IMG/VR virus record: IMGVR_UViG_3300036770_004821
Coordinates: 1 to 64,000 of that record
Length of the DNA stretch: 64,000 bases
From: a virus
Reading direction: 5' to 3' (one strand)
Every line of letters begins with the position of its first letter. Position 1 is the first letter of the stretch. Shown here piece by piece: positions 1 to 64,000 of this stretch. Position numbers and translations under genes: made by a program. A model generated the notes under the pieces. It had not been told where the DNA came from. It searched no databases and saw only the letters and a program-made list of their open reading frames with translations.

Positions 1-628
1 AAACTTCTTCAACTAAACGTTCTTCATATTGAGCCTCTAAGGACTCTTTGATTTCTGATACTTTACTACGGAGAGCAGACTCAAAAATAATTCTTGCTTT
101 TTCTTGGAACTCTTCTGAGAGTTCTTCGCCTTCAAGAAGGGCATTGACATCTTCTTCGATGTCATACTCTTCTTTCATTTTTTTATCTTCATCATCTTCT
201 TCATCTTCATCTTCATCATCATCTTCTTCATCTTCATCATCTTCTTTTTCTGCTTCAGAAATTATTTCATCATCTTCCTCAAGATTTTCTTCATCAATAT
301 ACTCTTCATCATCGAGTTCTTCTTCTTCCTTTACAGCATCAGTTTTTTTGATGCCCTTCATAGAATCAGCACCCTTTGCTCCTTTGTTTACTACGTCCTT
401 AACTTGCTTAAGAGTTGATGCTGCATCTTTTAATTTTGCAGAATCATCATCGGACTTATAGTTTTCTGGAGTAGGACCTCCAAGATCTTCCCAATTTCCT
501 GTTTGTCCATCAGGAATACCTGTAGTAAGCTTATGCATTGGTTCTGCTGGCTTAGAATTAGCGTTAACAGCAGTTCTGGATTGCTTAGTGCCTACTTCCA
601 TTTCCTGTAAATTTTTTCCACGAGACAT
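1..628 (-). CDS. 22: Prohead core scaffolding protein gp22-like, 3' part beyond window
   Basis: The reading frame starts with ATG at 628 (MSRGKNLQEMEVGTK) and stays open through the window edge, so at least 209 residues are seen and the C terminus is missing. After about 100 residues comes a very acidic tract made almost only of D and E, then a helical region (LLEGEELSEEFQEKARIIF) typical of T4-like gp22, the main core scaffold around which the capsid shell assembles and which the prohead protease later degrades. It lies just downstream of the protease gene, as in T4. A late promoter (664-675) and the AACGGAGAG ribosome site precede it. Family call rests on motif memory and gene order. Confidence 0.85.
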   Translation of the reverse strand, partial: MSRGKNLQEMEVGTKQSRTAVNANSKPAEPMHKLTTGIPDGQTGNWEDLGGPTPENYKSDDDSAKLKDAASTLKQVKDVVNKGAKGADSMKGIKKTDAVKEEEELDDEEYIDEENLEEDDEIISEAEKEDDEDEEDDDEDEDEEDDEDKKMKEEYDIEEDVNALLEGEELSEEFQEKARIIFESALRSKVSEIKESLEAQYEERLVEEV

Positions 629-663
629 TTGAAACTCTCCGTTTAAACCTTTTAAATTAACTA

Positions 664-675
664 TATTTATTTATG
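664..675 (-). promoter_or_regulatory. T4-type late promoter (CATAAATAAATA) before gene 22
   Basis: Minus strand reads CATAAATAAATA, two overlapping matches to the T4-like late box NATAAATA, about 36-47 nt ahead of the gp22 start. It lies in the 57-nt gap after the gene 21 stop side. Confidence 0.7.
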
Positions 676-685
676 TTTTAAGAAA

Positions 686-1333
686 TTACAACGAATTTAA
701 AAACTCATTAAACAATGAAAGTTTATGTTCTTCTAGTTTTCTAGAATCAACTAAAGTATTAATTCTTTTTTGAATTCTTGATACTTTTTGCTCAAGAACA
801 CCATTATTCCAAACCCACTCAACACCTTCCATAATTCCCGAGACAAAAGCATCAGGAGCAGAAGGATCTGCAACAATATCCGCAGCAGTTGCTAACATAA
901 AATCTTCACCAACTTCCTTATAACCTTTATTATTTTCTCTTAATGAACCAATACCACGAGAAGATACGCCAAGACATACTCCATCTTTAAGAAGTGATTC
1001 TGCAATTTTTCCCATAGGAGTAGAAAGAATTTGCGCCTTTCCAATCCAATTGTTACCTTTTTGCTCAAGAGCGACAATTTTATGAGAAACTCTATCGAGA
1101 TTTACTGTTGGTCCATCTGGATGACCTAATTCACCAAGAGCACGACCCCTTTGAACATAGTTTTCATTATATCTTTTCACTTCCCTTTCCATAATTGAAA
1201 ATGGATACATTCTTCCATTACGATTTACACACTCACTTTGAAGAAAAACACCTTTAATGTAGAATTTTTTATTGTTTCCAGTTCCCTCAGTGAGAACTTC
1301 TACCTTTTCTATTTCTTCTGTAATTAGTTTCAT
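686..1333 (-). CDS. 21: Prohead core protease gp21
   Basis: A 215-aa protein of the T4 prohead protease family (serine-type, herpes-protease-like fold) that cleaves scaffold and capsid proteins during head maturation. Visible family marks are GELGHPDGP with the catalytic His at 71, GVSSRG with Ser at 124-125, and the DIVADPSAPDAFV segment near 155. The first ~20 residues precede the conserved FYIKGVFLQ strand. Length matches T4 gp21 (212 aa). It sits between the small 88-aa gene and gene 22, in normal T4-like order. Confidence 0.95.
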   Translation of the reverse strand: MKLITEEIEKVEVLTEGTGNNKKFYIKGVFLQSECVNRNGRMYPFSIMEREVKRYNENYVQRGRALGELGHPDGPTVNLDRVSHKIVALEQKGNNWIGKAQILSTPMGKIAESLLKDGVCLGVSSRGIGSLRENNKGYKEVGEDFMLATAADIVADPSAPDAFVSGIMEGVEWVWNNGVLEQKVSRIQKRINTLVDSRKLEEHKLSLFNEFLNSL

Positions 1334-1337
1334 TTTT

Positions 1338-1604
1338 TTAGTTAGTAAATCCTACTTTTGCCGCTTTAATTGCTGCTGATGTCCAAATAACATCAGTTGG
1401 AAGTTTTTCTAAAAATTCAACTGAATTACCTGGCATTGAAAAATAAATTGTAGTTGCTGCCCCAACTACAGTAGAAACTCCAACAGTAACAATTCCTGAA
1501 GTGCTATTATGAAGTCTTACACAAGTTGCATTAGTAATACTTGAAGCAGCACCAGCAGATGCTCCAGTATTAACTTCAGATTCAAATATTTTTGTTCTTT
1601 GCAT
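1338..1604 (-). CDS. Small hypothetical protein, possibly structural (88 aa)
   Basis: An 88-aa protein rich in A, S, T, G and V with likely beta strands (SGIVTVGVSTVV, TTIYFSMPGNSVEFL). I do not recognise a family. It ends 4 nt before the gene 21 start and has its own late promoter box (1627-1634), so it is expressed late and may be a virion or head-assembly component; that role is inferred from position only. Confidence 0.65.
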   Translation of the reverse strand: MQRTKIFESEVNTGASAGAASSITNATCVRLHNSTSGIVTVGVSTVVGAATTIYFSMPGNSVEFLEKLPTDVIWTSAAIKAAKVGFTN

Positions 1605-1626
1605 TTTATGAAAGATTATTATTAGT

Positions 1627-1634
1627 TATTTATT
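1627..1634 (-). promoter_or_regulatory. Late promoter box AATAAATA
   Basis: Minus strand AATAAATA, 23-30 nt ahead of the ATG at 1604; fits the T4-like late consensus NATAAATA. Confidence 0.6.
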
Positions 1635-1665
1635 ATTTAATTAAATTAGATTATAAAATAGAACG

Positions 1666-3000
1666 TTATCTACTAATTTCTTCCCAGTCCATAGATGCAT
1701 GAATATCAGCACCATCGACATTAGAAGAAGCAACAAGAGAAAGTTCATAAGGTGTTTCAGTTAATCCATCTCGTTCTAACTGAAATTTAAATAGTGCTTC
1801 TTTAAGAATATCTACTGGAGTAGAACCTTGAGCAGAACCATTTAAATATCCAGATGCTAATACTCTTCCTCCAGTAAAAGTTCCTCCATCAATCTTGTAT
1901 TCAACAGCACTATCGCCACCAGCATCTATCCAAGTTCCACCATTAGATGTTCCACTTGCCCTTATCTGCCAATTATAATTTGAATTATTTGTGACGCCAA
2001 GAATTGAAAGTGCAGTTAGAATTACAATTGCATCTAATCTATTTGGAGTTTTTTTGAGGCGGATTGATAAAACTGTGTAATAAGTTCCTGCGGTTGCTAA
2101 GTCAACTGGTGTTGTAATTGGCGTTCCTGCTGCTTGCTGCAATCCGCGAAGTTCATAACCACCTTCTGAAATTACAGTAGAGCAAACTTGTTTAAGTGTA
2201 CTTGAAGTGGTTGTAATTCCAGTATTGAAAATCTCACACCTTAAAGGCAATGATGCTGTTGTAATATAAGTTGTATTGATAAGATTTGCGTGATGAAATG
2301 AGTGGCAGTGAATGAACTTGCCATTAATTACAAATCCCAACCTTACAGTTCCAAGTCCCAACCATTCAATATCTATCCACATAATCTGCGCTTTACTGAT
2401 ATCTAATGTAACCCCAGATGGATTTAGATAATCAGCACCAAGCATAGTGTCAATATTCCAGTTTTCTTGAGATACTCTTGTTTCCGTTGTAATTCCTGGA
2501 ACATAAGTTCTCTCTACGAAATACAAATTACTTCCATCAAGTTCCAGATACATTCCATTATCTGCACCAAAATATCCTACTCTTTGACGAAGATTTTCTT
2601 TTGCTGGATTCATTATAAATGTATTCAATACTTGTAATGATTTTCCAGGTTGATATGAAAATACTTTTGTAGTTTCTCTGACGACTGAACATCCGTTCGT
2701 TGTTCCAATTCCAATATTAACTAAACCTTGTGAGGTTACGAATCCAACTGTGGAACCAGTACCAACAACTAAACTATTCCAAAGATTATTATCTCTGTAT
2801 CTGTGAGATGAATCAAAAAGCGTAAGTGGGGTGGAAATTCTTTGCCTACCAAATGCATCAGTTGCTATTGGAGGAAGAGTAACTGGGAAGGGATTATCAA
2901 TTGTAACTTGTTGCCCATCTCTTGTTGCAATATTATTAACTTCGAATAAACTTCTTTCTTGATTTAAATAATCTTGAGTAGTTATATTCCATTGAGCCAT
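1666..3000 (-). CDS. Putative virion structural protein (444 aa)
   Basis: A 444-aa beta-rich protein opening MAQWNITTQDYLNQERSLFE. It has phrases I associate with structural proteins of marine phages (DAFGRQRISTPLTLFDSSHRY, GNWRLGFVINGKF-like jelly-roll strands, WIDIEWLGLGTVRLGFV), suggesting a fibre or head-decoration role. ATG at 3000 is preferred over the in-frame TTG two codons upstream. It overlaps no gene; the upstream 105-aa gene ends at 3003. No specific family name is offered. Confidence 0.6.
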   Translation of the reverse strand: MAQWNITTQDYLNQERSLFEVNNIATRDGQQVTIDNPFPVTLPPIATDAFGRQRISTPLTLFDSSHRYRDNNLWNSLVVGTGSTVGFVTSQGLVNIGIGTTNGCSVVRETTKVFSYQPGKSLQVLNTFIMNPAKENLRQRVGYFGADNGMYLELDGSNLYFVERTYVPGITTETRVSQENWNIDTMLGADYLNPSGVTLDISKAQIMWIDIEWLGLGTVRLGFVINGKFIHCHSFHHANLINTTYITTASLPLRCEIFNTGITTTSSTLKQVCSTVISEGGYELRGLQQAAGTPITTPVDLATAGTYYTVLSIRLKKTPNRLDAIVILTALSILGVTNNSNYNWQIRASGTSNGGTWIDAGGDSAVEYKIDGGTFTGGRVLASGYLNGSAQGSTPVDILKEALFKFQLERDGLTETPYELSLVASSNVDGADIHASMDWEEISR

Positions 3001-3002
3001 TA

Positions 3003-3320
3003 TCAATCAATCCATTCTAATTTTGAGGGGTGATATCTTTTTGTTTTTATAATGTTATAATTTTTTTCTTCAGCTGGATAAATTTGGTGAACAATTGCAC
3101 CTGGATATTCACCTTGAAGTTGTTCACCTAAATCTCTTTTAGAAGGAATACCATCTTTTGTGACAAGTTCCATTCTGTAAAGATTTCCTTGCCACATTAC
3201 ATCTACAACATATTCTTCACCAACTTGCTGCACTTCTGGTTGAGAATTAATATAAACATTTCCTGTAAAATTTCCGGTTACATTAACTGATTCGGAAATA
3301 AATTTCTTAAAGGATTTCAT
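3003..3320 (-). CDS. Hypothetical protein with W-x-G-x-Y / PS / YPG domain (105 aa)
   Basis: A 105-aa protein. Residues ~38-80 (VDVMWQGNLYRMELV ... IPSKRDLGEQLQGEYPGAIV) resemble the C-terminal domain of the 540-aa protein at 11851-13473 (VTLSWRGKYYTIQIFF ... VPSRIEISDEIQKIYPGSRVV), so both likely carry the same small fold. Its N terminus (MKSFKKFISESVNV) is like leader segments of T4-like head proteins. Function unknown; context is head assembly. Confidence 0.6.
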   Translation of the reverse strand: MKSFKKFISESVNVTGNFTGNVYINSQPEVQQVGEEYVVDVMWQGNLYRMELVTKDGIPSKRDLGEQLQGEYPGAIVHQIYPAEEKNYNIIKTKRYHPSKLEWID

Positions 3321-3321
3321 T

Positions 3322-3486
3322 TTACTCAGTCTCTTCCTCTATTTCGGTGTTGAATAAAGAAGAAGCCACTGCAGGTCTAAGAGAATCAATTCTGTCTGAA
3401 GCTTTAGTAAATAAAATATCCTTTATTTTATCACTAATTTGTGATGGAGATTCATCTGAAACAATCATATCCATTAATTCGTCCAT
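3322..3486 (-). CDS. 67: Prohead core protein gp67-like (54 aa)
   Basis: A 54-aa protein, MDELMDMIVSDESPSQISDK then a helix (IKDILFTKASDRIDSLRPAV) and an acidic tail (EIEEETE). The pattern of a short helix followed by RI/DSL and an acidic end resembles T4 gp67, a minor prohead core component encoded between genes 20 and 21. Position here, just after the portal gene, agrees. The protein is shorter than T4 gp67 (about 80 aa), so the assignment leans on synteny. Confidence 0.6.
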   Translation of the reverse strand: MDELMDMIVSDESPSQISDKIKDILFTKASDRIDSLRPAVASSLFNTEIEEETE

Positions 3487-3514
3487 AGTATTTAAAAATT
3501 AACTATAATATTAT

Positions 3515-5197
3515 TTAGATCTCTCCTCCTTTGGGTAAATTTAATGGTTTTGTATTCATTTCTGGTTCTATTGGAACCTTTCCAGATTGTCCTTCTATGT
3601 TATTACCGGGAACTGGAGACATATCCATTGGCATTCCAGTTTCTGGATCAACTGGCATATTTGGATCTGGAATAACTCCGGTTTCTATTTCTTTCTTGAT
3701 CAATTTGTCTTGTTCGATTATTTCCTCGTCAGTTTGTTTTAGTATATTTCTTCTAACATAATCTTGAGAAAAATACTTTCCAATATAAGGTTCTGCTGTA
3801 GCAGCAATGTTTAGTCTTTCAGTTAGTAATTCAGCATTTTTTAATTCTGAAAAATGATTATCGTATAAGAAATCGAACTGAATATGTTCAGACATTTCTT
3901 TCCAATCTTCTGGGGTGATTACATTTTTAAGAATTAGTTGTGTTCTTAAAAGATCATAAAAAACTCCAGAAAATCTTTTTCTTAATCTTCCGACAAACTT
4001 AGTGAATTTAAGCTCATCTCTTAAAATTTCAGAAGATCTACCAAGATTAAATCCACCTTCTCCATCCATCCTGGAAGGAGGTACATTTAGTGCTCTATAG
4101 AGTTTTTGTTTAAAATATTCTATGTCAGTAATTTCTCCCAAATTTTGACCACCAGGAAGAGTAGAAATTTCTGTACCTCTTCCACCTTCTCTACGAGGCA
4201 ACCAGAAATCCTCAAGCATACTCATAAACTTTTTATCGTCACGAATTTCTCCAGTAGAAGCATCATATACAAGTTTGTTTCTATAACGCATCATTACATC
4301 ACGAAGATACTGCTCTGCCTTAACTTTAGGTAGATTACCTACATCAATATAAAATATTCTACGTTCAGGTGCTCTTGATAATCTATAGATTACCAAAGAA
4401 TCCTCAATCATACGAAGTTGATTAAGGGATTTAATAGATTTATGAAGATATGATAAAATAGTATTTTTATTTCTATCAACTAGTCCTGAAGTGCAATATG
4501 TGATAGAGTCTTTGGACATTTTTATTCCACGACTAGCAGCACTTCCACTAAGATCACTTAGTCCTGTTGAGTTTTGAAAATTTCCTTTAGGATTATAAAT
4601 GAAATATTCTTCTATTTCAGGAAAAATATAATCCATTGGATTATCATCATTTTTCACATATACATTAGATTGTTCTTTTTTTGTATTTTTTTGCTGCCTT
4701 ACATATCTAATTTTTAAGGCATCAATATATCTTAATTCTTGTATTCCTTCTTGTGGTTTCTTTAGATCAATTACTTTATGATAAAAAAGTCTACCATCAA
4801 CGTACCAATTTCTATAAATTTCGTGACATTTTCTATCAAAATCCATTAATTCTAAAATAGATTTAAATTCTTCTCTTATTTTTTTCTTTAATGAATCACT
4901 AGCATTTAAATTTGATAATTCTATTTGAACAGGAGAGTCATTTTGATCTGAAACAATTGCTTCATTAACAATATCTTCAATGGCGCTGTCAACTTCTGGA
5001 TGAAGTGCCATCTCTCTGTATCTTTTAATTAAATCAAATTCAGTCCTATATACACCTTCAATATCAACATAAGATCCAAAAAATCCACTAGTTAGATAGT
5101 AATCAACCCCGTCCTCATCATTTTGAGGAACGGGGGAAACTATAGAAGGATTTATCTTATCATTATCTTCAATAGAAAAACCAAATAATTTTGCCAT
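3515..5197 (-). CDS. 20: Portal vertex protein gp20
   Basis: A 560-aa portal protein, the dodecameric ring at the head vertex through which DNA enters and the neck attaches. Family marks include EFDLIKRYREMALHPEVDSA, DIVNEAIV, the EYFIYNP segment, RAPERRIFYIDVGNLPK, and the strongly conserved PGGQNLGEITDIEYFKQKLY. Length is normal for the family (T4 524 aa). A late promoter box overlaps the 3' end of the tail tube gene (5225-5232). The g20 region is the common marker gene of marine T4-like phages. Confidence 0.97.
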   Translation of the reverse strand: MAKLFGFSIEDNDKINPSIVSPVPQNDEDGVDYYLTSGFFGSYVDIEGVYRTEFDLIKRYREMALHPEVDSAIEDIVNEAIVSDQNDSPVQIELSNLNASDSLKKKIREEFKSILELMDFDRKCHEIYRNWYVDGRLFYHKVIDLKKPQEGIQELRYIDALKIRYVRQQKNTKKEQSNVYVKNDDNPMDYIFPEIEEYFIYNPKGNFQNSTGLSDLSGSAASRGIKMSKDSITYCTSGLVDRNKNTILSYLHKSIKSLNQLRMIEDSLVIYRLSRAPERRIFYIDVGNLPKVKAEQYLRDVMMRYRNKLVYDASTGEIRDDKKFMSMLEDFWLPRREGGRGTEISTLPGGQNLGEITDIEYFKQKLYRALNVPPSRMDGEGGFNLGRSSEILRDELKFTKFVGRLRKRFSGVFYDLLRTQLILKNVITPEDWKEMSEHIQFDFLYDNHFSELKNAELLTERLNIAATAEPYIGKYFSQDYVRRNILKQTDEEIIEQDKLIKKEIETGVIPDPNMPVDPETGMPMDMSPVPGNNIEGQSGKVPIEPEMNTKPLNLPKGGEI

Positions 5198-5224
5198 AAT
5201 TTAACTAAACTCTAGATTCTTATC

Positions 5225-5232
5225 TATTTATT
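5225..5232 (-). promoter_or_regulatory. Late promoter box AATAAATA before gene 20
   Basis: Minus strand AATAAATA lies 28-35 nt ahead of the portal start and overlaps the stop of gene 19. Confidence 0.65.
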
Positions 5233-5845
5233 ATCCTTGCGCTGAATTACTTCCTGCCTGCTCTGGATACCAGAACTGAACTTGGAACTCAACAGTAAAC
5301 TCTTCAATTGTATCTGAAGTATCATATGATAAATCAATTGCAGAAATATTAGTGGGAAAAATATCTTTAAATTTATACTGTGCTAGTACATTAGCATTTC
5401 CACCAGTACCAGTACCAGTTTCCCTACCAACTGCAGCTCTTCCTAATTGAAGAACAGTAGCATCTGTCATATAAGAATTAGGTTCAGTCAAACCACTATG
5501 ATCTGAATATTGTCCAATGCTTTGCATCCAGTATTCAAAAGCTCTTCTATGTGAGAAGTTTTCATCATTTATTACTGTTACAGTCCAAACATCAAATGTT
5601 CTATCGCCAGCAACTTTTAGAGTGCGTCCTCTAAAAGGAACCTCAATTGGTGCTATATTTGATGCTGGAAGTGCTGCTGCCTTACATAAGAAAGTAAAAT
5701 TTTCTGCATCAAAAGCACCACCTACCCCTTGAGGATTAGATACTCCTGCTGGAAAACTTGGTATAGAAACCTCAAAAAGGTTGGGACGAGCACCACCTCC
5801 AATTAATTTAGATTTAAATTGTGAAAGACTTTTTAGTGTTGCCAT
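5231..5845 (-). CDS. 19: Tail tube protein gp19
   Basis: A 204-aa inner tail tube protein. The N-terminal LIGGGARPNLFEVSIPSFP, the FLCKAAALPAS segment, PIEVPFRGRTLKVAGDRTF and the NDENFSHRRAFEYWM stretch are typical of the T4-like tail tube family. It stacks in hexameric rings inside the sheath. The ribosome site AAAGGAGGAATT is strong, fitting a highly made protein. It lies between sheath and portal genes as in T4. Confidence 0.96.
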   Translation of the reverse strand: MATLKSLSQFKSKLIGGGARPNLFEVSIPSFPAGVSNPQGVGGAFDAENFTFLCKAAALPASNIAPIEVPFRGRTLKVAGDRTFDVWTVTVINDENFSHRRAFEYWMQSIGQYSDHSGLTEPNSYMTDATVLQLGRAAVGRETGTGTGGNANVLAQYKFKDIFPTNISAIDLSYDTSDTIEEFTVEFQVQFWYPEQAGSNSAQG

Positions 5846-5880
5846 TTTAGAATTCCTCCTTTGTAATTAATTTATGAAAA

Positions 5881-8313
5881 TCAAACAGTTCCAACTACTT
5901 CTTCAAAAGAAACGCCAGTTCTGGTGGCAACAAAAGTAAGAGTCACATAGTTAATAGACTTAGCTGGTTTTAGGAAAATGTCAGCTCTGAATTCATTATT
6001 ATCAATAACGTCAGGAGTATTATTAGTTTCATCACATTTTACAAAGAACCCATAGAGACCTCTCTTTGCTTGAACATCACGTAGATAAGGTTCGACAATA
6101 TTTACAAAGTTTGCTCTAGTAATTTCATCATTCAATTCAAACAATTGTGCTTGAGCAGTTCTTTCTAGTGCCTGCTCTACAGTAAGGAATAATCTACGAA
6201 CGTTAATTCTATCAAAAGCAGAAGCATATCCAAGAGCAGTCTTATCACCATAAAGAAGAATACCAATTCCAGGTTGATTTATGATTGAATTAACTCTCAA
6301 TGGATAAAGTTGGTCTCTTTGTGCTTTATTTGGATTATATGCAAGTTTTATTGCATTATTAAGAATACCTCTTTGTTGTCCTGCTGGAGAGAACCAAGGA
6401 TAAGAAAATATACCTGTACGGACCATTAATCCTGCAACGTCAGCATTACAAGGAATATAACGGAATTTGTTATTAAATCTATCATATGTGTACTTATATC
6501 CACTATCAAAGACTGCATATGATGAAGATGGAAGTGGAGAGAAAAATTCTAGAATATTATCAGTTTGTACATCAGAATTAGTAATATCTATCACATCTGC
6601 TCTATGTGGAGAAATTACTGCAATACAATCTTTTCTTCCATTTGCAATAGAGATTAAATGACTTGCTTTTGCTTGAGATTCAAACTTGTTTCCAAGTCCT
6701 GGTCCCATAATCAAATAATCTACAGCAATCTCATCTCTATTTGAGAATAAAATATAAGAATTAAATAGATCTCCCAGAGTTGCATTCATTCCCTTATCAA
6801 CACCATAATCTTTACCGCCAGATAAGGTGTAAGTTACATTTCCAATAGCACTAAATGTTTTATTCTGAGCTTCTAAATTCCAAAGACCTTGAGTATCTGT
6901 ATAAGGCACAATTCCAGAACTAAATCCTGTTGCGAATACAGGTTCATTTACATTTAGATCATCTGAAGGATTATCACCTGCATATACATAATCTGAAAAA
7001 ACTGACAGATAATTTTTCCACCAATTTTTTTGAGGTGAATTTACTGCTGAAATTGAATCTACAGCTTTAGAAAGTCCAATATGCTTTTCTAAGAGATTTC
7101 CTTGAATGCCAGTAACAGAACCTGTGTCATCAATGACAACAATGTGCATTTCATCACTTCTTGAATTTCTTTCTGCTGCATACTGTGATGTTCCTGGTTT
7201 TGGAGCAATTGACCTCCAGAAAATTAAACTATTTTCTAGAGTTATAATTTGCTCATCATACCAATCTAAAATATCTCCAGCAGAAGAACCAAGAGTCTCA
7301 CTTCTTACTGGAATTGAAGACGAAACATCAGAGTCATAGATATTAATAATATTTCCAGGTCTAAATGATCTTAATTGTGCTCTTTGAGCATAGGTTATAG
7401 GTGTTTCTACTCCTAAAGAGTCTACCACTGAAGTAATCTTAACATCAATTGAACTACTTCCTACTCCAGTAACAATTGATTTTAAGTACCCATTAAATAC
7501 TGTAGTTGTTCCAATTCCTGCTGAAGGAACATTAGTTAAGGTTGTTGTAACTGCTGATCCTACTTGTATTGCTCCAGTTACAGTAATATCTCCAAAATCA
7601 AAAGTACTATTTACAACGACTGATTGTAATGATGAATTAGAAATTGAAATTGTACCATTAGTTCCAATACCAGTAACTGTAGTTCCTGGAGGAAGAGTTC
7701 CATTGGTATCACATCTAATTTCTTGACCAACTACGATAGAAGCTGTAGAAATAGCAACAGTACTTGCTCCTCCTACTAAAATTCCACTTCTATCACTGAT
7801 TACTTCGGTAAAGGATACAGTTTCAGTTGTTATGCCTAAAATCTGATCTGCTTTATCATCAATAATTGCAACTTTTAAATTATTTGCCCAAGAACCTGGA
7901 GTTTTTGCAGCAAAAATATAGTTTGCAACATCATCGGCATAATTTGCTTCATAATCATCAAAATTTTTAATTTTTAATTCTGGTTCTCCAGCAGTAGAAA
8001 TACCTGAAGAATTGCGAATAGCATTCGCATTTACTAGTTCCTCTCCATCAGTTCTTACTACTTTCAGTACTCCACCATAAGAAAGAAATGAAGAAGCACT
8101 CATCCAATATTCATATTGTCCATCTTTTGAAGATGGTCTTCCGAATACATTAATTAAATCTTGTTCTGTGGTTATATCAATAGGTTCATCAACTGGACCA
8201 ATTGCAAAAGGACCCGCAATTGCTCCGATATTATCTAAAACATTATCAGCTCTTCCTACTGTTAGGTCAACCTCACGGATCAGTACACCGGGAGATAATT
8301 GAGGAGTCGCCAT
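5881..8313 (-). CDS. 18: Tail sheath protein gp18
   Basis: An 810-aa contractile sheath subunit. N-terminal SPGVLIREVDLTV and the C-terminal region (INVRRLFLTVEQALERTAQA, FVKCDETNNTPDVIDNNEFRADIFLKP) are the conserved sheath handshake and ATP-free contractile core motifs. Residues ~170-320 hold a variable, Ser/Thr/Gly-rich insertion that is expected to face outward. T4 gp18 is 659 aa, so this one is enlarged in the outer domain. Ribosome site AAGGAGAAAAA and a late promoter (8347-8354) precede it. Confidence 0.96.
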   Translation of the reverse strand: MATPQLSPGVLIREVDLTVGRADNVLDNIGAIAGPFAIGPVDEPIDITTEQDLINVFGRPSSKDGQYEYWMSASSFLSYGGVLKVVRTDGEELVNANAIRNSSGISTAGEPELKIKNFDDYEANYADDVANYIFAAKTPGSWANNLKVAIIDDKADQILGITTETVSFTEVISDRSGILVGGASTVAISTASIVVGQEIRCDTNGTLPPGTTVTGIGTNGTISISNSSLQSVVVNSTFDFGDITVTGAIQVGSAVTTTLTNVPSAGIGTTTVFNGYLKSIVTGVGSSSIDVKITSVVDSLGVETPITYAQRAQLRSFRPGNIINIYDSDVSSSIPVRSETLGSSAGDILDWYDEQIITLENSLIFWRSIAPKPGTSQYAAERNSRSDEMHIVVIDDTGSVTGIQGNLLEKHIGLSKAVDSISAVNSPQKNWWKNYLSVFSDYVYAGDNPSDDLNVNEPVFATGFSSGIVPYTDTQGLWNLEAQNKTFSAIGNVTYTLSGGKDYGVDKGMNATLGDLFNSYILFSNRDEIAVDYLIMGPGLGNKFESQAKASHLISIANGRKDCIAVISPHRADVIDITNSDVQTDNILEFFSPLPSSSYAVFDSGYKYTYDRFNNKFRYIPCNADVAGLMVRTGIFSYPWFSPAGQQRGILNNAIKLAYNPNKAQRDQLYPLRVNSIINQPGIGILLYGDKTALGYASAFDRINVRRLFLTVEQALERTAQAQLFELNDEITRANFVNIVEPYLRDVQAKRGLYGFFVKCDETNNTPDVIDNNEFRADIFLKPAKSINYVTLTFVATRTGVSFEEVVGTV

Positions 8314-8346
8314 TTTTTTCTCCTTAGTCTCAGTTTATCTAAGAAA

Positions 8347-8354
8347 TATTTATT
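8347..8354 (-). promoter_or_regulatory. Late promoter box AATAAATA before gene 18
   Basis: Minus strand AATAAATA, 34-41 nt ahead of the sheath ATG, in the 62-nt gap after the terminase gene. Confidence 0.7.
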
Positions 8355-8375
8355 AAAAACTTAAATTACAGAAGA

Positions 8376-11021
8376 CTAACTTATATATTCCCACATATAT
8401 GAACGATCCCCATACTCATCAGTATACCATCTATCACCATCACTATCTATAAAAGTATTTTCTTCATTTATTCCATCTATAATAAACCCAAATGGAGACA
8501 TATCTTGCTCTACTTGATTCTTTTGTTCTTCATAAATTCTTTTTCTAATATCCTGATCAGTTAATTCTTTAAAATAATCTTGTAGTATTAACCAAGCATA
8601 CATTACAAGACACATCACTAAATCATCATTTCTTCCCTCTTCTGCCTCAAAAGAATTTGCTTTTTGTATAAAGGTAGTAAGTTCATTAATAATTTCAAAG
8701 TCGTTGAAAATCAATTTATTATCTTCTATTAAGGTTTTTAAATTTAAACAACCAACTTTTTTGGTTGTTTTGGACATTTTTACCCCAAGTTGAACTTTTT
8801 TACCAGAAAATCCTTGACCTAAAATTTGTCCTGCCCTTCCCCTCATTGAACTCATAAGAAGATTAGGATATTCTAAATCATAATGAAGTCCTGCAGCCAC
8901 TTGATCTCCAACATCATTAACTTCACATAAAATATATGCATTATTATATGATTTTGCCACATCTTTAATTATGTTTGGAAACAGTATTGGTCTTATTTGA
9001 TTATTTCTATATTTTGCTACTACCTTGTGAGGAAACTGTGATACATCAATTACTACAAATGCAGAAAAGTCTTTTTCAACTCCACGAGCAACATCTACAG
9101 TAACAACATATGTATGATCTTCTTGGGGATCTTCATAAACATCTAGTCCTGCACTTGAAGTTTTTGGATTATCAAATATTAATCTATTTAATATAGGACC
9201 GGAAATTAATGTATCTGAGGAACCCAAAAATAGACATTCAAATTCTTGTCTCCACTGAGATTCTGAAGTATTTGCTATGGTAGTTCTTTTAAACTCTTCG
9301 TCTCTTCCTGGAACATCAGTCCAATGAACTTCAATTGGAACATACTCATTTCTATTTTTTTGAGCATCATCCCAAAGACGATAAAAATGATTCATTCCAT
9401 AAGGAGTACTTACAACTATAACCTTAGAAGATTTACCTGAAGTAATTACAGGATATACAGAACTAAAAAAGTTATCAGCAACTGTATTTGGAACGAATGC
9501 AAATTCGTCCAAAAAAATAATATTATAAGTACCACCTCGAATAGAAGATGCTGAAGTAGAAGCTGCAGTTATCTTGGACTTATTTTCAAGTTCTAAGGAT
9601 CCCTTGTTCCACGATAAGACCCCTTGTTGCAACCACTTGGGTAAATTCTCATATCCTGTCTGAAGACGGGTTAGAAGGTCTCTGGCAGTGTTTGCTTTGT
9701 TTGCAAGAATAGCAATATTTACATTATCATTAAATATCGCATAATGGAGAAGATATGAAACTACAGTTGTTGAATTGTGAGTTGGTATAAAAGTTCTACC
9801 ACATAAGAATAAATGATCATCGCTATCTACAGAAATACAAGCAACAGGAACACTATTGACCTTTTCAATTTTTTGGATGTATATTCTTTTATCTTGTGGT
9901 CTTAATGGTCTACTATTATTGATAAGATTATATTTTCTGGGAAGATTAAATACTCTTTCTACAGTTGTAAATGAAACTGTGTGATATAAACAATCTTTTA
10001 TTTTTTTAACTCTTATTCTTGATTTAATTCCTAAAGATGAAAGTAATTCTACAAACTGTAATGTAAGTTCATAATTTTTTTGATAAAATTCAAAAGATCT
10101 TGTATTTGGTTTTAATGATCCATCAGTATCCATTAACCCACGTAATAACTCAAGTCTAGAATTATATGAAGATCTTAAGTAAATCTGAGGAATGTGTTTA
10201 TTTTTTAATAAATTATTTTGTTTTAATTTTTGATACAATCCATCACACTTAAATCTAATGCAATTATTATCTTCTCGTAAATATTCAATTTTTATTTTAT
10301 CTTTATAAAATTTAAAATCATCTTTATGTGAAACAATTCTAGAATCTGCGGAATAACCATCACCTAACCATACTCCAAGAAGGTAAGGATCAATTGGTAA
10401 TTCTTTTTCTGTTACAAAGTTATCTAAAGGTTTTGATATTTCTATGTAATATGAACCACAAACACCAAAACCTTTTTTATTATTTTTTTTCTTCTCGTAT
10501 ATTTTTGCAATTTCTTCAGAATTGATAATTTTTTTACCAGAAGACCAATAAGAACTATTCACTTCCCATAAATGATCAGCATCTGCAACTATTTCTTCAC
10601 CATTATCAAAATAAAATTTATAACAATTGTGATTAAACATAGTTTCTGTTTTTTTAATAACAGAAACTGATTTTCCTGAAGGTGATAATATTTTATCACC
10701 TTCAGAAATATCTCCCATTGTGGTCCAACCATTAGGTGTTGGAATAGGAGTATCTAAACTTAATGCTTTACCACTTTGTCTAGGTAATTTACATATACTA
10801 AATCTATTCTCATGAAAAGTTTTTACCATATTTTCCTGAAAAGGATACATGTCAAAAGTTGTTAATCCATGATCAAGGGTTGTAATTTTTATATATTTTT
10901 TTGCAAAATAAACAGGATCTTGAGCGCATTTAATCCACTCAAGAACCTGTTCTTCCGTAAATTCAATTTTGGTATTTGCTTTCTTGAGCAAAGGATTGCC
11001 CAAATAATGTTCTTCAGACAT
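8376..11021 (-). CDS. 17: Terminase large subunit gp17, interrupted in frame by an intein
   Basis: An 881-aa precursor: N-extein 1-85, intein 86-416, C-extein 417-881, giving a 550-aa spliced packaging ATPase/nuclease. The N-extein ends in the Walker A part LPRQSGK and the C-extein resumes STTVVSYLLHYAIF, so splicing rebuilds GKSTT. Walker B is IIFLDEFAF (D505, E506). The nuclease domain has TVDVARGVEKDFSAF (D643), CEVNDVGD and GRNDDLVMCL. The motor cannot bind ATP without splicing, so packaging depends on it. The gene overlaps the upstream HNH gene by 8 nt. The small subunit gene 16 is 2.4 kb upstream rather than adjacent. Confidence 0.96.
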   Translation of the reverse strand: MSEEHYLGNPLLKKANTKIEFTEEQVLEWIKCAQDPVYFAKKYIKITTLDHGLTTFDMYPFQENMVKTFHENRFSICKLPRQSGKALSLDTPIPTPNGWTTMGDISEGDKILSPSGKSVSVIKKTETMFNHNCYKFYFDNGEEIVADADHLWEVNSSYWSSGKKIINSEEIAKIYEKKKNNKKGFGVCGSYYIEISKPLDNFVTEKELPIDPYLLGVWLGDGYSADSRIVSHKDDFKFYKDKIKIEYLREDNNCIRFKCDGLYQKLKQNNLLKNKHIPQIYLRSSYNSRLELLRGLMDTDGSLKPNTRSFEFYQKNYELTLQFVELLSSLGIKSRIRVKKIKDCLYHTVSFTTVERVFNLPRKYNLINNSRPLRPQDKRIYIQKIEKVNSVPVACISVDSDDHLFLCGRTFIPTHNSTTVVSYLLHYAIFNDNVNIAILANKANTARDLLTRLQTGYENLPKWLQQGVLSWNKGSLELENKSKITAASTSASSIRGGTYNIIFLDEFAFVPNTVADNFFSSVYPVITSGKSSKVIVVSTPYGMNHFYRLWDDAQKNRNEYVPIEVHWTDVPGRDEEFKRTTIANTSESQWRQEFECLFLGSSDTLISGPILNRLIFDNPKTSSAGLDVYEDPQEDHTYVVTVDVARGVEKDFSAFVVIDVSQFPHKVVAKYRNNQIRPILFPNIIKDVAKSYNNAYILCEVNDVGDQVAAGLHYDLEYPNLLMSSMRGRAGQILGQGFSGKKVQLGVKMSKTTKKVGCLNLKTLIEDNKLIFNDFEIINELTTFIQKANSFEAEEGRNDDLVMCLVMYAWLILQDYFKELTDQDIRKRIYEEQKNQVEQDMSPFGFIIDGINEENTFIDSDGDRWYTDEYGDRSYMWEYIS
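9774..10766 (-). mobile_element. Class 3-like intein with LAGLIDADG homing domain in gp17
   Basis: Residues 86-416 of the precursor (331 aa). It begins with Ala (ALSLDTPIPTPNGW), not Cys or Ser, and ends FIPTHN before Ser+1. Block B is ADADHLWEV with Trp at 152, block F is VACISVD with Cys at 395, and block G has Thr at 414 before His415-Asn416. This W-C-T set with no residue-1 nucleophile is the signature of class 3 inteins, where the block F Cys starts splicing. The middle holds both dodecapeptide motifs of a DOD endonuclease: LLGVWLGDGY (~214-223) and LLRGLMDTDG (~292-301). Both look intact, so homing may be active. Confidence 0.92.
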
Positions 11022-11532
11022 AATTTTTTATATTCATATTTTCTGCAACATACTTACACATCATTATAAAATGTTCTTGAGAGTAACTTTGTTTCATCAT
11101 GTTTATATCTTTCAATACTAATTGAATATTATTTTTAATGTAACCCTTTTTACTATCAATTCTATCTATGGATGCTAAGGATTTTTGAGGATGTCCTGAT
11201 TTTGGAAATTCAATGTCTAAATTGGTAAGTCTACATTTATAATTTTGTTTTTCCATTACATCGGCAATATCATCCATAGTAATATCCCAGAGTATACCTC
11301 TCGTTTCAGCACAAGTTTTAAACATATTAAACCAAGAAATTCTTATTCCTCTATACCATCCTCTATTGCAATTAGAATCTTTTTTATTTGAGCATTTTTT
11401 GCAAGTTTTATTCAACCTCAAACTTTCATATGCATAATTTCTTCTCAAATAACTTTGTATTTCTCCACATTCCGGACAAGGTTTGTAGTATCTACCATCT
11501 TCTCTTTTTTCTATATGTATTAATTTATTCAT
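11014..11532 (-). CDS. HNH homing endonuclease (free-standing)
   Basis: A 172-aa protein from ATG at 11532; a GTG start 14 codons earlier is possible but lies above the late promoter box at 11556-11563. N-terminal zinc-ribbon pairs are CPECGE and CKKCSN. The C-terminal half has the HNH core: CRLTNLDIEF, SIDRIDSKKGYIKNNIQLV and a final INMMKQSYSQEHF, as in phage group I-intron-like HNH enzymes. It overlaps the first codons of gene 17 by 8 nt, so it likely entered immediately upstream of its probable target region. Confidence 0.85.
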   Translation of the reverse strand: MNKLIHIEKREDGRYYKPCPECGEIQSYLRRNYAYESLRLNKTCKKCSNKKDSNCNRGWYRGIRISWFNMFKTCAETRGILWDITMDDIADVMEKQNYKCRLTNLDIEFPKSGHPQKSLASIDRIDSKKGYIKNNIQLVLKDINMMKQSYSQEHFIMMCKYVAENMNIKNYV

Positions 11533-11555
11533 ACTAATATTTTTAATACTATAAT

Positions 11556-11563
11556 TATTTATT
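11556..11563 (-). promoter_or_regulatory. Late promoter box AATAAATA before HNH/gene 17
   Basis: Minus strand AATAAATA, 24-31 nt ahead of the ATG at 11532. It supports that ATG as the endonuclease start and may also drive gene 17. Confidence 0.55.
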
Positions 11564-11584
11564 ATAATTACCACTTCACTTTTA

Positions 11585-11839
11585 TTACCACTTTATTTTG
11601 TCAGACCACCAGGCAGCTGACATTTTTCCTTTTGCTATATTTTTTGCATGTCTTGCTTTAAATCTTTCACGACGGTTTGCATATTCTTCAGATTCACCCT
11701 TTTTCTTTGGCGATCCTTTTACTCCTCTTTGTCCAAAGCGAATGATTTTTTCTTTTCCATCTTCACATGCTTTAACTACATGAGATTTTCCAGTTTGAGA
11801 ATCACCAACTGCTTGTGCTTTGGGTTTATTGCAAGGCAT
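11585..11839 (-). CDS. Small basic conserved phage protein (84 aa)
   Basis: An 84-aa Lys/Arg-rich protein, HVVKACEDGKEKIIRFGQRG then RRERFKARHAKN and ending AAWWSDKIKW. The layout KxxEDGKEKxIRFGxxG ... RxRxxARHxxN ... WWSDKxxW recurs in small proteins of many phages and large viruses; I recall the family as uncharacterised. It sits between the 540-aa protein and the HNH gene, inside the terminase block. A nucleic-acid binding role would fit its charge but is not shown. Confidence 0.65.
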   Translation of the reverse strand: MPCNKPKAQAVGDSQTGKSHVVKACEDGKEKIIRFGQRGVKGSPKKKGESEEYANRRERFKARHAKNIAKGKMSAAWWSDKIKW

Positions 11840-11850
11840 CTCTGCCTTAT

Positions 11851-13473
11851 TTACTTTTTTTCTTCAAATATTTCAACCTCTTCACCCATAGGTTTTACAT
11901 AGTTTTTGTTGGGACCCATTTTTGCACCACTACCACCTCTATATGCATAGATTAGAGGTTCTCCTTCTTTGAAATCCGCAATTCTATGAATTACTACTCT
12001 AGATCCTGGGTAAATTTTTTGTATTTCATCAGAGATTTCAATTCTTGAAGGAACTTTTGCTTGTGGGAAAAATATTTGAATAGTGTAATACTTGCCTCTC
12101 CAAGATAAAGTTACAAAAACATTATTTCCTGTTTTTGCAGGCATTCTTGCTGCTTCTTCTACACAATTTGGAACTTCTTTTCCGTCTTTTATTTTTGTTT
12201 TTGGATTTCCTAATTTTTTACCTTTCCAGCATTTGCTCGCCCCAACATTTGCTCTTGCCTGTTCAATTCCTTCCTCTATATCTAATGTCTTTGGATATCC
12301 TTTTTGTCCTGGTTTTTTCTTGGGAAGACCTTTTTCCCTACGTTTATGAATATTTGCCCAGAGTCCAGGATTCTCTTCTTCTATAGATCCAGATTTAATA
12401 ATATCAATAAACTCAGCATAATAATTACCATTTACATCTCTTACTATAGAACTTTCTTTTTGAGTTTCCATTTTTTTGAGTTTACTGTAATAATTGGGAA
12501 GTTCGTCCAAATGCTGAAGGGCAGTTATTCTTGCCTTACTTTTATCTGAAGTATGTTCAAATTCAACTTTTGTTCCGATTTCAATTTGCTTATGGATTTG
12601 ATCTAAAGAAACCCCATGCTTTTTAGCAAGTTCTTCTGGTGACTTATATGATTTTGTTGGACCCTTTGGATCCTTTTCTTCTGACATTGGACATTTATGT
12701 TTTCCATGAACAGGGCAAGGTTCACCTTTTCCGGTATGAGCACATGATTCTCCAACTGGTTTACCTATTCCAACTTCAGTTGGTTTAATTTTTTGCCCAG
12801 GGACCTTCATTCCTTCAGGAAGAGGTTTGCATACTTTATCTGTATTACACCAATACATTCCTTTTCCACACTTTTCTTCTCCAAGAATTTTTTCAACCAA
12901 AGAAATTTCTTCTTTAAATGGAAGAGAAGGACCTTTTAATTTTGACTTAGCAACATTTGCTTCATTTGGATTTGGACTTTTAGTTAGACCTCTTATTTTT
13001 GCTTGTTTTTGAGTTGTTCTATGAGATTTGGGGTCAATAGTATGACTTATTTGTTCTTCAACCTTTTCATCACTTTGAAGATACTCTGCTGCAGTATCAA
13101 TATAATCTGCTGCTTTTGTGATTTTTGATTGAACCCAAGCGGGGAGTTGTTGCTTACCAGACTTTATAGATTTTCTAAGATTTTGAACTGCTTTCTCAAT
13201 TGAATCCAATTCATTTCTTGCCATATAACCTTCATCATCTGATTTTTGCCCAGATGAAATTTCTTTATGGTCTTCGTGAATTTTTTTCATTTTCCCCTTA
13301 ATCCAATCGTCTGGTATCTTTTTATATTTATTTTTAAAAGAATTGTGAAGTTCTTTAGCAGTGACATTATGAGATTTCATAATTTTTCTCATTAAATTAT
13401 CAATAGAATCATAAGAAATATTATCTAATTCTAATAATTTTTTCTTTAGTTCTAATACTGCTCGATCTAACAT
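11851..13473 (-). CDS. Multidomain hypothetical protein between terminase genes (540 aa)
   Basis: A 540-aa mosaic protein. Residues 1-70 are a helical head (LELKKKLLELDNISYDSIDN). Around 285-340, LAKKHGVSLDQIHKQIEIGT and EFEHTSDKSKARITALQHLD look like the DUF5661 helical domain seen in phage proteins. Short Cys motifs (CGKGMYWCNTDKVC, CAHTGKGEPCPVHGKHKC) may bind metal. NPGLWANIHKRREKGLPKKK is a recurrent phage motif. The C terminus (VTLSWRGKYYTIQIFF ... YPGSRVVIHRI) matches the 105-aa protein at 3003-3320. Probably a structural or internal protein; function unknown. Confidence 0.65.
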   Translation of the reverse strand: MLDRAVLELKKKLLELDNISYDSIDNLMRKIMKSHNVTAKELHNSFKNKYKKIPDDWIKGKMKKIHEDHKEISSGQKSDDEGYMARNELDSIEKAVQNLRKSIKSGKQQLPAWVQSKITKAADYIDTAAEYLQSDEKVEEQISHTIDPKSHRTTQKQAKIRGLTKSPNPNEANVAKSKLKGPSLPFKEEISLVEKILGEEKCGKGMYWCNTDKVCKPLPEGMKVPGQKIKPTEVGIGKPVGESCAHTGKGEPCPVHGKHKCPMSEEKDPKGPTKSYKSPEELAKKHGVSLDQIHKQIEIGTKVEFEHTSDKSKARITALQHLDELPNYYSKLKKMETQKESSIVRDVNGNYYAEFIDIIKSGSIEEENPGLWANIHKRREKGLPKKKPGQKGYPKTLDIEEGIEQARANVGASKCWKGKKLGNPKTKIKDGKEVPNCVEEAARMPAKTGNNVFVTLSWRGKYYTIQIFFPQAKVPSRIEISDEIQKIYPGSRVVIHRIADFKEGEPLIYAYRGGSGAKMGPNKNYVKPMGEEVEIFEEKK

Positions 13474-13475
13474 AT

Positions 13476-13916
13476 TTACTTTTCTTCTGGATTTAATTTA
13501 TTTTTTAATAATTTTGATAATTCAGCAGTAGAACCAACAAACAAAGCATTTGTCACATTAGTAGGACCACTAGATTGCTTAACTTCTTCTATATCTTTTA
13601 ATTTTTTTTGTAGTTCCATCAATTTATCTGTTGCATCAGAAACATTCTTAATTAATTGTCCAACCACTTCATATGCTCTCGGAGACTCGGTTTCTTGTGC
13701 AAGTTCTAGAATACTATTGATTGCTTCTTGCCCCTTTTCAATTATAGAATAAAAATTTCCTCTAGAGTATTCATAATCTTTCTTTATATCACTGAGTAAA
13801 GATTTAGAATCTCTTTCAGAATCAACTTTTTCTAAATTAGAAAAATCCAAATCTTTTGACACAATTTCACTTGAAACATTGAACACTTCATTTAACTTAT
13901 CAAATTTCTTAGTCAT
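13476..13916 (-). CDS. 16: Terminase small subunit gp16
   Basis: A 146-aa mostly helical protein. The centre (SIIEKGQEAINSILELAQET, PRAYEVVGQLIKNVSDATDK, LMELQKKLKDIEE) is the coiled-coil core of T4-like gp16, followed by TNVTNALFVGSTAELSKLLK, a conserved C-terminal segment of the family. It forms rings that regulate the large terminase and recognise DNA for packaging. It is separated from gene 17 by three inserted genes. Confidence 0.9.
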   Translation of the reverse strand: MTKKFDKLNEVFNVSSEIVSKDLDFSNLEKVDSERDSKSLLSDIKKDYEYSRGNFYSIIEKGQEAINSILELAQETESPRAYEVVGQLIKNVSDATDKLMELQKKLKDIEEVKQSSGPTNVTNALFVGSTAELSKLLKNKLNPEEK

Positions 13917-13920
13917 AAAT

Positions 13921-14925
13921 TTAACTAAAATCTAAACCACTAAACCCAAAATCATCTCCAATTTGTATTAGATCATTATCCTGTTCTGTGATTACTTTAA
14001 CCTCAGTTCCAGAAACGTGACTTGTTATTGGAGTTCCATAAGAACCTCTAATAACATTAAGAATATTTCCATTTTTACTGGAAACATATAAAGTCTCATT
14101 ATTTATAGTGAAATAAGATTTTTCTGGTATATTAGAAGCATTTTGTACTTCTATAATTGTTGAATCAATATCAACATCATCACTCAATATAGTAGTAGAT
14201 TGATCACTATAACTTTTTGTTGCTACTGGTTCAATAGAATAAGTAAGATCTCTTGATGTAGATTTAGTGTCTCCAGAAACAAATCCAAGAGAAACTTTTT
14301 TGATAATATCTTTAGATACTCCACTGAGTACTGGTCCAAATAAGTAAACTTTAGCAGTAAATTTTAGAGTATATATTAAAGCTCTTCTTGTAGTAAAATC
14401 CCCTTCATAATCATCTTGCATTAAAATACTATTTAATATAATAGGAATATCTCTTTTTTCTCCTATTGTTTCAATTAAATTTATTGATAATGTATATGAA
14501 GGTTGAAAGTACGGTAAAATTTGTTCAACAATTTGAAGCATATCATCATTGAACTTAGTAAATATATTTAACTCAAAATCCATATTATATGGAACTGGCA
14601 TATAAGTTTTCTTTATATCAGTTGAATCTGTTACTGATTTAGATAAAAAACTTTGTGTAGTTGTTAATTTTCTTGACTGATCGTAAGATAATCCGTTAAA
14701 TTCAAATGACATTCTTGGCAACGTTATTTGAACAGGACTATTTAAATTTGGCTGTTGTTCTATTCTTGCTAAAAACTTTTGGGTGGGACCATACGCAAGA
14801 GGAACTTTCATTATAGAAGTTGTTTGACCTTGATCGTTAGATTGTTTAATGGTTATATCATTGAATAATGAACCAAATCCTATGATTGTTTTTCTAAATA
14901 TTTCGTGATAAAAGTACTCAAACAT
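13921..14925 (-). CDS. 15: Tail terminator/sheath stabiliser gp15 with C-terminal extra domain
   Basis: A 334-aa gp15-like protein. MFEYFYHEIFRKTIIGFGSLFN, IKQSNDQGQTTSIMKVPLAYGPTQK-like segment and PRMSFEFNGLSYDQSRKL are family marks. T4 gp15 (272 aa) caps the tail tube and sheath and joins the neck. Residues ~250-320 are an added domain (DSTIIEVQNASNIPEKSYF, NNETLYVSSKNG, VIRGSYGTPITSHVSGTEV) whose pattern recurs in three large tail proteins of this window. Confidence 0.93.
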   Translation of the reverse strand: MFEYFYHEIFRKTIIGFGSLFNDITIKQSNDQGQTTSIMKVPLAYGPTQKFLARIEQQPNLNSPVQITLPRMSFEFNGLSYDQSRKLTTTQSFLSKSVTDSTDIKKTYMPVPYNMDFELNIFTKFNDDMLQIVEQILPYFQPSYTLSINLIETIGEKRDIPIILNSILMQDDYEGDFTTRRALIYTLKFTAKVYLFGPVLSGVSKDIIKKVSLGFVSGDTKSTSRDLTYSIEPVATKSYSDQSTTILSDDVDIDSTIIEVQNASNIPEKSYFTINNETLYVSSKNGNILNVIRGSYGTPITSHVSGTEVKVITEQDNDLIQIGDDFGFSGLDFS

Positions 14926-14955
14926 TTTTCTTACCTATTTGATATATTTAACAAA

Positions 14956-16386
14956 TTACGGAATTCCAAAAGGATTTTTTTCATCAAAATCTAAAATTTT
15001 ATTACCTTCGTCTTGAATAATATTATTTTGCCCATAATTATCATTTAAATTATTTAAATTAAAAAATCTTATACCATAACTAGCATTTGATGTTTCTCCG
15101 GTTATAATTTCCCCAGGAACAAAGACACCTGTTGCATTTGAAACTTCTAATATTTTTGTTACTGAATTCCACGATTTAACTCTTGCACTAATACTACTAA
15201 TACTTCCAGTAACAACCTCATTGTATATGTAAGTTCCTAATCCAACTATAATATTAGGGGCACCAATAATAATTTGAGGTGCTGAAGTATATCCTAGTCC
15301 TGAATTTATTATCCTTATTTGCGTTACAGATCCAGATCCATTAATTACTGAAACTGCTTGTGCCGGAACTGAAGAGATTCCAACAAAACTAACTGGAGGT
15401 GGGACCAAATATCCAGAACCAGAATTAGTAACTGTAATAATTCCAACTATACCATCTCCTATAGTTGCTACTGCTTGTGCTCCAGATCCACTTCCTCCAG
15501 TGAATGAAATTTTTGGAGCAATAGTATAACCAAATCCAGGATTTGTTAATTGAACTCCTTGTACTCTAAGTAAAGTTTCATTTGGTTCGCATAAATCTAC
15601 AATACCACCTAGCATTGTTGCTATTCCGGTAGCAGTTACTCCTCCAAAAGGTGCAGATGAAAAAGATACACTTGGAGCATTTTTATATCCTGATCCTCTA
15701 TTTGTAATTGTTACAAATCTAACACCACCATTTACAATATTAGTTGATGCAGATGCAGTTGATCCAAATCCTACCATCTGTAGGGTTTGTGTTACTGAGA
15801 ATTGTGGTCTATCAATTATATCATCTCCAGTTCCATCGCCATCATATCCACCTCCATCAGGATTATCAATGAAATCAATACCAGTATCAATAATTTCATT
15901 CTGATATCTAAACAGTTCACATCTTAATTCATAAACATAATTCTTTCTTAATTGATAGAATGGTTTTTCATGCTCAACATATTTAATTTCAAATAATCTA
16001 TTTCCAAATGGAAAATAAATTAAATCACCTTCTTTAGGTCTTTTTGATAGTTTTATGTCTGGAATATTTTGAATCAATACTGATATGTAAGTATCATATC
16101 TTTCTTTAGAAATTATTAAATTTAGATCATCTAACTCCTGAATACCAAATTTTGAAAGAACGGTTCCTTGCCCACCATATCCTTCATATGAATCTACATA
16201 TGCTTCTATTGGATATGCAAAATTAAAATGAGATTCTATTACTTCTTTTATAACTGTCTTTTCAGTTACATATCTTCTTGGAAGATAATAAACATCAACT
16301 CCATACATTCTTAAATGTTCGTTAATTAGATCTTGTAGAAGACCTTGTTCAGTTGGAGAACCTTGAAGAAAAAATGGATTTAACAT
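14956..16386 (-). CDS. 14: Neck protein gp14 with GSGY repeats
   Basis: A 476-aa neck protein. The N-terminal ~160 residues (HLRMYGVDVYYLPRRYVTEK, VLSKFGIQELDDLNL, FEIKYVEHEKPFYQL) match T4-like gp14 (256 aa). Four tandem beta repeats follow: TITNRGSGYKNAPSVSF, QLTNPGFGYTIAPKISF, TVTNSGSGYLVPPPVSF and IINSGLGYTSAPQIII. The C-terminal end (NNIIQDEGNKILDFDEKNPF) returns to the gp14 core. With gp13 it completes the head-tail neck. The repeats probably form an outward spike or decoration. Confidence 0.93.
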   Translation of the reverse strand: MLNPFFLQGSPTEQGLLQDLINEHLRMYGVDVYYLPRRYVTEKTVIKEVIESHFNFAYPIEAYVDSYEGYGGQGTVLSKFGIQELDDLNLIISKERYDTYISVLIQNIPDIKLSKRPKEGDLIYFPFGNRLFEIKYVEHEKPFYQLRKNYVYELRCELFRYQNEIIDTGIDFIDNPDGGGYDGDGTGDDIIDRPQFSVTQTLQMVGFGSTASASTNIVNGGVRFVTITNRGSGYKNAPSVSFSSAPFGGVTATGIATMLGGIVDLCEPNETLLRVQGVQLTNPGFGYTIAPKISFTGGSGSGAQAVATIGDGIVGIITVTNSGSGYLVPPPVSFVGISSVPAQAVSVINGSGSVTQIRIINSGLGYTSAPQIIIGAPNIIVGLGTYIYNEVVTGSISSISARVKSWNSVTKILEVSNATGVFVPGEIITGETSNASYGIRFFNLNNLNDNYGQNNIIQDEGNKILDFDEKNPFGIP

Positions 16387-16390
16387 ATTT

Positions 16391-17233
16391 TTATCCGATC
16401 ATATCAAGAGGTGGAAGTTCATATGTTAAGAACATTTTCTCAATTATAATGTCTATTTCTCTTTGACCATCATCATAAAGTTGTCTACCATTTAATTCCA
16501 CTCCTCCAGGAAGTTTTACTCCTTGAAACTTAATTAAATTTTGCCCCCATTGTTTTTTAATTAAAGCAGTTAAATATTCCTTTAAAAATGAATCATTCCA
16601 AACTTTTGAAAAATCATTTGGATCCATCATTCTATAACAATCGATAATTAAAATTTCTCCTGCTCTTAATGATCCCCAATCAATATCTAAATATAACCTA
16701 TCTTGTCTTTTATTAAATCTAATTTGTTTTTGAGTTGTTAACAACCAATTTAAATCTTCAAGATAAGTTTTTACCATTGAATAAGTTAAAAGATCAATAG
16801 ACCCCCAATAGTAAATATCATTTAAAAATAACTGATATTTTATACTAAACATACCACTTGAAAGTGTATTAGATCCTTCAAATTGAAATATTTTGTTAAC
16901 ACCAATTACGTGAGAAGGTATTGGTAAATAATTTCCAGTTTCATAATAATTAAAATCAGTTGGAGTTCCTGTTATATTTACAGAAACTGTAGAGGTAGTA
17001 ACTCCAACTGAATTATAAGTTTTAGATCTTCCTCTATCAATATCTTCTTGAGTTACTTCATATTTAAGAAAAGTTTGATATACTCCATCAAAATGCCTTT
17101 CTTGAAATAATTGAATAGCATCATCTACAAGATCTTCTATTTGCTCTTGAGCAATATTTATCTCAAGAACAGGAGCACCTAATTTTCTTAGGCAATAATC
17201 TATTAATTCTTGTCGAGTTGATGGTTGTGCCAT
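16391..17233 (-). CDS. 13: Neck protein gp13
   Basis: A 280-aa neck protein that joins the portal to the tail with gp14. Family marks are TRQELIDYCLRKLGAPVLEI near the start, FQERHFDGVYQTFLKYEVT, DLLTYSMVKTYLEDLNWLL, and DCYRMMDPNDFSKVWNDSFL. Length is close to T4 gp13 (309 aa). Its ATG overlaps the stop of the upstream 54-aa gene (TAATG). Confidence 0.95.
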   Translation of the reverse strand: MAQPSTRQELIDYCLRKLGAPVLEINIAQEQIEDLVDDAIQLFQERHFDGVYQTFLKYEVTQEDIDRGRSKTYNSVGVTTSTVSVNITGTPTDFNYYETGNYLPIPSHVIGVNKIFQFEGSNTLSSGMFSIKYQLFLNDIYYWGSIDLLTYSMVKTYLEDLNWLLTTQKQIRFNKRQDRLYLDIDWGSLRAGEILIIDCYRMMDPNDFSKVWNDSFLKEYLTALIKKQWGQNLIKFQGVKLPGGVELNGRQLYDDGQREIDIIIEKMFLTYELPPLDMIG

Positions 17234-17397
17234 TAGAGTTTAGATACAACTTCTTGCTGTTTTAAATATAGTCTTGCAAAAGATTTTGCAAAATTTCTAA
17301 CCATATCTATATTATCTATATTATCTATATCTCTTGAGATTTTTTCATACTCAAACATTTTATTGACATCTTCAAGAATAATATCATTTGGATTCAT
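17233..17397 (-). CDS. Small hypothetical protein (54 aa)
   Basis: A 54-aa protein, MNPNDIILEDVNKMFEYEKI ... VRNFAKSFARLYLKQQEVVS, mainly helical. It overlaps gp13 by one base and the 76-aa gene by 14 bases, so the three are translationally linked. A 9-bp in-frame repeat (ATAGATAAT) encodes DIDNIDNID in the middle. I associate this kind of small gene upstream of gene 13 with marine T4-like phages; function unknown. Confidence 0.7.
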   Translation of the reverse strand: MNPNDIILEDVNKMFEYEKISRDIDNIDNIDMVRNFAKSFARLYLKQQEVVSKL

Positions 17398-17614
17398 TTA
17401 AAATTCTCCTCAATAAATCTTTAATTTCATTAATATCATCTTTTAACTTTAAAACTTCTTCCTCAAGATTGACATGATTTTCTTTTTCTTTTCGTTTTTG
17501 TTCCTTTAATCTCAAATAGTTATTATATTGAGACTTACTAGTATTTACAATAGAGTTAGTATATGGGTCTCTTAAAAGACCCAGTTGATCTTTTATCGGA
17601 ATTAAATCTGACAT
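17384..17614 (-). CDS. Small coiled-coil protein (76 aa)
   Basis: A 76-aa protein. The start SDLIPIKDQLGLLRDPYTNS is followed by a charged helix (YLRLKEQKRKEKEN) and a heptad-like region (LEEEVLKLKDDINEIKDLLR). It starts 3 nt after the giant DUF4815-like gene stop side and overlaps the next gene. A trimeric coiled-coil structural or chaperone role is possible; no family recognised. Confidence 0.7.
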   Translation of the reverse strand: MSDLIPIKDQLGLLRDPYTNSIVNTSKSQYNNYLRLKEQKRKEKENHVNLEEEVLKLKDDINEIKDLLRRILNESK

Positions 17615-17616
17615 AA

Positions 17617-20600
17617 TTATGCTAAAGCAATTGCCCTAATGTCCTTTAATTGAGGAACATATGATTGATTAGTAGAAGTCATAATTAATTTTATCCTATA
17701 ATAAGTAAATGATGGTAGATTATTTGAGGTAAATTCATATTCTACAAAATTATTGGTTTCAAAGTCTAAAATAGAATTTTTTTCAGTAAATATGTCTGGT
17801 CTACCATCACTATCTTCAGGATTTATAGTTTCAAGTAGATTATTTAAATTATTATATCCTGGGAATAATTCAAAAACAGGATCAGAATTTGCCTCATTAC
17901 TTATAGAGAAAAGTGCTCTAATATCGGAGTAGATATTAATGTCGGCAGAAACATAAAGTTTTAAAGATGTTGCTGGATTTTGTAATCTTATAGATTTCGA
18001 TACATATAGAAATGCATTTTGATCTCTAACCAAAGAATTTACTCTATTATCACCGGGATATTCATCATCACCAACTATTTTATTGACTCTGTTAGTCGTA
18101 GTAATAACACTAGTTCTTGTTAAATCAATACATGGGGATAATCTTGAATCTGCTGAGGATAGAGTTAGTAATACATTAAGAGATTTATTACCAGGCAACT
18201 CTGTCAATAAATTACGTTCATTCACAGAAGAACAAACTAGTCTTGGAGTTGAGAAGTAATTATAAACACCAAGACTAATTGGACTAAATCCTTGATCAAC
18301 AAAAGACTCTTCATTTCCAGAAATACTTTTCCCACTAACGGTTCTAACTTGACTTGATATGTTAGTAGATCCTGGAGTGAAAGTTTCAATTAATGGAGTA
18401 AGTAATTCAAATTGCATATTTTGAGTACAAGAAACATCAATTCCACCATCAAATTTACTGTCTCTGAAATACAGAGCAGGTTTTAAACTAGAAGAAGGAG
18501 TTCTATTAGTAATTTCTAGAGTAGAATCTTCACTTATAAATTCTTCTTGACTTAATCTTAGGGTATAATAATCTAGTCCAATTGCATTATCAATAGTTGC
18601 ATCTTCTAATCTATGAGTTTTATTTATTCTCAATAAAGAAACTCCATTTATTTCATATTTTCTAATTTCACTATCTGTAGAATGAGGAGAAATAATAGTA
18701 TTATCTATTCCTCTTTGAGTAATATTTAAAGAGTTATTACTAATACTAGTGTATTTAATAATTTCTCCATCAATTATTGCATAACCTGGATTTGTTGGAG
18801 ATACATTAAGTCCTTCAAAGGTTGAGAAATTACCAGAATTAGTTACACTTAAAGATCCAACAAATACACTTGATAAATCAGAGTTTATTTTTGATGGAGG
18901 TACATCTGGAGTCACTCCACTTAATTCAACATAATTTAATGTAGAATGCATTCCGTGATTTAAATGTCTTACTCTAAAATGTAATCCATCGTTCTCAATA
19001 ATAATTGGAGAAATTGGAGTAATATTTCCTCCACTGCCAGAATTTAACTGAACTAAGTTTCCAGATGAGTTAAAAAATTGGAGGGTATTTCCTATTCCAA
19101 CTCCAGTATTAAATTCTCCTTGAACATCTTCCAAAATAATTTCGTTGAAAGAACTTACTATTCCTACAGAAATTCTTAAATTTCTTCCAAGATTATCTAT
19201 TCCTAAACTATTTACGGTTAATACATCACCAACTTGATATCCATATCCCCCCATAACTATCGTAGCACCTACAGCAACGCCATCTGTAATAGTAATATTT
19301 GCAGTAGCACCATTTCCAGATCCAGTGATTGATAATAGTGGAACGTTTGAGTATAACAAAGATCCACTGGAAGGAGTATAACCTATTCCAGGATTAACTA
19401 TATTAATCCCAGAACCTCCTGGTGCAGTTCCTCCTGTAGCAAGACCAACCTTACCAGCATAAGTTCCAAAGGCACTACTACTTGATTGAAAAACTGTACT
19501 TCCAACTGGGAAATTGGAATCAGATTCTGTTATTGTATTTGATAAACCTACTCTTATTTTTCTTGAGATAAAATCTAGAGGATTATTTGTTAACGTTGGG
19601 ATTTGAGAATTTCCTTTAGTTAGTTGGGGATTATAGAAATTAATTGTTCCAGGATTAATACTAAATTCAGCGCGATATAAGGTAAACTTTAAATCTTCAT
19701 ATTGACTTGGAGTCCAAGTTGAAGCATTTTGTGATTTAAATAATGATCCTAGTATTGGTTGGGTAGTAATTCTTTCCCCTGTCAAAGTGTCTGTTGGAGG
19801 TATAAATTCACCTTCATCATCACCTTCAGGATCTCTTCCTAATATAGATGAAATCCAAACAAAATATGAAGTTGAATTGGAAAGTAATACAATTGCATAC
19901 TCTTGACTTCCTTCTATATAAACTGGACTTTCAAACTCAAAAGTAGTTGGAATAGATGCATCATCAGAAATATTAACTTGGTCTGGGATTAAAGTAACTT
20001 CACTAAAAGGTAATATTGTTTGAGTAGGAGTTCCCAAATCCATAGTCCTAATCTGACAAGATACTGGTATAGAAGGATCTTTAGATTGGAAATATACATC
20101 AATTTTAGTCAAATATACTCCACTAGGTTCATCACAAGCAAAAGATTGAGCAAGGGGATCGACATAAAGTCCAGTAAATTCTGTTTCTGTTTTAGTTTCA
20201 CTTCCTACTGCTATTGATGTGACTTTTGCATTTCTTATTGAAAGAATTTTTTCTTGAATTTTCTGGGTTTTCCCTTCAGCAAAATAATTAGTTTCAGAAG
20301 CAGTTCCTCCAGATCCGGGAATAAAAGTATTATCACTATCACTGGTTAATCTAAATGATCTAATTCCAGATTTAAACTTGTAATTTTGAATAATATTTGG
20401 ATTAGGAATAAAGAAAGATCCGATAATATCTCCAAACTTATCACTAACTAGTGAGACATTACTAACCTTTGCAATTGCCTTACTAGTTCTTCCAACTAAA
20501 ATATAATCTTTTTTAATTAATCCATAGTATGAAGTATCAGACATCAATGACATTGATGCAGTATCAACATTCAATAATGTAGAAGTTGAAGAATATGATG

Positions 20601-23600
20601 GAGGGATAACTTGCCCTATACTATAAGGATTTTCAGTAAATGTTTGAGATGGAGAATTAAATTTTCCTTTTTTATGATTTGGAGTTGCTAATCTAAAAGA
20701 ACCTAAAATAGAAGATTGTCCTGATATTTTAATATCAACCGTTTCTCCTACAACAAATGTTCCAGAATTCATTATTATTTGAATTAATTTTGGAAAACAA
20801 TCATTTGTTACATCAACTCCATCAAAAAATGCATAGAGTTTAGTATTTGGTTTTAACTTATCTGCTCTAAACTCTACATTTCTTGATCTTATATATGGTT
20901 GTATATCTATAGAAACTACCGAATCTCCTAAAGATTCTGTTTCAAAAGTTTCAGTTACTTGTAATTGTGTGGCACTTCTTCCGTATAAAGCATCTACAAC
21001 TTGAACATATAATCCTGTTGTTGGTATTACTCCTTGTGTATATAAAGGTATAGATGATCCCACCCAAGTAAATTTAGATGGATTAGATTCTTTCTCTGCA
21101 TAAAACTCATTTCTGAGTGCTGCAGATTCATCTGTTCCTCCAGCCTTTTTCGATCTAGCATCAGCCCATCTTGGTTCTCCATATCCAAGCAAAGTCCAAG
21201 ATCCCCAAATAACTGGACCTAATCCAGTTTGTGGGTTTACACCCTCTGTCAATGTTAATTGATTTAATGTTGACAAATAATTTCCTTCCATTTGAATTGT
21301 CAACGCATCTAATCTAACCGTATCTATCCATATATCAGAAGAAGGATTGAGTTTAATATCACCTTCCCAAAAAGTTAGAATATATGGCTGAACATTTTCA
21401 ATTCTAGTTGCATAAGGTTGCTTAATAAATTCTTTATCAGTGTAAGTTAATGTTATAATGTCACCAGATTTTCTTATGTTAGATCCAATTATGTCTTCAC
21501 TTGATATATTCTGAAGATCCTCATTTGTAGTAGAACCAATTCCAAGACCACTCTTTGTTGCAAGTAAAAGATCAATTGAAGTAGTATAATGAGATGGTCT
21601 TAATATGTTAAAAAATGGATCTATAGAATTTCTAATTCCAATTCTATCTTCCTGTGTAGACAAAGAACTAAAATTATCAACAAAAAATCCAGATTTAAAT
21701 CTATTAAGACCAGAAGAATCTAGAATTTGTAGATTTGAGGTTTCGGATTCTAATAATGATAATGTTGTGTAATATTCTAGGTTTTTAATTCTATTTTCAA
21801 GTTTTGAGATATCTGACATTTGATATCTCTTATAATCAAATGATGTTATTGATGCCTTTTTAGTATCATAAAGATATGGAGGAAGAAATATATTTGCTAT
21901 TTCTAAGGACTCATCTACTGGTTGTGGTTTTTTTGGATTTTCATCAGGAATTCCAGATTTAACGATAAATTCTCCATTTCTATTAACAAATATTCTATCT
22001 ATTCTTGGTAGATAAAAATTATAGTTTAAAAGTATAGATTCATCAGAGGCTAAAATGTTAGTTGAACTATTTCCTTGCTGATTAAATTGCCTTCCTTCAA
22101 ATTCAAATGGAGATCTTGCATTTAATGAAACTGAATAATCTGAAACTCTAGGTCTTATATCAATAATATCAGTCACTCTATATCCATTATGATAAGAAAT
22201 TTCATTCTTATAATCAAATAATTGATAGGAATTTGCAGTTGTAATATCTCCATCATCTTGTGAATCATAATATGCATATTCAAAGTATATTTTTATTTTT
22301 TTCTGAGGTTCTAAAATTCCTTCATTTCTAATAATTCTTCCATAATCATAAAATGTATCCCTTTGTCCATTATCAAAAGTAAAAGATTTTGTTATATTTT
22401 TACTCGGAGTTTCTAAAGAACTTATTGTTGCAACTACTCCAGATTCTTTAAATTCTATTATTTCACCAATTGCAAATGTTGAATCATTTTGATAAACAAA
22501 CGTAATTTGATTAGATGATGGCAATTCTGCAAGTATTGCAATAGAATTACTGCTTCTACCTATAATTTTTTCCCCAATGACTAAATCAACTGTAGATGAA
22601 TTAGGACTTGCTATCGCAGATAAAACAGCATTTGGTGCTGATGGAGTAGAAAGATCTAAAGACTCAAAAATACCATAAACTTTTATTATATCGGGAACAT
22701 TTAATGATATTTCTTTATCTTGAACTCTTGTTCCATATGGATAATTTCCAAATTGCAACCCATCATTTCTTGTGGTAGTTCCAATTCCGGAAGTAGTGAC
22801 AGTGGATTTGTCTACTACTAAAGTTTTAACTCTTGTCTTTTTCTTTATCTTTGATTTTACATTAATTTTTCTTAATGTTGCAATTAAATTTGCTCCCGTG
22901 CTACTAGAAGTATTCAATCCTTTAATTTGTAATTGCCTTCCATCAGCAGAAATTTGAACTTTATCTTCAGATAATGGTTCTAAAGTTCCATTAGATGTAA
23001 ATAAAGAATATCTTTCTTCATCATAAGGCAAGAAAGATTCATTTGTATCTGCAAGAATAGTTTCTGTAGCATTACCTGTAATATTTACAGTATATTGTTT
23101 TCTGATACTTAAGTTTGAATCTGTTAAATTAACATCAGATACATTTTGTTTTGATAATGGAGCATATAAGAAATTATTAGACCCCTGCAAATAATTTGTT
23201 GTTAATACAGTTAAATCAGTAACTGAAATATTTGATGTTGGAAGTCTTCCTTCACAAACGCCAAAAACAGTTGTTACTCCAACAATTTTTACAAATGTTG
23301 ATATATCATTAGTTGATAATTCTGTAATTTTTGCGTAATTTTTTATTGCAGATGTAGATGAATTTGTAAAACTTATAACATCATTTACTTTTAGATTATC
23401 TAGATAATCTGATCCAGGAATTATAACGGTAGAAATTCCGGATGATTCAGTAGTTATTGAACAAATTCCAATACTATAAAAGTTAGTTTGTATAGTATCA
23501 CCATTAAAAGTATAAGATGAATCATCAGAGTAGATTGATTTAATATCTGAAATATTGTAAGAAGTTACTGCTGTTGCAACTCTACTATTTCTTATTCCAT

Positions 23601-25179
23601 CAAATGTAAAAGATTCATTTCTTAAAAATTTACCATTTGTATTATATAAAGTAATTAAATTTGAATTAGAAACATTATCTTTTAAATAACCAGTAGCACC
23701 ACTTGAATTTCCTATCACATAGGTAGGAGTAGTTAAAGTTATTGGTTGATTTAATGCAATTTTTGTGTATGTTTGAATATCATATAAAGACACATCCCAT
23801 CTATTAAGACCTAGTGATGCTGTATTATATGAACCCTCTTCTAATGCAAAATCAAATACTCTTGCTACTCCAATTTCTTCTCCTGCAGCAGAAGTGTTTA
23901 TATCTCCTATTCTACTATCTCTTAAACTAATTATATAAGAATTACCAATACCTATAGTTGGTGCTCCAGTAACTCTGTTAATTGCCAATGTTGGACCAGT
24001 ATAGTATAAAACTGATTCATCTCCAGAATTCTTAGTAGTTCTTGGTTTAGGTATGTCTAAAAATGTAGGTGAATTTACCTCAACTTCATAACCTCTAACA
24101 TATGCCTTTCCTGGAGATATCTTATATACAGCAAGATCTTCGTTTGCTATGTTTCCATCATATGTTCTTTTTCCTTCGACAAATATTCCATTATTACCTA
24201 GATTATCATTTAATGAATCTTCACAACTAACTTGGAATCTTTTTACATAGTAATCTCCAGATTCTTCAAATGTTCTTTTTGCAAATTTATCATTAATAAG
24301 ATTATAAAGAGTATCATTTGGAGTATCTCTTATAATGCCACCTTGTACTCTTGCAATTTCTACAAAATTTTGACTATTATTGTCGTCTAATGTTCTTTTA
24401 TCTAAAATTGCTGTAATTTTTAATCTATCTGCTCCAGGTGCAGCATAGTTATTAAATCCTTTAGCATTATCAGTTAGAGTTTCATCAAAAGAAGATGTTA
24501 TAATTTCTTCTACTACAGTAAATCCAATTCTATAATCTGGTATGTTTGTATATTGATCTAAAATTATAGTCTGAGTAGGAACAGTTACAAAATGTCCTCT
24601 AAGATAATAAACTCCATTGGACACAGTAAATGAAGATCCAAAAGAGTTTGCATTCAATGAAATAGTTGAAGCAAAAGATTCTCCAGCAAGAAAAGCATTA
24701 GTTGAAGTGACTATACTTTCTTCAACTAATAAATTTTCACCATCCTCAAAAAAGAAACTTTCATTATTTTGAGTATTTGCATTTAAATAACTGACATATA
24801 TTGTGACATTTCCTCTTTCAGACTCATTTGAAGTTAAAACTTTATTAATAACTGCAGATATCCCTGATCTTTCCCCTTTTACTTTAATTCCAATAAAAGC
24901 ATTAATATAAGAAGATACATTAATTCCCAAAAACTCATTATTAAGTTCTACTGCATTATAAAAGTTATTATAACTAGTTTGCCCAGGAATTACTTTAGCA
25001 CCTTCTTTAAATATATGATCACCAAATCTTTCTATTTGATTTTGTAATATTGACTGTAAAGTAGTTAATTCTCTAGCCTGAACTGGATATCCAGGTTTAA
25101 AAAGAACTTTATAATAGTTCTTATTTTGATCAAAATCATCAAAATAAGGAGATACGTTAAGGTTAGTTTCCTGTGGCAT
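17617..25179 (-). CDS. Giant baseplate/tail structural protein, DUF4815-like (2520 aa)
   Basis: The N-terminal ~1000 residues begin NLNVSPYFDDFDQNKNYYKV and LFKPGYPVQARELTTLQSIL, the hallmark of the DUF4815 structural proteins of marine T4-like phages. Further conserved pieces are FVEIARVQGGIIRDT, GKAYVRGYEVE and DYKRYQMSDISKLENRIKNL. The second half is beta-rich with two GSGY-type repeats (INIVNPGIGYTPSS, TIVMGGYGYQVGD) and an IIDGEIIKY...RGIDN domain near 2150. It takes the position of T4 genes 10-12 and wac, so it likely forms outer baseplate plus fibre-like parts. Confidence 0.88.
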   Translation of the reverse strand: MPQETNLNVSPYFDDFDQNKNYYKVLFKPGYPVQARELTTLQSILQNQIERFGDHIFKEGAKVIPGQTSYNNFYNAVELNNEFLGINVSSYINAFIGIKVKGERSGISAVINKVLTSNESERGNVTIYVSYLNANTQNNESFFFEDGENLLVEESIVTSTNAFLAGESFASTISLNANSFGSSFTVSNGVYYLRGHFVTVPTQTIILDQYTNIPDYRIGFTVVEEIITSSFDETLTDNAKGFNNYAAPGADRLKITAILDKRTLDDNNSQNFVEIARVQGGIIRDTPNDTLYNLINDKFAKRTFEESGDYYVKRFQVSCEDSLNDNLGNNGIFVEGKRTYDGNIANEDLAVYKISPGKAYVRGYEVEVNSPTFLDIPKPRTTKNSGDESVLYYTGPTLAINRVTGAPTIGIGNSYIISLRDSRIGDINTSAAGEEIGVARVFDFALEEGSYNTASLGLNRWDVSLYDIQTYTKIALNQPITLTTPTYVIGNSSGATGYLKDNVSNSNLITLYNTNGKFLRNESFTFDGIRNSRVATAVTSYNISDIKSIYSDDSSYTFNGDTIQTNFYSIGICSITTESSGISTVIIPGSDYLDNLKVNDVISFTNSSTSAIKNYAKITELSTNDISTFVKIVGVTTVFGVCEGRLPTSNISVTDLTVLTTNYLQGSNNFLYAPLSKQNVSDVNLTDSNLSIRKQYTVNITGNATETILADTNESFLPYDEERYSLFTSNGTLEPLSEDKVQISADGRQLQIKGLNTSSSTGANLIATLRKINVKSKIKKKTRVKTLVVDKSTVTTSGIGTTTRNDGLQFGNYPYGTRVQDKEISLNVPDIIKVYGIFESLDLSTPSAPNAVLSAIASPNSSTVDLVIGEKIIGRSSNSIAILAELPSSNQITFVYQNDSTFAIGEIIEFKESGVVATISSLETPSKNITKSFTFDNGQRDTFYDYGRIIRNEGILEPQKKIKIYFEYAYYDSQDDGDITTANSYQLFDYKNEISYHNGYRVTDIIDIRPRVSDYSVSLNARSPFEFEGRQFNQQGNSSTNILASDESILLNYNFYLPRIDRIFVNRNGEFIVKSGIPDENPKKPQPVDESLEIANIFLPPYLYDTKKASITSFDYKRYQMSDISKLENRIKNLEYYTTLSLLESETSNLQILDSSGLNRFKSGFFVDNFSSLSTQEDRIGIRNSIDPFFNILRPSHYTTSIDLLLATKSGLGIGSTTNEDLQNISSEDIIGSNIRKSGDIITLTYTDKEFIKQPYATRIENVQPYILTFWEGDIKLNPSSDIWIDTVRLDALTIQMEGNYLSTLNQLTLTEGVNPQTGLGPVIWGSWTLLGYGEPRWADARSKKAGGTDESAALRNEFYAEKESNPSKFTWVGSSIPLYTQGVIPTTGLYVQVVDALYGRSATQLQVTETFETESLGDSVVSIDIQPYIRSRNVEFRADKLKPNTKLYAFFDGVDVTNDCFPKLIQIIMNSGTFVVGETVDIKISGQSSILGSFRLATPNHKKGKFNSPSQTFTENPYSIGQVIPPSYSSTSTLLNVDTASMSLMSDTSYYGLIKKDYILVGRTSKAIAKVSNVSLVSDKFGDIIGSFFIPNPNIIQNYKFKSGIRSFRLTSDSDNTFIPGSGGTASETNYFAEGKTQKIQEKILSIRNAKVTSIAVGSETKTETEFTGLYVDPLAQSFACDEPSGVYLTKIDVYFQSKDPSIPVSCQIRTMDLGTPTQTILPFSEVTLIPDQVNISDDASIPTTFEFESPVYIEGSQEYAIVLLSNSTSYFVWISSILGRDPEGDDEGEFIPPTDTLTGERITTQPILGSLFKSQNASTWTPSQYEDLKFTLYRAEFSINPGTINFYNPQLTKGNSQIPTLTNNPLDFISRKIRVGLSNTITESDSNFPVGSTVFQSSSSAFGTYAGKVGLATGGTAPGGSGINIVNPGIGYTPSSGSLLYSNVPLLSITGSGNGATANITITDGVAVGATIVMGGYGYQVGDVLTVNSLGIDNLGRNLRISVGIVSSFNEIILEDVQGEFNTGVGIGNTLQFFNSSGNLVQLNSGSGGNITPISPIIIENDGLHFRVRHLNHGMHSTLNYVELSGVTPDVPPSKINSDLSSVFVGSLSVTNSGNFSTFEGLNVSPTNPGYAIIDGEIIKYTSISNNSLNITQRGIDNTIISPHSTDSEIRKYEINGVSLLRINKTHRLEDATIDNAIGLDYYTLRLSQEEFISEDSTLEITNRTPSSSLKPALYFRDSKFDGGIDVSCTQNMQFELLTPLIETFTPGSTNISSQVRTVSGKSISGNEESFVDQGFSPISLGVYNYFSTPRLVCSSVNERNLLTELPGNKSLNVLLTLSSADSRLSPCIDLTRTSVITTTNRVNKIVGDDEYPGDNRVNSLVRDQNAFLYVSKSIRLQNPATSLKLYVSADINIYSDIRALFSISNEANSDPVFELFPGYNNLNNLLETINPEDSDGRPDIFTEKNSILDFETNNFVEYEFTSNNLPSFTYYRIKLIMTSTNQSYVPQLKDIRAIALA

Positions 25180-25185
25180 AATTCT

Positions 25186-26772
25186 TTAGAATTGCAAAAC
25201 GATTTTGATATTCTCTCTTTGGTTTTGTGACCTAGTAATAGAAGGTCTATGGTCTACATAAATGACATTACCAGAATTTTTTTTGACTTCTGGCACTGAT
25301 ATTCCATTTATAAAAAATTGACCAAGTTGATATGTCTTATTATTTATTACTGTAGTAATACCTGGATTTGTACTGGATCCATAACTAGTATCAATTTGTA
25401 AATTAATAGATCCACCCTCAATTGTTAAAGAACCACCTTGTCCTGGAGTTGATGTAAAATTATTTAATTGTAATCCATATGTTGGAGATGTATTTCCGCT
25501 TCCATCATAGTTAAATCCATATAAAGATCTATCCTGCCAATATTTTAGTACTCCAGTATTTTGATCGTAAGAAATCACCTTTCCAACAGATGTAACTCCC
25601 GTTCCAATTGTTTGAGTTACTAAAGAATCTGAAGTAAATCTTGCATTTTTAAAATCATCAGGATTTTCTATACCAACAAGCTTTAAAGCATTTAATGCAC
25701 TTGCTTTTTCTAAGGATAAAATTGAATCTGACCCATATTGTTCTGGATTTTGAACTATACCTATTCTAGAAATTTCATTTCCAATGATGAAATCGGGATT
25801 TTCAGTATCATTTTCAATTTTAGAGTAGATCATAGCATAATACGATCCAAGTTCCCTATCAATGTCAAATCCATGCCCACCTTTTGGAGGAATAATTACT
25901 TTAAAAGTTGGTAAAATAGTATTTGCAGAAACTGGTATACCACTGTTTTCTAAATCCACAGTTCCATATGTATATCCAGATCCACCACTTGATACAGTTA
26001 TTGATTGTACTTTTGAATCATTATCGACTAATATTACTGCAGTTGCTCCAGTTCCATCTCCTTTTATAGGAACATTAGTATAAATTCTATTTCTAGGGCC
26101 TAAATTTATTCCTCTATTTTCTATAAGGATTGTTTTTAATTGTCCACTTGTTATCGCATTATTTTTAATCAAAGATGTTTGAGTGTCTAATCCCCAATTT
26201 TTAGGAACAGGAATGAAATTAGTACTATCAAATCTAATAATATCAGAAGGATTAACCGTAAAAAGATATTTCCAAATATACCCATCTCCACTATCTCCAG
26301 CAGATCTTGGTTCTAAATCAGTAAAAATTGGCTCATCTAGAGAAGGTCTTCCATTTGGATTTTCCGGTGTTGTTCCATTATTCAAGCAAATATAAACCTT
26401 ATATTCACTATTCAAAACATAAAAATTAGAAGAATATAAACTTGTTGCTCCAGAAGTATTAGCAACATTATTTCTATTTACATCATGTCTATACATATCA
26501 AAGGTAACACCACTTTCCCAAGTAATTTTTCTAATACATTGCTTTACATCTTCTTCTTTAACTCGTTTTAAAGCAATCATTGAATCCCAATAATCACTTT
26601 CATCATCAAAACAATCTCTTGGGGAAGGAGGACTATCATTCCATTCTAAATCATACTCAGATGAATTCGGAAGTCCTACAAAAACATAATATGATTCATT
26701 TTCAGAAGAAAATCTATTAACAAAATCCTTTGTCTTTGATATTCTTAATTGATCTGTTATTATAGCAGGCAT
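25186..26772 (-). CDS. 8: Baseplate wedge protein gp8
   Basis: A 528-aa wedge protein. Marks are ITDQLRISKTKDFVNRF, YYVFVGLPNSSEYDLEWNDS, SPRDCFDDESDYWDSMIALK, VTFDMYRHDVNRNN and DGYIWKYLFTVNPSDIIRFD, all typical of T4-like gp8. T4 gp8 is 334 aa; the extra length is a central beta region with a GSGY repeat (SITVSSGGSGYTYGT). A late promoter box (26787-26794) precedes it. Confidence 0.93.
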   Translation of the reverse strand: MPAIITDQLRISKTKDFVNRFSSENESYYVFVGLPNSSEYDLEWNDSPPSPRDCFDDESDYWDSMIALKRVKEEDVKQCIRKITWESGVTFDMYRHDVNRNNVANTSGATSLYSSNFYVLNSEYKVYICLNNGTTPENPNGRPSLDEPIFTDLEPRSAGDSGDGYIWKYLFTVNPSDIIRFDSTNFIPVPKNWGLDTQTSLIKNNAITSGQLKTILIENRGINLGPRNRIYTNVPIKGDGTGATAVILVDNDSKVQSITVSSGGSGYTYGTVDLENSGIPVSANTILPTFKVIIPPKGGHGFDIDRELGSYYAMIYSKIENDTENPDFIIGNEISRIGIVQNPEQYGSDSILSLEKASALNALKLVGIENPDDFKNARFTSDSLVTQTIGTGVTSVGKVISYDQNTGVLKYWQDRSLYGFNYDGSGNTSPTYGLQLNNFTSTPGQGGSLTIEGGSINLQIDTSYGSSTNPGITTVINNKTYQLGQFFINGISVPEVKKNSGNVIYVDHRPSITRSQNQRENIKIVLQF

Positions 26773-26786
26773 TTTACTTTTTTATC

Positions 26787-26794
26787 TATTTATG
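26787..26794 (-). promoter_or_regulatory. Late promoter box CATAAATA before gene 8
   Basis: Minus strand CATAAATA, 15-22 nt ahead of the gp8 start, overlapping the stop of the 1082-aa gene. The short distance leaves a very short leader. Confidence 0.45.
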
Positions 26795-29700
26795 CAAAAT
26801 AATTTAAATATTTAAGTGGATTATATCTTCTAACAATAGTCGAAGAAGTTATTCCAACTGGATATGAATCAAATTGTTTTGGAGATCTTCTTCTGGAAGT
26901 ATAAATTTTGCCCCAACTATAATCTCCATAGTAACCCGTAGTAGATGATCCAGCAATACTATCTATATTTGATACTTTTACTAAAACTGAATTAATATAA
27001 GTAACTCCTATTCCTGGAATATTTTTTAATTTAATATCATAATCATAAACCTGATACACATTATCTATAAAATTAGTACTAATTCCAATGGAAGAATTAT
27101 CAGTCCTCAGAGAATTTATATTAGTTCCAAGATTTGAATTAGAGACTTTAAAATAATAATCAGTTTTTATTCCACTAATTCCAGTAGTTGCTATTCCTAC
27201 TCTATCAGTTAATTGTTGTCTAATATAAGAATCTATAGGAATTGAAAAATCAAAAATAAGTCCGAGGGTTCCAGTAATTGTAGTTGTTCCGACTCCTACA
27301 ATAGTTCCAAAATCTCCTTCATATTCAACCCCATCAACTATTTCATAAAAGAAAGAAGGTTCTTCAATAATTACAATTGGAGGTTCACTTGAAGTATATC
27401 CTGTCCCTGGATTTATTATATTAAAAGAAGTAATTTCTCCATTTAAATTTATGTTTGTTGTGGCAATACAAGTAGATCCATTTCCAACTGGAGAAGAAAC
27501 TATAATTGAAGGACTAGTTGTATATCCAATACCAGAATCTACAATTAATATATCATCAACTTCACCAGAAACTATTACTGCAGTTGCAATTCCAGGTCTA
27601 GTTTCTTTTTGTGATAATAATAAAATTTCATCTTGAAAATCTTTTGATAATTGAAATTCATTTGAACTATCAAAAAATGTTTTAATATTTTCAACAAAGA
27701 ACACAGTACTTGAAGAACTTACCGATTGAATTAAATAAGTTTCTGGATAAATCAATGGTTCATAGATTATTCTATCCTTAGTTACCTCTTTTCCATTAAT
27801 AAACTTATCATCGGTTTGACGACACCATATTAAAGGTCTTCTTAAATCTTGATTTCTTGTTATACCTTGTCCACCATAAATATTTGTTCTTATAGTATCT
27901 GAAGTTAATACTTCTTCAACACTTCTAGATACTTGATCCAAATCTCTAGATCTATCGTAAATTCTAACAATATCACCCTCTTTAATAGTTTCTAAAATAT
28001 CTTTATCTCTAGTATCTACGTCTTTAGTTCCTCTATAGAATAATATTCTACATTTATCACCTTCTCTTGGAGGTTCTGTAAAGGTAATTAGACTCCCACC
28101 TCTTATATCATATGACTTTTTAGGAACTTGTAAAACATTATTAAGTGTAATAATTAGATTTGCTGCTATATCTATATCAAATCCCATTCTTGGTCTAATG
28201 GACGTTCTATTCCCATTAATTGATATTGGAAATACTTTTCTTTCTCCATCAAATAAATTATCAATATTGTCTATTACCTGTAATTGTCCTATTGACCAAG
28301 CATTGAATTCATCATTTTTTACTTCTGTAACATAAACTTGAAATTCTTTAAATGATAAAGAAGTATTTGTTGGTATTCCAGTTTGACCTCCAATATTTAC
28401 TGTTAGAATGTCTCCTGATTTGTATCCAAATCCAAGATTTCTGATATCATATTTTATAACACTTGATCCTTGACCGACCACTATATCAATAGTTGCTTCA
28501 GTTCCAACCCCAGGTTGAGAAAAAGAACTATATTTTAAAGGTAAACTCCAATATTCTAATGGAAGATCAAAAACTACGTTAGGTGGATTTAGTATGCTGT
28601 AACCTGAACCTGGATTCGTTATGCTTACACCAACAACACTACCATTTTGAATTGATGCTATTCCAACATATTCAATAAAACTACTTTGTGTTTTAACTCC
28701 AACTTTTACTGAAGTTTGAATTCCAGGACGATAACCTGATCCACTATTGCCAATACTAATAGATTGTATTGTTCCCGCCAATGAAACTAATGCAGTTCCC
28801 CCAGCAGAAACTGTTGGTTGATATCCAAATCCTTCAGTAGAACCAACTGAAAAGATTATGCCACCTCTAGGCAACTGTGAAGTATTAACATCATAAGAAA
28901 CTGATGCTGCAGTTCCAACAAAAGTAATTGAAGTTATTCCAGCATTTTCTTCAAGAAAAAAATCATTATTTATTTGAATGCCTGTCGTTCTTGATGGGAT
29001 TTGATTTATATCATTAATTAAAACAATAGCATTATCAGTAGATATTCCACTTACAGACTCACCATTTTCTGTTAATGTAAATGTTCTTTCGTAACCATCA
29101 AAGTTCTCTGAAAGAGAATCAAATAAATGATTTGATTTATATGCTTCTTCTGTTCCGAGTGGAATTCCTGATCGTAAAAATACTCTTCCACTAAATCTTG
29201 ATCTAGAGTCTAGATTTGTATATTCTAAATCAGATCCAGAAACATTTTGGTCCAATCTGTTTAAATCATTGCCATAAGGAGCAGATGCAAAATAAATAAT
29301 ATTATCAATTATATTATAGTTTCCTTGAACAATTGTGATTGTAGAACCAATAGAATGTGGTTCGGCAGTAGTTCCTAATATTGGTCTTTCAACTTTTATT
29401 TTAGTATTTTCAGTTGTTCCTATACCTACTGTAAAGACCCTCATATATTCATTATCAATTTTTATAATACTACCCCCATTAAAATCTGAAGTGTCATTGA
29501 TTTTAAAAACAGTTTCTGCACTTCCAATATCATCTTCAATAAAACTTGTCAATCCAGTAGATATAATTGGAGATTGAGATACATTATCTAATGCAATTAA
29601 ACACTTTTTATTTTGATTTTTAGATAAAAATTTATGTTGACCAAATCCTAAAGATGTTATTCTTAATGGAACAGGTGGGTCAGAAAGAGCATCTTCTGCT

Positions 29701-30038
29701 GTTGCAGCAACTCTAATATCAATAGCAGAAACTTTAATTACATAAAATGTTTTTGGAAGATATGAAGTAGTTACGCCAGAGATAACAGTAGGTTCAATTG
29801 ATATTGGAATATCTCCATTTTCAATAGAATATTGATACTCCAATTCTTCTCCAGAAGAATAAAAGTGATTAACTATTCTTATTGTATTTGAAGGTATTCT
29901 TACTACCGCAATGTTCTGAGATTCAATAGGACGTTCAAATATTAATTCATTATTATAAGTTAATAGAAAAGAATTTACCTCTCCGAGTGTTGGATCTCTA
30001 TATTCTCCAGAAGAAGATGAAAAAGTAATATTACTCAT
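26790..30038 (-). CDS. Large baseplate/tail structural protein (1082 aa)
   Basis: A beta-rich 1082-aa protein opening TFSSSSGEYRDPTLGEVNSF. Residues ~160-250 hold an IxxDNEYMRVFTVGIG...VERPILGT domain shared with gp15 and two other tail proteins here. Residues ~400-570 carry GSGY repeats (SIGNSGSGYRPGIQT, SITNPGSGYSILNPP, DIRNLGFGYKSGD) and two more lie near 840-890. RNQDLRRPLIWCRQTDDKFI is a segment I associate with marine phage tail proteins. It overlaps the 2998-aa gene by 4 nt (ATGA). Position suggests a wedge component; exact T4 counterpart not assigned. Confidence 0.75.
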   Translation of the reverse strand: MSNITFSSSSGEYRDPTLGEVNSFLLTYNNELIFERPIESQNIAVVRIPSNTIRIVNHFYSSGEELEYQYSIENGDIPISIEPTVISGVTTSYLPKTFYVIKVSAIDIRVAATAEDALSDPPVPLRITSLGFGQHKFLSKNQNKKCLIALDNVSQSPIISTGLTSFIEDDIGSAETVFKINDTSDFNGGSIIKIDNEYMRVFTVGIGTTENTKIKVERPILGTTAEPHSIGSTITIVQGNYNIIDNIIYFASAPYGNDLNRLDQNVSGSDLEYTNLDSRSRFSGRVFLRSGIPLGTEEAYKSNHLFDSLSENFDGYERTFTLTENGESVSGISTDNAIVLINDINQIPSRTTGIQINNDFFLEENAGITSITFVGTAASVSYDVNTSQLPRGGIIFSVGSTEGFGYQPTVSAGGTALVSLAGTIQSISIGNSGSGYRPGIQTSVKVGVKTQSSFIEYVGIASIQNGSVVGVSITNPGSGYSILNPPNVVFDLPLEYWSLPLKYSSFSQPGVGTEATIDIVVGQGSSVIKYDIRNLGFGYKSGDILTVNIGGQTGIPTNTSLSFKEFQVYVTEVKNDEFNAWSIGQLQVIDNIDNLFDGERKVFPISINGNRTSIRPRMGFDIDIAANLIITLNNVLQVPKKSYDIRGGSLITFTEPPREGDKCRILFYRGTKDVDTRDKDILETIKEGDIVRIYDRSRDLDQVSRSVEEVLTSDTIRTNIYGGQGITRNQDLRRPLIWCRQTDDKFINGKEVTKDRIIYEPLIYPETYLIQSVSSSSTVFFVENIKTFFDSSNEFQLSKDFQDEILLLSQKETRPGIATAVIVSGEVDDILIVDSGIGYTTSPSIIVSSPVGNGSTCIATTNINLNGEITSFNIINPGTGYTSSEPPIVIIEEPSFFYEIVDGVEYEGDFGTIVGVGTTTITGTLGLIFDFSIPIDSYIRQQLTDRVGIATTGISGIKTDYYFKVSNSNLGTNINSLRTDNSSIGISTNFIDNVYQVYDYDIKLKNIPGIGVTYINSVLVKVSNIDSIAGSSTTGYYGDYSWGKIYTSRRRSPKQFDSYPVGITSSTIVRRYNPLKYLNYFA

Positions 30039-33000
30039 ATAGTAATGGCTCCGTCTTGGTTGGTAAGTCCTACAATGGTTGTTAATATTCTTAAATCATA
30101 ATCAATATCTTGATAAGGAGTGAAATATAATTCAAAGTTTCCTGAAATATTATCAATTTCTGAATTAAATTCTCCAATAGAAGTATTAAAATTTAATACT
30201 CCATATTCAACAACTAAAGATTCTTGTCTAGAATTATTTAATAGAGTATTCATTTCAATAAATTCAAATTCATTATTAGTCTTATCGTGTATTAAAATAT
30301 TACTATAAGTAGTGCTGTATCTACTTGAGTGAGTAAAAATTAATTTATTTTCTGGAATACCACCAGTCATAGAAGTTGAAATAAATTTTGAATTAAATAT
30401 ATTTCCCAAAATTATTAAATTATCTCCTGTTACCCCAGTAGTTCCTATTGAAGTAATAGTAGCATTTACAAATAAAGAAGTACCTATTCCAACATTTGGA
30501 TGTAGAAGTAATGATAAATTATTACTTTCAAGAGATGCACTAAAAGTTACAATACCTGATGAATAATTTTGTTCATAATTCAAATTATTTAAATCTCCAA
30601 AATCATTAATCAAAACATCTTCATCATTATGAAGAATACTTAATTCATTAAATTGATAATATGAGTTTTCAGTATCAGAAATTGCAATAAGTAATTTACA
30701 AGCACGTTGATCAGTAGATATTCCAGGTAAAGAAATAGGGGTAACATCATTTTCAGGTATAATAGTATTTACATACTCTATTTTTGCAATATTACCAAAA
30801 TTTAATTCTGTATTTGCTGCACCAACTAAAGAATCACTTATTCCAATAGAAAAATTATTATATTTGTAAATTTTTCTATTTGTAATAGATGGATAAAATA
30901 ACAATTCTCCAAATCTATCAATTTCTATTCTGAAATCAAAATAACCCATAGCATCTTCGCTGGAAATTACAGCATACTGATTTAGATAACCTTCAGTCCC
31001 ATCATGAAGCAGGGATACAAATATAGATTCTGTTCTTGTTGGATCTAGAACATCATATATGTAAATAAGATATTTTTTATATCTTATATCTTCTAATTCA
31101 AAAGTATCTATTATTTGAAATGGTCTTGGTTCTGTTGTAGTAAACTTATCTGAAATATCATCAATGAGTAAAACTCTATTACCTATTGATTCAATATAGT
31201 CTTGAAGAATTCTAGAATCAAAATAAATTTCATTAGATTTTACTTTTTTATTAAAAATAAATGAATTTTCAGTTACTAAGTCAAAATCATAAACACAATT
31301 AAAATCAATAAATTCAGATGATATACTTTCCGCGTAATAATTACCAAGATTTTGAGATTGACTCATTTTTGCAGAGTCTGACTCTTCTTGAATTAAAATA
31401 TCACTAAACTTTTTAAATCCAGAAGTATGATTGACATTACTTACAACATCATTCCACCTATTAATATCAATTGGAGATTCTATTGAATATGAGAAATATT
31501 GATAATAATCACTATCATAAAGTCTTTGATTGTCATTGTTTAAGAATCCAGTCTCTAACTTCCACCCCTGTTTTACAGTAGTATTTGAATCTATATTTAA
31601 GTAAGTATCAAATGATATAATACTTTCAATCAAACCTTTAACATTAGAAGTCTGTCCTACTAAAATATCACCTATCGTAAAATCTTTATTTGAACTTACT
31701 TTTAGATAGTTATTTTCTGGATCCCACCCTTTAACTACACCAGAATTATTTGATGAAATTACAACTTCATTTATACCAAATTCAATTAATTTTAATTGTG
31801 AATAAAATTTTGGAAAATACTTTTTAGGAACTACTACACCTTTAGAAAATCTAATATCATAAACTCCTGGGTCTTCTCCTGGTTCTAAAATATCATCTAA
31901 ACTGTATGAAAAATTAGCACCACTACCACCAAAGTTTGGATTAAGAACTTCTATTTTAAATAGTTTATATCCGTAGTTTTCAGAGTTGTATCCTTTACTA
32001 TCTTCAGATTCTACACTTACATTTTCAATTAAAACTTCATCCCCAAGTTCAAATGGGAAATCAACAGTATTATTAAATTCTCCTTCTAATATTACTGTAA
32101 CTTTGTTTGTAAATTGATCATAAAATATATCAGAAATTAAAAATCCATTATCATTATTAATTGGAATTATATCTGGTTCTACTTTACTGATTCCTTTAGT
32201 GTTTTGTAAAATAGACACACTATTAGTTTCAAAATTATAACTCAATAGTGCATCATCAACGACTTCTTCGGTAATTCCATCCAATACCACTAAATCTGGA
32301 GCAGAAGTGTAATTTTTACCTCTACTTAATACTTCAACAAAATCAAATATATTGTAAGGTAAAATTCTAATTATTGAAGGGAATATACACTTTGGTCTAA
32401 TAGTAATGTCAGCGGAATAATTAAATCCAATATCCTTTATTTTTATATTATTAGAAGTTACATTTCCTATAGTACTTGTTGAAATCTCCAATACAGCATT
32501 TGATCCTATACCAGTATTAATAGATTTAATTTTTGGAACTTTGTTATATAATCTTTTCTGATTATTTACTGATACTTTTGATATTCCCCCTAGGGAACTA
32601 AGAGAATCAGTTTCATACTCTATACTAGAATTACTTCTATTATAGAGTTTACTTTCAACTGGGTCAAAAGTATCAAAAGTAAAAGTATTTGAAGTGTAAT
32701 CTTTTACTTTTTGTTCACCTTGGATTTCACTATTAATTAAAGAAATTTTATTATGACCAATTTGTTCCTTATCAATATAAATTTCTTTTTTGACCGCAGG
32801 TAAGACATTTACATCCACAGGAACCAGAGAATAATATACATTATTAAGTAAATTATTCGTTTTCAGTTTTATTGTTGAAGTAGTTCCTACTCCAATACTT
32901 CCTGATCTTTCTATATCAAATGATCCATATGAATTTTGTAAATTTTCATCTTCAAATAATCTTAAATCAAAAGCAGATCTATTTGTCGATCCAAGTCTAT

Positions 33001-36000
33001 AGGATAAAGAAGGATCGGAAACATCAAATATAATATCTTGATATTTTATAATTTCTATTCTAGGATTAATAGATGCTAATTTTCCTGTTCCACTAGATGT
33101 TATGTCTATAATATTTGGTAATGATTTTTTACTTTCTACTAATGATAAACATAAACTAATTGTATCAGGATCAATTATAACAGCATAATACATTTTATTA
33201 TTAACTAATCCACCTATTGGAGTAGTTTCACTATAAATTAACTTTTCTGAAGTTGAAAAATTATGATTAGGAATATTTAAAGTATTATTAATTAAATCAA
33301 TACTTTGTATTGTTTTTGGTGTTCCTGTAAATCTTCTATTAGAATCATTATAAACCAGTCTTATAGTTGTAGAAATACCAGACTCTATATTCAAATAAAC
33401 AGAATCTTCTAAGGTTAACCCATGTGGAGATAATGTTGATACTGTAGAAATATTTTGAGATAGAGTTCCTTTTAAAATATTTGGATAATTTGTAGTAAGA
33501 CTATGATAAGATCCAGTACCAATTCCAGAGAAGTAGACAATATCATTAGATCTTCCTATTCCATCTATTTCACCACTTGATCCTATTGATACTGGTTCAG
33601 TTGATAATCCAATTAAATCATTTGATAATTTTACAGCATATGTTATACTATTCTTTTGTAATTGTGATGTAGTTAGAGTATTAGTAGAAATTGATACAGG
33701 AGAACCTTCATATGAAGTATAAACTAATTGGTCATTAGTGTTTAGTCTATGATTTGGCAAATATATTGATCTAGTTGGAATATCTAAAGTATTCCACTTA
33801 TTTAATTTAGCATCAACTAAAGTTCCTGGAAATGAAGATGTATTATAATCTAGTTTTATGATTGTACTACCAACTGATACTATTTTCTTTAAACTTGTGT
33901 TATATTCAATATTTGATGCGTTTGTAATTTGAACATATCCGCCGGAAGAATATTTACTAATATCAGAAGAATTTTTAAAGTATATTGTTGTTTCCGTACC
34001 CTTTTCTATAAAAATTGGAGTATTTAAATTATTTACTGAAAAGAATAATGTTGAGGTAATTCCTACTCCTGAAGTTAATCCTATTCCAACTGATATTTGA
34101 GGATCAAAATAATATTCTTCATTAACTTTATAATTGTAAAAATCTGAAGTGATTCCAGTATTAAATAAAACTTTTCTTGACAGAGACCTCAATTGATCAC
34201 CAGTACTATGAGAAGTTCCAATTGTTGAATTTTGTCCTCTTAAAACTCTGATTTCATAGTTTACTTTATCTACATTTAAAATTTTAACTATTTCATCATT
34301 AACTTCATAAAAATCATTTTCCTTTAAAGGAAAATCTAAATTACCATAAACTTTAAAGTTAGTTACTATTCCGGTAAAGGAAATTGTATTTACATTTTCA
34401 GTTAAAGTTAGAGTGTTAGATAGTACTCTAACTTTATTTGTTTTTTTATATTCATATTTTGAAGTTAATGTAACCAATGAATTATTATAAAAATTATGAG
34501 GAATTGTTGAAATTCCTATAAAATCACCAACATTATTATATGGATAAAACTCAATATCTTTAACTGATGTTGTACTCGATGTTATTGTAGATATTGTTTT
34601 ACCTTTTATTCTTGTAACTCTTCCATTAACTATATTATCATCAAAAACAACCGAATCGTTGATTTTATAATTATCTCCAGAATTTATGACATCAATTGAA
34701 TTTACTGATCCTGCATCAGTAAATTCGACTTCAATTTCCTGCACTTTTTCTTCATATGGTTCAAAAATAAATTCATAATCACTATTAGATTGTAATAAAT
34801 TATATGGGGTTGTATTTCTTAATAGTTTATTGGTTATTAAATATTGTTCATCTAGTAGTCTTGGTTGATTAAAATTAAAATCTATTATCTTATTTTTATA
34901 AAAATTCCCAATTATATAAGGAAACTGAGGAACTTTATATCTAGCAAATTGTCCTGATGATGGTGGATTGTCTTCAAAGAAAGTTGAAAAATAAGCATAA
35001 ACACCATTTGGAAATTCTGGAGTTATGCAATATCTACCATTAAATTCATCTAAATCTCCAGCACCAGTAAATTCATAATCCTCAATAAAAGTTCCAAGAG
35101 GATAATTTCTAGGACCATCAAATCTTCCTTGAGCATTAGTGTATTTTTGTGTATAACTACTTCTCATCAACCTGATTGGTCCAGAATTTCCATTTGAAAA
35201 TCCATAAGGACCATAGATTGGATTTCCATCATAAGCCCATCCAATTATTGGAGAGTGTCTGGTTGAATTTATTTCAATATTTGAAGTATTTAACTGTAAA
35301 TCTGTAACATAATTTTGATTAACTGTAGAATATACAGATGATCTTAAAGATCTAGATGCATATAAATGACCGTATTGTAAATCATTTAATCCATTAAAAA
35401 TAACGCCATCATCTGGTAATATTTTTTGCTTTGAAATATATTTTTGAACTAAATTGATTCTCCAAGATTTTATAAGAGATTTAAACTTTGCCCCACTTCC
35501 TGGTGGGATAACACTCAATAAAGTATCACTTTGAGAATAACCAAATCCTCCAGAAATGACTTTAACTTCTGATATTGATCCTTGAGAAATAACTGGAACT
35601 AAAACTGCTCCAAATCCAGATCCTTTTATAATAATATCTGGAGTTGCTTTGTAATTTAATCCTGGAGATTGAATTATAACTCTTTCTATTGAACCATTAT
35701 TAATTATAGGTGTTAATTGTGCTCCACTACCTTCAATTAAAAATACATTGGGCTGACGATCAAAATTAACAATATCAGAAGAACCATACCCAACTCCCCC
35801 ATCTTCTAAAAATACTGACTGTATTTTACCTCTAAAAATTGGAACTATTTTACCGAAATAATCTTGCCCTAAAATTGAAGATATTCCAACCTTCCCAGTT
35901 AAGGTTGCAGTTATTGGAGGATAGTTAAAGTAATCATTTGATAATGATGGTGAAGTAAAATCAATATATTCTTTATTCTTAAAGTAAATTTCAGGATCAC

Positions 36001-39000
36001 TAATAGGTCCAATTTCAGATAATTTTAGTTCATTGTCCGAAACTTTAGTTACATAATAAGAACTTGAAGATGTTAGACCTACAATTGGAGTAACCTGAGG
36101 ATAATATGTGATTATTTCTTTATCCAGATATCCGTGATGATTAATTGTTAAAGTATCAGATGCTGTGTTTATACCAGAAACTCTTGTTCTCTTATTCTGA
36201 TATCCAGATCCTGAGGAAATAATTTCAACTGAACTAATTTTTTTCTTAAGAGTTGTTGATCTTAAGTTGTGTATTCCCAATCCTTCTTCATTAAAATTTA
36301 TAGAACTTATTCCTAAGATAGAATCTGACAAACTATTATGAAGACAAACTTTATATTGGTCTATAACTGAGACATAATATTCTGAGTTTGTATTTATACC
36401 TAAAACACTTTTTTGGTCATTTGTTTCATAAATTACCTTTTCATTATCTACAAATCTGTGAGGATCAAAAAATTCAATCACATTATTTTCAATATCAACT
36501 AACTGAGAGTTAAATTCAGGAGAATGAACTGAATTTACTGTTCTTACTCTAGCTTTTGCTCCAGATCCATTACCACCAGTTATACTAACAGATGGTTCTT
36601 CAACATAGTCAAAACCAGGATCAACAATATCAAATCTTTTTAATTCACCAATAACTGAACAATATGCACTACATCCAACTCCAAGAGCATCTGTAACTAA
36701 TAAACTTGGAGGATTTATTACATCATATTCATCTCCTTCTGCAGTTACTAAAATATCTTCTATTGGACCATAAAACACTTTATCTGGAGATTTATAATTT
36801 AATAACTCTACACCATTTACAAAAATACCAATAGTTCCGGGTTCAGTCTCTTTTTTAATATCTGATAATTCTGGTTCTGATATTTTTTTAAGTAAATTTT
36901 GTGCCTTTAATTTTAAAGCATTAAAGTTTATATCATTGAATTCAAAAAGTTCTAATCTACATTCATCTAATTTTCCAGTAATGATTATAAATTTTTCATT
37001 AAAAATATTTTCTCTACTTCTAGAAAGTTTAATTGTATTTACATCTTCAACTTTTACATAATAAAGTGAAGTTGTTAATCCTATTCCATCTGTTTTTATA
37101 TTACTTATTGGAGAAGGTTTAAAAACAATAGCATCTCCAGTAAAATAACTATGATTTACCACAGGTAAACTATAATTATTTTCAGGTAAATCTATACTTG
37201 GAAATTTATAAGAAAAATCATCAACATTAATTGGAGTGTTTAAATAACTTGGTAATGAAGGTGATGTAACATACAATGAATTTTCAGAATCAACATAAGT
37301 ATTCTGGACATTTGTATTATAGATTTTGTAAGTGTTTATTGTATCTGAATCTGAATTAACTACTGTGTTCTGATTTACATTAAGTTTTGAAATTTTCTTT
37401 CTTACTTTTGTTCCTAAATTTAAAAATGAATTAGGAACATTTAAGTCAGTTTTTATTAAAAGAGTCTTAGAATTACTAATATCAATTACTGTTGCAGTAT
37501 ATGAATTATCTGAAGAGAAATATAATTCTATTTGGTCTCCCTTAACAAATGTATGAATATCAAATAAAGTAATTTTTAAATCCTTACTTAAAGTTAATGA
37601 ATTTTGAACTGGATTTAAATCTTCAATATTTTGAATATTATAATTTGTCGCAATGTTAAAAAACCAATTATTTTCTTTTATTTCTTCACAATCTTCACCT
37701 AGGGTTTTGATACTTATAATATCACCTTTTTCATAATAAGCATTAGTATCAAAGGAATCAATTCCAGAAATAACTCCAGTTATTCTTACTGCAATTAATT
37801 CATTATTGTTATTAAATCCATAGGCAAAATTATCAAATTTTACTTCTGTTCCTGGAGATATACTTTTAATTCCATTTTCATCTTCTAGACCATCAGGAAG
37901 AATTATACCGCTACAACCTAAAAATTGATTTAATACTTTTGAAGTATAAGTAACAATAATTGATGTATCAATTACACCATCAAAATTAGAATCTAAATCT
38001 ATAACTAATTGTCCTGAATTTGGAAACCCTATTGTTGAATCTACATCAAGATAGGTTGAATTTTCAAAAATTCTACTTGTAAGTATTGTCTTTGGATGAA
38101 TTTTAAATGTACTCTTAATTGATCCAAATACATCAATATCTTTATCATAACCAGAATCCAAACTAATAGTATAATATATTCTTCCTCCTCTAGAAATTCT
38201 CTTTACATCAGTAATAGTTCCTCTAGCATCTGAGAATAATCCATTAGTATCTCTATCTTGATAGAGTGTTCCATTAATTAATTGTAATGGATCGCCTAAG
38301 ATAGACTCTACAACTAAATCTTGAGTTATTCTAAATTGAGCATCTGAGGGTTGAATTAAATAATCTCTTGGTAAAATTACTTTTGGAGTAACGCCATATA
38401 ATGCTCCGAAAAGAATTTTAAAAGAATCTTCAGTTCCTTTTGAAGTATAAAGATCATTAGACTGTTTTATAAAAAGTCTTTCATTTAAGGATTCATAAAA
38501 GTCTTTATTCTCCAGTCCAGGAGTTATTTGCTTCTTAATTTTAATAAAGAACTCTTTTAAAAACAGAATACTCAGATTATTTACTTTAGAATTAGTTGAG
38601 TGCTCAGAAGATTCAGTTTCTTTAAAAACTAACTGGTCTTCTTGATTTGGATTATTAAAAGAAGTTACTCCACTGAATCCTCTAATGCATTCAAGAAAAG
38701 AAGTTTTAGTTTTACTTTTATAAGTGATAATCTCATCATCAATTAAAATGAGTCCATAAGAATTTGGAAATCCATCAGTAGATTCCACAGAGATTTCATC
38801 ATCAAAGAATGAAATGTCTGAAGTTAAAGAAGTAAAATCTATTAAGTTTGTAAGATTATCAACTTTGATATAATTATCAATATTTTGAATAATATCTGAA
38901 GGATTTCCCTGAGATTCTAATGAGAAATAATATTGGGATAAAAATTCAGATGCCAGAGGATATTCTTCTCTAATAAACTCTGGAAGTTGATTTTCTATAA

Positions 39001-39031
39001 TTGAACTGATTTTAATTCTATTTTCTAGCAT
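30035..39031 (-). CDS. Giant tail/baseplate protein with YHYH-like domain (2998 aa)
   Basis: The largest gene here, in the slot of T4 gene 7 (1032 aa) between genes 6 and 8. The N-terminal part (FIREEYPLASEFLSQYYFSL, RLFIKQSNDLYTSKGTEDSF, LFGALYGVTPKVILPRDYLI) resembles marine phage wedge proteins. An IDDEIITYKSKTKTSFLECI...RGFSGVT domain lies near 90-130. About eight GSGY-type repeats lie between ~740 and ~1880. A YHYH-like domain (HSPIIGWAYDGNPIYGPYGF ... YPLGTFIEDYEFTG ... NGRYCITPEFPNGVYAYFST) is near 1250-1350. It is probably a structural scaffold with surface-exposed beta domains. Confidence 0.8.
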   Translation of the reverse strand: MLENRIKISSIIENQLPEFIREEYPLASEFLSQYYFSLESQGNPSDIIQNIDNYIKVDNLTNLIDFTSLTSDISFFDDEISVESTDGFPNSYGLILIDDEIITYKSKTKTSFLECIRGFSGVTSFNNPNQEDQLVFKETESSEHSTNSKVNNLSILFLKEFFIKIKKQITPGLENKDFYESLNERLFIKQSNDLYTSKGTEDSFKILFGALYGVTPKVILPRDYLIQPSDAQFRITQDLVVESILGDPLQLINGTLYQDRDTNGLFSDARGTITDVKRISRGGRIYYTISLDSGYDKDIDVFGSIKSTFKIHPKTILTSRIFENSTYLDVDSTIGFPNSGQLVIDLDSNFDGVIDTSIIVTYTSKVLNQFLGCSGIILPDGLEDENGIKSISPGTEVKFDNFAYGFNNNNELIAVRITGVISGIDSFDTNAYYEKGDIISIKTLGEDCEEIKENNWFFNIATNYNIQNIEDLNPVQNSLTLSKDLKITLFDIHTFVKGDQIELYFSSDNSYTATVIDISNSKTLLIKTDLNVPNSFLNLGTKVRKKISKLNVNQNTVVNSDSDTINTYKIYNTNVQNTYVDSENSLYVTSPSLPSYLNTPINVDDFSYKFPSIDLPENNYSLPVVNHSYFTGDAIVFKPSPISNIKTDGIGLTTSLYYVKVEDVNTIKLSRSRENIFNEKFIIITGKLDECRLELFEFNDINFNALKLKAQNLLKKISEPELSDIKKETEPGTIGIFVNGVELLNYKSPDKVFYGPIEDILVTAEGDEYDVINPPSLLVTDALGVGCSAYCSVIGELKRFDIVDPGFDYVEEPSVSITGGNGSGAKARVRTVNSVHSPEFNSQLVDIENNVIEFFDPHRFVDNEKVIYETNDQKSVLGINTNSEYYVSVIDQYKVCLHNSLSDSILGISSINFNEEGLGIHNLRSTTLKKKISSVEIISSGSGYQNKRTRVSGINTASDTLTINHHGYLDKEIITYYPQVTPIVGLTSSSSYYVTKVSDNELKLSEIGPISDPEIYFKNKEYIDFTSPSLSNDYFNYPPITATLTGKVGISSILGQDYFGKIVPIFRGKIQSVFLEDGGVGYGSSDIVNFDRQPNVFLIEGSGAQLTPIINNGSIERVIIQSPGLNYKATPDIIIKGSGFGAVLVPVISQGSISEVKVISGGFGYSQSDTLLSVIPPGSGAKFKSLIKSWRINLVQKYISKQKILPDDGVIFNGLNDLQYGHLYASRSLRSSVYSTVNQNYVTDLQLNTSNIEINSTRHSPIIGWAYDGNPIYGPYGFSNGNSGPIRLMRSSYTQKYTNAQGRFDGPRNYPLGTFIEDYEFTGAGDLDEFNGRYCITPEFPNGVYAYFSTFFEDNPPSSGQFARYKVPQFPYIIGNFYKNKIIDFNFNQPRLLDEQYLITNKLLRNTTPYNLLQSNSDYEFIFEPYEEKVQEIEVEFTDAGSVNSIDVINSGDNYKINDSVVFDDNIVNGRVTRIKGKTISTITSSTTSVKDIEFYPYNNVGDFIGISTIPHNFYNNSLVTLTSKYEYKKTNKVRVLSNTLTLTENVNTISFTGIVTNFKVYGNLDFPLKENDFYEVNDEIVKILNVDKVNYEIRVLRGQNSTIGTSHSTGDQLRSLSRKVLFNTGITSDFYNYKVNEEYYFDPQISVGIGLTSGVGITSTLFFSVNNLNTPIFIEKGTETTIYFKNSSDISKYSSGGYVQITNASNIEYNTSLKKIVSVGSTIIKLDYNTSSFPGTLVDAKLNKWNTLDIPTRSIYLPNHRLNTNDQLVYTSYEGSPVSISTNTLTTSQLQKNSITYAVKLSNDLIGLSTEPVSIGSSGEIDGIGRSNDIVYFSGIGTGSYHSLTTNYPNILKGTLSQNISTVSTLSPHGLTLEDSVYLNIESGISTTIRLVYNDSNRRFTGTPKTIQSIDLINNTLNIPNHNFSTSEKLIYSETTPIGGLVNNKMYYAVIIDPDTISLCLSLVESKKSLPNIIDITSSGTGKLASINPRIEIIKYQDIIFDVSDPSLSYRLGSTNRSAFDLRLFEDENLQNSYGSFDIERSGSIGVGTTSTIKLKTNNLLNNVYYSLVPVDVNVLPAVKKEIYIDKEQIGHNKISLINSEIQGEQKVKDYTSNTFTFDTFDPVESKLYNRSNSSIEYETDSLSSLGGISKVSVNNQKRLYNKVPKIKSINTGIGSNAVLEISTSTIGNVTSNNIKIKDIGFNYSADITIRPKCIFPSIIRILPYNIFDFVEVLSRGKNYTSAPDLVVLDGITEEVVDDALLSYNFETNSVSILQNTKGISKVEPDIIPINNDNGFLISDIFYDQFTNKVTVILEGEFNNTVDFPFELGDEVLIENVSVESEDSKGYNSENYGYKLFKIEVLNPNFGGSGANFSYSLDDILEPGEDPGVYDIRFSKGVVVPKKYFPKFYSQLKLIEFGINEVVISSNNSGVVKGWDPENNYLKVSSNKDFTIGDILVGQTSNVKGLIESIISFDTYLNIDSNTTVKQGWKLETGFLNNDNQRLYDSDYYQYFSYSIESPIDINRWNDVVSNVNHTSGFKKFSDILIQEESDSAKMSQSQNLGNYYAESISSEFIDFNCVYDFDLVTENSFIFNKKVKSNEIYFDSRILQDYIESIGNRVLLIDDISDKFTTTEPRPFQIIDTFELEDIRYKKYLIYIYDVLDPTRTESIFVSLLHDGTEGYLNQYAVISSEDAMGYFDFRIEIDRFGELLFYPSITNRKIYKYNNFSIGISDSLVGAANTELNFGNIAKIEYVNTIIPENDVTPISLPGISTDQRACKLLIAISDTENSYYQFNELSILHNDEDVLINDFGDLNNLNYEQNYSSGIVTFSASLESNNLSLLLHPNVGIGTSLFVNATITSIGTTGVTGDNLIILGNIFNSKFISTSMTGGIPENKLIFTHSSRYSTTYSNILIHDKTNNEFEFIEMNTLLNNSRQESLVVEYGVLNFNTSIGEFNSEIDNISGNFELYFTPYQDIDYDLRILTTIVGLTNQDGAITI

Positions 39032-39032
39032 T

Positions 39033-40934
39033 TTAACTTCTTACAAGATTTCCATTTGTATAACTTGATGTGATAATAAACTCAGATCCAGAAATATCAG
39101 ATCCTGATGATATATTATCAGAAATCATATTAATAGTACTGCTATTAATATCTATTACAATATATAACTCCTGTTTTCCAATAATATCATTTGATTTTGG
39201 AGTTACTGATATTTGAATTATAGAATCTTCTCCTTCAATTCTTGAAGTTCTTGCAATATTTACAGGATTTAAGTTAATTTCTCCTTTTTCATAGTCTATA
39301 GTTCCTGCATTCGTCTTAACAATTTCATATTCAGTTTCACTTATTAATTTAAAAAATACAATTGTTCCTGTTTTTCCATCTTTATTCGGAAAGTCTGTCA
39401 AATAAAGAGTATTTGGATTTCCATTAATCACAAATCCAGAAGATTTTACATTAAATCCTTTCTGATTTGGATAAATTGGATTACCGTAGCAAATAAGATA
39501 ACTTGAAAAAGTATTTAATGCTGCTCTTAAATCTCTTCTTATTCTTATTTTTGTAATATTTGAAGTAATTGATTGATTACTATCGTCAATAAGTTTTAAA
39601 AATTTACTATATTTAAATCTAGTTCCGTAATTATTTAAATTTTCTTTAGAATAGTTAATGATATTATTGATAATAATGCTTCTTAACTCACTTGATTCTG
39701 AAAAAAGGTTCTCATTATAGTAAACTGAACTATCAATTTCAATATAAAGAAACTTTAAATCAAGTATTTCTGTTACAATTCCTGCTACACTATACTTTCG
39801 TAGCATTCTCTTTAGATTATCTTTAATTAAATTGGGAACAAATGGTCCAAATTTAGGTTTAATTGATATAAAAACCTTTCCATAACTAGGTGGATCTAAT
39901 TCTTCACCACCAAAAACAGATACAGATTCAGTTTCTGGGTAAATTCTAGGAATTAATGCCTCATAATCATTTGCAGTTACTGCTCTATTCTGTGCAGAGT
40001 ATATTCTTGGAGCATAATTTCTAATTGAATTTACCGATTCAATCTCAGATCCCCTCTGAGAAGATGAAATTGTACTGATGAGAGATATGCCAGTTGGAAC
40101 AACTCTTCCATTATTATCAATAATTCTTCCCGAAAAGGCAAAAGAGGTCAATCCATTACCATTTTCACCATTACTTATCACATAAGAAGTATTAATATAG
40201 TTCTGATTATCTAATTTTTTACCAAAAATATTATCTCCAAATATTAATTCATATCTTTGATCTTCAATTTCTTGAATAAAAAATACTTTTGATGTAGGAG
40301 TAACATTAAAAAGACTGTCTGATAGTAAAAATTTTCTTGTTACTGTACTTTCCTTAGTATTCTTAACGTTTATTCTAATTGTAGATGTATCGATATTAGA
40401 ATTACTTAGAATAAATCTTTGATTTAAATTATTAGCATCTACCGTAAAATTCTGTGATATGTATGTTCCTTCTACAACTTCGATATTTTCAAAGGAAGCA
40501 ATGTCATTTATAATTGGAACTGTAATGTCTTCTAGAATAGAAAAAGTAAAACTTGTGTTACCGAAAGCATTTGAGGTACAAACCAATCCTTTTTGAAGAG
40601 TTAGACTGATTGGATTTGTAGAAAGTGCTGAAGTATCGACGGAAAATGATATTATTGCTCTGGATGATGTTCTAGATCTTGGGGTGTATCCAATATTCTT
40701 AGCAAGGGATACTACGTTCTCCCTGAGAGTTGCACTATCAATAAAAACCTCATTGCTAATCATATTAGCATTGTATGAGGTGATGTAAGTATTATACGCA
40801 AGAACATCAATTAATGCTGATAGATTTGATCCCTCAAAATCATAATCAGTAAAATTTGAATTTGCGCGTAGATACTCACGAAGAGTTGATTTTATTTGAT
40901 CGAAGTCTAAATTAGTAAAATTAACTAATGCCAT
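39033..40934 (-). CDS. 6: Baseplate wedge protein gp6
   Basis: A 633-aa wedge protein of the gp6 / baseplate J family. The N terminus FTNLDFDQIKSTLREYLRAN, NLSALIDVLAYNTYITSYNA and NMISNEVFIDSATLRENVVS are diagnostic. The central PRIYSAQNRAVTANDYEALI matches the baseplate-J core. Length equals T4 gp6 (660 aa) within normal range. Gene overlaps gene 25 by one base. Confidence 0.97.
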   Translation of the reverse strand: MALVNFTNLDFDQIKSTLREYLRANSNFTDYDFEGSNLSALIDVLAYNTYITSYNANMISNEVFIDSATLRENVVSLAKNIGYTPRSRTSSRAIISFSVDTSALSTNPISLTLQKGLVCTSNAFGNTSFTFSILEDITVPIINDIASFENIEVVEGTYISQNFTVDANNLNQRFILSNSNIDTSTIRINVKNTKESTVTRKFLLSDSLFNVTPTSKVFFIQEIEDQRYELIFGDNIFGKKLDNQNYINTSYVISNGENGNGLTSFAFSGRIIDNNGRVVPTGISLISTISSSQRGSEIESVNSIRNYAPRIYSAQNRAVTANDYEALIPRIYPETESVSVFGGEELDPPSYGKVFISIKPKFGPFVPNLIKDNLKRMLRKYSVAGIVTEILDLKFLYIEIDSSVYYNENLFSESSELRSIIINNIINYSKENLNNYGTRFKYSKFLKLIDDSNQSITSNITKIRIRRDLRAALNTFSSYLICYGNPIYPNQKGFNVKSSGFVINGNPNTLYLTDFPNKDGKTGTIVFFKLISETEYEIVKTNAGTIDYEKGEINLNPVNIARTSRIEGEDSIIQISVTPKSNDIIGKQELYIVIDINSSTINMISDNISSGSDISGSEFIITSSYTNGNLVRS

Positions 40935-41335
40935 TATCGTGTTGGCTGAAGTGCGAATGACAACTGTTGAGGAAGAACATCAATTCCAATAATTCTATAG
41001 TTGATTGTAACGTTAAATTCGTTATTATCGTAATTAGGAGAAATAATCACATCTATTAATTCGACTCTTGGTTCATATCTGTTAATAGTGTTAGTTATTT
41101 CATCTCTTATAATTGATGCTGAAATATCATCTAAATTTTCAAAGAGAGATCTACCTACTTTTGATCCTAAATTCTCATTAAAGAATCTCTCGCCTGGTTG
41201 GGTAAGCACAAGATTTCTTACAGATCTAGCAATAGCACTTTCATTTTTAAGTGCTATAAGATCGTAGTTCAGGGGACTTACCTGAAACGTCATGCTTAAA
41301 TCTTTAAATCCTCTGCTTACCCTTTCTAAAGGCAT
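40934..41335 (-). CDS. 25: Baseplate wedge protein gp25
   Basis: A 133-aa gp25-like protein that starts sheath assembly at the baseplate. GFKDLSMTFQVSPLNYDLIA, the conserved EPRxE equivalent (RYEPRVELIDVII) and PGERFFNENLGSKVGRSLFE mark the family. The EPR core motif, key to wedge contact in contractile systems, is intact. A late promoter box (41356-41363) precedes it. Confidence 0.97.
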   Translation of the reverse strand: MPLERVSRGFKDLSMTFQVSPLNYDLIALKNESAIARSVRNLVLTQPGERFFNENLGSKVGRSLFENLDDISASIIRDEITNTINRYEPRVELIDVIISPNYDNNEFNVTINYRIIGIDVLPQQLSFALQPTR

Positions 41336-41354
41336 GAAATAAAATAAATCTATA

Positions 41355-41651
41355 TTATTTATTCATTTGATAAAGAGGTTCAGTTCCATAGTCCCAGTCA
41401 TCATAATCATTGTCATTTCTAATCTTTTCATGAATTTCATTTTGAATTTTGAAATCATGTTTTTTAGGGGTACAATCATCATGATTAATTTCACGAAGCA
41501 TCTTTTGTTCTGAAAATGCATTATAGTCAGACGCCAGACAATTTGTTCCCCACATTTTTCTCATATATTCAGTGTTTCTATCTGATTTTGACATTTGTTT
41601 TCTCCTGATTTGAAAATCAGAACTTTTAAAGGGGTTTCTATCCCTTGTCAT
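41355..41651 (-). CDS. Small hydrophilic hypothetical protein (98 aa)
   Basis: A 98-aa charged protein from ATG at 41651 (MTRDRNPFKSSDFQIRRKQM); the longer frame would use TTG. It has many N, D, K and E residues and ends YDDWDYGTEPLYQMNK. No family recognised. It overlaps the upstream 204-aa gene by 14 nt. Confidence 0.6.
   Translation of the reverse strand: MTRDRNPFKSSDFQIRRKQMSKSDRNTEYMRKMWGTNCLASDYNAFSEQKMLREINHDDCTPKKHDFKIQNEIHEKIRNDNDYDDWDYGTEPLYQMNK
41356..41363 (-). promoter_or_regulatory. Late promoter box AATAAATA before gene 25
   Basis: Minus strand AATAAATA, 21-28 nt ahead of the gp25 ATG, inside the 3' end of the preceding gene. Confidence 0.6.
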
Positions 41652-42252
41652 GATCAATCAAAAATCCAAGTCGATGATAATCCTCATCCTCTACAAATGT
41701 ATACTTACTATCTATATTCAAATCTTCATCTTTCCAGATTGGTATTGCAACTGTATTTCCATATCTAAAATCGGAATTCCTACGAAAATGAACCTCAATA
41801 AGTTTTCCTTCAATGAATTCACAATTAATCCATTCATATTTTTCTTTAAATGAATTCAATACTTTTGGAAATTCAACTTTACGTTCTATCTTATACCATC
41901 TAGACCACTTATAAAGATTGTTTTGCTGTGGTGATCTTTCCCCTTTTACAATAAGATTTGGAATTCCTTTTTTATAATCAACACTCAAATGTTCTCCTAC
42001 AAATAATTCACACCAGAACTCTGAGGGATGTAAATGTTCTGTAGAATCTTCAATGAATTCTACACGAGAAAACCGGCCCATACCCATAAAGTTCATAGAA
42101 GGTCTTACAATATAAAAGTCGGGTTTAGGAACCGAAAGTCCTGCTGGACCGCAGTTATATCCTAAAACCCGACTAAGTATCAGTTTATTATAAACCCAAA
42201 GGTCCTCTGAATGTATTGAATTCCACTCTGAGGAGACCTCCAGATGATACAT
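41638..42252 (-). CDS. Conserved phage protein of unknown function (204 aa)
   Basis: A 204-aa protein. The block LILSRVLGYNCGPAGLSVPK, DFYIVRPSMNFMGMGRFSRV and DSTEHLHPSEFWCELFVGEH followed by NNLYKWSRWYKIERKV is a pattern I remember from several marine phages without known function. The RPSMN...GMG and HLHP...CELF pieces hint at a nucleotide- or substrate-binding fold, but I cannot name a family. It lies upstream of gene 25 near other non-structural genes. Confidence 0.65.
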   Translation of the reverse strand: MYHLEVSSEWNSIHSEDLWVYNKLILSRVLGYNCGPAGLSVPKPDFYIVRPSMNFMGMGRFSRVEFIEDSTEHLHPSEFWCELFVGEHLSVDYKKGIPNLIVKGERSPQQNNLYKWSRWYKIERKVEFPKVLNSFKEKYEWINCEFIEGKLIEVHFRRNSDFRYGNTVAIPIWKDEDLNIDSKYTFVEDEDYHRLGFLIDHDKG

Positions 42253-42255
42253 AAA

Positions 42256-42396
42256 CTATTTTCCCTGACCTCTATATTTTTTCTTTGCACCATTCCGAGA
42301 GGTTGCGGAATACTTTGTGTGCTTCCCTAGACCCTGACGAGTAGACTTGGGTTTTGATTCAATTTGTTGTCCGTTTAGATTCGGTCTTTTTGCCAT
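42256..42396 (-). CDS. Tiny basic protein (46 aa)
   Basis: A 46-aa Lys/Arg-rich protein, MAKRPNLNGQQIESKPKSTR ... NGAKKKYRGQGK, with a good ribosome site (AAGGAGA, 7 nt spacing). Net charge and lack of hydrophobic residues suggest nucleic-acid binding or internal packaging protein. Similar tiny basic genes occur at this place in marine T4-like phages as I recall. The coding frame is fully open and tightly packed between neighbours. Confidence 0.7.
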   Translation of the reverse strand: MAKRPNLNGQQIESKPKSTRQGLGKHTKYSATSRNGAKKKYRGQGK

Positions 42397-42411
42397 AATG
42401 ATTCTCCTTTA

Positions 42412-43182
42412 TCAAATAACTCTAATTTTTTCGTGACCCACACGAATTCGTGGATCACACCAAATTTCATATCCTACTTCCTTTGCATCAAGACAGAAAG
42501 AAACATCCTCTCCGCACATATCTTGAACTGCTCCAGATTCAAACACTTGCATCTTTGGTGCAAACCAAGGATACTCTAGATTTTCAAAGACTCCATTTTT
42601 AATTAGAACCCAACCAAATCCAGTATAATCAACTGTAAATGGTTTCTTTCTCTTTGAAAGACTTTCTACAGTTTCATGATTCATAACACCGCCATTCTTT
42701 CGGAAGTCATCTTCTTCCAACCAGTGAGCAACTGAAGAAGTGTGTCCATCTTCAGTTGCATACCATCCAGCAGAAATTGGTCTTTCATCACCTTCTGCAG
42801 GTAATGCCAGATCGCAGAGTTGCCAGAACTTTTCTGAATTAAAAACAATATCACTATCAATCCAGAGTTGATAGTCATAATTAAGTTTTCCATCCCAAGG
42901 AATTTGTTTTGGCCCCCTGAGAACATTTGCTCCAAGTACTTTGCAACGAGCAAAGTTTACCATTGATGAATAGTCTTGTGAGATTTGAATGCTCATTCCA
43001 TTCTGAACCAAATCAAAACAGAGTTGAACAAAACTTTTCAGAAATGTAAATGAACATCCTCGTCCAGGAAGACAGAAGACAATTAATTTACCTTTCATTC
43101 TTTCTTTAATCGCATCATAATCCCACTGTGGTTCTGATGATATTGGCGCTTTTGCTTTTACAGTGAATCCTTTAGTTGTCAT
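42412..43182 (-). CDS. Glycosyltransferase-like protein (GT-A fold)
   Basis: A 256-aa protein with IVFCLPGRGCSFTFLKSFVQ at the first strand-loop, FARCKVLGANVLRG, and a DxD-type motif WIDSDIVF (D109, D111) expected to bind metal and a nucleotide sugar. VDYTGFGWVLIKNGVFENLE and CGEDVSFCLDAKEVGYEIWC then DPRIRVGHEK match the acceptor-side half of family A glycosyltransferases. Such genes in phages modify DNA bases, virion glycans or host surface sugars; the substrate cannot be read from sequence. Confidence 0.8.
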   Translation of the reverse strand: MTTKGFTVKAKAPISSEPQWDYDAIKERMKGKLIVFCLPGRGCSFTFLKSFVQLCFDLVQNGMSIQISQDYSSMVNFARCKVLGANVLRGPKQIPWDGKLNYDYQLWIDSDIVFNSEKFWQLCDLALPAEGDERPISAGWYATEDGHTSSVAHWLEEDDFRKNGGVMNHETVESLSKRKKPFTVDYTGFGWVLIKNGVFENLEYPWFAPKMQVFESGAVQDMCGEDVSFCLDAKEVGYEIWCDPRIRVGHEKIRVI

Positions 43183-43231
43183 AAAATTAATAAAACCTCA
43201 GATCAATTTTAACAGTCTATATATCATTCTG

Positions 43232-43417
43232 TCAATGAGAAGAATTTAGAGAAATCTCTTTATCTAAAATAATCTCCTCATATGAAAGATCTTTATTATC
43301 AGATATAAAATCTGCAAGTTGTTTTAGAGACTTCCAAAGATTTTCAAACTCCTCTTCATTGAGAGAGTGAAAAATACATTTGTTATTGGAGTATATGTGA
43401 TATATTTTCTCTTTCAT
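43232..43417 (-). CDS. Small hypothetical protein (61 aa)
   Basis: A 61-aa protein, KIYHIYSNNKCIFHSLNEEE then FENLWKSLKQLADFI. The short beta start followed by a helix is like small phage proteins often found next to the membrane peptide upstream (43420-43563), from which it is separated by 2 nt. Function unknown. Confidence 0.65.
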   Translation of the reverse strand: MKEKIYHIYSNNKCIFHSLNEEEFENLWKSLKQLADFISDNKDLSYEEIILDKEISLNSSH

Positions 43418-43419
43418 AT

Positions 43420-43563
43420 TTACTTTGTGATTGCATTATATATGATAACAATCAGAAATCCAATGGGAACTCCGATAATACGCAGAGTTTGTTTTGGATA
43501 TCGAATCAACCACCCAGCAAACACAACCTTCCAAAAATTCCAATAGGGGGTTCTTCTTTTCAT
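43420..43563 (-). CDS. Small membrane protein (47 aa)
   Basis: A 47-aa protein with basic N terminus (MKRRTPYWNFWKVVFAGWLI) and one transmembrane segment (LRIIGVPIGFLIVIIYNAI). It could act at the host inner membrane. Open frame, 2-nt spacing to the next gene and a plausible topology support it as real. Confidence 0.6.
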   Translation of the reverse strand: MKRRTPYWNFWKVVFAGWLIRYPKQTLRIIGVPIGFLIVIIYNAITK

Positions 43564-44047
43564 TTCAAAAATTTTCTGCGGGAATTTTTTATCTAAAAGG
43601 GTATTTGGGGTGAATTTTTCCTGGGGGATTTTTTTATATGTAAGGGAGGTATAGAACGCTCGTGAGTGTAGATCCTTGTAGGTTAGAAAGTCTTAAAAAT
43701 CTTAAAGGGGGGCGTTACGCAAAATATAAGGAATAAGAAACAATCATAATAACTGCTAACACGAATAAAGAATAAGTGTTATTCGTGTGTTATTCGTTAT
43801 ATTTTGTGTCATTCTTTACACTATCTGCTCACACTTTCCAGTATATAATTATACTCAGAACAGTTGTTTACATAAGAAACGAACAATTCATTGAGTATTA
43901 GAATCAAACAACGAATTGTTTATACTATCTCACGGATTGTTTATTCTTTATCAGAACTCACGTAGAGATAATGATTGTGAGTTCTCAGTTGAGAAACAAC
44001 TGTTCTGAGTATAAACATATACGAACATCTGAATGTTTCAGTATAAG
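43564..44047. other. Non-coding stretch with long inverted repeats
   Basis: About 480 nt with no gene on either strand. It holds a 10-bp hairpin at 43759-43788 (ACACGAATAA / TTATTCGTGT), a 21-bp inverted repeat whose arms are 43849-43869 and 43994-44014, and nested hairpins inside it. G and T tracts near 43560-43720 are present. An origin, terminator or structured RNA is possible. Confidence 0.6.
43849..44014. repeat. 21-bp perfect inverted repeat enclosing smaller hairpins
   Basis: Left arm TTATACTCAGAACAGTTGTT(T) at 43849-43869 and right arm at 43994-44014 are exact reverse complements, 124 nt apart. Inside are AACAATTC/GAATTGTT and an AGAACTCAC/GTGAGTTCT stem. The set would fold as a branched cruciform or RNA. 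Confidence 0.85.
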
Positions 44048-44215
44048 TTACCAACGAATATTCAAATCTTCGACATAAGATCTAACCTTCTCAGTGGGTT
44101 CTAGTTTGAATAACTTTTTCCAATCAATCTGATGTGGATTGAAATCTTCTAATGATTCAATCTCTAATGTAATACGATACCTATTCTTTTGTGCGGAAAG
44201 ATAAGAACTAGACAT
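44048..44215 (-). CDS. Small hypothetical protein (55 aa)
   Basis: A 55-aa protein inside the repeat-rich region: SSYLSAQKNRYRITLEIESL then EDFNPHQIDWKKLFKLEPTE and KVRSYVEDLNIRW. The FNPHQIDWxKLFxLEPxEKV core looks like a conserved small protein of marine T4-like phages. No ribosome site of note. Function unknown. Confidence 0.65.
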   Translation of the reverse strand: MSSSYLSAQKNRYRITLEIESLEDFNPHQIDWKKLFKLEPTEKVRSYVEDLNIRW

Positions 44216-44503
44216 AAGACGTAAGAAGCAGGGTGAACGAATGACCGAACGATAAGTCTACCAGATATAACTGTCTACGTCAACCGTATTACACGAATCA
44301 AATAAGAACACGAATAAGACTGTGTGTGAGTCCTTATACGTTGTTCTTATTCTTGCCCTTATAAACGAATCAAAATCATACACGAATGTTCTTATAAAGC
44401 ATAAGAAAAAATGTGATTGATTTTGAATTCCTATACGAACAGACTCTAAACACGAATAAGTCTCAAAGGAAAAGAAAAGTCATAAGCATATTTATTCAGT
44501 TGT

Positions 44504-44555
44504 ATACGATGTTCTTATATACACGAATGAATGTGTGAGTATAAGAACATCGTAT
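44504..44555. repeat. 16-bp perfect inverted repeat hairpin
   Basis: ATACGATGTTCTTATA (44504-44519) and TATAAGAACATCGTAT (44540-44555) are exact reverse complements; the 20-nt loop has a further ACAC/GTGT pairing around a CACGAAT motif. Confidence 0.85.
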
Positions 44556-44565
44556 TGGTGTGAAT

Positions 44566-44669
44566 TCAAGTCTTATACGATAAGACTCTAATCACGAATC
44601 AGGATTGTTTTATTATAGGGCATCAGTCATTCAATGTCAAGTCTTATACGATAAGACTCTAATCACGAA
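44566..44669. repeat. 33-bp direct repeat, two copies 71 nt apart
   Basis: Copies at 44566-44598 and 44637-44669 are identical. Each contains the perfect palindrome AGTCTTAT-ACG-ATAAGACT followed by CTAATCACGAA. A degenerate relative is at 45953-45976. Confidence 0.85.
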
Positions 44670-44674
44670 AGAAC

Positions 44675-44932
44675 TTATCCATCGGAGATTTCTTCTGCCC
44701 AGTAATGAATCCATCGTTCTGCTTCTTCAATGTAAGCACTTTCATAATCCTCATCATTCTCATATTCTTCATCACCACGCTGATTCTCAAAAACTCCATA
44801 AGACTCAAACATTTCCATAGCAGCAGTGTAAGCTACCAGATTTGCTTCATCCAAATTATCTGCTTCAATTACATCAGTTTCAGTCTCATTATATCCACCA
44901 CCCAGACCGTAAGTAATTTGAAATTGTGCCAT
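44675..44932 (-). CDS. Small acidic conserved protein (85 aa)
   Basis: An 85-aa acidic protein. FQITYGLGGGYNETETDVIE is a beta hairpin start, DEANLVAYTAAMEMFESYG a helix, then an E/D/Y-rich tail ending RWIHYWAEEISDG. I associate this MAQFQxTYGLGGG family with marine T4-like phages; role unknown. The acidity would fit a DNA-mimic or regulatory protein, which is only a guess. Confidence 0.7.
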   Translation of the reverse strand: MAQFQITYGLGGGYNETETDVIEADNLDEANLVAYTAAMEMFESYGVFENQRGDEEYENDEDYESAYIEEAERWIHYWAEEISDG

Positions 44933-44968
44933 AGTAAAAAAGAAAAAACTTATGAGTTTGTGTACGAT

Positions 44969-45160
44969 TCAGACTAACTCATTTTTTGTGTCATTATCCT
45001 TAATGTAATATACGTGAGAATAAGAAAAAGGAACTCCATTTGCTGCTAGATTAGAGTTAATTTCCCTCACGATTTCTTGTGCTTCTTTCTCAGTTTCAGC
45101 ATACAAATCATCGCGGAGTTCGTGAGAACCATCAACGATTTCCCAGATGTCGAATTGCAT
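44969..45160 (-). CDS. Small hypothetical protein (63 aa)
   Basis: A 63-aa protein, FDIWEIVDGSHELRDDLYAE then TEKEAQEIVREINSNLAANG and PFSYSHVYYIKDN. A beta-alpha-beta layout is visible. It lies downstream of a hairpin/promoter cassette (45213-45280). No family recognised. Confidence 0.65.
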   Translation of the reverse strand: MQFDIWEIVDGSHELRDDLYAETEKEAQEIVREINSNLAANGVPFSYSHVYYIKDNDTKNELV

Positions 45161-45256
45161 AAGACTTGAGTATAAAGAAGTAAAGAATGAGACCCGTGTG
45201 AGACACTTCCCCCCACCTCTCTAATCTACCACACTTTGGGGTCTGTGCTCGTTTAG

Positions 45257-45280
45257 TGTGCCAGTTTCACAAGTGGCACA
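45257..45280 (-). terminator. Intergenic hairpin, family copy 1
   Basis: Arms TGTGCCA and TGGCACA (7 bp) around a 10-nt loop. The same 24 bases recur at 48777-48800. There is no U tract, so a simple intrinsic terminator is not certain. Confidence 0.55.
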
Positions 45281-45879
45281 GTGGTATAAGAGACTCATGC
45301 TAAGAATACTATTTCTTATGAATATGTCCAGACACTAAAAAACCTTCTCAAGATTTTTAGAGATTTGTAAAGAACTCTAAGTCTTAAGAATTAAAATTTT
45401 CTTAAATTCGATCATATTCAATTATAACACCTTTTGTATCTTTCAAGGATTCATTCATCCTTACGATTTTATTGCGACGGAGACCGTGTTCTAACTCCCT
45501 CTGTTTATAATAATCAATTACACATAACTTATCATACCTTATTGTCTTCTGTCAGTTTGTTATCTCTGTATCCTGTAGGAGAGTTCAAGAGCTGCTCTAT
45601 GAGTCAAATAAGATATTTTTATTTATAATAGATTGATTCTTATGTATTATAATGCTTAGTAACGACTCAATATACCTTTATGGTCTTAGAGGCGTCTTCT
45701 AGGCGATTCTAGAAGGGTCTCAGAGGGTATTCTATTCTTACCCCTTCGGGGTAATTCCTTCGGAAATCTCAAGTATTAGATATAGTTATTCTTAAGTACC
45801 TTAGAGTTCTTATAAGGTACAACTTATCTTCATCGGTAACAAACCTAGTCTAGCAGTATTCTTATAAGTCTGTCAAGTG

Positions 45880-45908
45880 TTGACTTATAAGCACTCATGT
45901 CTTATAAT
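45880..45908 (+). promoter_or_regulatory. Plus-strand sigma70-like promoter (TTGACT-17-TATAAT)
   Basis: -35 TTGACT at 45880-45885, 17-nt spacer, -10 TATAAT at 45903-45908. The -35 sits in the arm of the hairpin 45861-45891. It points towards the GIY-YIG gene. Confidence 0.6.
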
Positions 45909-45994
45909 AACGAAATCAGGATAGAACATTGAAAATTAAAAATATATTGTGAAGTCTTATATGCACTTATAAGGTCTAATCACGAAGTCTTATA

Positions 45995-46038
45995 GTATTT
46001 GGATTTCTTATGAGTGGTATTTGGATTTCTTATGTGTC
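45995..46038 (+). repeat. 22-bp tandem repeat, two copies
   Basis: GTATTTGGATTTCTTATG followed by AGTG or TGTC, at 45995-46016 and 46017-46038, directly before the second plus-strand promoter. Confidence 0.8.
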
Positions 46039-46043
46039 CCCTC

Positions 46044-46072
46044 TTGACAAAAAAGAGTTCTTGTGATACAAT
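46044..46072 (+). promoter_or_regulatory. Plus-strand sigma70 promoter (TTGACA-17-TACAAT, extended -10)
   Basis: -35 TTGACA at 46044-46049, 17-nt spacer and TGATACAAT with the -10 at 46067-46072. This is close to the ideal host promoter. Transcription would start near 46080 and run into the endonuclease gene after a ~160-nt leader. Confidence 0.75.
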
Positions 46073-46203
46073 GAAGTCCAAGATGACAAGGATCTAGAAG
46101 AATAAGATTTATAAACATTACATATATCAAAAACAAATCGCAATACAATATTTCTTTAATCTTTTGTTAACTTATTAACAAATCGTATAAAAAGGCACTT
46201 TAT

Positions 46204-46211
46204 TATAAATA
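46204..46211 (+). promoter_or_regulatory. Late promoter box TATAAATA before GIY-YIG gene
   Basis: Exact T4-type TATAAATA on the plus strand, 27-34 nt ahead of the ATG at 46238; it would add late expression of the endonuclease. Confidence 0.65.
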
Positions 46212-46237
46212 TTCAACGTTTAATACGTTTTACTATA

Positions 46238-47053
46238 ATGAAAACAGGAATAATATATTGTATTACAAATACAATAAATGGTAAACGTTATATTGGACAA
46301 ACCAAAAATGAATTAAACAAAAGATGGAAAGATCATCTTAATGAAGCAAAGAAATATAATACTAGACCTCTTTACAGAGCAATAAACAAATACGGAACTG
46401 ACGTTTTTAAAATTAAGATAATAGAAGAATGTAATATTGAGAACTTAAATGAAAAAGAAGCATTTTGGATAAAAAAGTTAAATACATTCAATAATGGATA
46501 TAATGCTACCTCTGGTGGAGATCATTTCGATCATAGTGATAAGACAAAAGATAAAATATCCATCACTATGACAAACATTGAAAGAAATGATAATTGGAGA
46601 AAGAATAGTGAAAATAGTTTAAAACATAAAGTTGAAAAAGGTGAATTATGGGGTTTTCTAAAAGGAAATCATTATAACCACAATAAACTTAAAAGAAAAG
46701 TAAAAGCAATTAATCTAGAAACAGGAGAAGAAACTATATTTGAAAGTATGAATAATGCTGCCTATGTAATTACAGGAAATAAAAAGTGTGCTAGTAATAT
46801 ATCTAATGCTATTAAAAATGGATTTAATGTTTATGGTTATAAATGGGAAAAAATAGATAATACTCCTACAAAAATATCAGTTATTGGTATTCATAAGAGA
46901 ACAGAGGAAATAATAAAGTATGAAAGTATGAGTGCTGCTGCTTTTGATTTAACAGGTGATCCAACAAAAGCAAAGGGTGGATTAAGAAAAAGTTTATCAA
47001 ATCCTGGTAAAAATAGTTGGATGGGATATTATTGGTATTATCAAAATTCATAA
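46238..47053 (+). CDS. GIY-YIG homing endonuclease with NUMOD-type repeats
   Basis: A 271-aa protein and the clearest gene on the plus strand. The GIY-YIG domain spans ~1-95: TGIIYCITNTINGKRYIGQT, catalytic Arg in KRWKDHL and the FKIKIIEECNIENLNEKEAF helix with the metal-binding Glu. Two DNA-binding repeats follow (VKAINLETGEETIFESMNNA ... GYKW and VIGIHKRTEEIIKYESMSAA ... GYYW), as in NUMOD1 modules. Its end overlaps the convergent 70-aa gene by 13 nt. It has both host-type and late promoters. It is intact and likely a free-standing mobile gene. Confidence 0.92.
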   Translation: MKTGIIYCITNTINGKRYIGQTKNELNKRWKDHLNEAKKYNTRPLYRAINKYGTDVFKIKIIEECNIENLNEKEAFWIKKLNTFNNGYNATSGGDHFDHSDKTKDKISITMTNIERNDNWRKNSENSLKHKVEKGELWGFLKGNHYNHNKLKRKVKAINLETGEETIFESMNNAAYVITGNKKCASNISNAIKNGFNVYGYKWEKIDNTPTKISVIGIHKRTEEIIKYESMSAAAFDLTGDPTKAKGGLRKSLSNPGKNSWMGYYWYYQNS

Positions 47054-47253
47054 TCCATTTCATAATAAGCAGAGATTACATTATCATCATTTTGATGAAC
47101 TAACTTAGACATTCGGGAATGAATGTTTGAGACATTATACCCTGTGAATTGTACTTCATCAAGAATTGAATCAAGTTGCTTTCTTTCTCGTTGTGTTTTT
47201 GGTTTGCGTAGAGCACAAGAGTTGTAATGTGCGTTGCGATGAGTGCGAGACAT
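47041..47253 (-). CDS. Small conserved protein (70 aa)
   Basis: A 70-aa protein: MSRTHRNAHYNSCALRKPKT, RERKQLDSILDEVQFTGYNV and NVISAYYEMDYEF. The basic start and the end SAYYExDYxF are features I recall from small genes of marine T4-like phages. The GIY-YIG gene runs into its 3' end. Function unknown. Confidence 0.7.
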   Translation of the reverse strand: MSRTHRNAHYNSCALRKPKTQRERKQLDSILDEVQFTGYNVSNIHSRMSKLVHQNDDNVISAYYEMDYEF

Positions 47254-47379
47254 TTACTTCTTTTCCGTAGTGAGAACAGTTACAATAGTTGAATCAGGAG
47301 TTAGATAATCAACTTGATAAACAGTTGGAGAGATTTGTTGTTTGCCGACGATCGTAGAAATCAAAAGAAGTTCAAGCAT
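47254..47379 (-). CDS. Tiny hypothetical protein (41 aa)
   Basis: Open frame MLELLLISTIVGKQQISPTV then YQVDYLTPDSTIVTVLTTEK. The stop is directly followed by the next ATG (TAAATG), and its start overlaps the preceding gene by 8 nt, which supports translation as part of a chain. Confidence 0.5.
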   Translation of the reverse strand: MLELLLISTIVGKQQISPTVYQVDYLTPDSTIVTVLTTEKK

Positions 47380-47500
47380 TTTTTTGAATCAGTGAAATGG
47401 AATCGGTAATTAAAGTAGTCAGATAGAGTGGGGCATACGATGCATTGACAATTGCATACACAACCTGTTTTGTTTCTATGTCGTATGTATAGACAATCAT
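47372..47500 (-). CDS. Tiny hypothetical protein (42 aa)
   Basis: Open frame MIVYTYDIETKQVVYAIVNA then SYAPLYLTTLITDSISLIQK. It shares an ATGA overlap with the upstream 64-aa gene. The sequence looks like one beta hairpin with a helix; no family recognised. Confidence 0.5.
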   Translation of the reverse strand: MIVYTYDIETKQVVYAIVNASYAPLYLTTLITDSISLIQKNA

Positions 47501-47691
47501 TTGATTTGAGATTTCAGAAGAGAAAGAACACATTCACGATCAACACTATCACCTAGAAACTTTTCATTCTTAAGTCTCAGAATTTGTAGATGAATTGATG
47601 TTGCCTTTTTGATTTGTTTGAGTGTGTATTCAGTTGGGTAAATCCCATCAGGTCCGTAGAAAGACCACATATAATCATAAAACTTAGTCAT
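47497..47691 (-). CDS. Small hypothetical protein (64 aa)
   Basis: A 64-aa protein, TKFYDYMWSFYGPDGIYPTE then TLKQIKKATSIHLQILRLKN and VDRECVLSLLKSQI. Residues 1-25 are aromatic-rich, the rest helical. Overlaps neighbours on both sides (ATGA and 8 nt), so it belongs to the translational chain 47254-47872. Confidence 0.6.
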   Translation of the reverse strand: MTKFYDYMWSFYGPDGIYPTEYTLKQIKKATSIHLQILRLKNEKFLGDSVDRECVLSLLKSQIK

Positions 47692-47872
47692 TGGTTGAAT
47701 GATTTACGATTTGATCTTCGATTTGATTTGCGAGTTGATTGTATGCGGAAAAGTCATTGTGCGACTTCTCACAATCAACTTGAAATCGACTTCTAAATGC
47801 TTTATCTCGCATCACACGAAGAATCGTGTCGATTTGATCGTCAGTGAAATAATAATCTTTGAGTTCATTCAT
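47684..47872 (-). CDS. Small hypothetical protein (62 aa)
   Basis: ATG at 47872 is chosen over the upstream TTG. The protein MNELKDYYFTDDQIDTILRV ... KAFRSRFQVDCEKSHNDFSA is helical and looks like a small regulatory or binding protein. Function unknown. Confidence 0.55.
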   Translation of the reverse strand: MNELKDYYFTDDQIDTILRVMRDKAFRSRFQVDCEKSHNDFSAYNQLANQIEDQIVNHSTND

Positions 47873-47912
47873 TGAGATAAGGTTCACGGAGGTCTTCGAC
47901 AAATTCAAGTGC

Positions 47913-48185
47913 TTACATCAATTCAGGATCTTCATACTGTCTCCATTGTTCACGGAGTTCGTTATCAATACACTCAGAGATTTCAGTGTAGAGATAATCA
48001 TAATCTTCAAGATTGCTGAGAACGTTCTCAGCAATCTCACGGGGTTGTTTTACCTGATTGCAGTCATCATCCATCACAAACACATCTTCTTTTGTGAAAA
48101 TGAAGGCAGCAACAGGAGCATCTTCACCCTGTTGTTCAATCAAACGTTGGACGGAATCTTGAAGTTGTTTGAGAGTGCGGTACAT
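47913..48185 (-). CDS. Small acidic protein (90 aa)
   Basis: ATG at 48185 gives MYRTLKQLQDSVQRLIEQQG, then EDAPVAAFIFTKEDVFVMDD and an acidic C-terminal half (NLEDYDYLYTEISECIDNEL). A beta pair FIFTKEDVFVMDDD flanked by helices is visible. A promoter-like CTACTACATTACATTTG lies upstream, just after the hairpin at 48243-48266. Confidence 0.65.
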   Translation of the reverse strand: MYRTLKQLQDSVQRLIEQQGEDAPVAAFIFTKEDVFVMDDDCNQVKQPREIAENVLSNLEDYDYLYTEISECIDNELREQWRQYEDPELM

Positions 48186-48250
48186 GAGATTTCTCAGGAA
48201 CAAATGTAATGTAGTAGGGCATGGGGGCATTAGGAACCCCCTTGTGCCAG

Positions 48251-48514
48251 TTAATTAAGTGTCACATTAGAATTCAATCTCCCAAACTTTTTTATCGTGT
48301 AAGAAAGAGAGTCAATCAACGTCCCGGATTGTGCGGTGAGTTCTTTGACTAATTCATTGCCAATGTCCTCATCATCAGCATCATCGGAAATCTCAATCTC
48401 AACAATGTAACCTACATACTCCTCTTGAAGATGCTCCTGAAGATTTGGTTGTTGAAGTAGATCAAGAGAATCAAGATCGAAAGAAATGTCGGTGACTTGA
48501 AGTTGGAGAATCAT
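48251..48514 (-). CDS. Small hypothetical protein (87 aa)
   Basis: An 87-aa acidic protein: ILQLQVTDISFDLDSLDLLQ, HLQEEYVGYIVEIEISDDAD and IGNELVKELTAQSGTLIDSL. The stop codon lies inside a stem-loop of the intergenic hairpin family. No family recognised. Confidence 0.6.
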   Translation of the reverse strand: MILQLQVTDISFDLDSLDLLQQPNLQEHLQEEYVGYIVEIEISDDADDEDIGNELVKELTAQSGTLIDSLSYTIKKFGRLNSNVTLN

Positions 48515-48545
48515 TTTCAGAAACTAAAGAAAAGAATGAAATGAA

Positions 48546-48716
48546 CTAGACAAGAGCAAGAGCAGAAGAATCTTGACGAGGATTCTTGATTTGCTTAACC
48601 CAGGTAGATTTGCGATTCTTCACTTGCGAAGGAAGTTTGCTGTAACCTTGAACTTCATTCACAAGAGCAATGAGATTGAGAAAGAATTGCTTTTCCATTC
48701 TCTGTGCGGTGGTCAT
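48546..48716 (-). CDS. Small basic hypothetical protein (56 aa)
   Basis: A 56-aa protein, MTTAQRMEKQFFLNLIALVN then GYSKLPSQVKNRKSTWVKQI. A hydrophobic helix is followed by a basic segment. It lies downstream of the cassette with the hairpin at 48777-48800 and the GC-rich upstream segment. Confidence 0.6.
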   Translation of the reverse strand: MTTAQRMEKQFFLNLIALVNEVQGYSKLPSQVKNRKSTWVKQIKNPRQDSSALALV

Positions 48717-48776
48717 TGCCTTTCCCTCGATTGCTACGCAATCCTAGCACGGGACGGGGGGGTTCGGGGGGTATAG

Positions 48777-48800
48777 TGTGCCAGTTTCACAAGTGGCACA
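48777..48800 (-). terminator. Intergenic hairpin, family copy 2
   Basis: Identical 24 bases to 45257-45280 (arms TGTGCCA/TGGCACA). It follows the Dam gene stop by 24 nt and precedes the promoter of the 56-aa gene. Confidence 0.6.
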
Positions 48801-48824
48801 TTGGGTAAGAGTCTCAGGTGAGAA

Positions 48825-49334
48825 TCAGAGACTCTTATACAAACTTCCGTATTTTCCGAAAATCGTCTGAAATCTATTCAGTCGATTTCCAAGATAGATG
48901 ATTGCAGATTGAAATGGTGCTGCGCTCTTTCCTTCACCAAACTTCAATCTTCGATTTATAGCAATCCAAGGATAATCAGATACTGATTTCCACCAAACAG
49001 TAGATACATCTAATTTGATGAGAAGTATCATTTCTTTACTATTTCCTTTTTCATATTGATTCACTGCATAAGGTATCCAATTCTTACTGTCACTGTAAGG
49101 ATGATTCATAAAAACAGAATCTGCAATCCAATCGTGTTGCAATCCATTTGTGATTTCTGTGAATACTCTTTTTGCAGGAACATTTGGATTATTTTCATCA
49201 TTTGAGCAAGGGTCTAAATCAACCTCACCTTCAAAAAATACAAGTACATCCTCTACAAATGATTTTGGAGTATTCCAACAATCAGTTCGATTTCCTGTCG
49301 ATGCTGTGAGTGCTTTAAGCGCGGTTGAAGTCAT
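48825..49334 (-). CDS. Phage Dam-type N6-adenine DNA methyltransferase
   Basis: A 169-aa protein of the phage DNA N-6-adenine methyltransferase family. Marks are DCWNTPKSFVEDVL near 18-31, VDLDPCSNDENNP, the catalytic-motif variant FMNHPYSDSKNW (usual NPPY), MILLIKLDVSTVWWKSV and INRRLKFGEGKSAAPFQSAI. It transfers a methyl group from S-adenosylmethionine to adenine, most likely in GATC-like sites. Its start overlaps the stop of the MutH/Sau3AI-like nuclease gene by ATGA, so the two are translated together. It could protect phage DNA against that nuclease and host enzymes. Confidence 0.9.
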   Translation of the reverse strand: MTSTALKALTASTGNRTDCWNTPKSFVEDVLVFFEGEVDLDPCSNDENNPNVPAKRVFTEITNGLQHDWIADSVFMNHPYSDSKNWIPYAVNQYEKGNSKEMILLIKLDVSTVWWKSVSDYPWIAINRRLKFGEGKSAAPFQSAIIYLGNRLNRFQTIFGKYGSLYKSL

Positions 49335-49924
49335 AAAATTGTTTTTCCGTAATTAGCAAGAAGATAAAATGCCATTCCTTTATCTTTTAGTTGAACTCCA
49401 TTATAGCACATCGGAGTGTATTCTCCACGCCTATTTTTGGATGCTTTTGTTCTAATTTGCAGTAGTTTGTTTGGACCTGTAATTGTATTTAACTCTGATC
49501 CTTCAGCATATGAAAGTTTGATTTGAGCGCAAATATAACCATAATCTTCTGCAAGATAATTATAATGTTCAGCGTGAGTTTCTGAATCGACTGTGATATT
49601 TCCCCTATATTGATTATTACGAGTAAATCCAATGTAGATAGTTTTATCTAATTTCTTGCCAACCTTGCTCTCATCAAACTCAACTCTATTTTCAATAATT
49701 TCTTGTAAGCAATGTTTGAGGTTAGTTACAGCGATAGTTTCACCAATGGTAAATGTTTTTAGTTCACCATCAATCAAATCTCTGAGATTTGAACTATTCT
49801 TAACTCCAAGTGCAATTTCAATGAGTTGTCCACGTTTACCTTTATTTCTTCCAGGTTTGTGAAAGGAATCAAAATCAAAGTTAGAAAACTTTGATTCAAC
49901 ATCAGCAACGGTGAGTTTAGTCAT
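49331..49924 (-). CDS. MutH/Sau3AI-like GATC-family endonuclease
   Basis: A 197-aa protein. GKRGQLIEIALGVKNSSNLR then DLIDGELKTFTIGETIAVTN follows the MutH/Sau3AI layout (K-G-x-G-Q-L-x-E ... D ... G-E-L-K). Likely catalytic residues are D49 or D52, E54 and K56. Further conserved-looking parts are KLDKTIYIGFTRNN and TKASKNRRGEYTPMCYNGVQ, as seen in the DNA-contact half of such enzymes. It overlaps the Dam gene by 4 nt, which suggests a restriction-modification-like or GATC-directed host-DNA cutting pair. A structured leader (49949-50111) is immediately upstream. I call the family with fair confidence; target is inferred. Confidence 0.75.
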   Translation of the reverse strand: MTKLTVADVESKFSNFDFDSFHKPGRNKGKRGQLIEIALGVKNSSNLRDLIDGELKTFTIGETIAVTNLKHCLQEIIENRVEFDESKVGKKLDKTIYIGFTRNNQYRGNITVDSETHAEHYNYLAEDYGYICAQIKLSYAEGSELNTITGPNKLLQIRTKASKNRRGEYTPMCYNGVQLKDKGMAFYLLANYGKTIL

Positions 49925-49948
49925 AACTTAATTAGAATCTTGAGTTTC

Positions 49949-50111
49949 AGGGGTCGGGACCAGACCCCTCCTAATCTCAGGTGAGACTCGATGAGAACCC
50001 AGTCCACCACTGGACCGAAAACCGGAAAAACAATGGATTCTACCCTTCAGGTGTCCTAGGTCATCCCCCGCAGTCTCATCACCTGTTCATGTGAAACTGT
50101 TAAGACTGCCC
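49949..50111 (-). ncRNA. Structured RNA-like element, copy A (leader of nuclease-methyltransferase genes)
   Basis: A GC-rich 163-nt block directly after the stop of the 54-aa gene. Helix 1 pairs GCAGTCTTA (50101-50109) with TGAGACTGC (50070-50078), with TCAC/GTGA stacked inside. The 3' end has AGGGGTC/GACCCCT (49949-49969). A second copy lies at 54094-54261, and the pair shows a C-G to U-G change that keeps helix 1. It could be a riboswitch-like leader, attenuator or small RNA. Confidence 0.55.
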
Positions 50112-50276
50112 TCAATCGACCTGCGATTCATCATCTTTAGGAAGAAAATCGTTGAGTTTTTGAATCAGTGGTTCAGTGAGTTCATAACTCTTGAACCAGG
50201 ATTGTTCGTCAAGAACATACAGTCCGTGAAGAATTGTATTGAGTTCTTGTTCTGTGACTTGAATTGTAATTTTCAT
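50112..50276 (-). CDS. Small hypothetical protein (54 aa)
   Basis: A 54-aa protein, MKITIQVTEQELNTILHGLY then ELTEPLIQKLNDFLPKDDES. It is a beta-strand and two-helix layout. Its stop codon is the exact upstream border of structured element copy A. Function unknown. Confidence 0.6.
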   Translation of the reverse strand: MKITIQVTEQELNTILHGLYVLDEQSWFKSYELTEPLIQKLNDFLPKDDESQVD

Positions 50277-50280
50277 TGTT

Positions 50281-50544
50281 TTATAGTTGAGACAACACCC
50301 ACATCATAGCAGAAACTTCTTGTTTTGTATTCCAACCAGAAACATCATCAGTCATGTTTCCATTGGGTCGAATGATTGCAACTTCATAAGTATTCGGTGC
50401 TTCAACAATTTCATTGATTTCACCGTACAATCCACAACCAGGGGCACCAGAGACAACACTAATCTCCCAACCATTCTCAAACTTATGCTTTGCAGCAATC
50501 GCATTGGGAATGTGATGCGGTTGAAAATCAAGAAGATCGAACAT
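50281..50544 (-). CDS. Hypothetical protein, paralog of 56924-57241 gene (87 aa)
   Basis: An 87-aa protein: HKFENGWEISVVSGAPGCGL, NTYEVAIIRPNGNMTDDVSG and WNTKQEVSAMMWVLSQL. It shares F-x-NGW-x-x-SV, an EVA-I/V-hydrophobic strand and a C-terminal GW-T-x-E-x-M helix with the 105-aa protein at 56924-57241. Both have the same operator-promoter cassette upstream (50571-50591). A conserved phage fold of unknown role. Confidence 0.7.
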   Translation of the reverse strand: MFDLLDFQPHHIPNAIAAKHKFENGWEISVVSGAPGCGLYGEINEIVEAPNTYEVAIIRPNGNMTDDVSGWNTKQEVSAMMWVLSQL

Positions 50545-50570
50545 TAGAGTTCCGTTGCTTGTGTTCCTGT

Positions 50571-50591
50571 ATTATAGGGCATCCAGTGCCC
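50571..50591 (-). promoter_or_regulatory. Promoter with upstream palindrome (TATAAT + GGGCA/TGCCC)
   Basis: Minus-strand -10 TATAAT at 50571-50576 directly follows the palindrome GGGCACTGGATGCCC (50577-50591). The same arrangement is at 52909, 56864 and 57270. Confidence 0.65.
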
Positions 50592-50605
50592 CAGTGGGAG
50601 TTTTA

Positions 50606-50629
50606 TGTGCCACTAGAACAAGTGGCACA
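50606..50629 (-). terminator. Intergenic hairpin, family copy 3
   Basis: Arms TGTGCCACT and AGTGGCACA (9 bp), loop AGAACA on the plus strand; placed 13 nt after the stop of the 50643-50846 gene. Confidence 0.6.
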
Positions 50630-50642
50630 AGGGGTCTGCGAC

Positions 50643-50846
50643 TCACTGCGAGATCGAGTTTAAGTATCGCATCAAATCAGGAATCTTGGAATTATCATAA
50701 AATGGATCAATGTCAACTGGGATCTCAAGATAAGGATGATTCTCGGTAAGATAATTTACCATAAATTGTCCGTATCGTTGAGTTCCACAATGCTTCATAA
50801 AAGCATCGTTGACATCTTTAATGAAGAAATTGTAATCAAAAGTCAT
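50643..50846 (-). CDS. Small hypothetical protein (67 aa)
   Basis: From ATG at 50846: MTFDYNFFIKDVNDAFMKHC, GQFMVNYLTENHPYLEIPVD and DNSKIPDLMRYLNSI. The frame overlaps the upstream gene by 11 nt. The Phe/Tyr-rich helix-strand pattern looks like a compact binding protein; no family recognised. Confidence 0.65.
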   Translation of the reverse strand: MTFDYNFFIKDVNDAFMKHCGTQRYGQFMVNYLTENHPYLEIPVDIDPFYDNSKIPDLMRYLNSISQ

Positions 50847-51096
50847 CGTAGTCACTGGTGTCAATTAAATTCCATTCAAGATCTAAACTGTCAATGAACT
50901 TTAGAAGTTCATTCTCATCTGAGGGTAGATTTTCATCTTCATCAAGACAAAATTGTGCAGAACATAATCCAGGTCCAAATTCTTTTGGATCAAAATAAGT
51001 TCCCTTGAATGTAACAATGCTGTCCTCTACAACAGCATTTACATTTACTACACCCTCCTCATCTACAAAGATTTCTTCAATTGAAAGAACAGACAT
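50836..51096 (-). CDS. Small acidic hypothetical protein (86 aa)
   Basis: From ATG at 51096: SVLSIEEIFVDEEGVVNVNA, STVTF-like strands ending VEDSIVTFKGTYFDP and an acidic C terminus. Likely a small beta barrel: EEGVVNVNAVVEDSIVTFKG. Role unknown. Confidence 0.6.
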   Translation of the reverse strand: MSVLSIEEIFVDEEGVVNVNAVVEDSIVTFKGTYFDPKEFGPGLCSAQFCLDEDENLPSDENELLKFIDSLDLEWNLIDTSDYDDF

Positions 51097-51125
51097 ACTA
51101 GAAAGAAAAGAAAAGTGTGGGGGAA

Positions 51126-51803
51126 TTATACCCCACACAGTTGACGTTGAACAGAACCACTTGCCTGCCGATGAAGTGACACACCAGCACCGACATTTGC
51201 ACCCACAGCAGCACCAGCACCACTCGCACCATTCATTCTCTTGGCACGACCAAACCGCATCGTAGACAGTTTCTTATCCACTGCCTCTGCATCATCGTGA
51301 GTGCGACCTTCCTCTTTCTTCATTTCAGCAAGTCGCATTGCAACTTTATCTGCAAATGCCTTGCGGAAATTAAGTTTGAAAGAACGGGAAACAGTAGCAC
51401 CAGTCAGTTCGGCAAGAACTTTCTCTGCTTTATGAGCAGTTTCTGCCTCACGTTCCATCACTTGACACAGATAGTCAAAATAGAGTTTGACTTGGATTTG
51501 CTGACCCTCACTACCGATCACTTGAAGTGATTTATGATCTACCTTGTTGGAAAGGTATGCTTTTGCATCATAGAAGTTTGCAACAGCATTGAGAAGAATG
51601 GAAAGAGCAGCATTGGTTTTCTTGAAGATCATAAACGACTCATCAAGAACTTGAGTTTCAGTTGCTTCACTGATCGAAACTCCGTATTGCTGACAGAGTT
51701 TATCAATCATTGCAGCAGCAGCAGATGCTTCACCCTCAAAGTCAGTTCCATTCTGGAGTTTGAGAATGGATTGGATTTTGGCAATAACTTGTTGACGATC
51801 CAT
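51126..51803 (-). CDS. DUF2786 family protein (225 aa)
   Basis: From ATG at 51803: MDRQQVIAKIQSILKLQNGT then EGEASAAAAMIDKLCQQYGV, the DUF2786 signature at the N terminus. The middle (FYDAKAYLSNKVDHKSLQVI, QVKLYFDYLCQVMEREAETA) is helix-rich. The tail is glycine/alanine-rich and basic (RAKRMNGASGAGAAVGANVG). DUF2786 proteins are common in phages and mobile elements and remain uncharacterised. The longer frame above 51803 is not used because it crosses the promoter. Confidence 0.8.
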   Translation of the reverse strand: MDRQQVIAKIQSILKLQNGTDFEGEASAAAAMIDKLCQQYGVSISEATETQVLDESFMIFKKTNAALSILLNAVANFYDAKAYLSNKVDHKSLQVIGSEGQQIQVKLYFDYLCQVMEREAETAHKAEKVLAELTGATVSRSFKLNFRKAFADKVAMRLAEMKKEEGRTHDDAEAVDKKLSTMRFGRAKRMNGASGAGAAVGANVGAGVSLHRQASGSVQRQLCGV

Positions 51804-51888
51804 AATAAGAATAATGAATGAGACTTGAGTGGGACTGGACCCCTCCACCTCTTTAATCTACCACACTTTGGGGTCCGTGCTCTTTTAG

Positions 51889-51912
51889 TGTGCCACTAGA
51901 ACAAGTGGCACA
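51889..51912 (-). terminator. Intergenic hairpin, family copy 4
   Basis: Arms TGTGCCACT/AGTGGCACA around AGAACA, identical to copies 3, 61125 and 62188. It lies between the 51952-52362 gene and the DUF2786 gene. Confidence 0.6.
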
Positions 51913-51951
51913 TGGAGTATGAGACTTGAGGTGAGACTGACTAACGATTAC

Positions 51952-52362
51952 TCATACCAGTTTTTTTGAATCAAACTTACCATAAGTGATAACTGCGTAT
52001 TCAGTTTGAACTTTACCGTTCACAAAATACTTGACCCACATATCATCAGGTTCTTCACCATTACCAGTAAGAATGAACAGCACATTCCGATATTTCTTAG
52101 AAACATTACGCATATCCTCGGTGTGTTCATACCATTTGCACTCTTCCTCAAATGGGTTGTAAGTTAGAAATTCAACTACATCATCTTGAGTAACAAAACT
52201 ACTTTTATATGAATTGTTAATTTCCCCAATCAGTTTTTCTTTCAGGGTATCAGAAATGTTGGATTCTTGAATTTCTTTGATTTCAGCATTTTTGTTTTTC
52301 TCATTCTCATTTTTGAATTGAGTATCGTCAATACTGAGTTCGTAGTAAGTGTTGTAACCCAT
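51952..52362 (-). CDS. Hypothetical protein (136 aa)
   Basis: From ATG at 52362: MGYNTYYELSIDDTQFKNEN, a Lys/Glu/Asn-rich helical part (SDTLKEKLIGEINNSYKSSF), then VEFLTYNPFEEECKWYEHTE and YRNVLFILTGNGEEPDDMWV with YFVNGKVQTEYAVITY. The pattern of a small alpha/beta fold with TGNGEEPDDxWxxYFxxGK is one I recall from several phage proteins of unknown role. Confidence 0.7.
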   Translation of the reverse strand: MGYNTYYELSIDDTQFKNENEKNKNAEIKEIQESNISDTLKEKLIGEINNSYKSSFVTQDDVVEFLTYNPFEEECKWYEHTEDMRNVSKKYRNVLFILTGNGEEPDDMWVKYFVNGKVQTEYAVITYGKFDSKKLV

Positions 52363-52436
52363 AAAAGTTGTGTGTTGTGTACGAATGTATTGTAAGGCAT
52401 CAAAGGGCACCAGTCCAGTGCCCCTGTGCCAGTTGT

Positions 52437-52886
52437 TTAAGTTTCCTCAAGTTGGAGAAGTTCAAGATAAAACTGATGGTATTTCGTAATCCTTGCAATA
52501 TCTTTATCACTTACACCCTTCAACCTACGAATGTCGGTATTGTGACGTAAATCTGCCATTTTGACTTTGACCGCATCCTTATTCTTCTTCACTCGTTCCT
52601 TGTATTCATCATAAGTTTCACCGGGAACTTTAGTCAAAGATTGAATCCCTTTGATAATCCTATCGGTAAAACCTTCTTGTTTGAGATGAGAATAAGTTAC
52701 ATCAGTATCTTCAATAATATCGTGACCCAGAGCAATACACTGGAGTTCCTCATCAACACTCCGAAGATAGTGCATCACTTTCAACGGGTGAAGAATATAA
52801 GGATTGCCACCCTTATCATATTGTCCTGCGTGAGCATTAGTGGCAAGAACCAACATTTTGTTCAGCAGTTCACCTTTTTTAATCAT
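52437..52886 (-). CDS. HD-domain hydrolase, SpoT/MESH1 type
   Basis: A 149-aa HD protein. AHAGQYDKGGNPYILHPLKV (metal His at 19 and 33), ALGHDIIEDTDVTYSHL (HD at 55-56, ED at 59-60), and KVKMADLRHNTDI follow the hydrolase half of RelA/SpoT enzymes. Its size equals single-domain (p)ppGpp hydrolases, so it may remove the host stringent alarmone or a related nucleotide signal. No synthetase domain is attached. A promoter cassette (52909-52929) precedes it. Confidence 0.85.
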   Translation of the reverse strand: MIKKGELLNKMLVLATNAHAGQYDKGGNPYILHPLKVMHYLRSVDEELQCIALGHDIIEDTDVTYSHLKQEGFTDRIIKGIQSLTKVPGETYDEYKERVKKNKDAVKVKMADLRHNTDIRRLKGVSDKDIARITKYHQFYLELLQLEET

Positions 52887-52908
52887 CGGGCATCCCCAAC
52901 AGAATAGT

Positions 52909-52929
52909 ATTATAGGGCATCCGGTGCCC
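52909..52929 (-). promoter_or_regulatory. Promoter with upstream palindrome before HD gene
   Basis: -10 TATAAT at 52909-52914 directly downstream of the palindrome GGGCACCGGATGCCC (52915-52929). Confidence 0.65.
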
Positions 52930-52984
52930 CGGTGCGAGGTGTAGTGGACAGTTCTACAAGTGGCACAGTCTCACATTGGTCTCA

Positions 52985-53083
52985 TCAAAGTTGTGCTTCA
53001 ATCAAATCAGCAATTTCATTAAATGTTGAGCCATTGTCATTCAATTCAGCAACTGCGACATTGAAGTTGTAAGAGTTGTTTGT
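52985..53083 (-). pseudogene. In-frame continuation after a TAA stop (possible split gene tail)
   Basis: Directly after the TAA of the 40-aa gene, the same frame stays open for 32 codons: TNNSYNFNVAVAELNDNGST then FNEIADLIEAQL and TGA. It reads like coding sequence but has no usable ATG. It may be the former C terminus, lost by the stop. Confidence 0.4.
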
Positions 53084-53206
53084 TTAGACTACAAACTCCT
53101 CAAGAAAATAGTCTACTGTGATTTCCATTTCCTCACAGATTTTCTCTACACACTCACCAGTGAGTTGTTCGTACCAGTAGCAAAAGATGATTTGTTCTTC
53201 GGTCAT
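53084..53206 (-). CDS. Small hypothetical protein (40 aa)
   Basis: MTEEQIIFCYWYEQLTGECV then EKICEEMEITVDYFLEEFVV and TAA. ATGA overlap with the upstream membrane protein gene. The helix-turn-helix-like IxxKICxEMxITVDYFLEEF could bind DNA but is too short to judge. Confidence 0.6.
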   Translation of the reverse strand: MTEEQIIFCYWYEQLTGECVEKICEEMEITVDYFLEEFVV

Positions 53207-53445
53207 TCAGTAACCTCAACAGTGTTGGTGAAACTTTTCAGTTTCTCAACAATCGAATCAATAAAATTCAGAATCACATTGATGGCATTGAGAACCTTTT
53301 GATTGCCGTTGTTTTCTTGGTATGCTTTGTGAATGAATTGAAACACACCGACAACAACTGCCGCAACTGTCGCAATCCAATACAGAGTAGTTTGTATGAA
53401 TTGCGACTGATAAATCGCATTAACTTTTTGCGTAACGACTTCCAT
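53203..53445 (-). CDS. Small membrane protein (80 aa)
   Basis: From ATG at 53445: MEVVTQKVNAIYQSQFIQTT, then one transmembrane helix (LYWIATVAAVVVGVFQFI) and an amphipathic cytoplasmic tail (VLNAINVILNFIDSIVEKLK). Single-pass inner-membrane protein, possibly anti-superinfection or lysis timing; nothing specific to prove that. Confidence 0.6.
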   Translation of the reverse strand: MEVVTQKVNAIYQSQFIQTTLYWIATVAAVVVGVFQFIHKAYQENNGNQKVLNAINVILNFIDSIVEKLKSFTNTVEVTE

Positions 53446-53479
53446 TGAAATAAAATGATTAAAAGAGTTAGTGTTAGAA

Positions 53480-53647
53480 TCAAGCAAAAACTTGGGAGAT
53501 TAGTACACCTTCTTGATATACATTCACAGGAACACCATTGAGTTCAGCACTCCAATCCCAGGCAGAATCATAAGCAGATTCTTCATCCGTAAAGTATTCT
53601 GCATCATCCAGAATGAAACCTTCGGTTTGAGGAAGAATTGCGAACAT
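53480..53647 (-). CDS. Small hypothetical protein (55 aa)
   Basis: From ATG at 53647: MFAILPQTEGFILDDAEYFT then DEESAYDSAWDWSAELNGVP and VNVYQEGVLISQVFA. The order hydrophobic strand, acidic helix (ESAYDSAWDWSAE), strand resembles a recurring class of small phage proteins. Function unknown. Confidence 0.6.
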   Translation of the reverse strand: MFAILPQTEGFILDDAEYFTDEESAYDSAWDWSAELNGVPVNVYQEGVLISQVFA

Positions 53648-53704
53648 TGGATTAAAGAAAATAGTTGGAAATAAAGAGGGAGAATGTATCTCCCTCAATT
53701 AGAA

Positions 53705-53905
53705 TCAGAGGGCAGCAAGGTATGCTTCGATCTCATCATCATTTTCAGGGCAATCAGCAATGCCCAGATCCTCGCAAACTTGTTCCCGAGTGTATTGAAC
53801 TTGAGTGGGAACAAGAGTTTCCAGAATCTCAAGGATTTGATTACCAGTAGCACCCTTGCGGAGCATACCAACCATCAGTTCGGGAGAAAAAGTAGCAGCA
53901 GTCAT
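53705..53905 (-). CDS. Small protein, SPELMVGML family (66 aa), longer paralog
   Basis: A 66-aa protein: TAATFSPELMVGMLRKGATG then NQILEILETLVPTQ and an acidic C terminus (CEDLGIADCPENDDEIEAYL). Its first half matches the 40-aa protein at 54262-54384 (SQELMVAMLNRANTGNELLD). The two genes flank structured element copy B, suggesting a local duplication. Confidence 0.65.
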   Translation of the reverse strand: MTAATFSPELMVGMLRKGATGNQILEILETLVPTQVQYTREQVCEDLGIADCPENDDEIEAYLAAL

Positions 53906-54261
53906 TTAGAATAAAGTTGAGTTTAATTTGTGGTAAGTGTTTGGACTCCTACAAGAGGCACTCCCAAACCAGAACCCCGGAGTGTGAAACAACCGGACTT
54001 CCCTCACCACTCCCTTAATGTAGCAGGTTTCGGGGGCAGTGGGGGATTTAGTGGACAGTTTGGGAACTGGCACACTCATCTGGGACTCAATGAGATTGGC
54101 CCTAAGGTCGGGTGCCCCCTCCAATCTCAGGTGGGACTCGATGAGACCGACTGCGGCACCTAGGGGCAAAACCCAAAATACTTTCGATTCTGCCTCCCAG
54201 GTGCCCTAGGTCGTCCTCCGCAGTCTCATCACCTGTTCATGTGAAACTGTTGAGACTGCCC
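53906..54261. other. 356-nt GC-rich non-coding stretch
   Basis: Holds structured element copy B (54094-54261), a degenerate stem-loop around 54050-54075, and a promoter-like TGCTACATT near 54015. One open frame crosses it but reads through the structured element and has no supporting features. Confidence 0.6.
54094..54261 (-). ncRNA. Structured RNA-like element, copy B
   Basis: Starts right after the TGA of the 40-aa gene. Helix 1 is GCAGTCTCA (54251-54259) with TGAGACTGC (54220-54228), a perfect 9-bp stem. A second helix pairs GGCACCT with AGGTGCC. About 60 of the first 70 nt match copy A, then the copies diverge and match again at GGTCTCATCGAGTC and CACCTGAGATT. Confidence 0.55.
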
Positions 54262-54384
54262 TCACATTTCAGGTTGGGCATCAGTTTCATCAGCAACTTC
54301 ACTTACAAGAGCATCAAGAATGTCAAGAAGTTCATTGCCAGTGTTGGCACGATTCAGCATAGCAACCATCAGTTCTTGGGACAT
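54262..54384 (-). CDS. Tiny protein, SPELMVGML family (40 aa)
   Basis: A 40-aa protein: MSQELMVAMLNRANTGNELL then DILDALVSEVADETDAQPEM. It aligns without gaps over 26 residues with the start of the 53705-53905 protein. The gene ends exactly at structured element copy B. Function unknown. Confidence 0.6.
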   Translation of the reverse strand: MSQELMVAMLNRANTGNELLDILDALVSEVADETDAQPEM

Positions 54385-54475
54385 AATAAAAATGAATGAA
54401 TAAAGAATAAGTGAGTGTCTTTATCGGTCAGATATTTCCAACCCCTAGGCGCATCTCATTCCTATTATCCATCAA

Positions 54476-54685
54476 TCAAAGATGACGGAAGTAATAACCA
54501 TTCTCCTCATAGTAATCAAATCGCAGAGCAGTTTCCCAAGTTGCCTCTACATCAATCACAATCCAAGTAGGAATGTTCAGATCAAACATTGTGATAAAGT
54601 AATCTACAAAGTCATCTTTGGAATCAAAACAACCCTCATAAGTCTCTTCAAATAGATTAAGATCACTTACATCAAACATAGACAT
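54476..54685 (-). pseudogene. ArdA-like C-terminal half, minus strand
   Basis: From ATG at 54685: DVSDLNLFEETYEGCFDSKD then DFVDYFITMFDLNIPTWIVI and DVEATWETALRFDYYEENGY. It aligns to the last ~65 residues of the intact ArdA-like protein at 56429-56836 (NLDNFDDAYNGEWSDFDSFA ... YIDYDAFAKDLAWDYVINNN). The N-terminal ArdA part is missing on this strand and instead found on the plus strand 17 nt away. It may be a remnant or a still expressed single domain. Confidence 0.6.
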
Positions 54686-54701
54686 AAATGCTTCCACTGT
54701 G

Positions 54702-54959
54702 ATGATTGTGGATGAACTGGTGGATAATGGTTATGAACTTGAAGAAGTTCTTGAGTTTGTTGATTATTTCGGTGAAGAATACTCCGAAGTAATCGAAAGC
54801 ATCATCGACACAGTAAATGATGCTGGATCTGGCAAATCTGATCTTTACGATTTCATCGAGAATCAAGGAGTTGAAAATGTAGAGCATTTTCCCACTTATT
54901 GGAGTCTGATTGAAGATTATAACCCAAACGCAGTGGAAGGTGCCAGAATTTCTTTGTAG
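54702..54959 (+). pseudogene. ArdA-like N-terminal part, plus strand
   Basis: An 85-aa frame: IVDELVDNGYELEEVLEFVD then YFGEEYSEVIESIIDTVNDA and SDLYDFIENQGVENVEHFPT. It aligns with residues ~14-75 of the intact ArdA (IAGLVEDSYYEEDIYVFINE ... FVAEFGFDNLDNFDDAY). No good ribosome site precedes the ATG. Together with 54476-54685 it looks like one ArdA gene whose front part was inverted. A real plus-strand gene cannot be excluded. Confidence 0.55.
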
Positions 54960-55032
54960 TTGTCGGTGAAAGTGATGGACATTGGATTTCCAATAATAAG
55001 TGATTTAAGTGTAAAATGTATCTAGAATGTGT

Positions 55033-55158
55033 TTACCTACGATAGGGTGATTTCCAGTATGCTTTATAAACAGCAACCAGAATGAAGGCAGTGGAAACAA
55101 CGCCAACAAATCCCAGGATAGTCACAAAGTCGCCAGAAAAGTTAAGAGTATCAGGCAT
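55033..55158 (-). CDS. Small membrane protein (41 aa)
   Basis: MPDTLNFSGDFVTILGFVGV then VSTAFILVAVYKAYWKSPYR: one transmembrane helix with a basic C terminus (positive-inside). A clear promoter-like GCTATACTACACTTG lies at 55178-55192. It is a plausible phage inner-membrane peptide of unknown role. Confidence 0.6.
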   Translation of the reverse strand: MPDTLNFSGDFVTILGFVGVVSTAFILVAVYKAYWKSPYRR

Positions 55159-55238
55159 TAGTCAGATTTCTTAGGAACAAGTGTAGTATAGCAGGTGGTG
55201 GGGGCATAGCGCCCCTTGATGTGCCACTTCGTTAGGTG

Positions 55239-55490
55239 TCACATGAGTTTCTTCATGTTCAAGAAACTCATTTTAATCATTTCACCTCCAACATAAAACA
55301 ACACATAGTAAGGAAAAACTTCAATATCACCATCTACAACGGAAAGATCCACATAATCATCCCCATTATTGTCTGCGATGTAAGGGCTATCATCAGTGTC
55401 GTACCCCACAAAGTAGAGAGTATCATTTACACAAACTGCATAAGAATCAGAAAGCAGATCGTGGAACTGTTCAAGCGTAATGGTGGTCAT
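55239..55490 (-). CDS. Small hypothetical protein (83 aa)
   Basis: From ATG at 55490: MTTITLEQFHDLLSDSYAVC then NDTLYFVGYDTDDSPYIADN and VDLSVVDGDIEVFPYYVLFY. A helix followed by a small beta sheet is apparent. The stop is followed at once by a stem-loop (TGACACC...GGTGCCAC-like). No family recognised. Confidence 0.6.
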   Translation of the reverse strand: MTTITLEQFHDLLSDSYAVCVNDTLYFVGYDTDDSPYIADNNGDDYVDLSVVDGDIEVFPYYVLFYVGGEMIKMSFLNMKKLM

Positions 55491-55555
55491 AAGAACCTCA
55501 GAAACAAATGAATCGTAAAGCAGTCTTTTGGGCGATGCTGTTCCCAAAAATGAGT

Positions 55556-55696
55556 ACCCGATGTTGGAATTGAACCAACTCCGTTCTATCAGTGAGTAAC
55601 CAATTCACCTAGATGTTCACTACACACAATCAATAATTGGTTAGATTATTGATTGTGTGTATATTCCATCCGAACTACCTGCCATTAGAATCGGGC
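55556..55696 (-). tRNA. tRNA-like element interrupted by a 16-bp hairpin
   Basis: On the minus strand the 3' end has a canonical T arm, GTTGG-TTCAATT-CCAAC, followed at once by ATCGGGT and A as discriminator. A 7-nt strand GCCCGAT (55690-55696) pairs with ATCGGGT, but 141 nt upstream instead of the usual ~72. The 5' part has U8, and GG in a D-loop-like AATGGCAGGTAG. In the middle sits a perfect hairpin (55622-55660) with 16-bp arms. A second D-arm-like stem GTGA-ATTGGTTAC-TCAC follows. It does not fold as a normal tRNA; amino acid unassigned. Confidence 0.45.
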
Positions 55697-55714
55697 ATGT
55701 ACTCAGTAGGTTCT

Positions 55715-55734
55715 GGGAGGTATTTCAACCTCCC
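55715..55734 (-). terminator. Stem-loop GGGAGGT/ACCTCCC
   Basis: Perfect 7-bp stem with 6-nt loop between the 60-aa gene and the tRNA-like element. Possible terminator or tRNA 5' processing signal. Confidence 0.5.
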
Positions 55735-55754
55735 TTGTGTCAGTTAGTCAGGTG

Positions 55755-55937
55755 TCACACATCATAGCAAATGCAACTTTTCTTCATCTCTGCCCACCAC
55801 ACTTGATCGGACTCTGACATAATAGAAGTCAGAGACATGCAGAAGTTAGCAAGTTCTGCCCTGCTGGCGTTCAGTTCCATATGATGATCGTGGCGTTCCA
55901 CAATCTTGCTGTTCATGTAGTTGGAGAAATTGAACAT
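55755..55937 (-). CDS. Small hypothetical protein (60 aa)
   Basis: MFNFSNYMNSKIVERHDHHM then ELNASRAELANFCMSLTSIM and WWAEMKKSCICYDV. Mostly helical. A promoter TGCTATACTACATTTG (55957-55972) and ribosome site GAGG lie upstream. No family recognised. Confidence 0.6.
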   Translation of the reverse strand: MFNFSNYMNSKIVERHDHHMELNASRAELANFCMSLTSIMSESDQVWWAEMKKSCICYDV

Positions 55938-55999
55938 AAGAGGAATCCCTCAGCGACAAATGTAGTATAGCACCTTGGAGGGGGCACCGCAAGGGGTGC

Positions 56000-56023
56000 T
56001 GTGCCACTTGTCAGACTGGCACA
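56000..56023 (-). terminator. Intergenic hairpin variant
   Basis: Arms TGTGCCA/TGGCACA (7 bp). The stop codon of the 56011-56223 gene is inside the stem, so translation ending and hairpin formation are linked. Confidence 0.5.
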
Positions 56024-56223
56024 TCCTCCAATAGTGCCTTATGACAACGATCTGCTTCTTCAAGCATATCTTCATCAATTCGATCCCACTCTACCCAATC
56101 ATAAGCAGAATAGGTTGTCTCGTATGATCCATCAGAAAGAAGAGGAGCATACATTAACACTCTGTCATTATCAGGATCCAGAGTATAAGTACAGTTGTTT
56201 TTTTGAGAAATAACAAAAGTCAT
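56011..56223 (-). CDS. Small acidic hypothetical protein (70 aa)
   Basis: From ATG at 56223: MTFVISQKNNCTYTLDPDND, RVLMYAPLLSDGSYETTYSA then DWVEWDRIDEDMLEEADRCH. Two beta hairpins and an acidic helix. Function unknown. Confidence 0.6.
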   Translation of the reverse strand: MTFVISQKNNCTYTLDPDNDRVLMYAPLLSDGSYETTYSAYDWVEWDRIDEDMLEEADRCHKALLEDVPV

Positions 56224-56242
56224 AATCAATTCTCAAATAAAA

Positions 56243-56425
56243 TTAAAAGTCGTTAGAAGAATCTACCGAACCAAATGAATAATCATCATAGAATAGATCC
56301 TCCTCCATAGTGTCTGCCATACAATCACTTGCCAACCAAGGAAACATAGCATCCTCTTGTGCCAGTTGTTCGTAGTCCATAGGATACATTTCTTCGATTT
56401 GATTGTTTTGAATGTAAGGATTCAT
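56243..56425 (-). CDS. Small acidic hypothetical protein (60 aa)
   Basis: MNPYIQNNQIEEMYPMDYEQ then DAMFPWLASDCMADTMEEDL and an acidic tail. It starts 3 nt after the ArdA stop, so it is expressed with ArdA. The acidic charge could suit nucleic-acid mimicry but no family supports this. Confidence 0.55.
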   Translation of the reverse strand: MNPYIQNNQIEEMYPMDYEQLAQEDAMFPWLASDCMADTMEEDLFYDDYSFGSVDSSNDF

Positions 56426-56428
56426 AGA

Positions 56429-56836
56429 TCAAAAATTGCGATTGAACACATAATTGTTGTTGATTACATAATCCCAAGCAAGATCCTTGGCAAAGGCATC
56501 ATAATCAATGTAGGATTCAAGTTCTTCGGGAACAAGATGCCCGTAAATCTCATTGAAGAAGTTTTCAGCAAAGGAGTCAAAATCACTCCATTCACCATTG
56601 TAGGCATCATCAAAGTTATCCAGATTATCAAATCCAAACTCTGCGACAAAGGCATCTACCGCATCATAACTGACACTTTCACCAATCCGCACAAAATCCT
56701 CATAGTATTTCACAAAGGTATCTTCACCATACTCGTTAATGAAAACATAAATGTCTTCCTCATAATAAGAATCTTCGACAAGACCAGCAATGTATTCTTG
56801 AGTGGATTCTTTGAGTTGAACTTGAGTTGCGGTCAT
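56429..56836 (-). CDS. ardA: ArdA-like antirestriction protein
   Basis: A 135-aa very acidic protein. From ATG at 56836 (ribosome site AAAGGAAAC): EYIAGLVEDSYYEEDIYVFI, EYGEDTFVKYYEDFVRIGES, AFVAEFGFDNLDNFDDAYNG, DSFAENFFNEIYGHLVPEEL, then ESYIDYDAFAKDLAWDYVI and NNYVFNRNF. The late part YIDYDAFAKDL...YVF is typical of ArdA, a DNA mimic that blocks type I restriction enzymes. The length is a little below the classic 160-170 aa. The longer frame upstream crosses the promoter cassette and is not used. A broken second copy is at 54476-54959. Confidence 0.85.
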   Translation of the reverse strand: MTATQVQLKESTQEYIAGLVEDSYYEEDIYVFINEYGEDTFVKYYEDFVRIGESVSYDAVDAFVAEFGFDNLDNFDDAYNGEWSDFDSFAENFFNEIYGHLVPEELESYIDYDAFAKDLAWDYVINNNYVFNRNF

Positions 56837-56863
56837 TTGCGTTTCCTTTGCTTGTGTCCTTGT

Positions 56864-56884
56864 ATTATAGGGCATCCGGTGCCC
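56864..56884 (-). promoter_or_regulatory. Promoter with upstream palindrome before ardA
   Basis: -10 TATAAT (56864-56869) and GGGCACCGGATGCCC palindrome (56870-56884), identical to the cassette at 57270-57290. Confidence 0.7.
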
Positions 56885-56898
56885 CAGTGGGGGTTTAG

Positions 56899-56922
56899 TG
56901 TGCCAGTCTGAAAACTGGCACA
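56899..56922 (-). terminator. Intergenic hairpin with compensatory base change
   Basis: Arms TGTGCCAGT/ACTGGCACA (9 bp) around CTGAAA. Against the common arms TGTGCCACT/AGTGGCACA the eighth pair is changed on both sides, which supports a selected stem. It is 2 nt after the stop of the 56924-57241 gene. Confidence 0.65.
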
Positions 56923-56923
56923 C

Positions 56924-57241
56924 TCACTGCTTGGCAGTCCAGTTCATAATCTCCAGCATAGTTTCTGGAGTGATCCACCCCAGAACCTGATCACCTTCTG
57001 GACACCCTGGAAAATCGGTGGAGAATTTATCATCAGGAGTGAACACTGCAATTTCTGCATCTTCACTGTGAAATCCTCCCCAAATGGGAACAGTTGCACG
57101 ATGATCAACATCCACAAATCTATTTTGGCAGTAGTTTCCCCCGCCGAACATTACACTGACCCTCCACCCGTTGGCGAAGGTGATTTGAAATCCCTTTTCA
57201 GCAAATGTAGAGAACAACGTAGGATTGAGGAGGTTAGTCAC
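56924..57241 (-). CDS. Hypothetical protein, paralog of 50281-50544 gene (105 aa)
   Basis: A GTG start at 57241 with AAAGGAACC ribosome site gives VTNLLNPTLFSTFAEKGFQI, TFANGWRVSVMFGGGNYCQN, DAEIAVFTPDDKFSTDFPGC and VLGWITPETMLEIMNWTAKQ. It shares F-x-NGW-x-x-SV, a hydrophobic EIAVF strand and the last helix with the 87-aa protein at 50281-50544. The upstream codons with ATG would start within the promoter, so they are rejected. Confidence 0.7.
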   Translation of the reverse strand: MTNLLNPTLFSTFAEKGFQITFANGWRVSVMFGGGNYCQNRFVDVDHRATVPIWGGFHSEDAEIAVFTPDDKFSTDFPGCPEGDQVLGWITPETMLEIMNWTAKQ

Positions 57242-57269
57242 TGTGAGGTTCCTTTGCTTGTGTCCTTGT

Positions 57270-57290
57270 ATTATAGGGCATCCGGTGCCC
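57270..57290 (-). promoter_or_regulatory. Promoter with upstream palindrome
   Basis: -10 TATAAT (57270-57275) next to GGGCACCGGATGCCC (57276-57290); distance to the GTG start at 57241 fits a 20-nt leader. Confidence 0.7.
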
Positions 57291-57304
57291 CAGTGGGGGT
57301 GTAG

Positions 57305-57328
57305 TGTGCCAGTAGAACAAGTGGCACA
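57305..57328 (-). terminator. Intergenic hairpin, family copy 5
   Basis: TGTGCCAGT...AAGTGGCACA form with one mismatch in the stem; placed 9 nt after the stop of the 57337-57675 gene. Confidence 0.55.
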
Positions 57329-57336
57329 CTGTATAA

Positions 57337-57675
57337 TCAATTACCCTGCATTTGCTCCCTACGATTGAGTTCCTTTTCTACCGCAATTTCAAGATGCTCT
57401 TTGATAATAGAATTAATAGTAGATTCTATCCGACCTTCAAAATGAGCAATGAGGTCATACCATTTATTATTCGCAACCCTACGAGCAATCTTATTCGTAA
57501 AATATTCATCATAACGGAGAATTTCACTCACATTAGATTTAACCATATCACGAATTGAATCTTGGTCGGTAAATTCTTTTTTGCGAGTCTCAAGTTCTTC
57601 GAGAAGATAATTCAGACCAGCAATAAGATTGTCAATCTTAACCAGATTATCGTTCAGAGTAGTGGTAGGAGTCAT
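57337..57675 (-). CDS. Coiled-coil hypothetical protein (112 aa)
   Basis: A 112-aa helical protein: LVKIDNLIAGLNYLLEELET, RKKEFTDQDSIRDMVKSNVS, YFTNKIARRVANNKWYDLIA then INSIIKEHLEIAVEKELNRR. Heptad-like hydrophobic spacing suggests oligomerisation. It lies directly downstream of the E1-like gene and may be part of the same expression unit; no family recognised. Confidence 0.6.
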   Translation of the reverse strand: MTPTTTLNDNLVKIDNLIAGLNYLLEELETRKKEFTDQDSIRDMVKSNVSEILRYDEYFTNKIARRVANNKWYDLIAHFEGRIESTINSIIKEHLEIAVEKELNRREQMQGN

Positions 57676-57716
57676 TTTAAGAAATTGATTAGTAAAAGTG
57701 AACTGAAGAAATTAAA

Positions 57717-58427
57717 TCAGGAAACCGTGGTTTTCAGATTGCGAAGATTGAAGAACATAGAACTTTGGTTCTTATCGAAGAATCCATCCAGGAAGTTTTG
57801 AATCACCATCAGAGTAAGTGATGCTGCAAGAAAGTTTGCGGAAATCAGTTGAGGACGACTCGGTGCGTTCAGAGAACAAGAACCTTCGGACGGAATACTA
57901 TCTTGAGGACGTTCGATGTTGGGATAAACATCTGCGGGATTGCAACCCACGTTCTCACCATTTACTTTACCAAACCAAAGAACTTGACCACGCACATCTT
58001 CAAGACCATCAGAATTGCCTGGAGTGATGAAGATGTAGTCACCTTCACAAAAGGCCTTCATTGTGTTGATGATTGCAAGTCGAGTGGCATCATTATCCAC
58101 CGAACACACAACCAGAGGACAAACAGAACGTCGGAGCATCGGAATAAACGTCGAGGCAGAAATGAAACTTTCCTTAGACTCAACATTGCTAAGACCCTGA
58201 TATGCACAGAAGTCTACCATCGAACGTGCTTTATTCATACCAACTTGACTAGGACCAACAAGTTGTCGAGTGGTATTCTTATCCTCAAACTCATCACCAT
58301 CAATAAACACGACTTTGGAATCTTGAGTATTCTGATGATACGCAATCAGACGTGCGAGTGGAGCAGCAAGATGACCACCAGTACCACCAACACCAATCAC
58401 AAAAACGTAGTCGGGAGAAAAAGTCAT
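57717..58427 (-). CDS. ThiF/E1-like activating enzyme (PRTRC ThiF type)
   Basis: A 236-aa E1-like protein. The Rossmann start YVFVIGVGGTGGHLAAPLAR (GxGGTGG 12-18), FIDGDEFEDKNTTRQL (D43, D45, N51, R54-Q55 for ATP and Mg), VCSVDNDATRL (D111) and EGSCSLNAPSRPQLISANFL with Cys184 as likely catalytic Cys fit the PRTRC ThiF branch. It would adenylate the C-terminal Gly of the ubiquitin-like protein at 60669-60929 and carry it as a thioester. It has its own extended -10 promoter (58449-58454) and follows the E2-like gene. Confidence 0.88.
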   Translation of the reverse strand: MTFSPDYVFVIGVGGTGGHLAAPLARLIAYHQNTQDSKVVFIDGDEFEDKNTTRQLVGPSQVGMNKARSMVDFCAYQGLSNVESKESFISASTFIPMLRRSVCPLVVCSVDNDATRLAIINTMKAFCEGDYIFITPGNSDGLEDVRGQVLWFGKVNGENVGCNPADVYPNIERPQDSIPSEGSCSLNAPSRPQLISANFLAASLTLMVIQNFLDGFFDKNQSSMFFNLRNLKTTVS

Positions 58428-58448
58428 AATTTCCTTTGGTTCCTTTAC

Positions 58449-58454
58449 AGTATA
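58449..58454 (-). promoter_or_regulatory. Extended -10 promoter (TGCTATACT) for E1-like gene
   Basis: Minus strand CCTGCTATACTGTAAAGGAA: TGn extended -10 with TATACT at 58449-58454 and AAAGGAA ribosome site before ATG at 58427. Confidence 0.6.
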
Positions 58455-58484
58455 GCAGGGGATAGGTCGAAAACAGGGGTTATA

Positions 58485-58506
58485 GGGACACTTGCAGAAG
58501 TGTCCC
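58485..58506 (-). terminator. Stem-loop after E2-like gene
   Basis: GGGACACTT/AAGTGTCCC, 9-bp perfect stem with 4-nt loop, 9 nt after the E2-like stop. Confidence 0.55.
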
Positions 58507-58514
58507 CTGATGTA

Positions 58515-59471
58515 TCAAACCTGACCAACAATCAGTCCATCGTGAGACACAAACCACCGTTTGTTGAGTTCATCTGGAGAAGTCAGATAACCAGAGAAAA
58601 ACCCACCGTTCTTTTCGATTGTAGATTCAAACAGAGGAATCATCATAATGTGTGGTGCATCTGGAACAGACTTAAATCCAGCAGTGAGCATTTGGAAAAA
58701 TGCAGAAATATCTTCCGCAGCATCAAGAAGCATCAGAGCATCTGGACTTTCAGTGCTAAGAAGTTTCTCATTCTCCTTCTCATAAAACTCTCCATTGTCG
58801 GCAAGATACCGAGTTTCTCTTGAGTTGTCTTCAAATGCCCTCATAGGCAGAAGGTCATTATTAAATGGAGTTTCAAAGTAAGCCTCAACAATACCCCTCA
58901 GAGTTTGAGGTCTATCGTTGTCTCCCCAACAAACACCCTCGGGGTAATCTGAACAACCAAAAACATTGGCAGCCATCATTGTTTCGGTGGAATGAATGTT
59001 TCCATCGTCCCCCACCTTACCCGCAGAAAGATATGCGGTATCACCATCAAGAGAAAACTTAGAGTAATGAGTCTTCAGATGATTCAGGGCAATTCCGAAT
59101 ACCATATTGGAGAGTCGGAAGTCAATAACATCATCTTCTGCCCCGTGTCCTTCTGGGCAAGTTTGACCGTAATAACCTTCATCATACACAGCACAATGAT
59201 TCCGAAGGTCTGGATGGTCCCAATTTACATCACCCTCATCATCTTCATAGTTGGAAAGAAAGTCACAGCAATTCCTAGGACAATCATCACAGAAAGCATT
59301 GTGAAAATCATCATTATCGGGTTTTACTTCCTGATGAATGTTCTTATACCCATCAGGCATCCACGCTTTAATCCAAAGATAATCAGATACGGAGAATGTA
59401 ATTATTTCCGAACCTTTAGGTAGAGGATGAACTTTAGCCTTATTTGGTTGGTTTAGAAAAATTACAGACAT
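58515..59471 (-). CDS. E2-like ubiquitin-conjugating protein (PRTRC protein B / E2 family D type)
   Basis: A 318-aa protein from ATG at 59471. Residues ~165-210 read AANVFGCSDYPEGVCWGDND then LRGIVEAYFETPFNNDLLPM. This is the pattern of prokaryotic E2 family D (PRTRC protein B): strands, N-V, G-x-V-C-x-G with the active Cys (C181), then a helix ending F-x-T-x-F-N. A Cys-rich insert lies earlier (CDDCPRNCCDFL at 61-72, C93, C105) and may bind zinc. It sits between the JAB and E1-like genes. The longer upstream frame is rejected as it begins above the promoter TGCTACAAT (59494-59502). Confidence 0.72.
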   Translation of the reverse strand: MSVIFLNQPNKAKVHPLPKGSEIITFSVSDYLWIKAWMPDGYKNIHQEVKPDNDDFHNAFCDDCPRNCCDFLSNYEDDEGDVNWDHPDLRNHCAVYDEGYYGQTCPEGHGAEDDVIDFRLSNMVFGIALNHLKTHYSKFSLDGDTAYLSAGKVGDDGNIHSTETMMAANVFGCSDYPEGVCWGDNDRPQTLRGIVEAYFETPFNNDLLPMRAFEDNSRETRYLADNGEFYEKENEKLLSTESPDALMLLDAAEDISAFFQMLTAGFKSVPDAPHIMMIPLFESTIEKNGGFFSGYLTSPDELNKRWFVSHDGLIVGQV

Positions 59472-59493
59472 TTGTTTGGTTTCTTGTTCCAAC

Positions 59494-59499
59494 ATTGTA
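59494..59499 (-). promoter_or_regulatory. Extended -10 promoter (TGCTACAAT) for E2-like gene
   Basis: Minus strand GTGCTACAATGTTGG with -10 TACAAT at 59494-59499, 23 nt ahead of the ATG at 59471. Confidence 0.55.
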
Positions 59500-59527
59500 G
59501 CACGCATCAGGGGTAAAACTGGGATAT

Positions 59528-59553
59528 GGTGGACACTCCAAGAAGTGTCCACC
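59528..59553 (-). terminator. Stem-loop after JAB gene
   Basis: GGTGGACACT/AGTGTCCACC, a perfect 10-bp stem with a 6-nt loop, 12 nt after the JAB-domain stop. Confidence 0.6.
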
Positions 59554-59565
59554 AAAGGTATTCAA

Positions 59566-60588
59566 TCAAACAACAGTGGACATAAGGTCTTCACTTTCAA
59601 CTTCAAGATAATCATCGAGGTCTTTTACGAAATCCTCAAGTTCATCTTTAAGTTTGTAGAGAAGCATTGGATTGTCTAGATGTTGCTCCAGATAGTCGGC
59701 AAGAGTATCTGTAATGTTCCAACAGTCAATCTTATGATTAGAATTGTAGGAATTACTCCAGTAGAATGGGTCATTCTTATAATCCGTGTAATCATTACCC
59801 CAACCCAAGTTCTTAGGATTGCTATATTGAGACTTACTGTAAGTACCAGTAGATACTTTCTTCGACCAAACAACTGCTTTGATTGCTGGTTTGGTGAAGT
59901 CTACATAATTGATAACATCTGGATGAAACTCTACTCCAGGACAAGCAGAAGCATCAATCAGTTTATCAAATTGAACTTCAAACCGACGACGAGAACCAAC
60001 AACAGAAGCAGCAATTCGATATTTCATATTGGTGGTGTCAATAGAACCCACAACAATATGAATACCAGGGTCATTCAGTTCATATTTGTCATCAATAGAA
60101 CTGAAGAACGCTTCCATAGTATTATGACTATGCGAAGAACCCACAGGAATCCAACCATCAGGAGGATACTGAGTGATTTCTTCACCAGTCTCCAGGTCGA
60201 TAGAAACATCGAAATCTTCTGCTCGCACAGAAGCAGCAGAGACTTTCTGATAAGGAATCAGAAAACGATACTTAGAAGGGTCTTCTGCACTACGAAGGAT
60301 GCGAGTAGAAACTTCTACCGTATCTTGAACTTTGTCTACAAAGTAGAAACAGAGTTTGACCCACTTTGTCCACAGGTCAGCAGGAATACGGTGAATATCC
60401 TCTCGCAGTTGAAACTCCTCAAGGTGCTTATCACTAATTTCTACATTTGCATCAGGGTCATCTGCTTCTCGCAGATAGGAACCCCAAGGACCATCATATA
60501 CTTCCCACACACCATCCCTACGAGTTCGAAGAATGGTGGGAGATTGAACTTCTTGAACTTCTTGATTTTCTTCAGTAAGAGTGGTCAT
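59566..60588 (-). CDS. JAB/JAMM-domain metallopeptidase (PRTRC protein A type)
   Basis: A 340-aa protein with an exact JAMM motif: VGSSHSHNTMEAFFSSIDD gives H153, H155, S163 and D166 (H-x-H-x7-S-x2-D); the matching Glu is probably E92 in TVEVSTRILRS. The domain spans ~75-210. JAMM enzymes cut isopeptide bonds between a ubiquitin-like protein and its target or trim its C-terminal tail. The C-terminal ~100 residues (KSQYSNPKNLGWGNDYTDYK ... DYLEQHLDNPMLLYKLKDEL) are an added helical part. It lies directly after the ubiquitin-like gene. Confidence 0.85.
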   Translation of the reverse strand: MTTLTEENQEVQEVQSPTILRTRRDGVWEVYDGPWGSYLREADDPDANVEISDKHLEEFQLREDIHRIPADLWTKWVKLCFYFVDKVQDTVEVSTRILRSAEDPSKYRFLIPYQKVSAASVRAEDFDVSIDLETGEEITQYPPDGWIPVGSSHSHNTMEAFFSSIDDKYELNDPGIHIVVGSIDTTNMKYRIAASVVGSRRRFEVQFDKLIDASACPGVEFHPDVINYVDFTKPAIKAVVWSKKVSTGTYSKSQYSNPKNLGWGNDYTDYKNDPFYWSNSYNSNHKIDCWNITDTLADYLEQHLDNPMLLYKLKDELEDFVKDLDDYLEVESEDLMSTVV

Positions 60589-60612
60589 TTTGAATAATTC
60601 AGGATAGCAAAA

Positions 60613-60649
60613 TACTTCCCATTGAGGAAAAAATCCTCAATGGGAAGTA
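60613..60649 (-). terminator. 16-bp perfect hairpin between Ubl and JAB genes
   Basis: TACTTCCCATTGAGGA pairs with TCCTCAATGGGAAGTA around a 5-nt loop, 20 nt after the Ubl stop. It may attenuate transcription so that the small Ubl protein is made in excess. Confidence 0.7.
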
Positions 60650-60668
60650 GGAAAACAAAGGGAGTAAC

Positions 60669-60929
60669 TCAACCCTTGCTCTCAGAAGTTACAGCCCCCC
60701 TAATGCTCTCACCAGCACGCACAACGGTATCACCAGGCACAATCTCGGTGTTCAGAACAAAGCGGTTGATTCGACTCACATCACCCAGAGAATGACCGTA
60801 CTCACCGAACAGTTGGGAAACAGTTTTGCCACGGAACTGATCGGAAGTCAGAGTGATGCTCTCCTCGTTGAGGTACAGAGTCACAGGAGCGGTTTGGTCA
60901 GCGGTGCGGATTTGATCGAAGAAAGACAT
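60669..60929 (-). CDS. Ubiquitin-like beta-grasp protein (PRTRC protein C type)
   Basis: An 86-aa protein from ATG at 60929. APVTLYLNEESITLTSDQFR, GKTVSQLFGEYGHSLGDVSR, INRFVLNTEIVPGDTVVRAG then ESIRGAVTSESKG. Strand-strand-helix-strand-strand order with a conserved PGDTVxxGxxI turn is the beta-grasp fold as in ThiS/MoaD and PRTRC protein C. It ends in a single Gly (SKG), as needed for E1 activation without trimming. Its upstream promoter is TGCTATGAT (60992-60997). It leads a four-gene cassette with JAB, E2-like and E1-like genes. Confidence 0.75.
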   Translation of the reverse strand: MSFFDQIRTADQTAPVTLYLNEESITLTSDQFRGKTVSQLFGEYGHSLGDVSRINRFVLNTEIVPGDTVVRAGESIRGAVTSESKG

Positions 60930-60991
60930 GATAAAGAAAAGAGTAGAGGTCAAATGTTGGATGAAAGAGTCACCTTCTCACCAACCCCATA

Positions 60992-60997
60992 ATCATA
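60992..60997 (-). promoter_or_regulatory. Extended -10 promoter (TGCTATGAT) before Ubl gene
   Basis: Minus strand AAGGTGCTATGATTATGG; -10 TATGAT at 60992-60997 with TGn in front. It is about 60 nt ahead of the start, leaving a leader. Confidence 0.5.
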
Positions 60998-61124
60998 GCA
61001 CCTTAACGGTGTGATTGGGGGTGTGTGTGGACAGTTCCGAAACCGGACCTGGAGAAAGTGGTTAAGACCCTTCCCTGCCAACTGAAATCAGTATAACACG
61101 GATTGAGGGTCTCACAAGCGGGAG

Positions 61125-61148
61125 TGTGCCACTAGAACAAGTGGCACA
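61125..61148 (-). terminator. Intergenic hairpin, family copy 6
   Basis: Arms TGTGCCACT/AGTGGCACA around AGAACA, 12 nt after the stop of the 83-aa gene. Confidence 0.6.
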
Positions 61149-61160
61149 TCAGGTAAGAAA

Positions 61161-61412
61161 CTACCAAACTCCCCGTTTGATATGATAGTTACGAATTTCC
61201 TTGAAAAGGAATTCTTTCAGTTTAACATCATCAGTTTTTTCGTATGCCTCATACAGACGATTTACATAATCCTCTTGTTTGACACACTTGACTACTTTTG
61301 CTGTAGTTACACCCAGATCATTGAGAGGAGAACCTGCTTTCCTGCGAGGTTGTGAAACAGCACCAGAAGTTCTAAACTTTGTTTTTATTTTAGAAAGATT
61401 GGAAGTAGTCAT
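61161..61412 (-). CDS. Small basic hypothetical protein (83 aa)
   Basis: An 83-aa protein: TTSNLSKIKTKFRTSGAVSQ then RKAGSPLNDLGVTTAKVVKC and VKLKEFLFKEIRNYHIKRGV. A flexible basic start and a helical C terminus. Its start overlaps the next gene's stop (TAATG). No family recognised. Confidence 0.6.
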   Translation of the reverse strand: MTTSNLSKIKTKFRTSGAVSQPRRKAGSPLNDLGVTTAKVVKCVKQEDYVNRLYEAYEKTDDVKLKEFLFKEIRNYHIKRGVW

Positions 61413-61618
61413 TAGTTACAAGCAAGAATCAGATTTGCTACCCTATTTTCAGGAACAAAGTCCTGAAGTTTATCGTAAACACCTTCAAACTGTTGAATGA
61501 TGTTTGTATAATATGCAGCAAGATGAGGTTCCTCAAAAATCTCTGCGTCTTTTACTTTATAGTCAAGAGCAGAGATAATGTCTAGGATTTCACCGGAGGT
61601 CAAAGAAATAGAAGTCAT
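61412..61618 (-). CDS. Small helical hypothetical protein (68 aa)
   Basis: MTSISLTSGEILDIISALDY, KVKDAEIFEEPHLAAYYTNI then QQFEGVYDKLQDFVPENRVA. Helical hairpin of the kind I recall for small phage proteins. Overlaps both neighbours (ATGA and TAATG). Confidence 0.6.
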   Translation of the reverse strand: MTSISLTSGEILDIISALDYKVKDAEIFEEPHLAAYYTNIIQQFEGVYDKLQDFVPENRVANLILACN

Positions 61619-61779
61619 TTTTGTCCGTAAAGTTCAGTGAATACATCAGGAGAATCGAGTGCGTTCTCCATCTCTTTAAGAATTGATATTTCTCGTGCCC
61701 AGAATCCCATCTCTCCCTTTGCTTTAAGATAGTTGTTGCGAGCATCATAGAGTGCTCGTTGAATTTCTACACGGTTCAT
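61615..61779 (-). CDS. Small helical hypothetical protein (54 aa)
   Basis: MNRVEIQRALYDARNNYLKA then KGEMGFWAREISILKEMENA. One long helix-turn-helix; overlaps both neighbours by ATGA. Function unknown. Confidence 0.6.
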   Translation of the reverse strand: MNRVEIQRALYDARNNYLKAKGEMGFWAREISILKEMENALDSPDVFTELYGQK

Positions 61780-61961
61780 TTGATGTTAAAGATGTCGAAC
61801 AGTTCTTGTTGAGTCTTGGTGAAAAGAGTATCAGGTTCTGGGTAGTTGTGAACTTCCTCTTGAAGTTGCTTGTAAGTATAAAGCATATCTTGCAGAGCAA
61901 GAAGTTGCTTTTCAGTCAGGACTTCTTCGAGCATTAGAACTTGGTCAAGCATAGTTTTCAT
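61776..61961 (-). CDS. Small helical hypothetical protein (61 aa)
   Basis: MKTMLDQVLMLEEVLTEKQL then LALQDMLYTYKQLQEEVHNY. Heptad-like Leu spacing suggests a coiled coil. Part of the coupled chain 61161-62131. Confidence 0.6.
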   Translation of the reverse strand: MKTMLDQVLMLEEVLTEKQLLALQDMLYTYKQLQEEVHNYPEPDTLFTKTQQELFDIFNIK

Positions 61962-62131
61962 CAGTAATCACTCCCGTCATTTTGACATTGTTGAATCCAG
62001 TAGGAATAGCAAGGAAAGTTAAGTGGGTGGTCTTTATGTCTTTGATACCAATTAAAGGCAAGATTCAATCGGTTTTCTGGCACCTTCAAATAAGAAAGAT
62101 TAGATTGAATTGGAATGTAAGTTGTGGGCAT
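61961..62131 (-). CDS. Small hypothetical protein (56 aa)
   Basis: MPTTYIPIQSNLSYLKVPEN, LNLAFNWYQRHKDHPLNFPC and YSYWIQQCQNDGSDY. It heads the five-gene coupled chain 61161-62131 and is preceded by promoter TGCTATATTAG (62152-62162) and hairpin copy 7. No family recognised. Confidence 0.6.
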   Translation of the reverse strand: MPTTYIPIQSNLSYLKVPENRLNLAFNWYQRHKDHPLNFPCYSYWIQQCQNDGSDY

Positions 62132-62187
62132 CTGATACTCTCTCTACTCTTCTAATATAGCAGGTTTTGGAGTCTGTGCTCTTTTAG

Positions 62188-62211
62188 TGTGCCACTAGAA
62201 CAAGTGGCACA
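62188..62211 (-). terminator. Intergenic hairpin, family copy 7
   Basis: Arms TGTGCCACT/AGTGGCACA around AGAACA, 24 nt after the helicase stop and ahead of promoter TGCTATATTAG. Confidence 0.6.
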
Positions 62212-62235
62212 CAGTATAAGAGACTTACCTTGAGA

Positions 62236-63471
62236 TCAGGTAACTAGAACCTGACCCTTGACAAAGATCGTATCAACAACATTTTGAAGTTGTCGAGCAA
62301 TCTTATCACCATAGTTGTTCTGGACGGGAACAGTGATGGTGCCGAATGGTTTGCGATACAGTTCAAATTGACCGGGTTTGACCGTGCCATTTTGAATTGC
62401 TTTGCGATCATCCTTACTCATACGGATCACACGACCAATGGTCTGTGCCATTTCAATCAGGGGAAGATTGCGAAGCATAATACAATGAGTAAGTCCATGT
62501 ACGTTCATTCCTTCGGAAAGAATAGAGTAATGAAACACAATCATCTTTTTGATGGGATCATTACCACACTCTGCCATTTTGTCGAAGAATACTTCACGAG
62601 ACACTTTCTTCTTGTTGATGTAACCACCGTGCTTGCTGGTGATATGAAATACGGTAAATCCCATATCATTCAGTTGTTGAAGCAGATCACTTTCAGTGAA
62701 CATACCCCAAATTACTTTGGTGCTGGGAGAAGCAACAAGCACTTTGGGAGTGATACTATCATCAATCTCTTTGAGAATACCGATGACATTTTCCGCATCT
62801 ACAAATGCAGCATTTTCTTTTGTGCGAGTGGTTTCAGACTTATAAGTATGAACCCGAGGAGGAATGATTGAACCAGCATCCAGCAGTTCCGTAGCAGGCA
62901 CAGAAATAAGATTCTGACCGTACACACGGGTATTATTCATAGATTCTTCACTGTTCTTATACTTGGGAGTTGCGGTGAAGAAATAAGCATTTTCTGCGAA
63001 CTCGGAGATGTGAGCAACACCTACAAAGTTGCTGGGTTTGGTGCAATGATGTGCCTCATCAAAATAGACAACATCAATGTCAATTCCAGAGTCATTTACA
63101 CGACCAATGGAATTGTAGGTAGTAAAAATAAACCGATGATTTCCTGCTTCTTTTGCTGCTGCGTGATAGTTTGCGATGATGTGAGGACGGGTGGAGGATT
63201 GATGATGAGTTTCTCCACTGTGGCAATGAATATAAGTAATATCCATACCTTTCAGGTAGTCTTCAAACTCTGCAGAGAGTTGATTGGCAAGAAGAATACG
63301 AGGAGCAACGACAACAAATGTCATCGTATGCTGAGCATCAAGAATACGATGACGGGCATCCTCCATCATCACAGCAGTCTTACCACCACCAGTAGGAATG
63401 TAGACAGTACCTTTGGAGTGATTTTGAACAGCAGTCAGGGCACGTTGTTGATAAGGAAGGAGAGTGAACAT
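62236..63471 (-). CDS. SF2 DEAH-box helicase/ATPase
   Basis: A 411-aa superfamily 2 helicase from ATG at 63471. LLPYQQRALTAV (Q motif), YIPTGGGKTAVMM (motif I), VVAPRILLANQL (Ia), VVYFDEAHHCTKP (motif II), FFTATPKY (III), HYSILSEGMNV (V) and MAQTIGRVIRMS (VI) are all present. Layout resembles T4 UvsW-like and restriction-type SF2 helicases but is a short single unit. It may unwind recombination intermediates or branched DNA. Promoter TGCTATAAT (63493-63501) lies just upstream. Confidence 0.9.
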   Translation of the reverse strand: MFTLLPYQQRALTAVQNHSKGTVYIPTGGGKTAVMMEDARHRILDAQHTMTFVVVAPRILLANQLSAEFEDYLKGMDITYIHCHSGETHHQSSTRPHIIANYHAAAKEAGNHRFIFTTYNSIGRVNDSGIDIDVVYFDEAHHCTKPSNFVGVAHISEFAENAYFFTATPKYKNSEESMNNTRVYGQNLISVPATELLDAGSIIPPRVHTYKSETTRTKENAAFVDAENVIGILKEIDDSITPKVLVASPSTKVIWGMFTESDLLQQLNDMGFTVFHITSKHGGYINKKKVSREVFFDKMAECGNDPIKKMIVFHYSILSEGMNVHGLTHCIMLRNLPLIEMAQTIGRVIRMSKDDRKAIQNGTVKPGQFELYRKPFGTITVPVQNNYGDKIARQLQNVVDTIFVKGQVLVT

Positions 63472-63492
63472 AATCAATTCAAGTGTAAAGTA

Positions 63493-63498
63493 ATTATA
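63493..63498 (-). promoter_or_regulatory. Extended -10 promoter (TGCTATAAT) for helicase
   Basis: Minus strand CGTGCTATAATTAC with -10 TATAAT at 63493-63498; perfect TGn extended -10, no visible -35. Confidence 0.65.
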
Positions 63499-63582
63499 GC
63501 ACGGACCCTGCCGGACCCGTGCTTTAAGTGGACAGTCCTACGACTGGCACATCAGGATAAGAAATTAAGAATAAGTTAAGAT

Positions 63583-63909
63583 TTAGAAGATAATACTCCC
63601 AAGAGTAGGAACACCATAAGGATTACCTACAGTGCAAAAGGTTAAAGAACCCTCTACTTTTTCATTGAGTTCTTCATTGACAACTTCTTGTTGTGGTTCT
63701 TCGACTACTTTCTCTTGTGTATCAAAGATAATCAGTGTTTCGGCAGCAACTTTTGCTGCTTTAAGAGATTTGGAAAAGTGTTGAGGAGTATCAAATACAT
63801 CCATAACAACCCATTTGGTCGCATTAGATTTGCGAATGAAACCTACGGTTTCACCATTCTTCTGGATTTCGTAGTTGCCAGCAGACAGACGGGGGAAAGA
63901 GAAAGTCAT
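63583..63909 (-). CDS. Hypothetical protein (108 aa)
   Basis: From ATG at 63909: TFSFPRLSAGNYEIQKNGET then VGFIRKSNATKWVVMDVFDT and FSKSLKAAKVAAETLIIFDT, followed by an acidic E/V-rich linker and TFCTVGNPYGVPTLGSIIF. The first part is a beta-beta-beta-helix unit common in small phage proteins (GxYEIxxNGexVGxIxK ... W.V). Function unknown. Confidence 0.65.
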   Translation of the reverse strand: MTFSFPRLSAGNYEIQKNGETVGFIRKSNATKWVVMDVFDTPQHFSKSLKAAKVAAETLIIFDTQEKVVEEPQQEVVNEELNEKVEGSLTFCTVGNPYGVPTLGSIIF

Positions 63910-63911
63910 AA

Positions 63912-64000
63912 TCAATCAGCAAAGGTGGAGAGAAGTTGAAAGTCAGAGGATACTTCCTCAAACTCATAATCTACCAAATCTTCATCACCTTCCAGTCCCA
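63912..64000 (-). CDS. 3' end of a gene cut by the window edge
   Basis: Open frame enters from beyond 64000 and ends TGA at 63912-63914; 28 visible residues GLEGDEDLVDYEFEEVSSDF and QLLSTFAD. The acidic tail cannot be assigned. Confidence 0.5.
   Translation of the reverse strand, partial: GLEGDEDLVDYEFEEVSSDFQLLSTFAD

Follow-up and report, generated by a model that had tools for sequence, protein, structure and literature searches.

The window, a 64,000-nucleotide stretch of IMG/VR virus record IMGVR_UViG_3300036770_004821, carries on its minus strand genes for a ubiquitin-like protein (Ubl), a JAB/JAMM protease, an E2-like protein and an E1/ThiF-like enzyme side by side, followed by a fifth gene. 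An initial annotation had described the first four as a ubiquitin-like conjugation cassette; all four reading frames lie where it placed them and contain the motifs it named. The fifth gene (57337-57675) is part of the block and was absent from its list. The same annotation took the virus for a T4-like phage, and the contig indeed encodes portal, sheath, baseplate and terminase genes, with Synechococcus phages as the nearest relatives (portal, 76%). No Rfam element was found in the window. The cassette comprises the following features:

60669..60929, minus strand: Ubl gene, 86 aa, C-terminal SESKG; ubiquitin-like modifier with a predicted beta-grasp fold
60613..60649, minus strand: strong terminator-like hairpin 3′ of the Ubl gene, 16 pairs and then T-rich (fold z-score -7.15)
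59566..60588, minus strand: JAB/JAMM metalloprotease with an N-terminal domain, 340 aa
59526..59554, minus strand: perfect hairpin between the JAB and E2 genes, GGTGGACACTTC...GTGTCCACC (fold z-score -3.75)
58515..59471, minus strand: E2-like protein, 318 aa, ATG at 59471; GVCWG with Cys181; assigned by profile homology
57717..58427, minus strand: E1/ThiF-like adenylating enzyme, 236 aa; GVGGTGG and Cys184; matches to ThiF and PRTRC_ThiF
57337..57675, minus strand: fifth cassette gene, 112 aa, probably helical; homologues lie 3′ of E1 in relatives

Active sites of the E1-like and JAB proteins

The E1-like protein combines the features of the E1/ThiF superfamily, namely GxGGxG, an Asp/Arg/Lys ATP site and a catalytic cysteine. 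It scored 31.2 bits against Pfam ThiF (cut-off 28.1) and matched PRTRC_ThiF with an E value of 9.5e-15. Among relatives, the ATP-site residues G12, G15, D43, R54 and K66 were conserved in 90 of 90 sequences, and the catalytic Cys184 in all 83 in which the column aligns. Searched against the PDB, the E1 profile matched UBA3, UBA5 and the SUMO E1, with UBA3 and UBA5 ranking above ThiF, so the protein can be regarded as a true member of the E1 family, as originally proposed. This ranking also bears on the possibility of a sulfur-carrier system, in which E1 would form a thiocarboxylate on a ThiS/MoaD-type Ubl, JAB would serve solely to mature that Ubl, and the sulfur would pass to a small molecule or tRNA. 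Although the window E1 is ThiF-like and a close relative of the Ubl weakly matched ThiS (17.5 bits, below the cut-off), we consider such a system unlikely, given the better UBA3 and UBA5 matches, the fixed presence of an E2-like partner with a conserved cysteine, and a scan of neighbouring genes that revealed neither rhodanese, ThiG or MoaE nor any other sulfur gene.

The JAB protein scored 26.3 bits against Pfam Prok-JAB (cut-off 25). Its JAMM motif, which had been reported as exact, is intact (E92, H153-S-H155-x7-S163-x2-D166), and E92, H153, H155, S163 and D166 are invariant in alignments A2 and A6. The motif was present in 85 of 91 JABs in the set of relatives; three of the six without a match are interrupted at the HSH codons by a group I intron. 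A PDB sequence search with the JAB profile returned chance matches only.

The modifier and the E2-like protein

On its own, the Ubl matched nothing in the profile libraries searched, including Pfam, NCBIfam and PADLOC. Its AlphaFold2 (AF2) model (pLDDT 77) has a strand-strand-helix-strands arrangement, and among the 50 PDB matches listed most were beta-grasp proteins (TGS, ubiquitin, SUMO, Urm1 and MoaD). Model and matches thus agree with the predicted beta-grasp fold, and the chain ends in KG, providing the C-terminal glycine expected of a ubiquitin-like modifier. Homologues sit upstream of JAB in viral relatives, where tails carry zero to two varied residues beyond KG. Many relatives have one or two residues past the glycine or tandem Ubls, and polyUbl genes with two to five repeats occur, as expected for precursors cut by an isopeptidase such as JAB. 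The Ubls of two relatives end in SKA or SKQA instead of KG, which counts against conjugation.

The assignment of the E2-like protein held up in part. Asn169, Cys181, Asn204 and Asp206 are invariant in alignments A4 and A8, and N169 and C181 resemble the PN and the Cys in HPN-x-C, the classical motif; the protein also contains a four-Cys insert (C61, C64, C93 and C105). The window protein alone found no match in the same libraries, and a PDB sequence search with its profile gave chance matches only. In a wider set of 25 members, however, Prok-E2_D matched 14 and PRTRC_B matched 12, and the E2 profile aligned with the PRTRC B profile around Cys181 (hhalign, 95.7%, E 9.7e-9; control, 0.2%). The initial annotation had proposed structure prediction around Cys181 as a test. 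On those terms its claim fails, because the AF2 model is confident (pLDDT 90.6, pTM 0.83) and Foldseek found no UBC-fold neighbour in the PDB or BFVD, although the N-x-C motif and the homology to Prok-E2_D speak for such a fold. The E2 label therefore derives from profile homology to Prok-E2_D, and the protein could instead be an unrelated cysteine enzyme or adaptor.

Related cassettes in phages and plasmids

Relatives were collected from scans of viral contigs and from annotated records. Single-protein scans of viral contigs with E1, E2 or JAB yielded nothing that was confirmed, whereas alignment-based scans found relatives; scanning genome contigs with two window-type JAB peptide patterns revealed none. 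From contigs and records together we obtained 92 distinct sets of E1+JAB, spread over 119 loci and almost exclusively viral, with the two genes adjacent in 91 and an E2 match nearby in 76. The E2 match was missing at 11 PRTRC-type loci, which again counts against conjugation. The window lineage forms a separate viral clade, with a virus-only E1 clade, and comprises 17 distinct viral cassettes of fixed order (Ubl)-JAB-E2-E1; because the order JAB-E2-E1 is kept across all 17, chance association is not a plausible explanation. Homologues of the fifth gene lie downstream of E1 in window-type relatives, mostly within 104 bp. In cassette pairs with dS up to about 1, dN/dS was 0.02-0.43. Cousins of this cassette also occur on large plasmids, and PRTRC cousins are found on plasmids including pMOL28. 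In the open literature searched we found no description of phage cassettes of this kind, and nothing relevant on Salmonella phage Arash or on PRTRC in phages; a survey of 224 jumbo-phage genomes does not mention JAB, ThiF, Ub-like or PRTRC (PMC7824862).

The initial annotation had linked the genes to PRTRC clusters and Bil operons. The PRTRC cassette is operon type 6d of Iyer et al. 2006 (PMC1779556), represented by NCBIfam models TIGR03735-03738. Both arrange a Ubl, a JAB with an N-terminal Arg/Trp domain, an E2-like protein with profile homology to Prok-E2_D and a ThiF-like E1 consecutively on a mobile element, and both E2s lack the classical His. The conserved R21 and W35 region of window-type JABs aligns with the pMOL28 A protein, so that by sequence the window JAB appears to possess the N-terminal Arg and Trp. 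Nevertheless, the window cassette is a distant cousin of PRTRC and not a member, because it departs from it in curated scores, Ubl, gene order, E2 histidine and accompanying genes. E1, although clearly homologous, scored 54.6 bits against a PRTRC_ThiF cut-off of 144.75 (TIGR03736), and JAB 24.7 against 101.8 for PRTRC_A (TIGR03735). The Ubl has no detectable kinship to PRTRC C/Prok_Ub (hhalign against a C-type profile, 1.7%), and the order is Ubl-JAB-E2-E1 rather than the C-F-B-A-ThiF of the reference pMOL28. The conserved His C-terminal to Cys in B proteins is Asn in the window, with FTHPN (pMOL28, BgVeeders33) aligning to FNNDL. The four-Cys insert and the separate E1 clade are further differences, and no ParB-like, E or F gene was found among the scanned neighbours, in line with the earlier remark on ParB.

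Bacillus phage KLEB27-3, Vibrio phage D69, Salmonella phage Arash and Burkholderia phage BgVeeders33 carry PRTRC-like cassettes with E2, JAB and E1 adjacent, as in the window, and the first three also include a Ubl. These differ in their order (E2-JAB-E1) and in having Prok_Ub-type single or poly-Ubls ending in GTKG or GVKG. The E2 and E1 of the Arash cassette are annotated 'structural protein', possibly through virion mass spectrometry, which would fit a phage that modifies structural proteins of its own or of a rival. This cassette adjoins structural genes bearing the same label, however, and the plasmids on which the same cassette occurs form no virions, making virion-directed tagging highly improbable. 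The lambda/T1 tail assembly proteins I and K likewise place a Ubl and a JAB on phages, but there JAB is fused to NlpC/P60 and E1 and E2 are absent (Iyer et al. 2006), whereas the window cassette lies outside the tail gene block and includes both.

Type II CBASS uses Cap2 as an E1-E2 for conjugation and the JAB protein Cap3 for deconjugation, and a single C-terminal Gly or Ala suffices (PMC10097602). The window genes predict the same division of labour, but with E1 and E2 as separate reading frames rather than a Cap2 fusion and with a dedicated Ubl in place of cGAS; no CD-NTase was found among the scanned neighbours. The Bil antiphage system follows a logic of Ubl, E1, E2 and JAB. Of the link to Bil, little remained: the 22 PADLOC matches all fell on the window E1 and were weak, one of them being to a BilD model (17.4 bits), the other three proteins matched no Bil model, and Bil is a bacterial defence locus whereas this cassette is phage-borne. 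The weak hits of PADLOC E1-E2 and BilD models to E1, together with the established role of Cap2-type conjugation in antiphage defence (PMC10097602), might suggest counter-defence, with JAB stripping host Bil or CBASS conjugates, or the Ubl jamming E1 or E2, and no working pathway of the phage's own. Such a role would not require joint retention of the Ubl tail and all E1, E2 and JAB active sites, as seen across 17 cassettes, and plasmids without a lytic cycle carry the same kind of cassette; we judge it quite improbable.

A predicted protein-tagging pathway

We favour, with a probability of roughly 0.7, a phage-borne pathway of ubiquitin-like conjugation and deconjugation. This reading draws on the persistent grouping of JAB, E2 and E1 in the 17 window-type cassettes; on the conserved E1 ATP site, Cys184, JAMM motif and E2 N169/C181, together with low dN/dS; and on a beta-grasp Ubl with precursor-like tails, alongside an E1 profile that matches UBA3, UBA5 and the SUMO E1. 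JAB would trim the Ubl precursor to its glycine in relatives that need trimming, the glycine being already terminal in the window phage. E1 would then adenylate this glycine and hold the Ubl as a thioester on Cys184, from which it would move to Cys181 of the E2-like protein. The latter, helped by its conserved Asn, may link the Ubl to target lysines, and JAB could take the tag off again. Candidates for choosing targets are the four-Cys insert and the probably helical product of the fifth gene; we infer the targets to be host proteins, tagged while infection proceeds to the benefit of a large mobile element. Against this reading counts that neither an E3 nor a substrate emerged from the analysis. 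A more far-reaching version is possible but doubtful: a self-contained, virus-specific Ubl signalling lineage with a Ubl subfamily of its own, a metal-binding E2 of new architecture bearing an insert for target recognition, and a helical protein as dedicated adaptor, through which T4-like cyanophages would relabel host proteins during infection.

Bacterial ubiquitin-like conjugation is known mainly as antiphage defence. If our reading is correct, many large phages run ubiquitin-like tagging pathways too, with motif-intact sets for every step kept across them. The phage cassettes are small, testable gene sets, some of them in cultured phages, and may help to explain the role of the long-orphan plasmid PRTRC cassette. 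Bacterial viruses may thus operate a protein-tagging pathway of their own.

Genes and products of the cassette

The four cassette ORFs were recovered at the positions assigned by the initial annotation. They are listed here with a fifth gene that recurs in the window-type lineage, the viral group of 17 distinct cassettes that includes the window.

60669-60929, minus strand, Ubl gene (ORF)
59566-60588, minus strand, JAB gene (ORF and Pfam JAB)
58515-59471, minus strand, E2-like gene (ORF)
57717-58427, minus strand, E1-like gene (ORF and Pfam ThiF)
57337-57675, 112-aa gene 3' of E1

The best-supported reading is that the cassette encodes a predicted working pathway of Ubl conjugation and deconjugation. 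The window proteins scored 26.3 bits against Pfam JAB (cut-off 25) and 31.2 bits against Pfam ThiF (cut-off 28.1), and NCBIfam gave partial PRTRC_A and PRTRC_ThiF matches below curated cut-offs. As single queries, the window Ubl and E2 had no match in Pfam, NCBIfam, PHROGs or PADLOC.

The proposed E1 identity of the 236-aa protein was borne out by profile matches in the PDB to the NEDD8 E1 UBA3 (4.6e-10), UBA5, the SUMO E1 and ThiF; its ATP-site residues and Cys184 are invariant in alignments. JAB residues E92, H153, H155, S163 and D166 did not vary in either of two alignments. The regular expression for the JAB motif failed in 6 of 91 proteins; the genes of three of these are interrupted exactly at the catalytic HSH codons by a group I intron (Rfam RF00028, 55-63 bits):

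L076:4078-4318, group I intron
L085:4046-4286, group I intron
L088:3966-4202, group I intron

The AF2 model of the Ubl has the anticipated beta-grasp layout (pLDDT 77), and the PDB matches shown (best E 1.2e-3) were mainly TGS domains, ubiquitin-like domains, SUMO, Urm1, MoaD and TtuB, mostly beta-grasp. Its profile had no detectable relationship to that of PRTRC C (1.7%). Lineage Ubls end in SESKG or near variants, several with one or two extra residues (SENKGF, SESKGVY, SESKGLG, SESKGS, KGRH), and PRTRC-type relatives include polyUbl genes of 2-5 repeats:

L001:676-1425, phage polyubiquitin-like gene, four tandem Ubl repeats
L004:3295-4086, phage polyubiquitin-like gene, three tandem Ubl repeats
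L027:4054-5160, phage polyubiquitin-like gene, five tandem Ubl repeats

Such tails and repeats would suit a processing isopeptidase.

In measurable pairs, dN/dS was 0.02-0.24 for E1, 0.10-0.27 for JAB, 0.10-0.43 for Ubl and 0.19-0.43 for E2, with synonymous changes close to saturation in pairs that include the window. Because a strong terminator-like hairpin ends the Ubl gene (z -7.15) and a perfect hairpin ends JAB (z -3.75), the Ubl may be transcribed separately from the rest.

The E2-like protein

Asn169, Cys181, Asn204 and Asp206 are invariant across 25 diverse E2 proteins, of which Prok-E2_D matched 14 and PRTRC_B 12. The eukaryotic E2 signature is HPN...C; the motif of many relatives, PFPN-[IV]-x(3)-[DG]-x-[IV]-C-W-G, is similar but lacks the His. 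The window-type profile matched an independent PRTRC-type profile over residues 116-209 (95.7%, E 9.7e-9; JAB control, 0.2%). Foldseek found no UBC fold in PDB or BFVD for the confident AF2 model (pLDDT 90.6, pTM 0.83), so the name 'E2-like' rests on sequence profiles, not fold. Four further Cys invariant in window-type E2s (C61, C64, C93, C105) probably form a metal site.

A viral lineage among related cassettes

JAB and E1 alignments recovered 64 and 48 viral loci, respectively. With phage and plasmid records added, the pool came to 119 loci that have both E1 and JAB, representing 92 different E1 sequences; these counts are lower bounds, hinge on the motifs searched and may include fragmentary or misclassified IMG/VR contigs. 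E1 and JAB lie at most 3.5 kb apart in 91 of the 92, with an E2 match nearby in 76. Of 41 contigs tested, 19 had a match to a PHROG terminase model that also hit bacterial controls. Named carriers are Bacillus KLEB27-3, Vibrio D69, Salmonella Arash and Burkholderia BgVeeders33, alongside a faecal contig; 257 plasmid records hold a related E1. The Arash E2 and E1 are annotated 'structural protein'.

One group of the E1 tree (94/90) comprises 17 rows, the window among them, and five intermediates join it at 100/90. All of these come from viral contigs; the PRTRC E1s of plasmids sit apart, among other phage sequences. All 17 distinct window-type cassettes have the order JAB-E2-E1, with a Ubl homologue upstream of JAB wherever the contig reaches far enough; most PRTRC-type phage cassettes (52 distinct) read E2-JAB-E1. 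Homologues of the 112-aa gene usually lie within 104 bp of E1 (1.2 kb in two cases). The intermediate cassettes L023 and L024 carry two different E2-like genes, one on each side of JAB; L021 has two Ubl genes.

Virus, host and possible role

The parent record (71,805 bases) is of a T4-like virus with portal, sheath, sheath stabiliser, head-closure and baseplate wedge proteins and terminase. The closest portals are those of Synechococcus phages S-SM2 (75.6%) and S-SCSM1 (76.2%). The cassette occurs together with a related portal (68 and 78%) on two viral contigs (284 and 258 kb), and both contigs encode photosystem reaction-centre proteins, making a cyanobacterial host likely. The portal has matches in 381 Synechococcus-phage records, yet the E1 has none among cultured cyanophages of the phage collection, which marks the cassette as accessory.

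Several other features were observed:

62236-63477, DNA helicase near the cassette (phrog_16, E 4e-62), with related genes in both large relatives
8376-11021, terminase large subunit (881 aa), probably holding an intein given a LAGLIDADG-like domain at residues 290-346
5881-8313, tail sheath of 810 aa against 496 profile positions, hence a large insert
46238-47053, plus strand, GIY-YIG endonuclease
48825-49334, minus strand, Dam-type DNA adenine methylase
L074:7866-8291 (same contig, past the window), peptide deformylase
L074:7265-7651 (likewise), cytidine/deoxycytidylate deaminase-like gene
56429-57340 and L074:3825-4316, among several ORFs with similar PHWGT-CPII-like starts, which suggest a repeated intergenic sequence into which the reading frames extend

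The cassette shares the operon logic of type 6d (Iyer et al. 2006, PMC1779556). In the available text of that paper, the type 6d carriers listed are bacterial, and the phage examples described are only the Ubl and JAB encoded among lambda-type tail genes. We rate the window-type cassette as a new form of an already known kind. Because large plasmids and large phages share such cassettes, the target would more plausibly be one that aids large mobile elements within their host than a protein of the virion.
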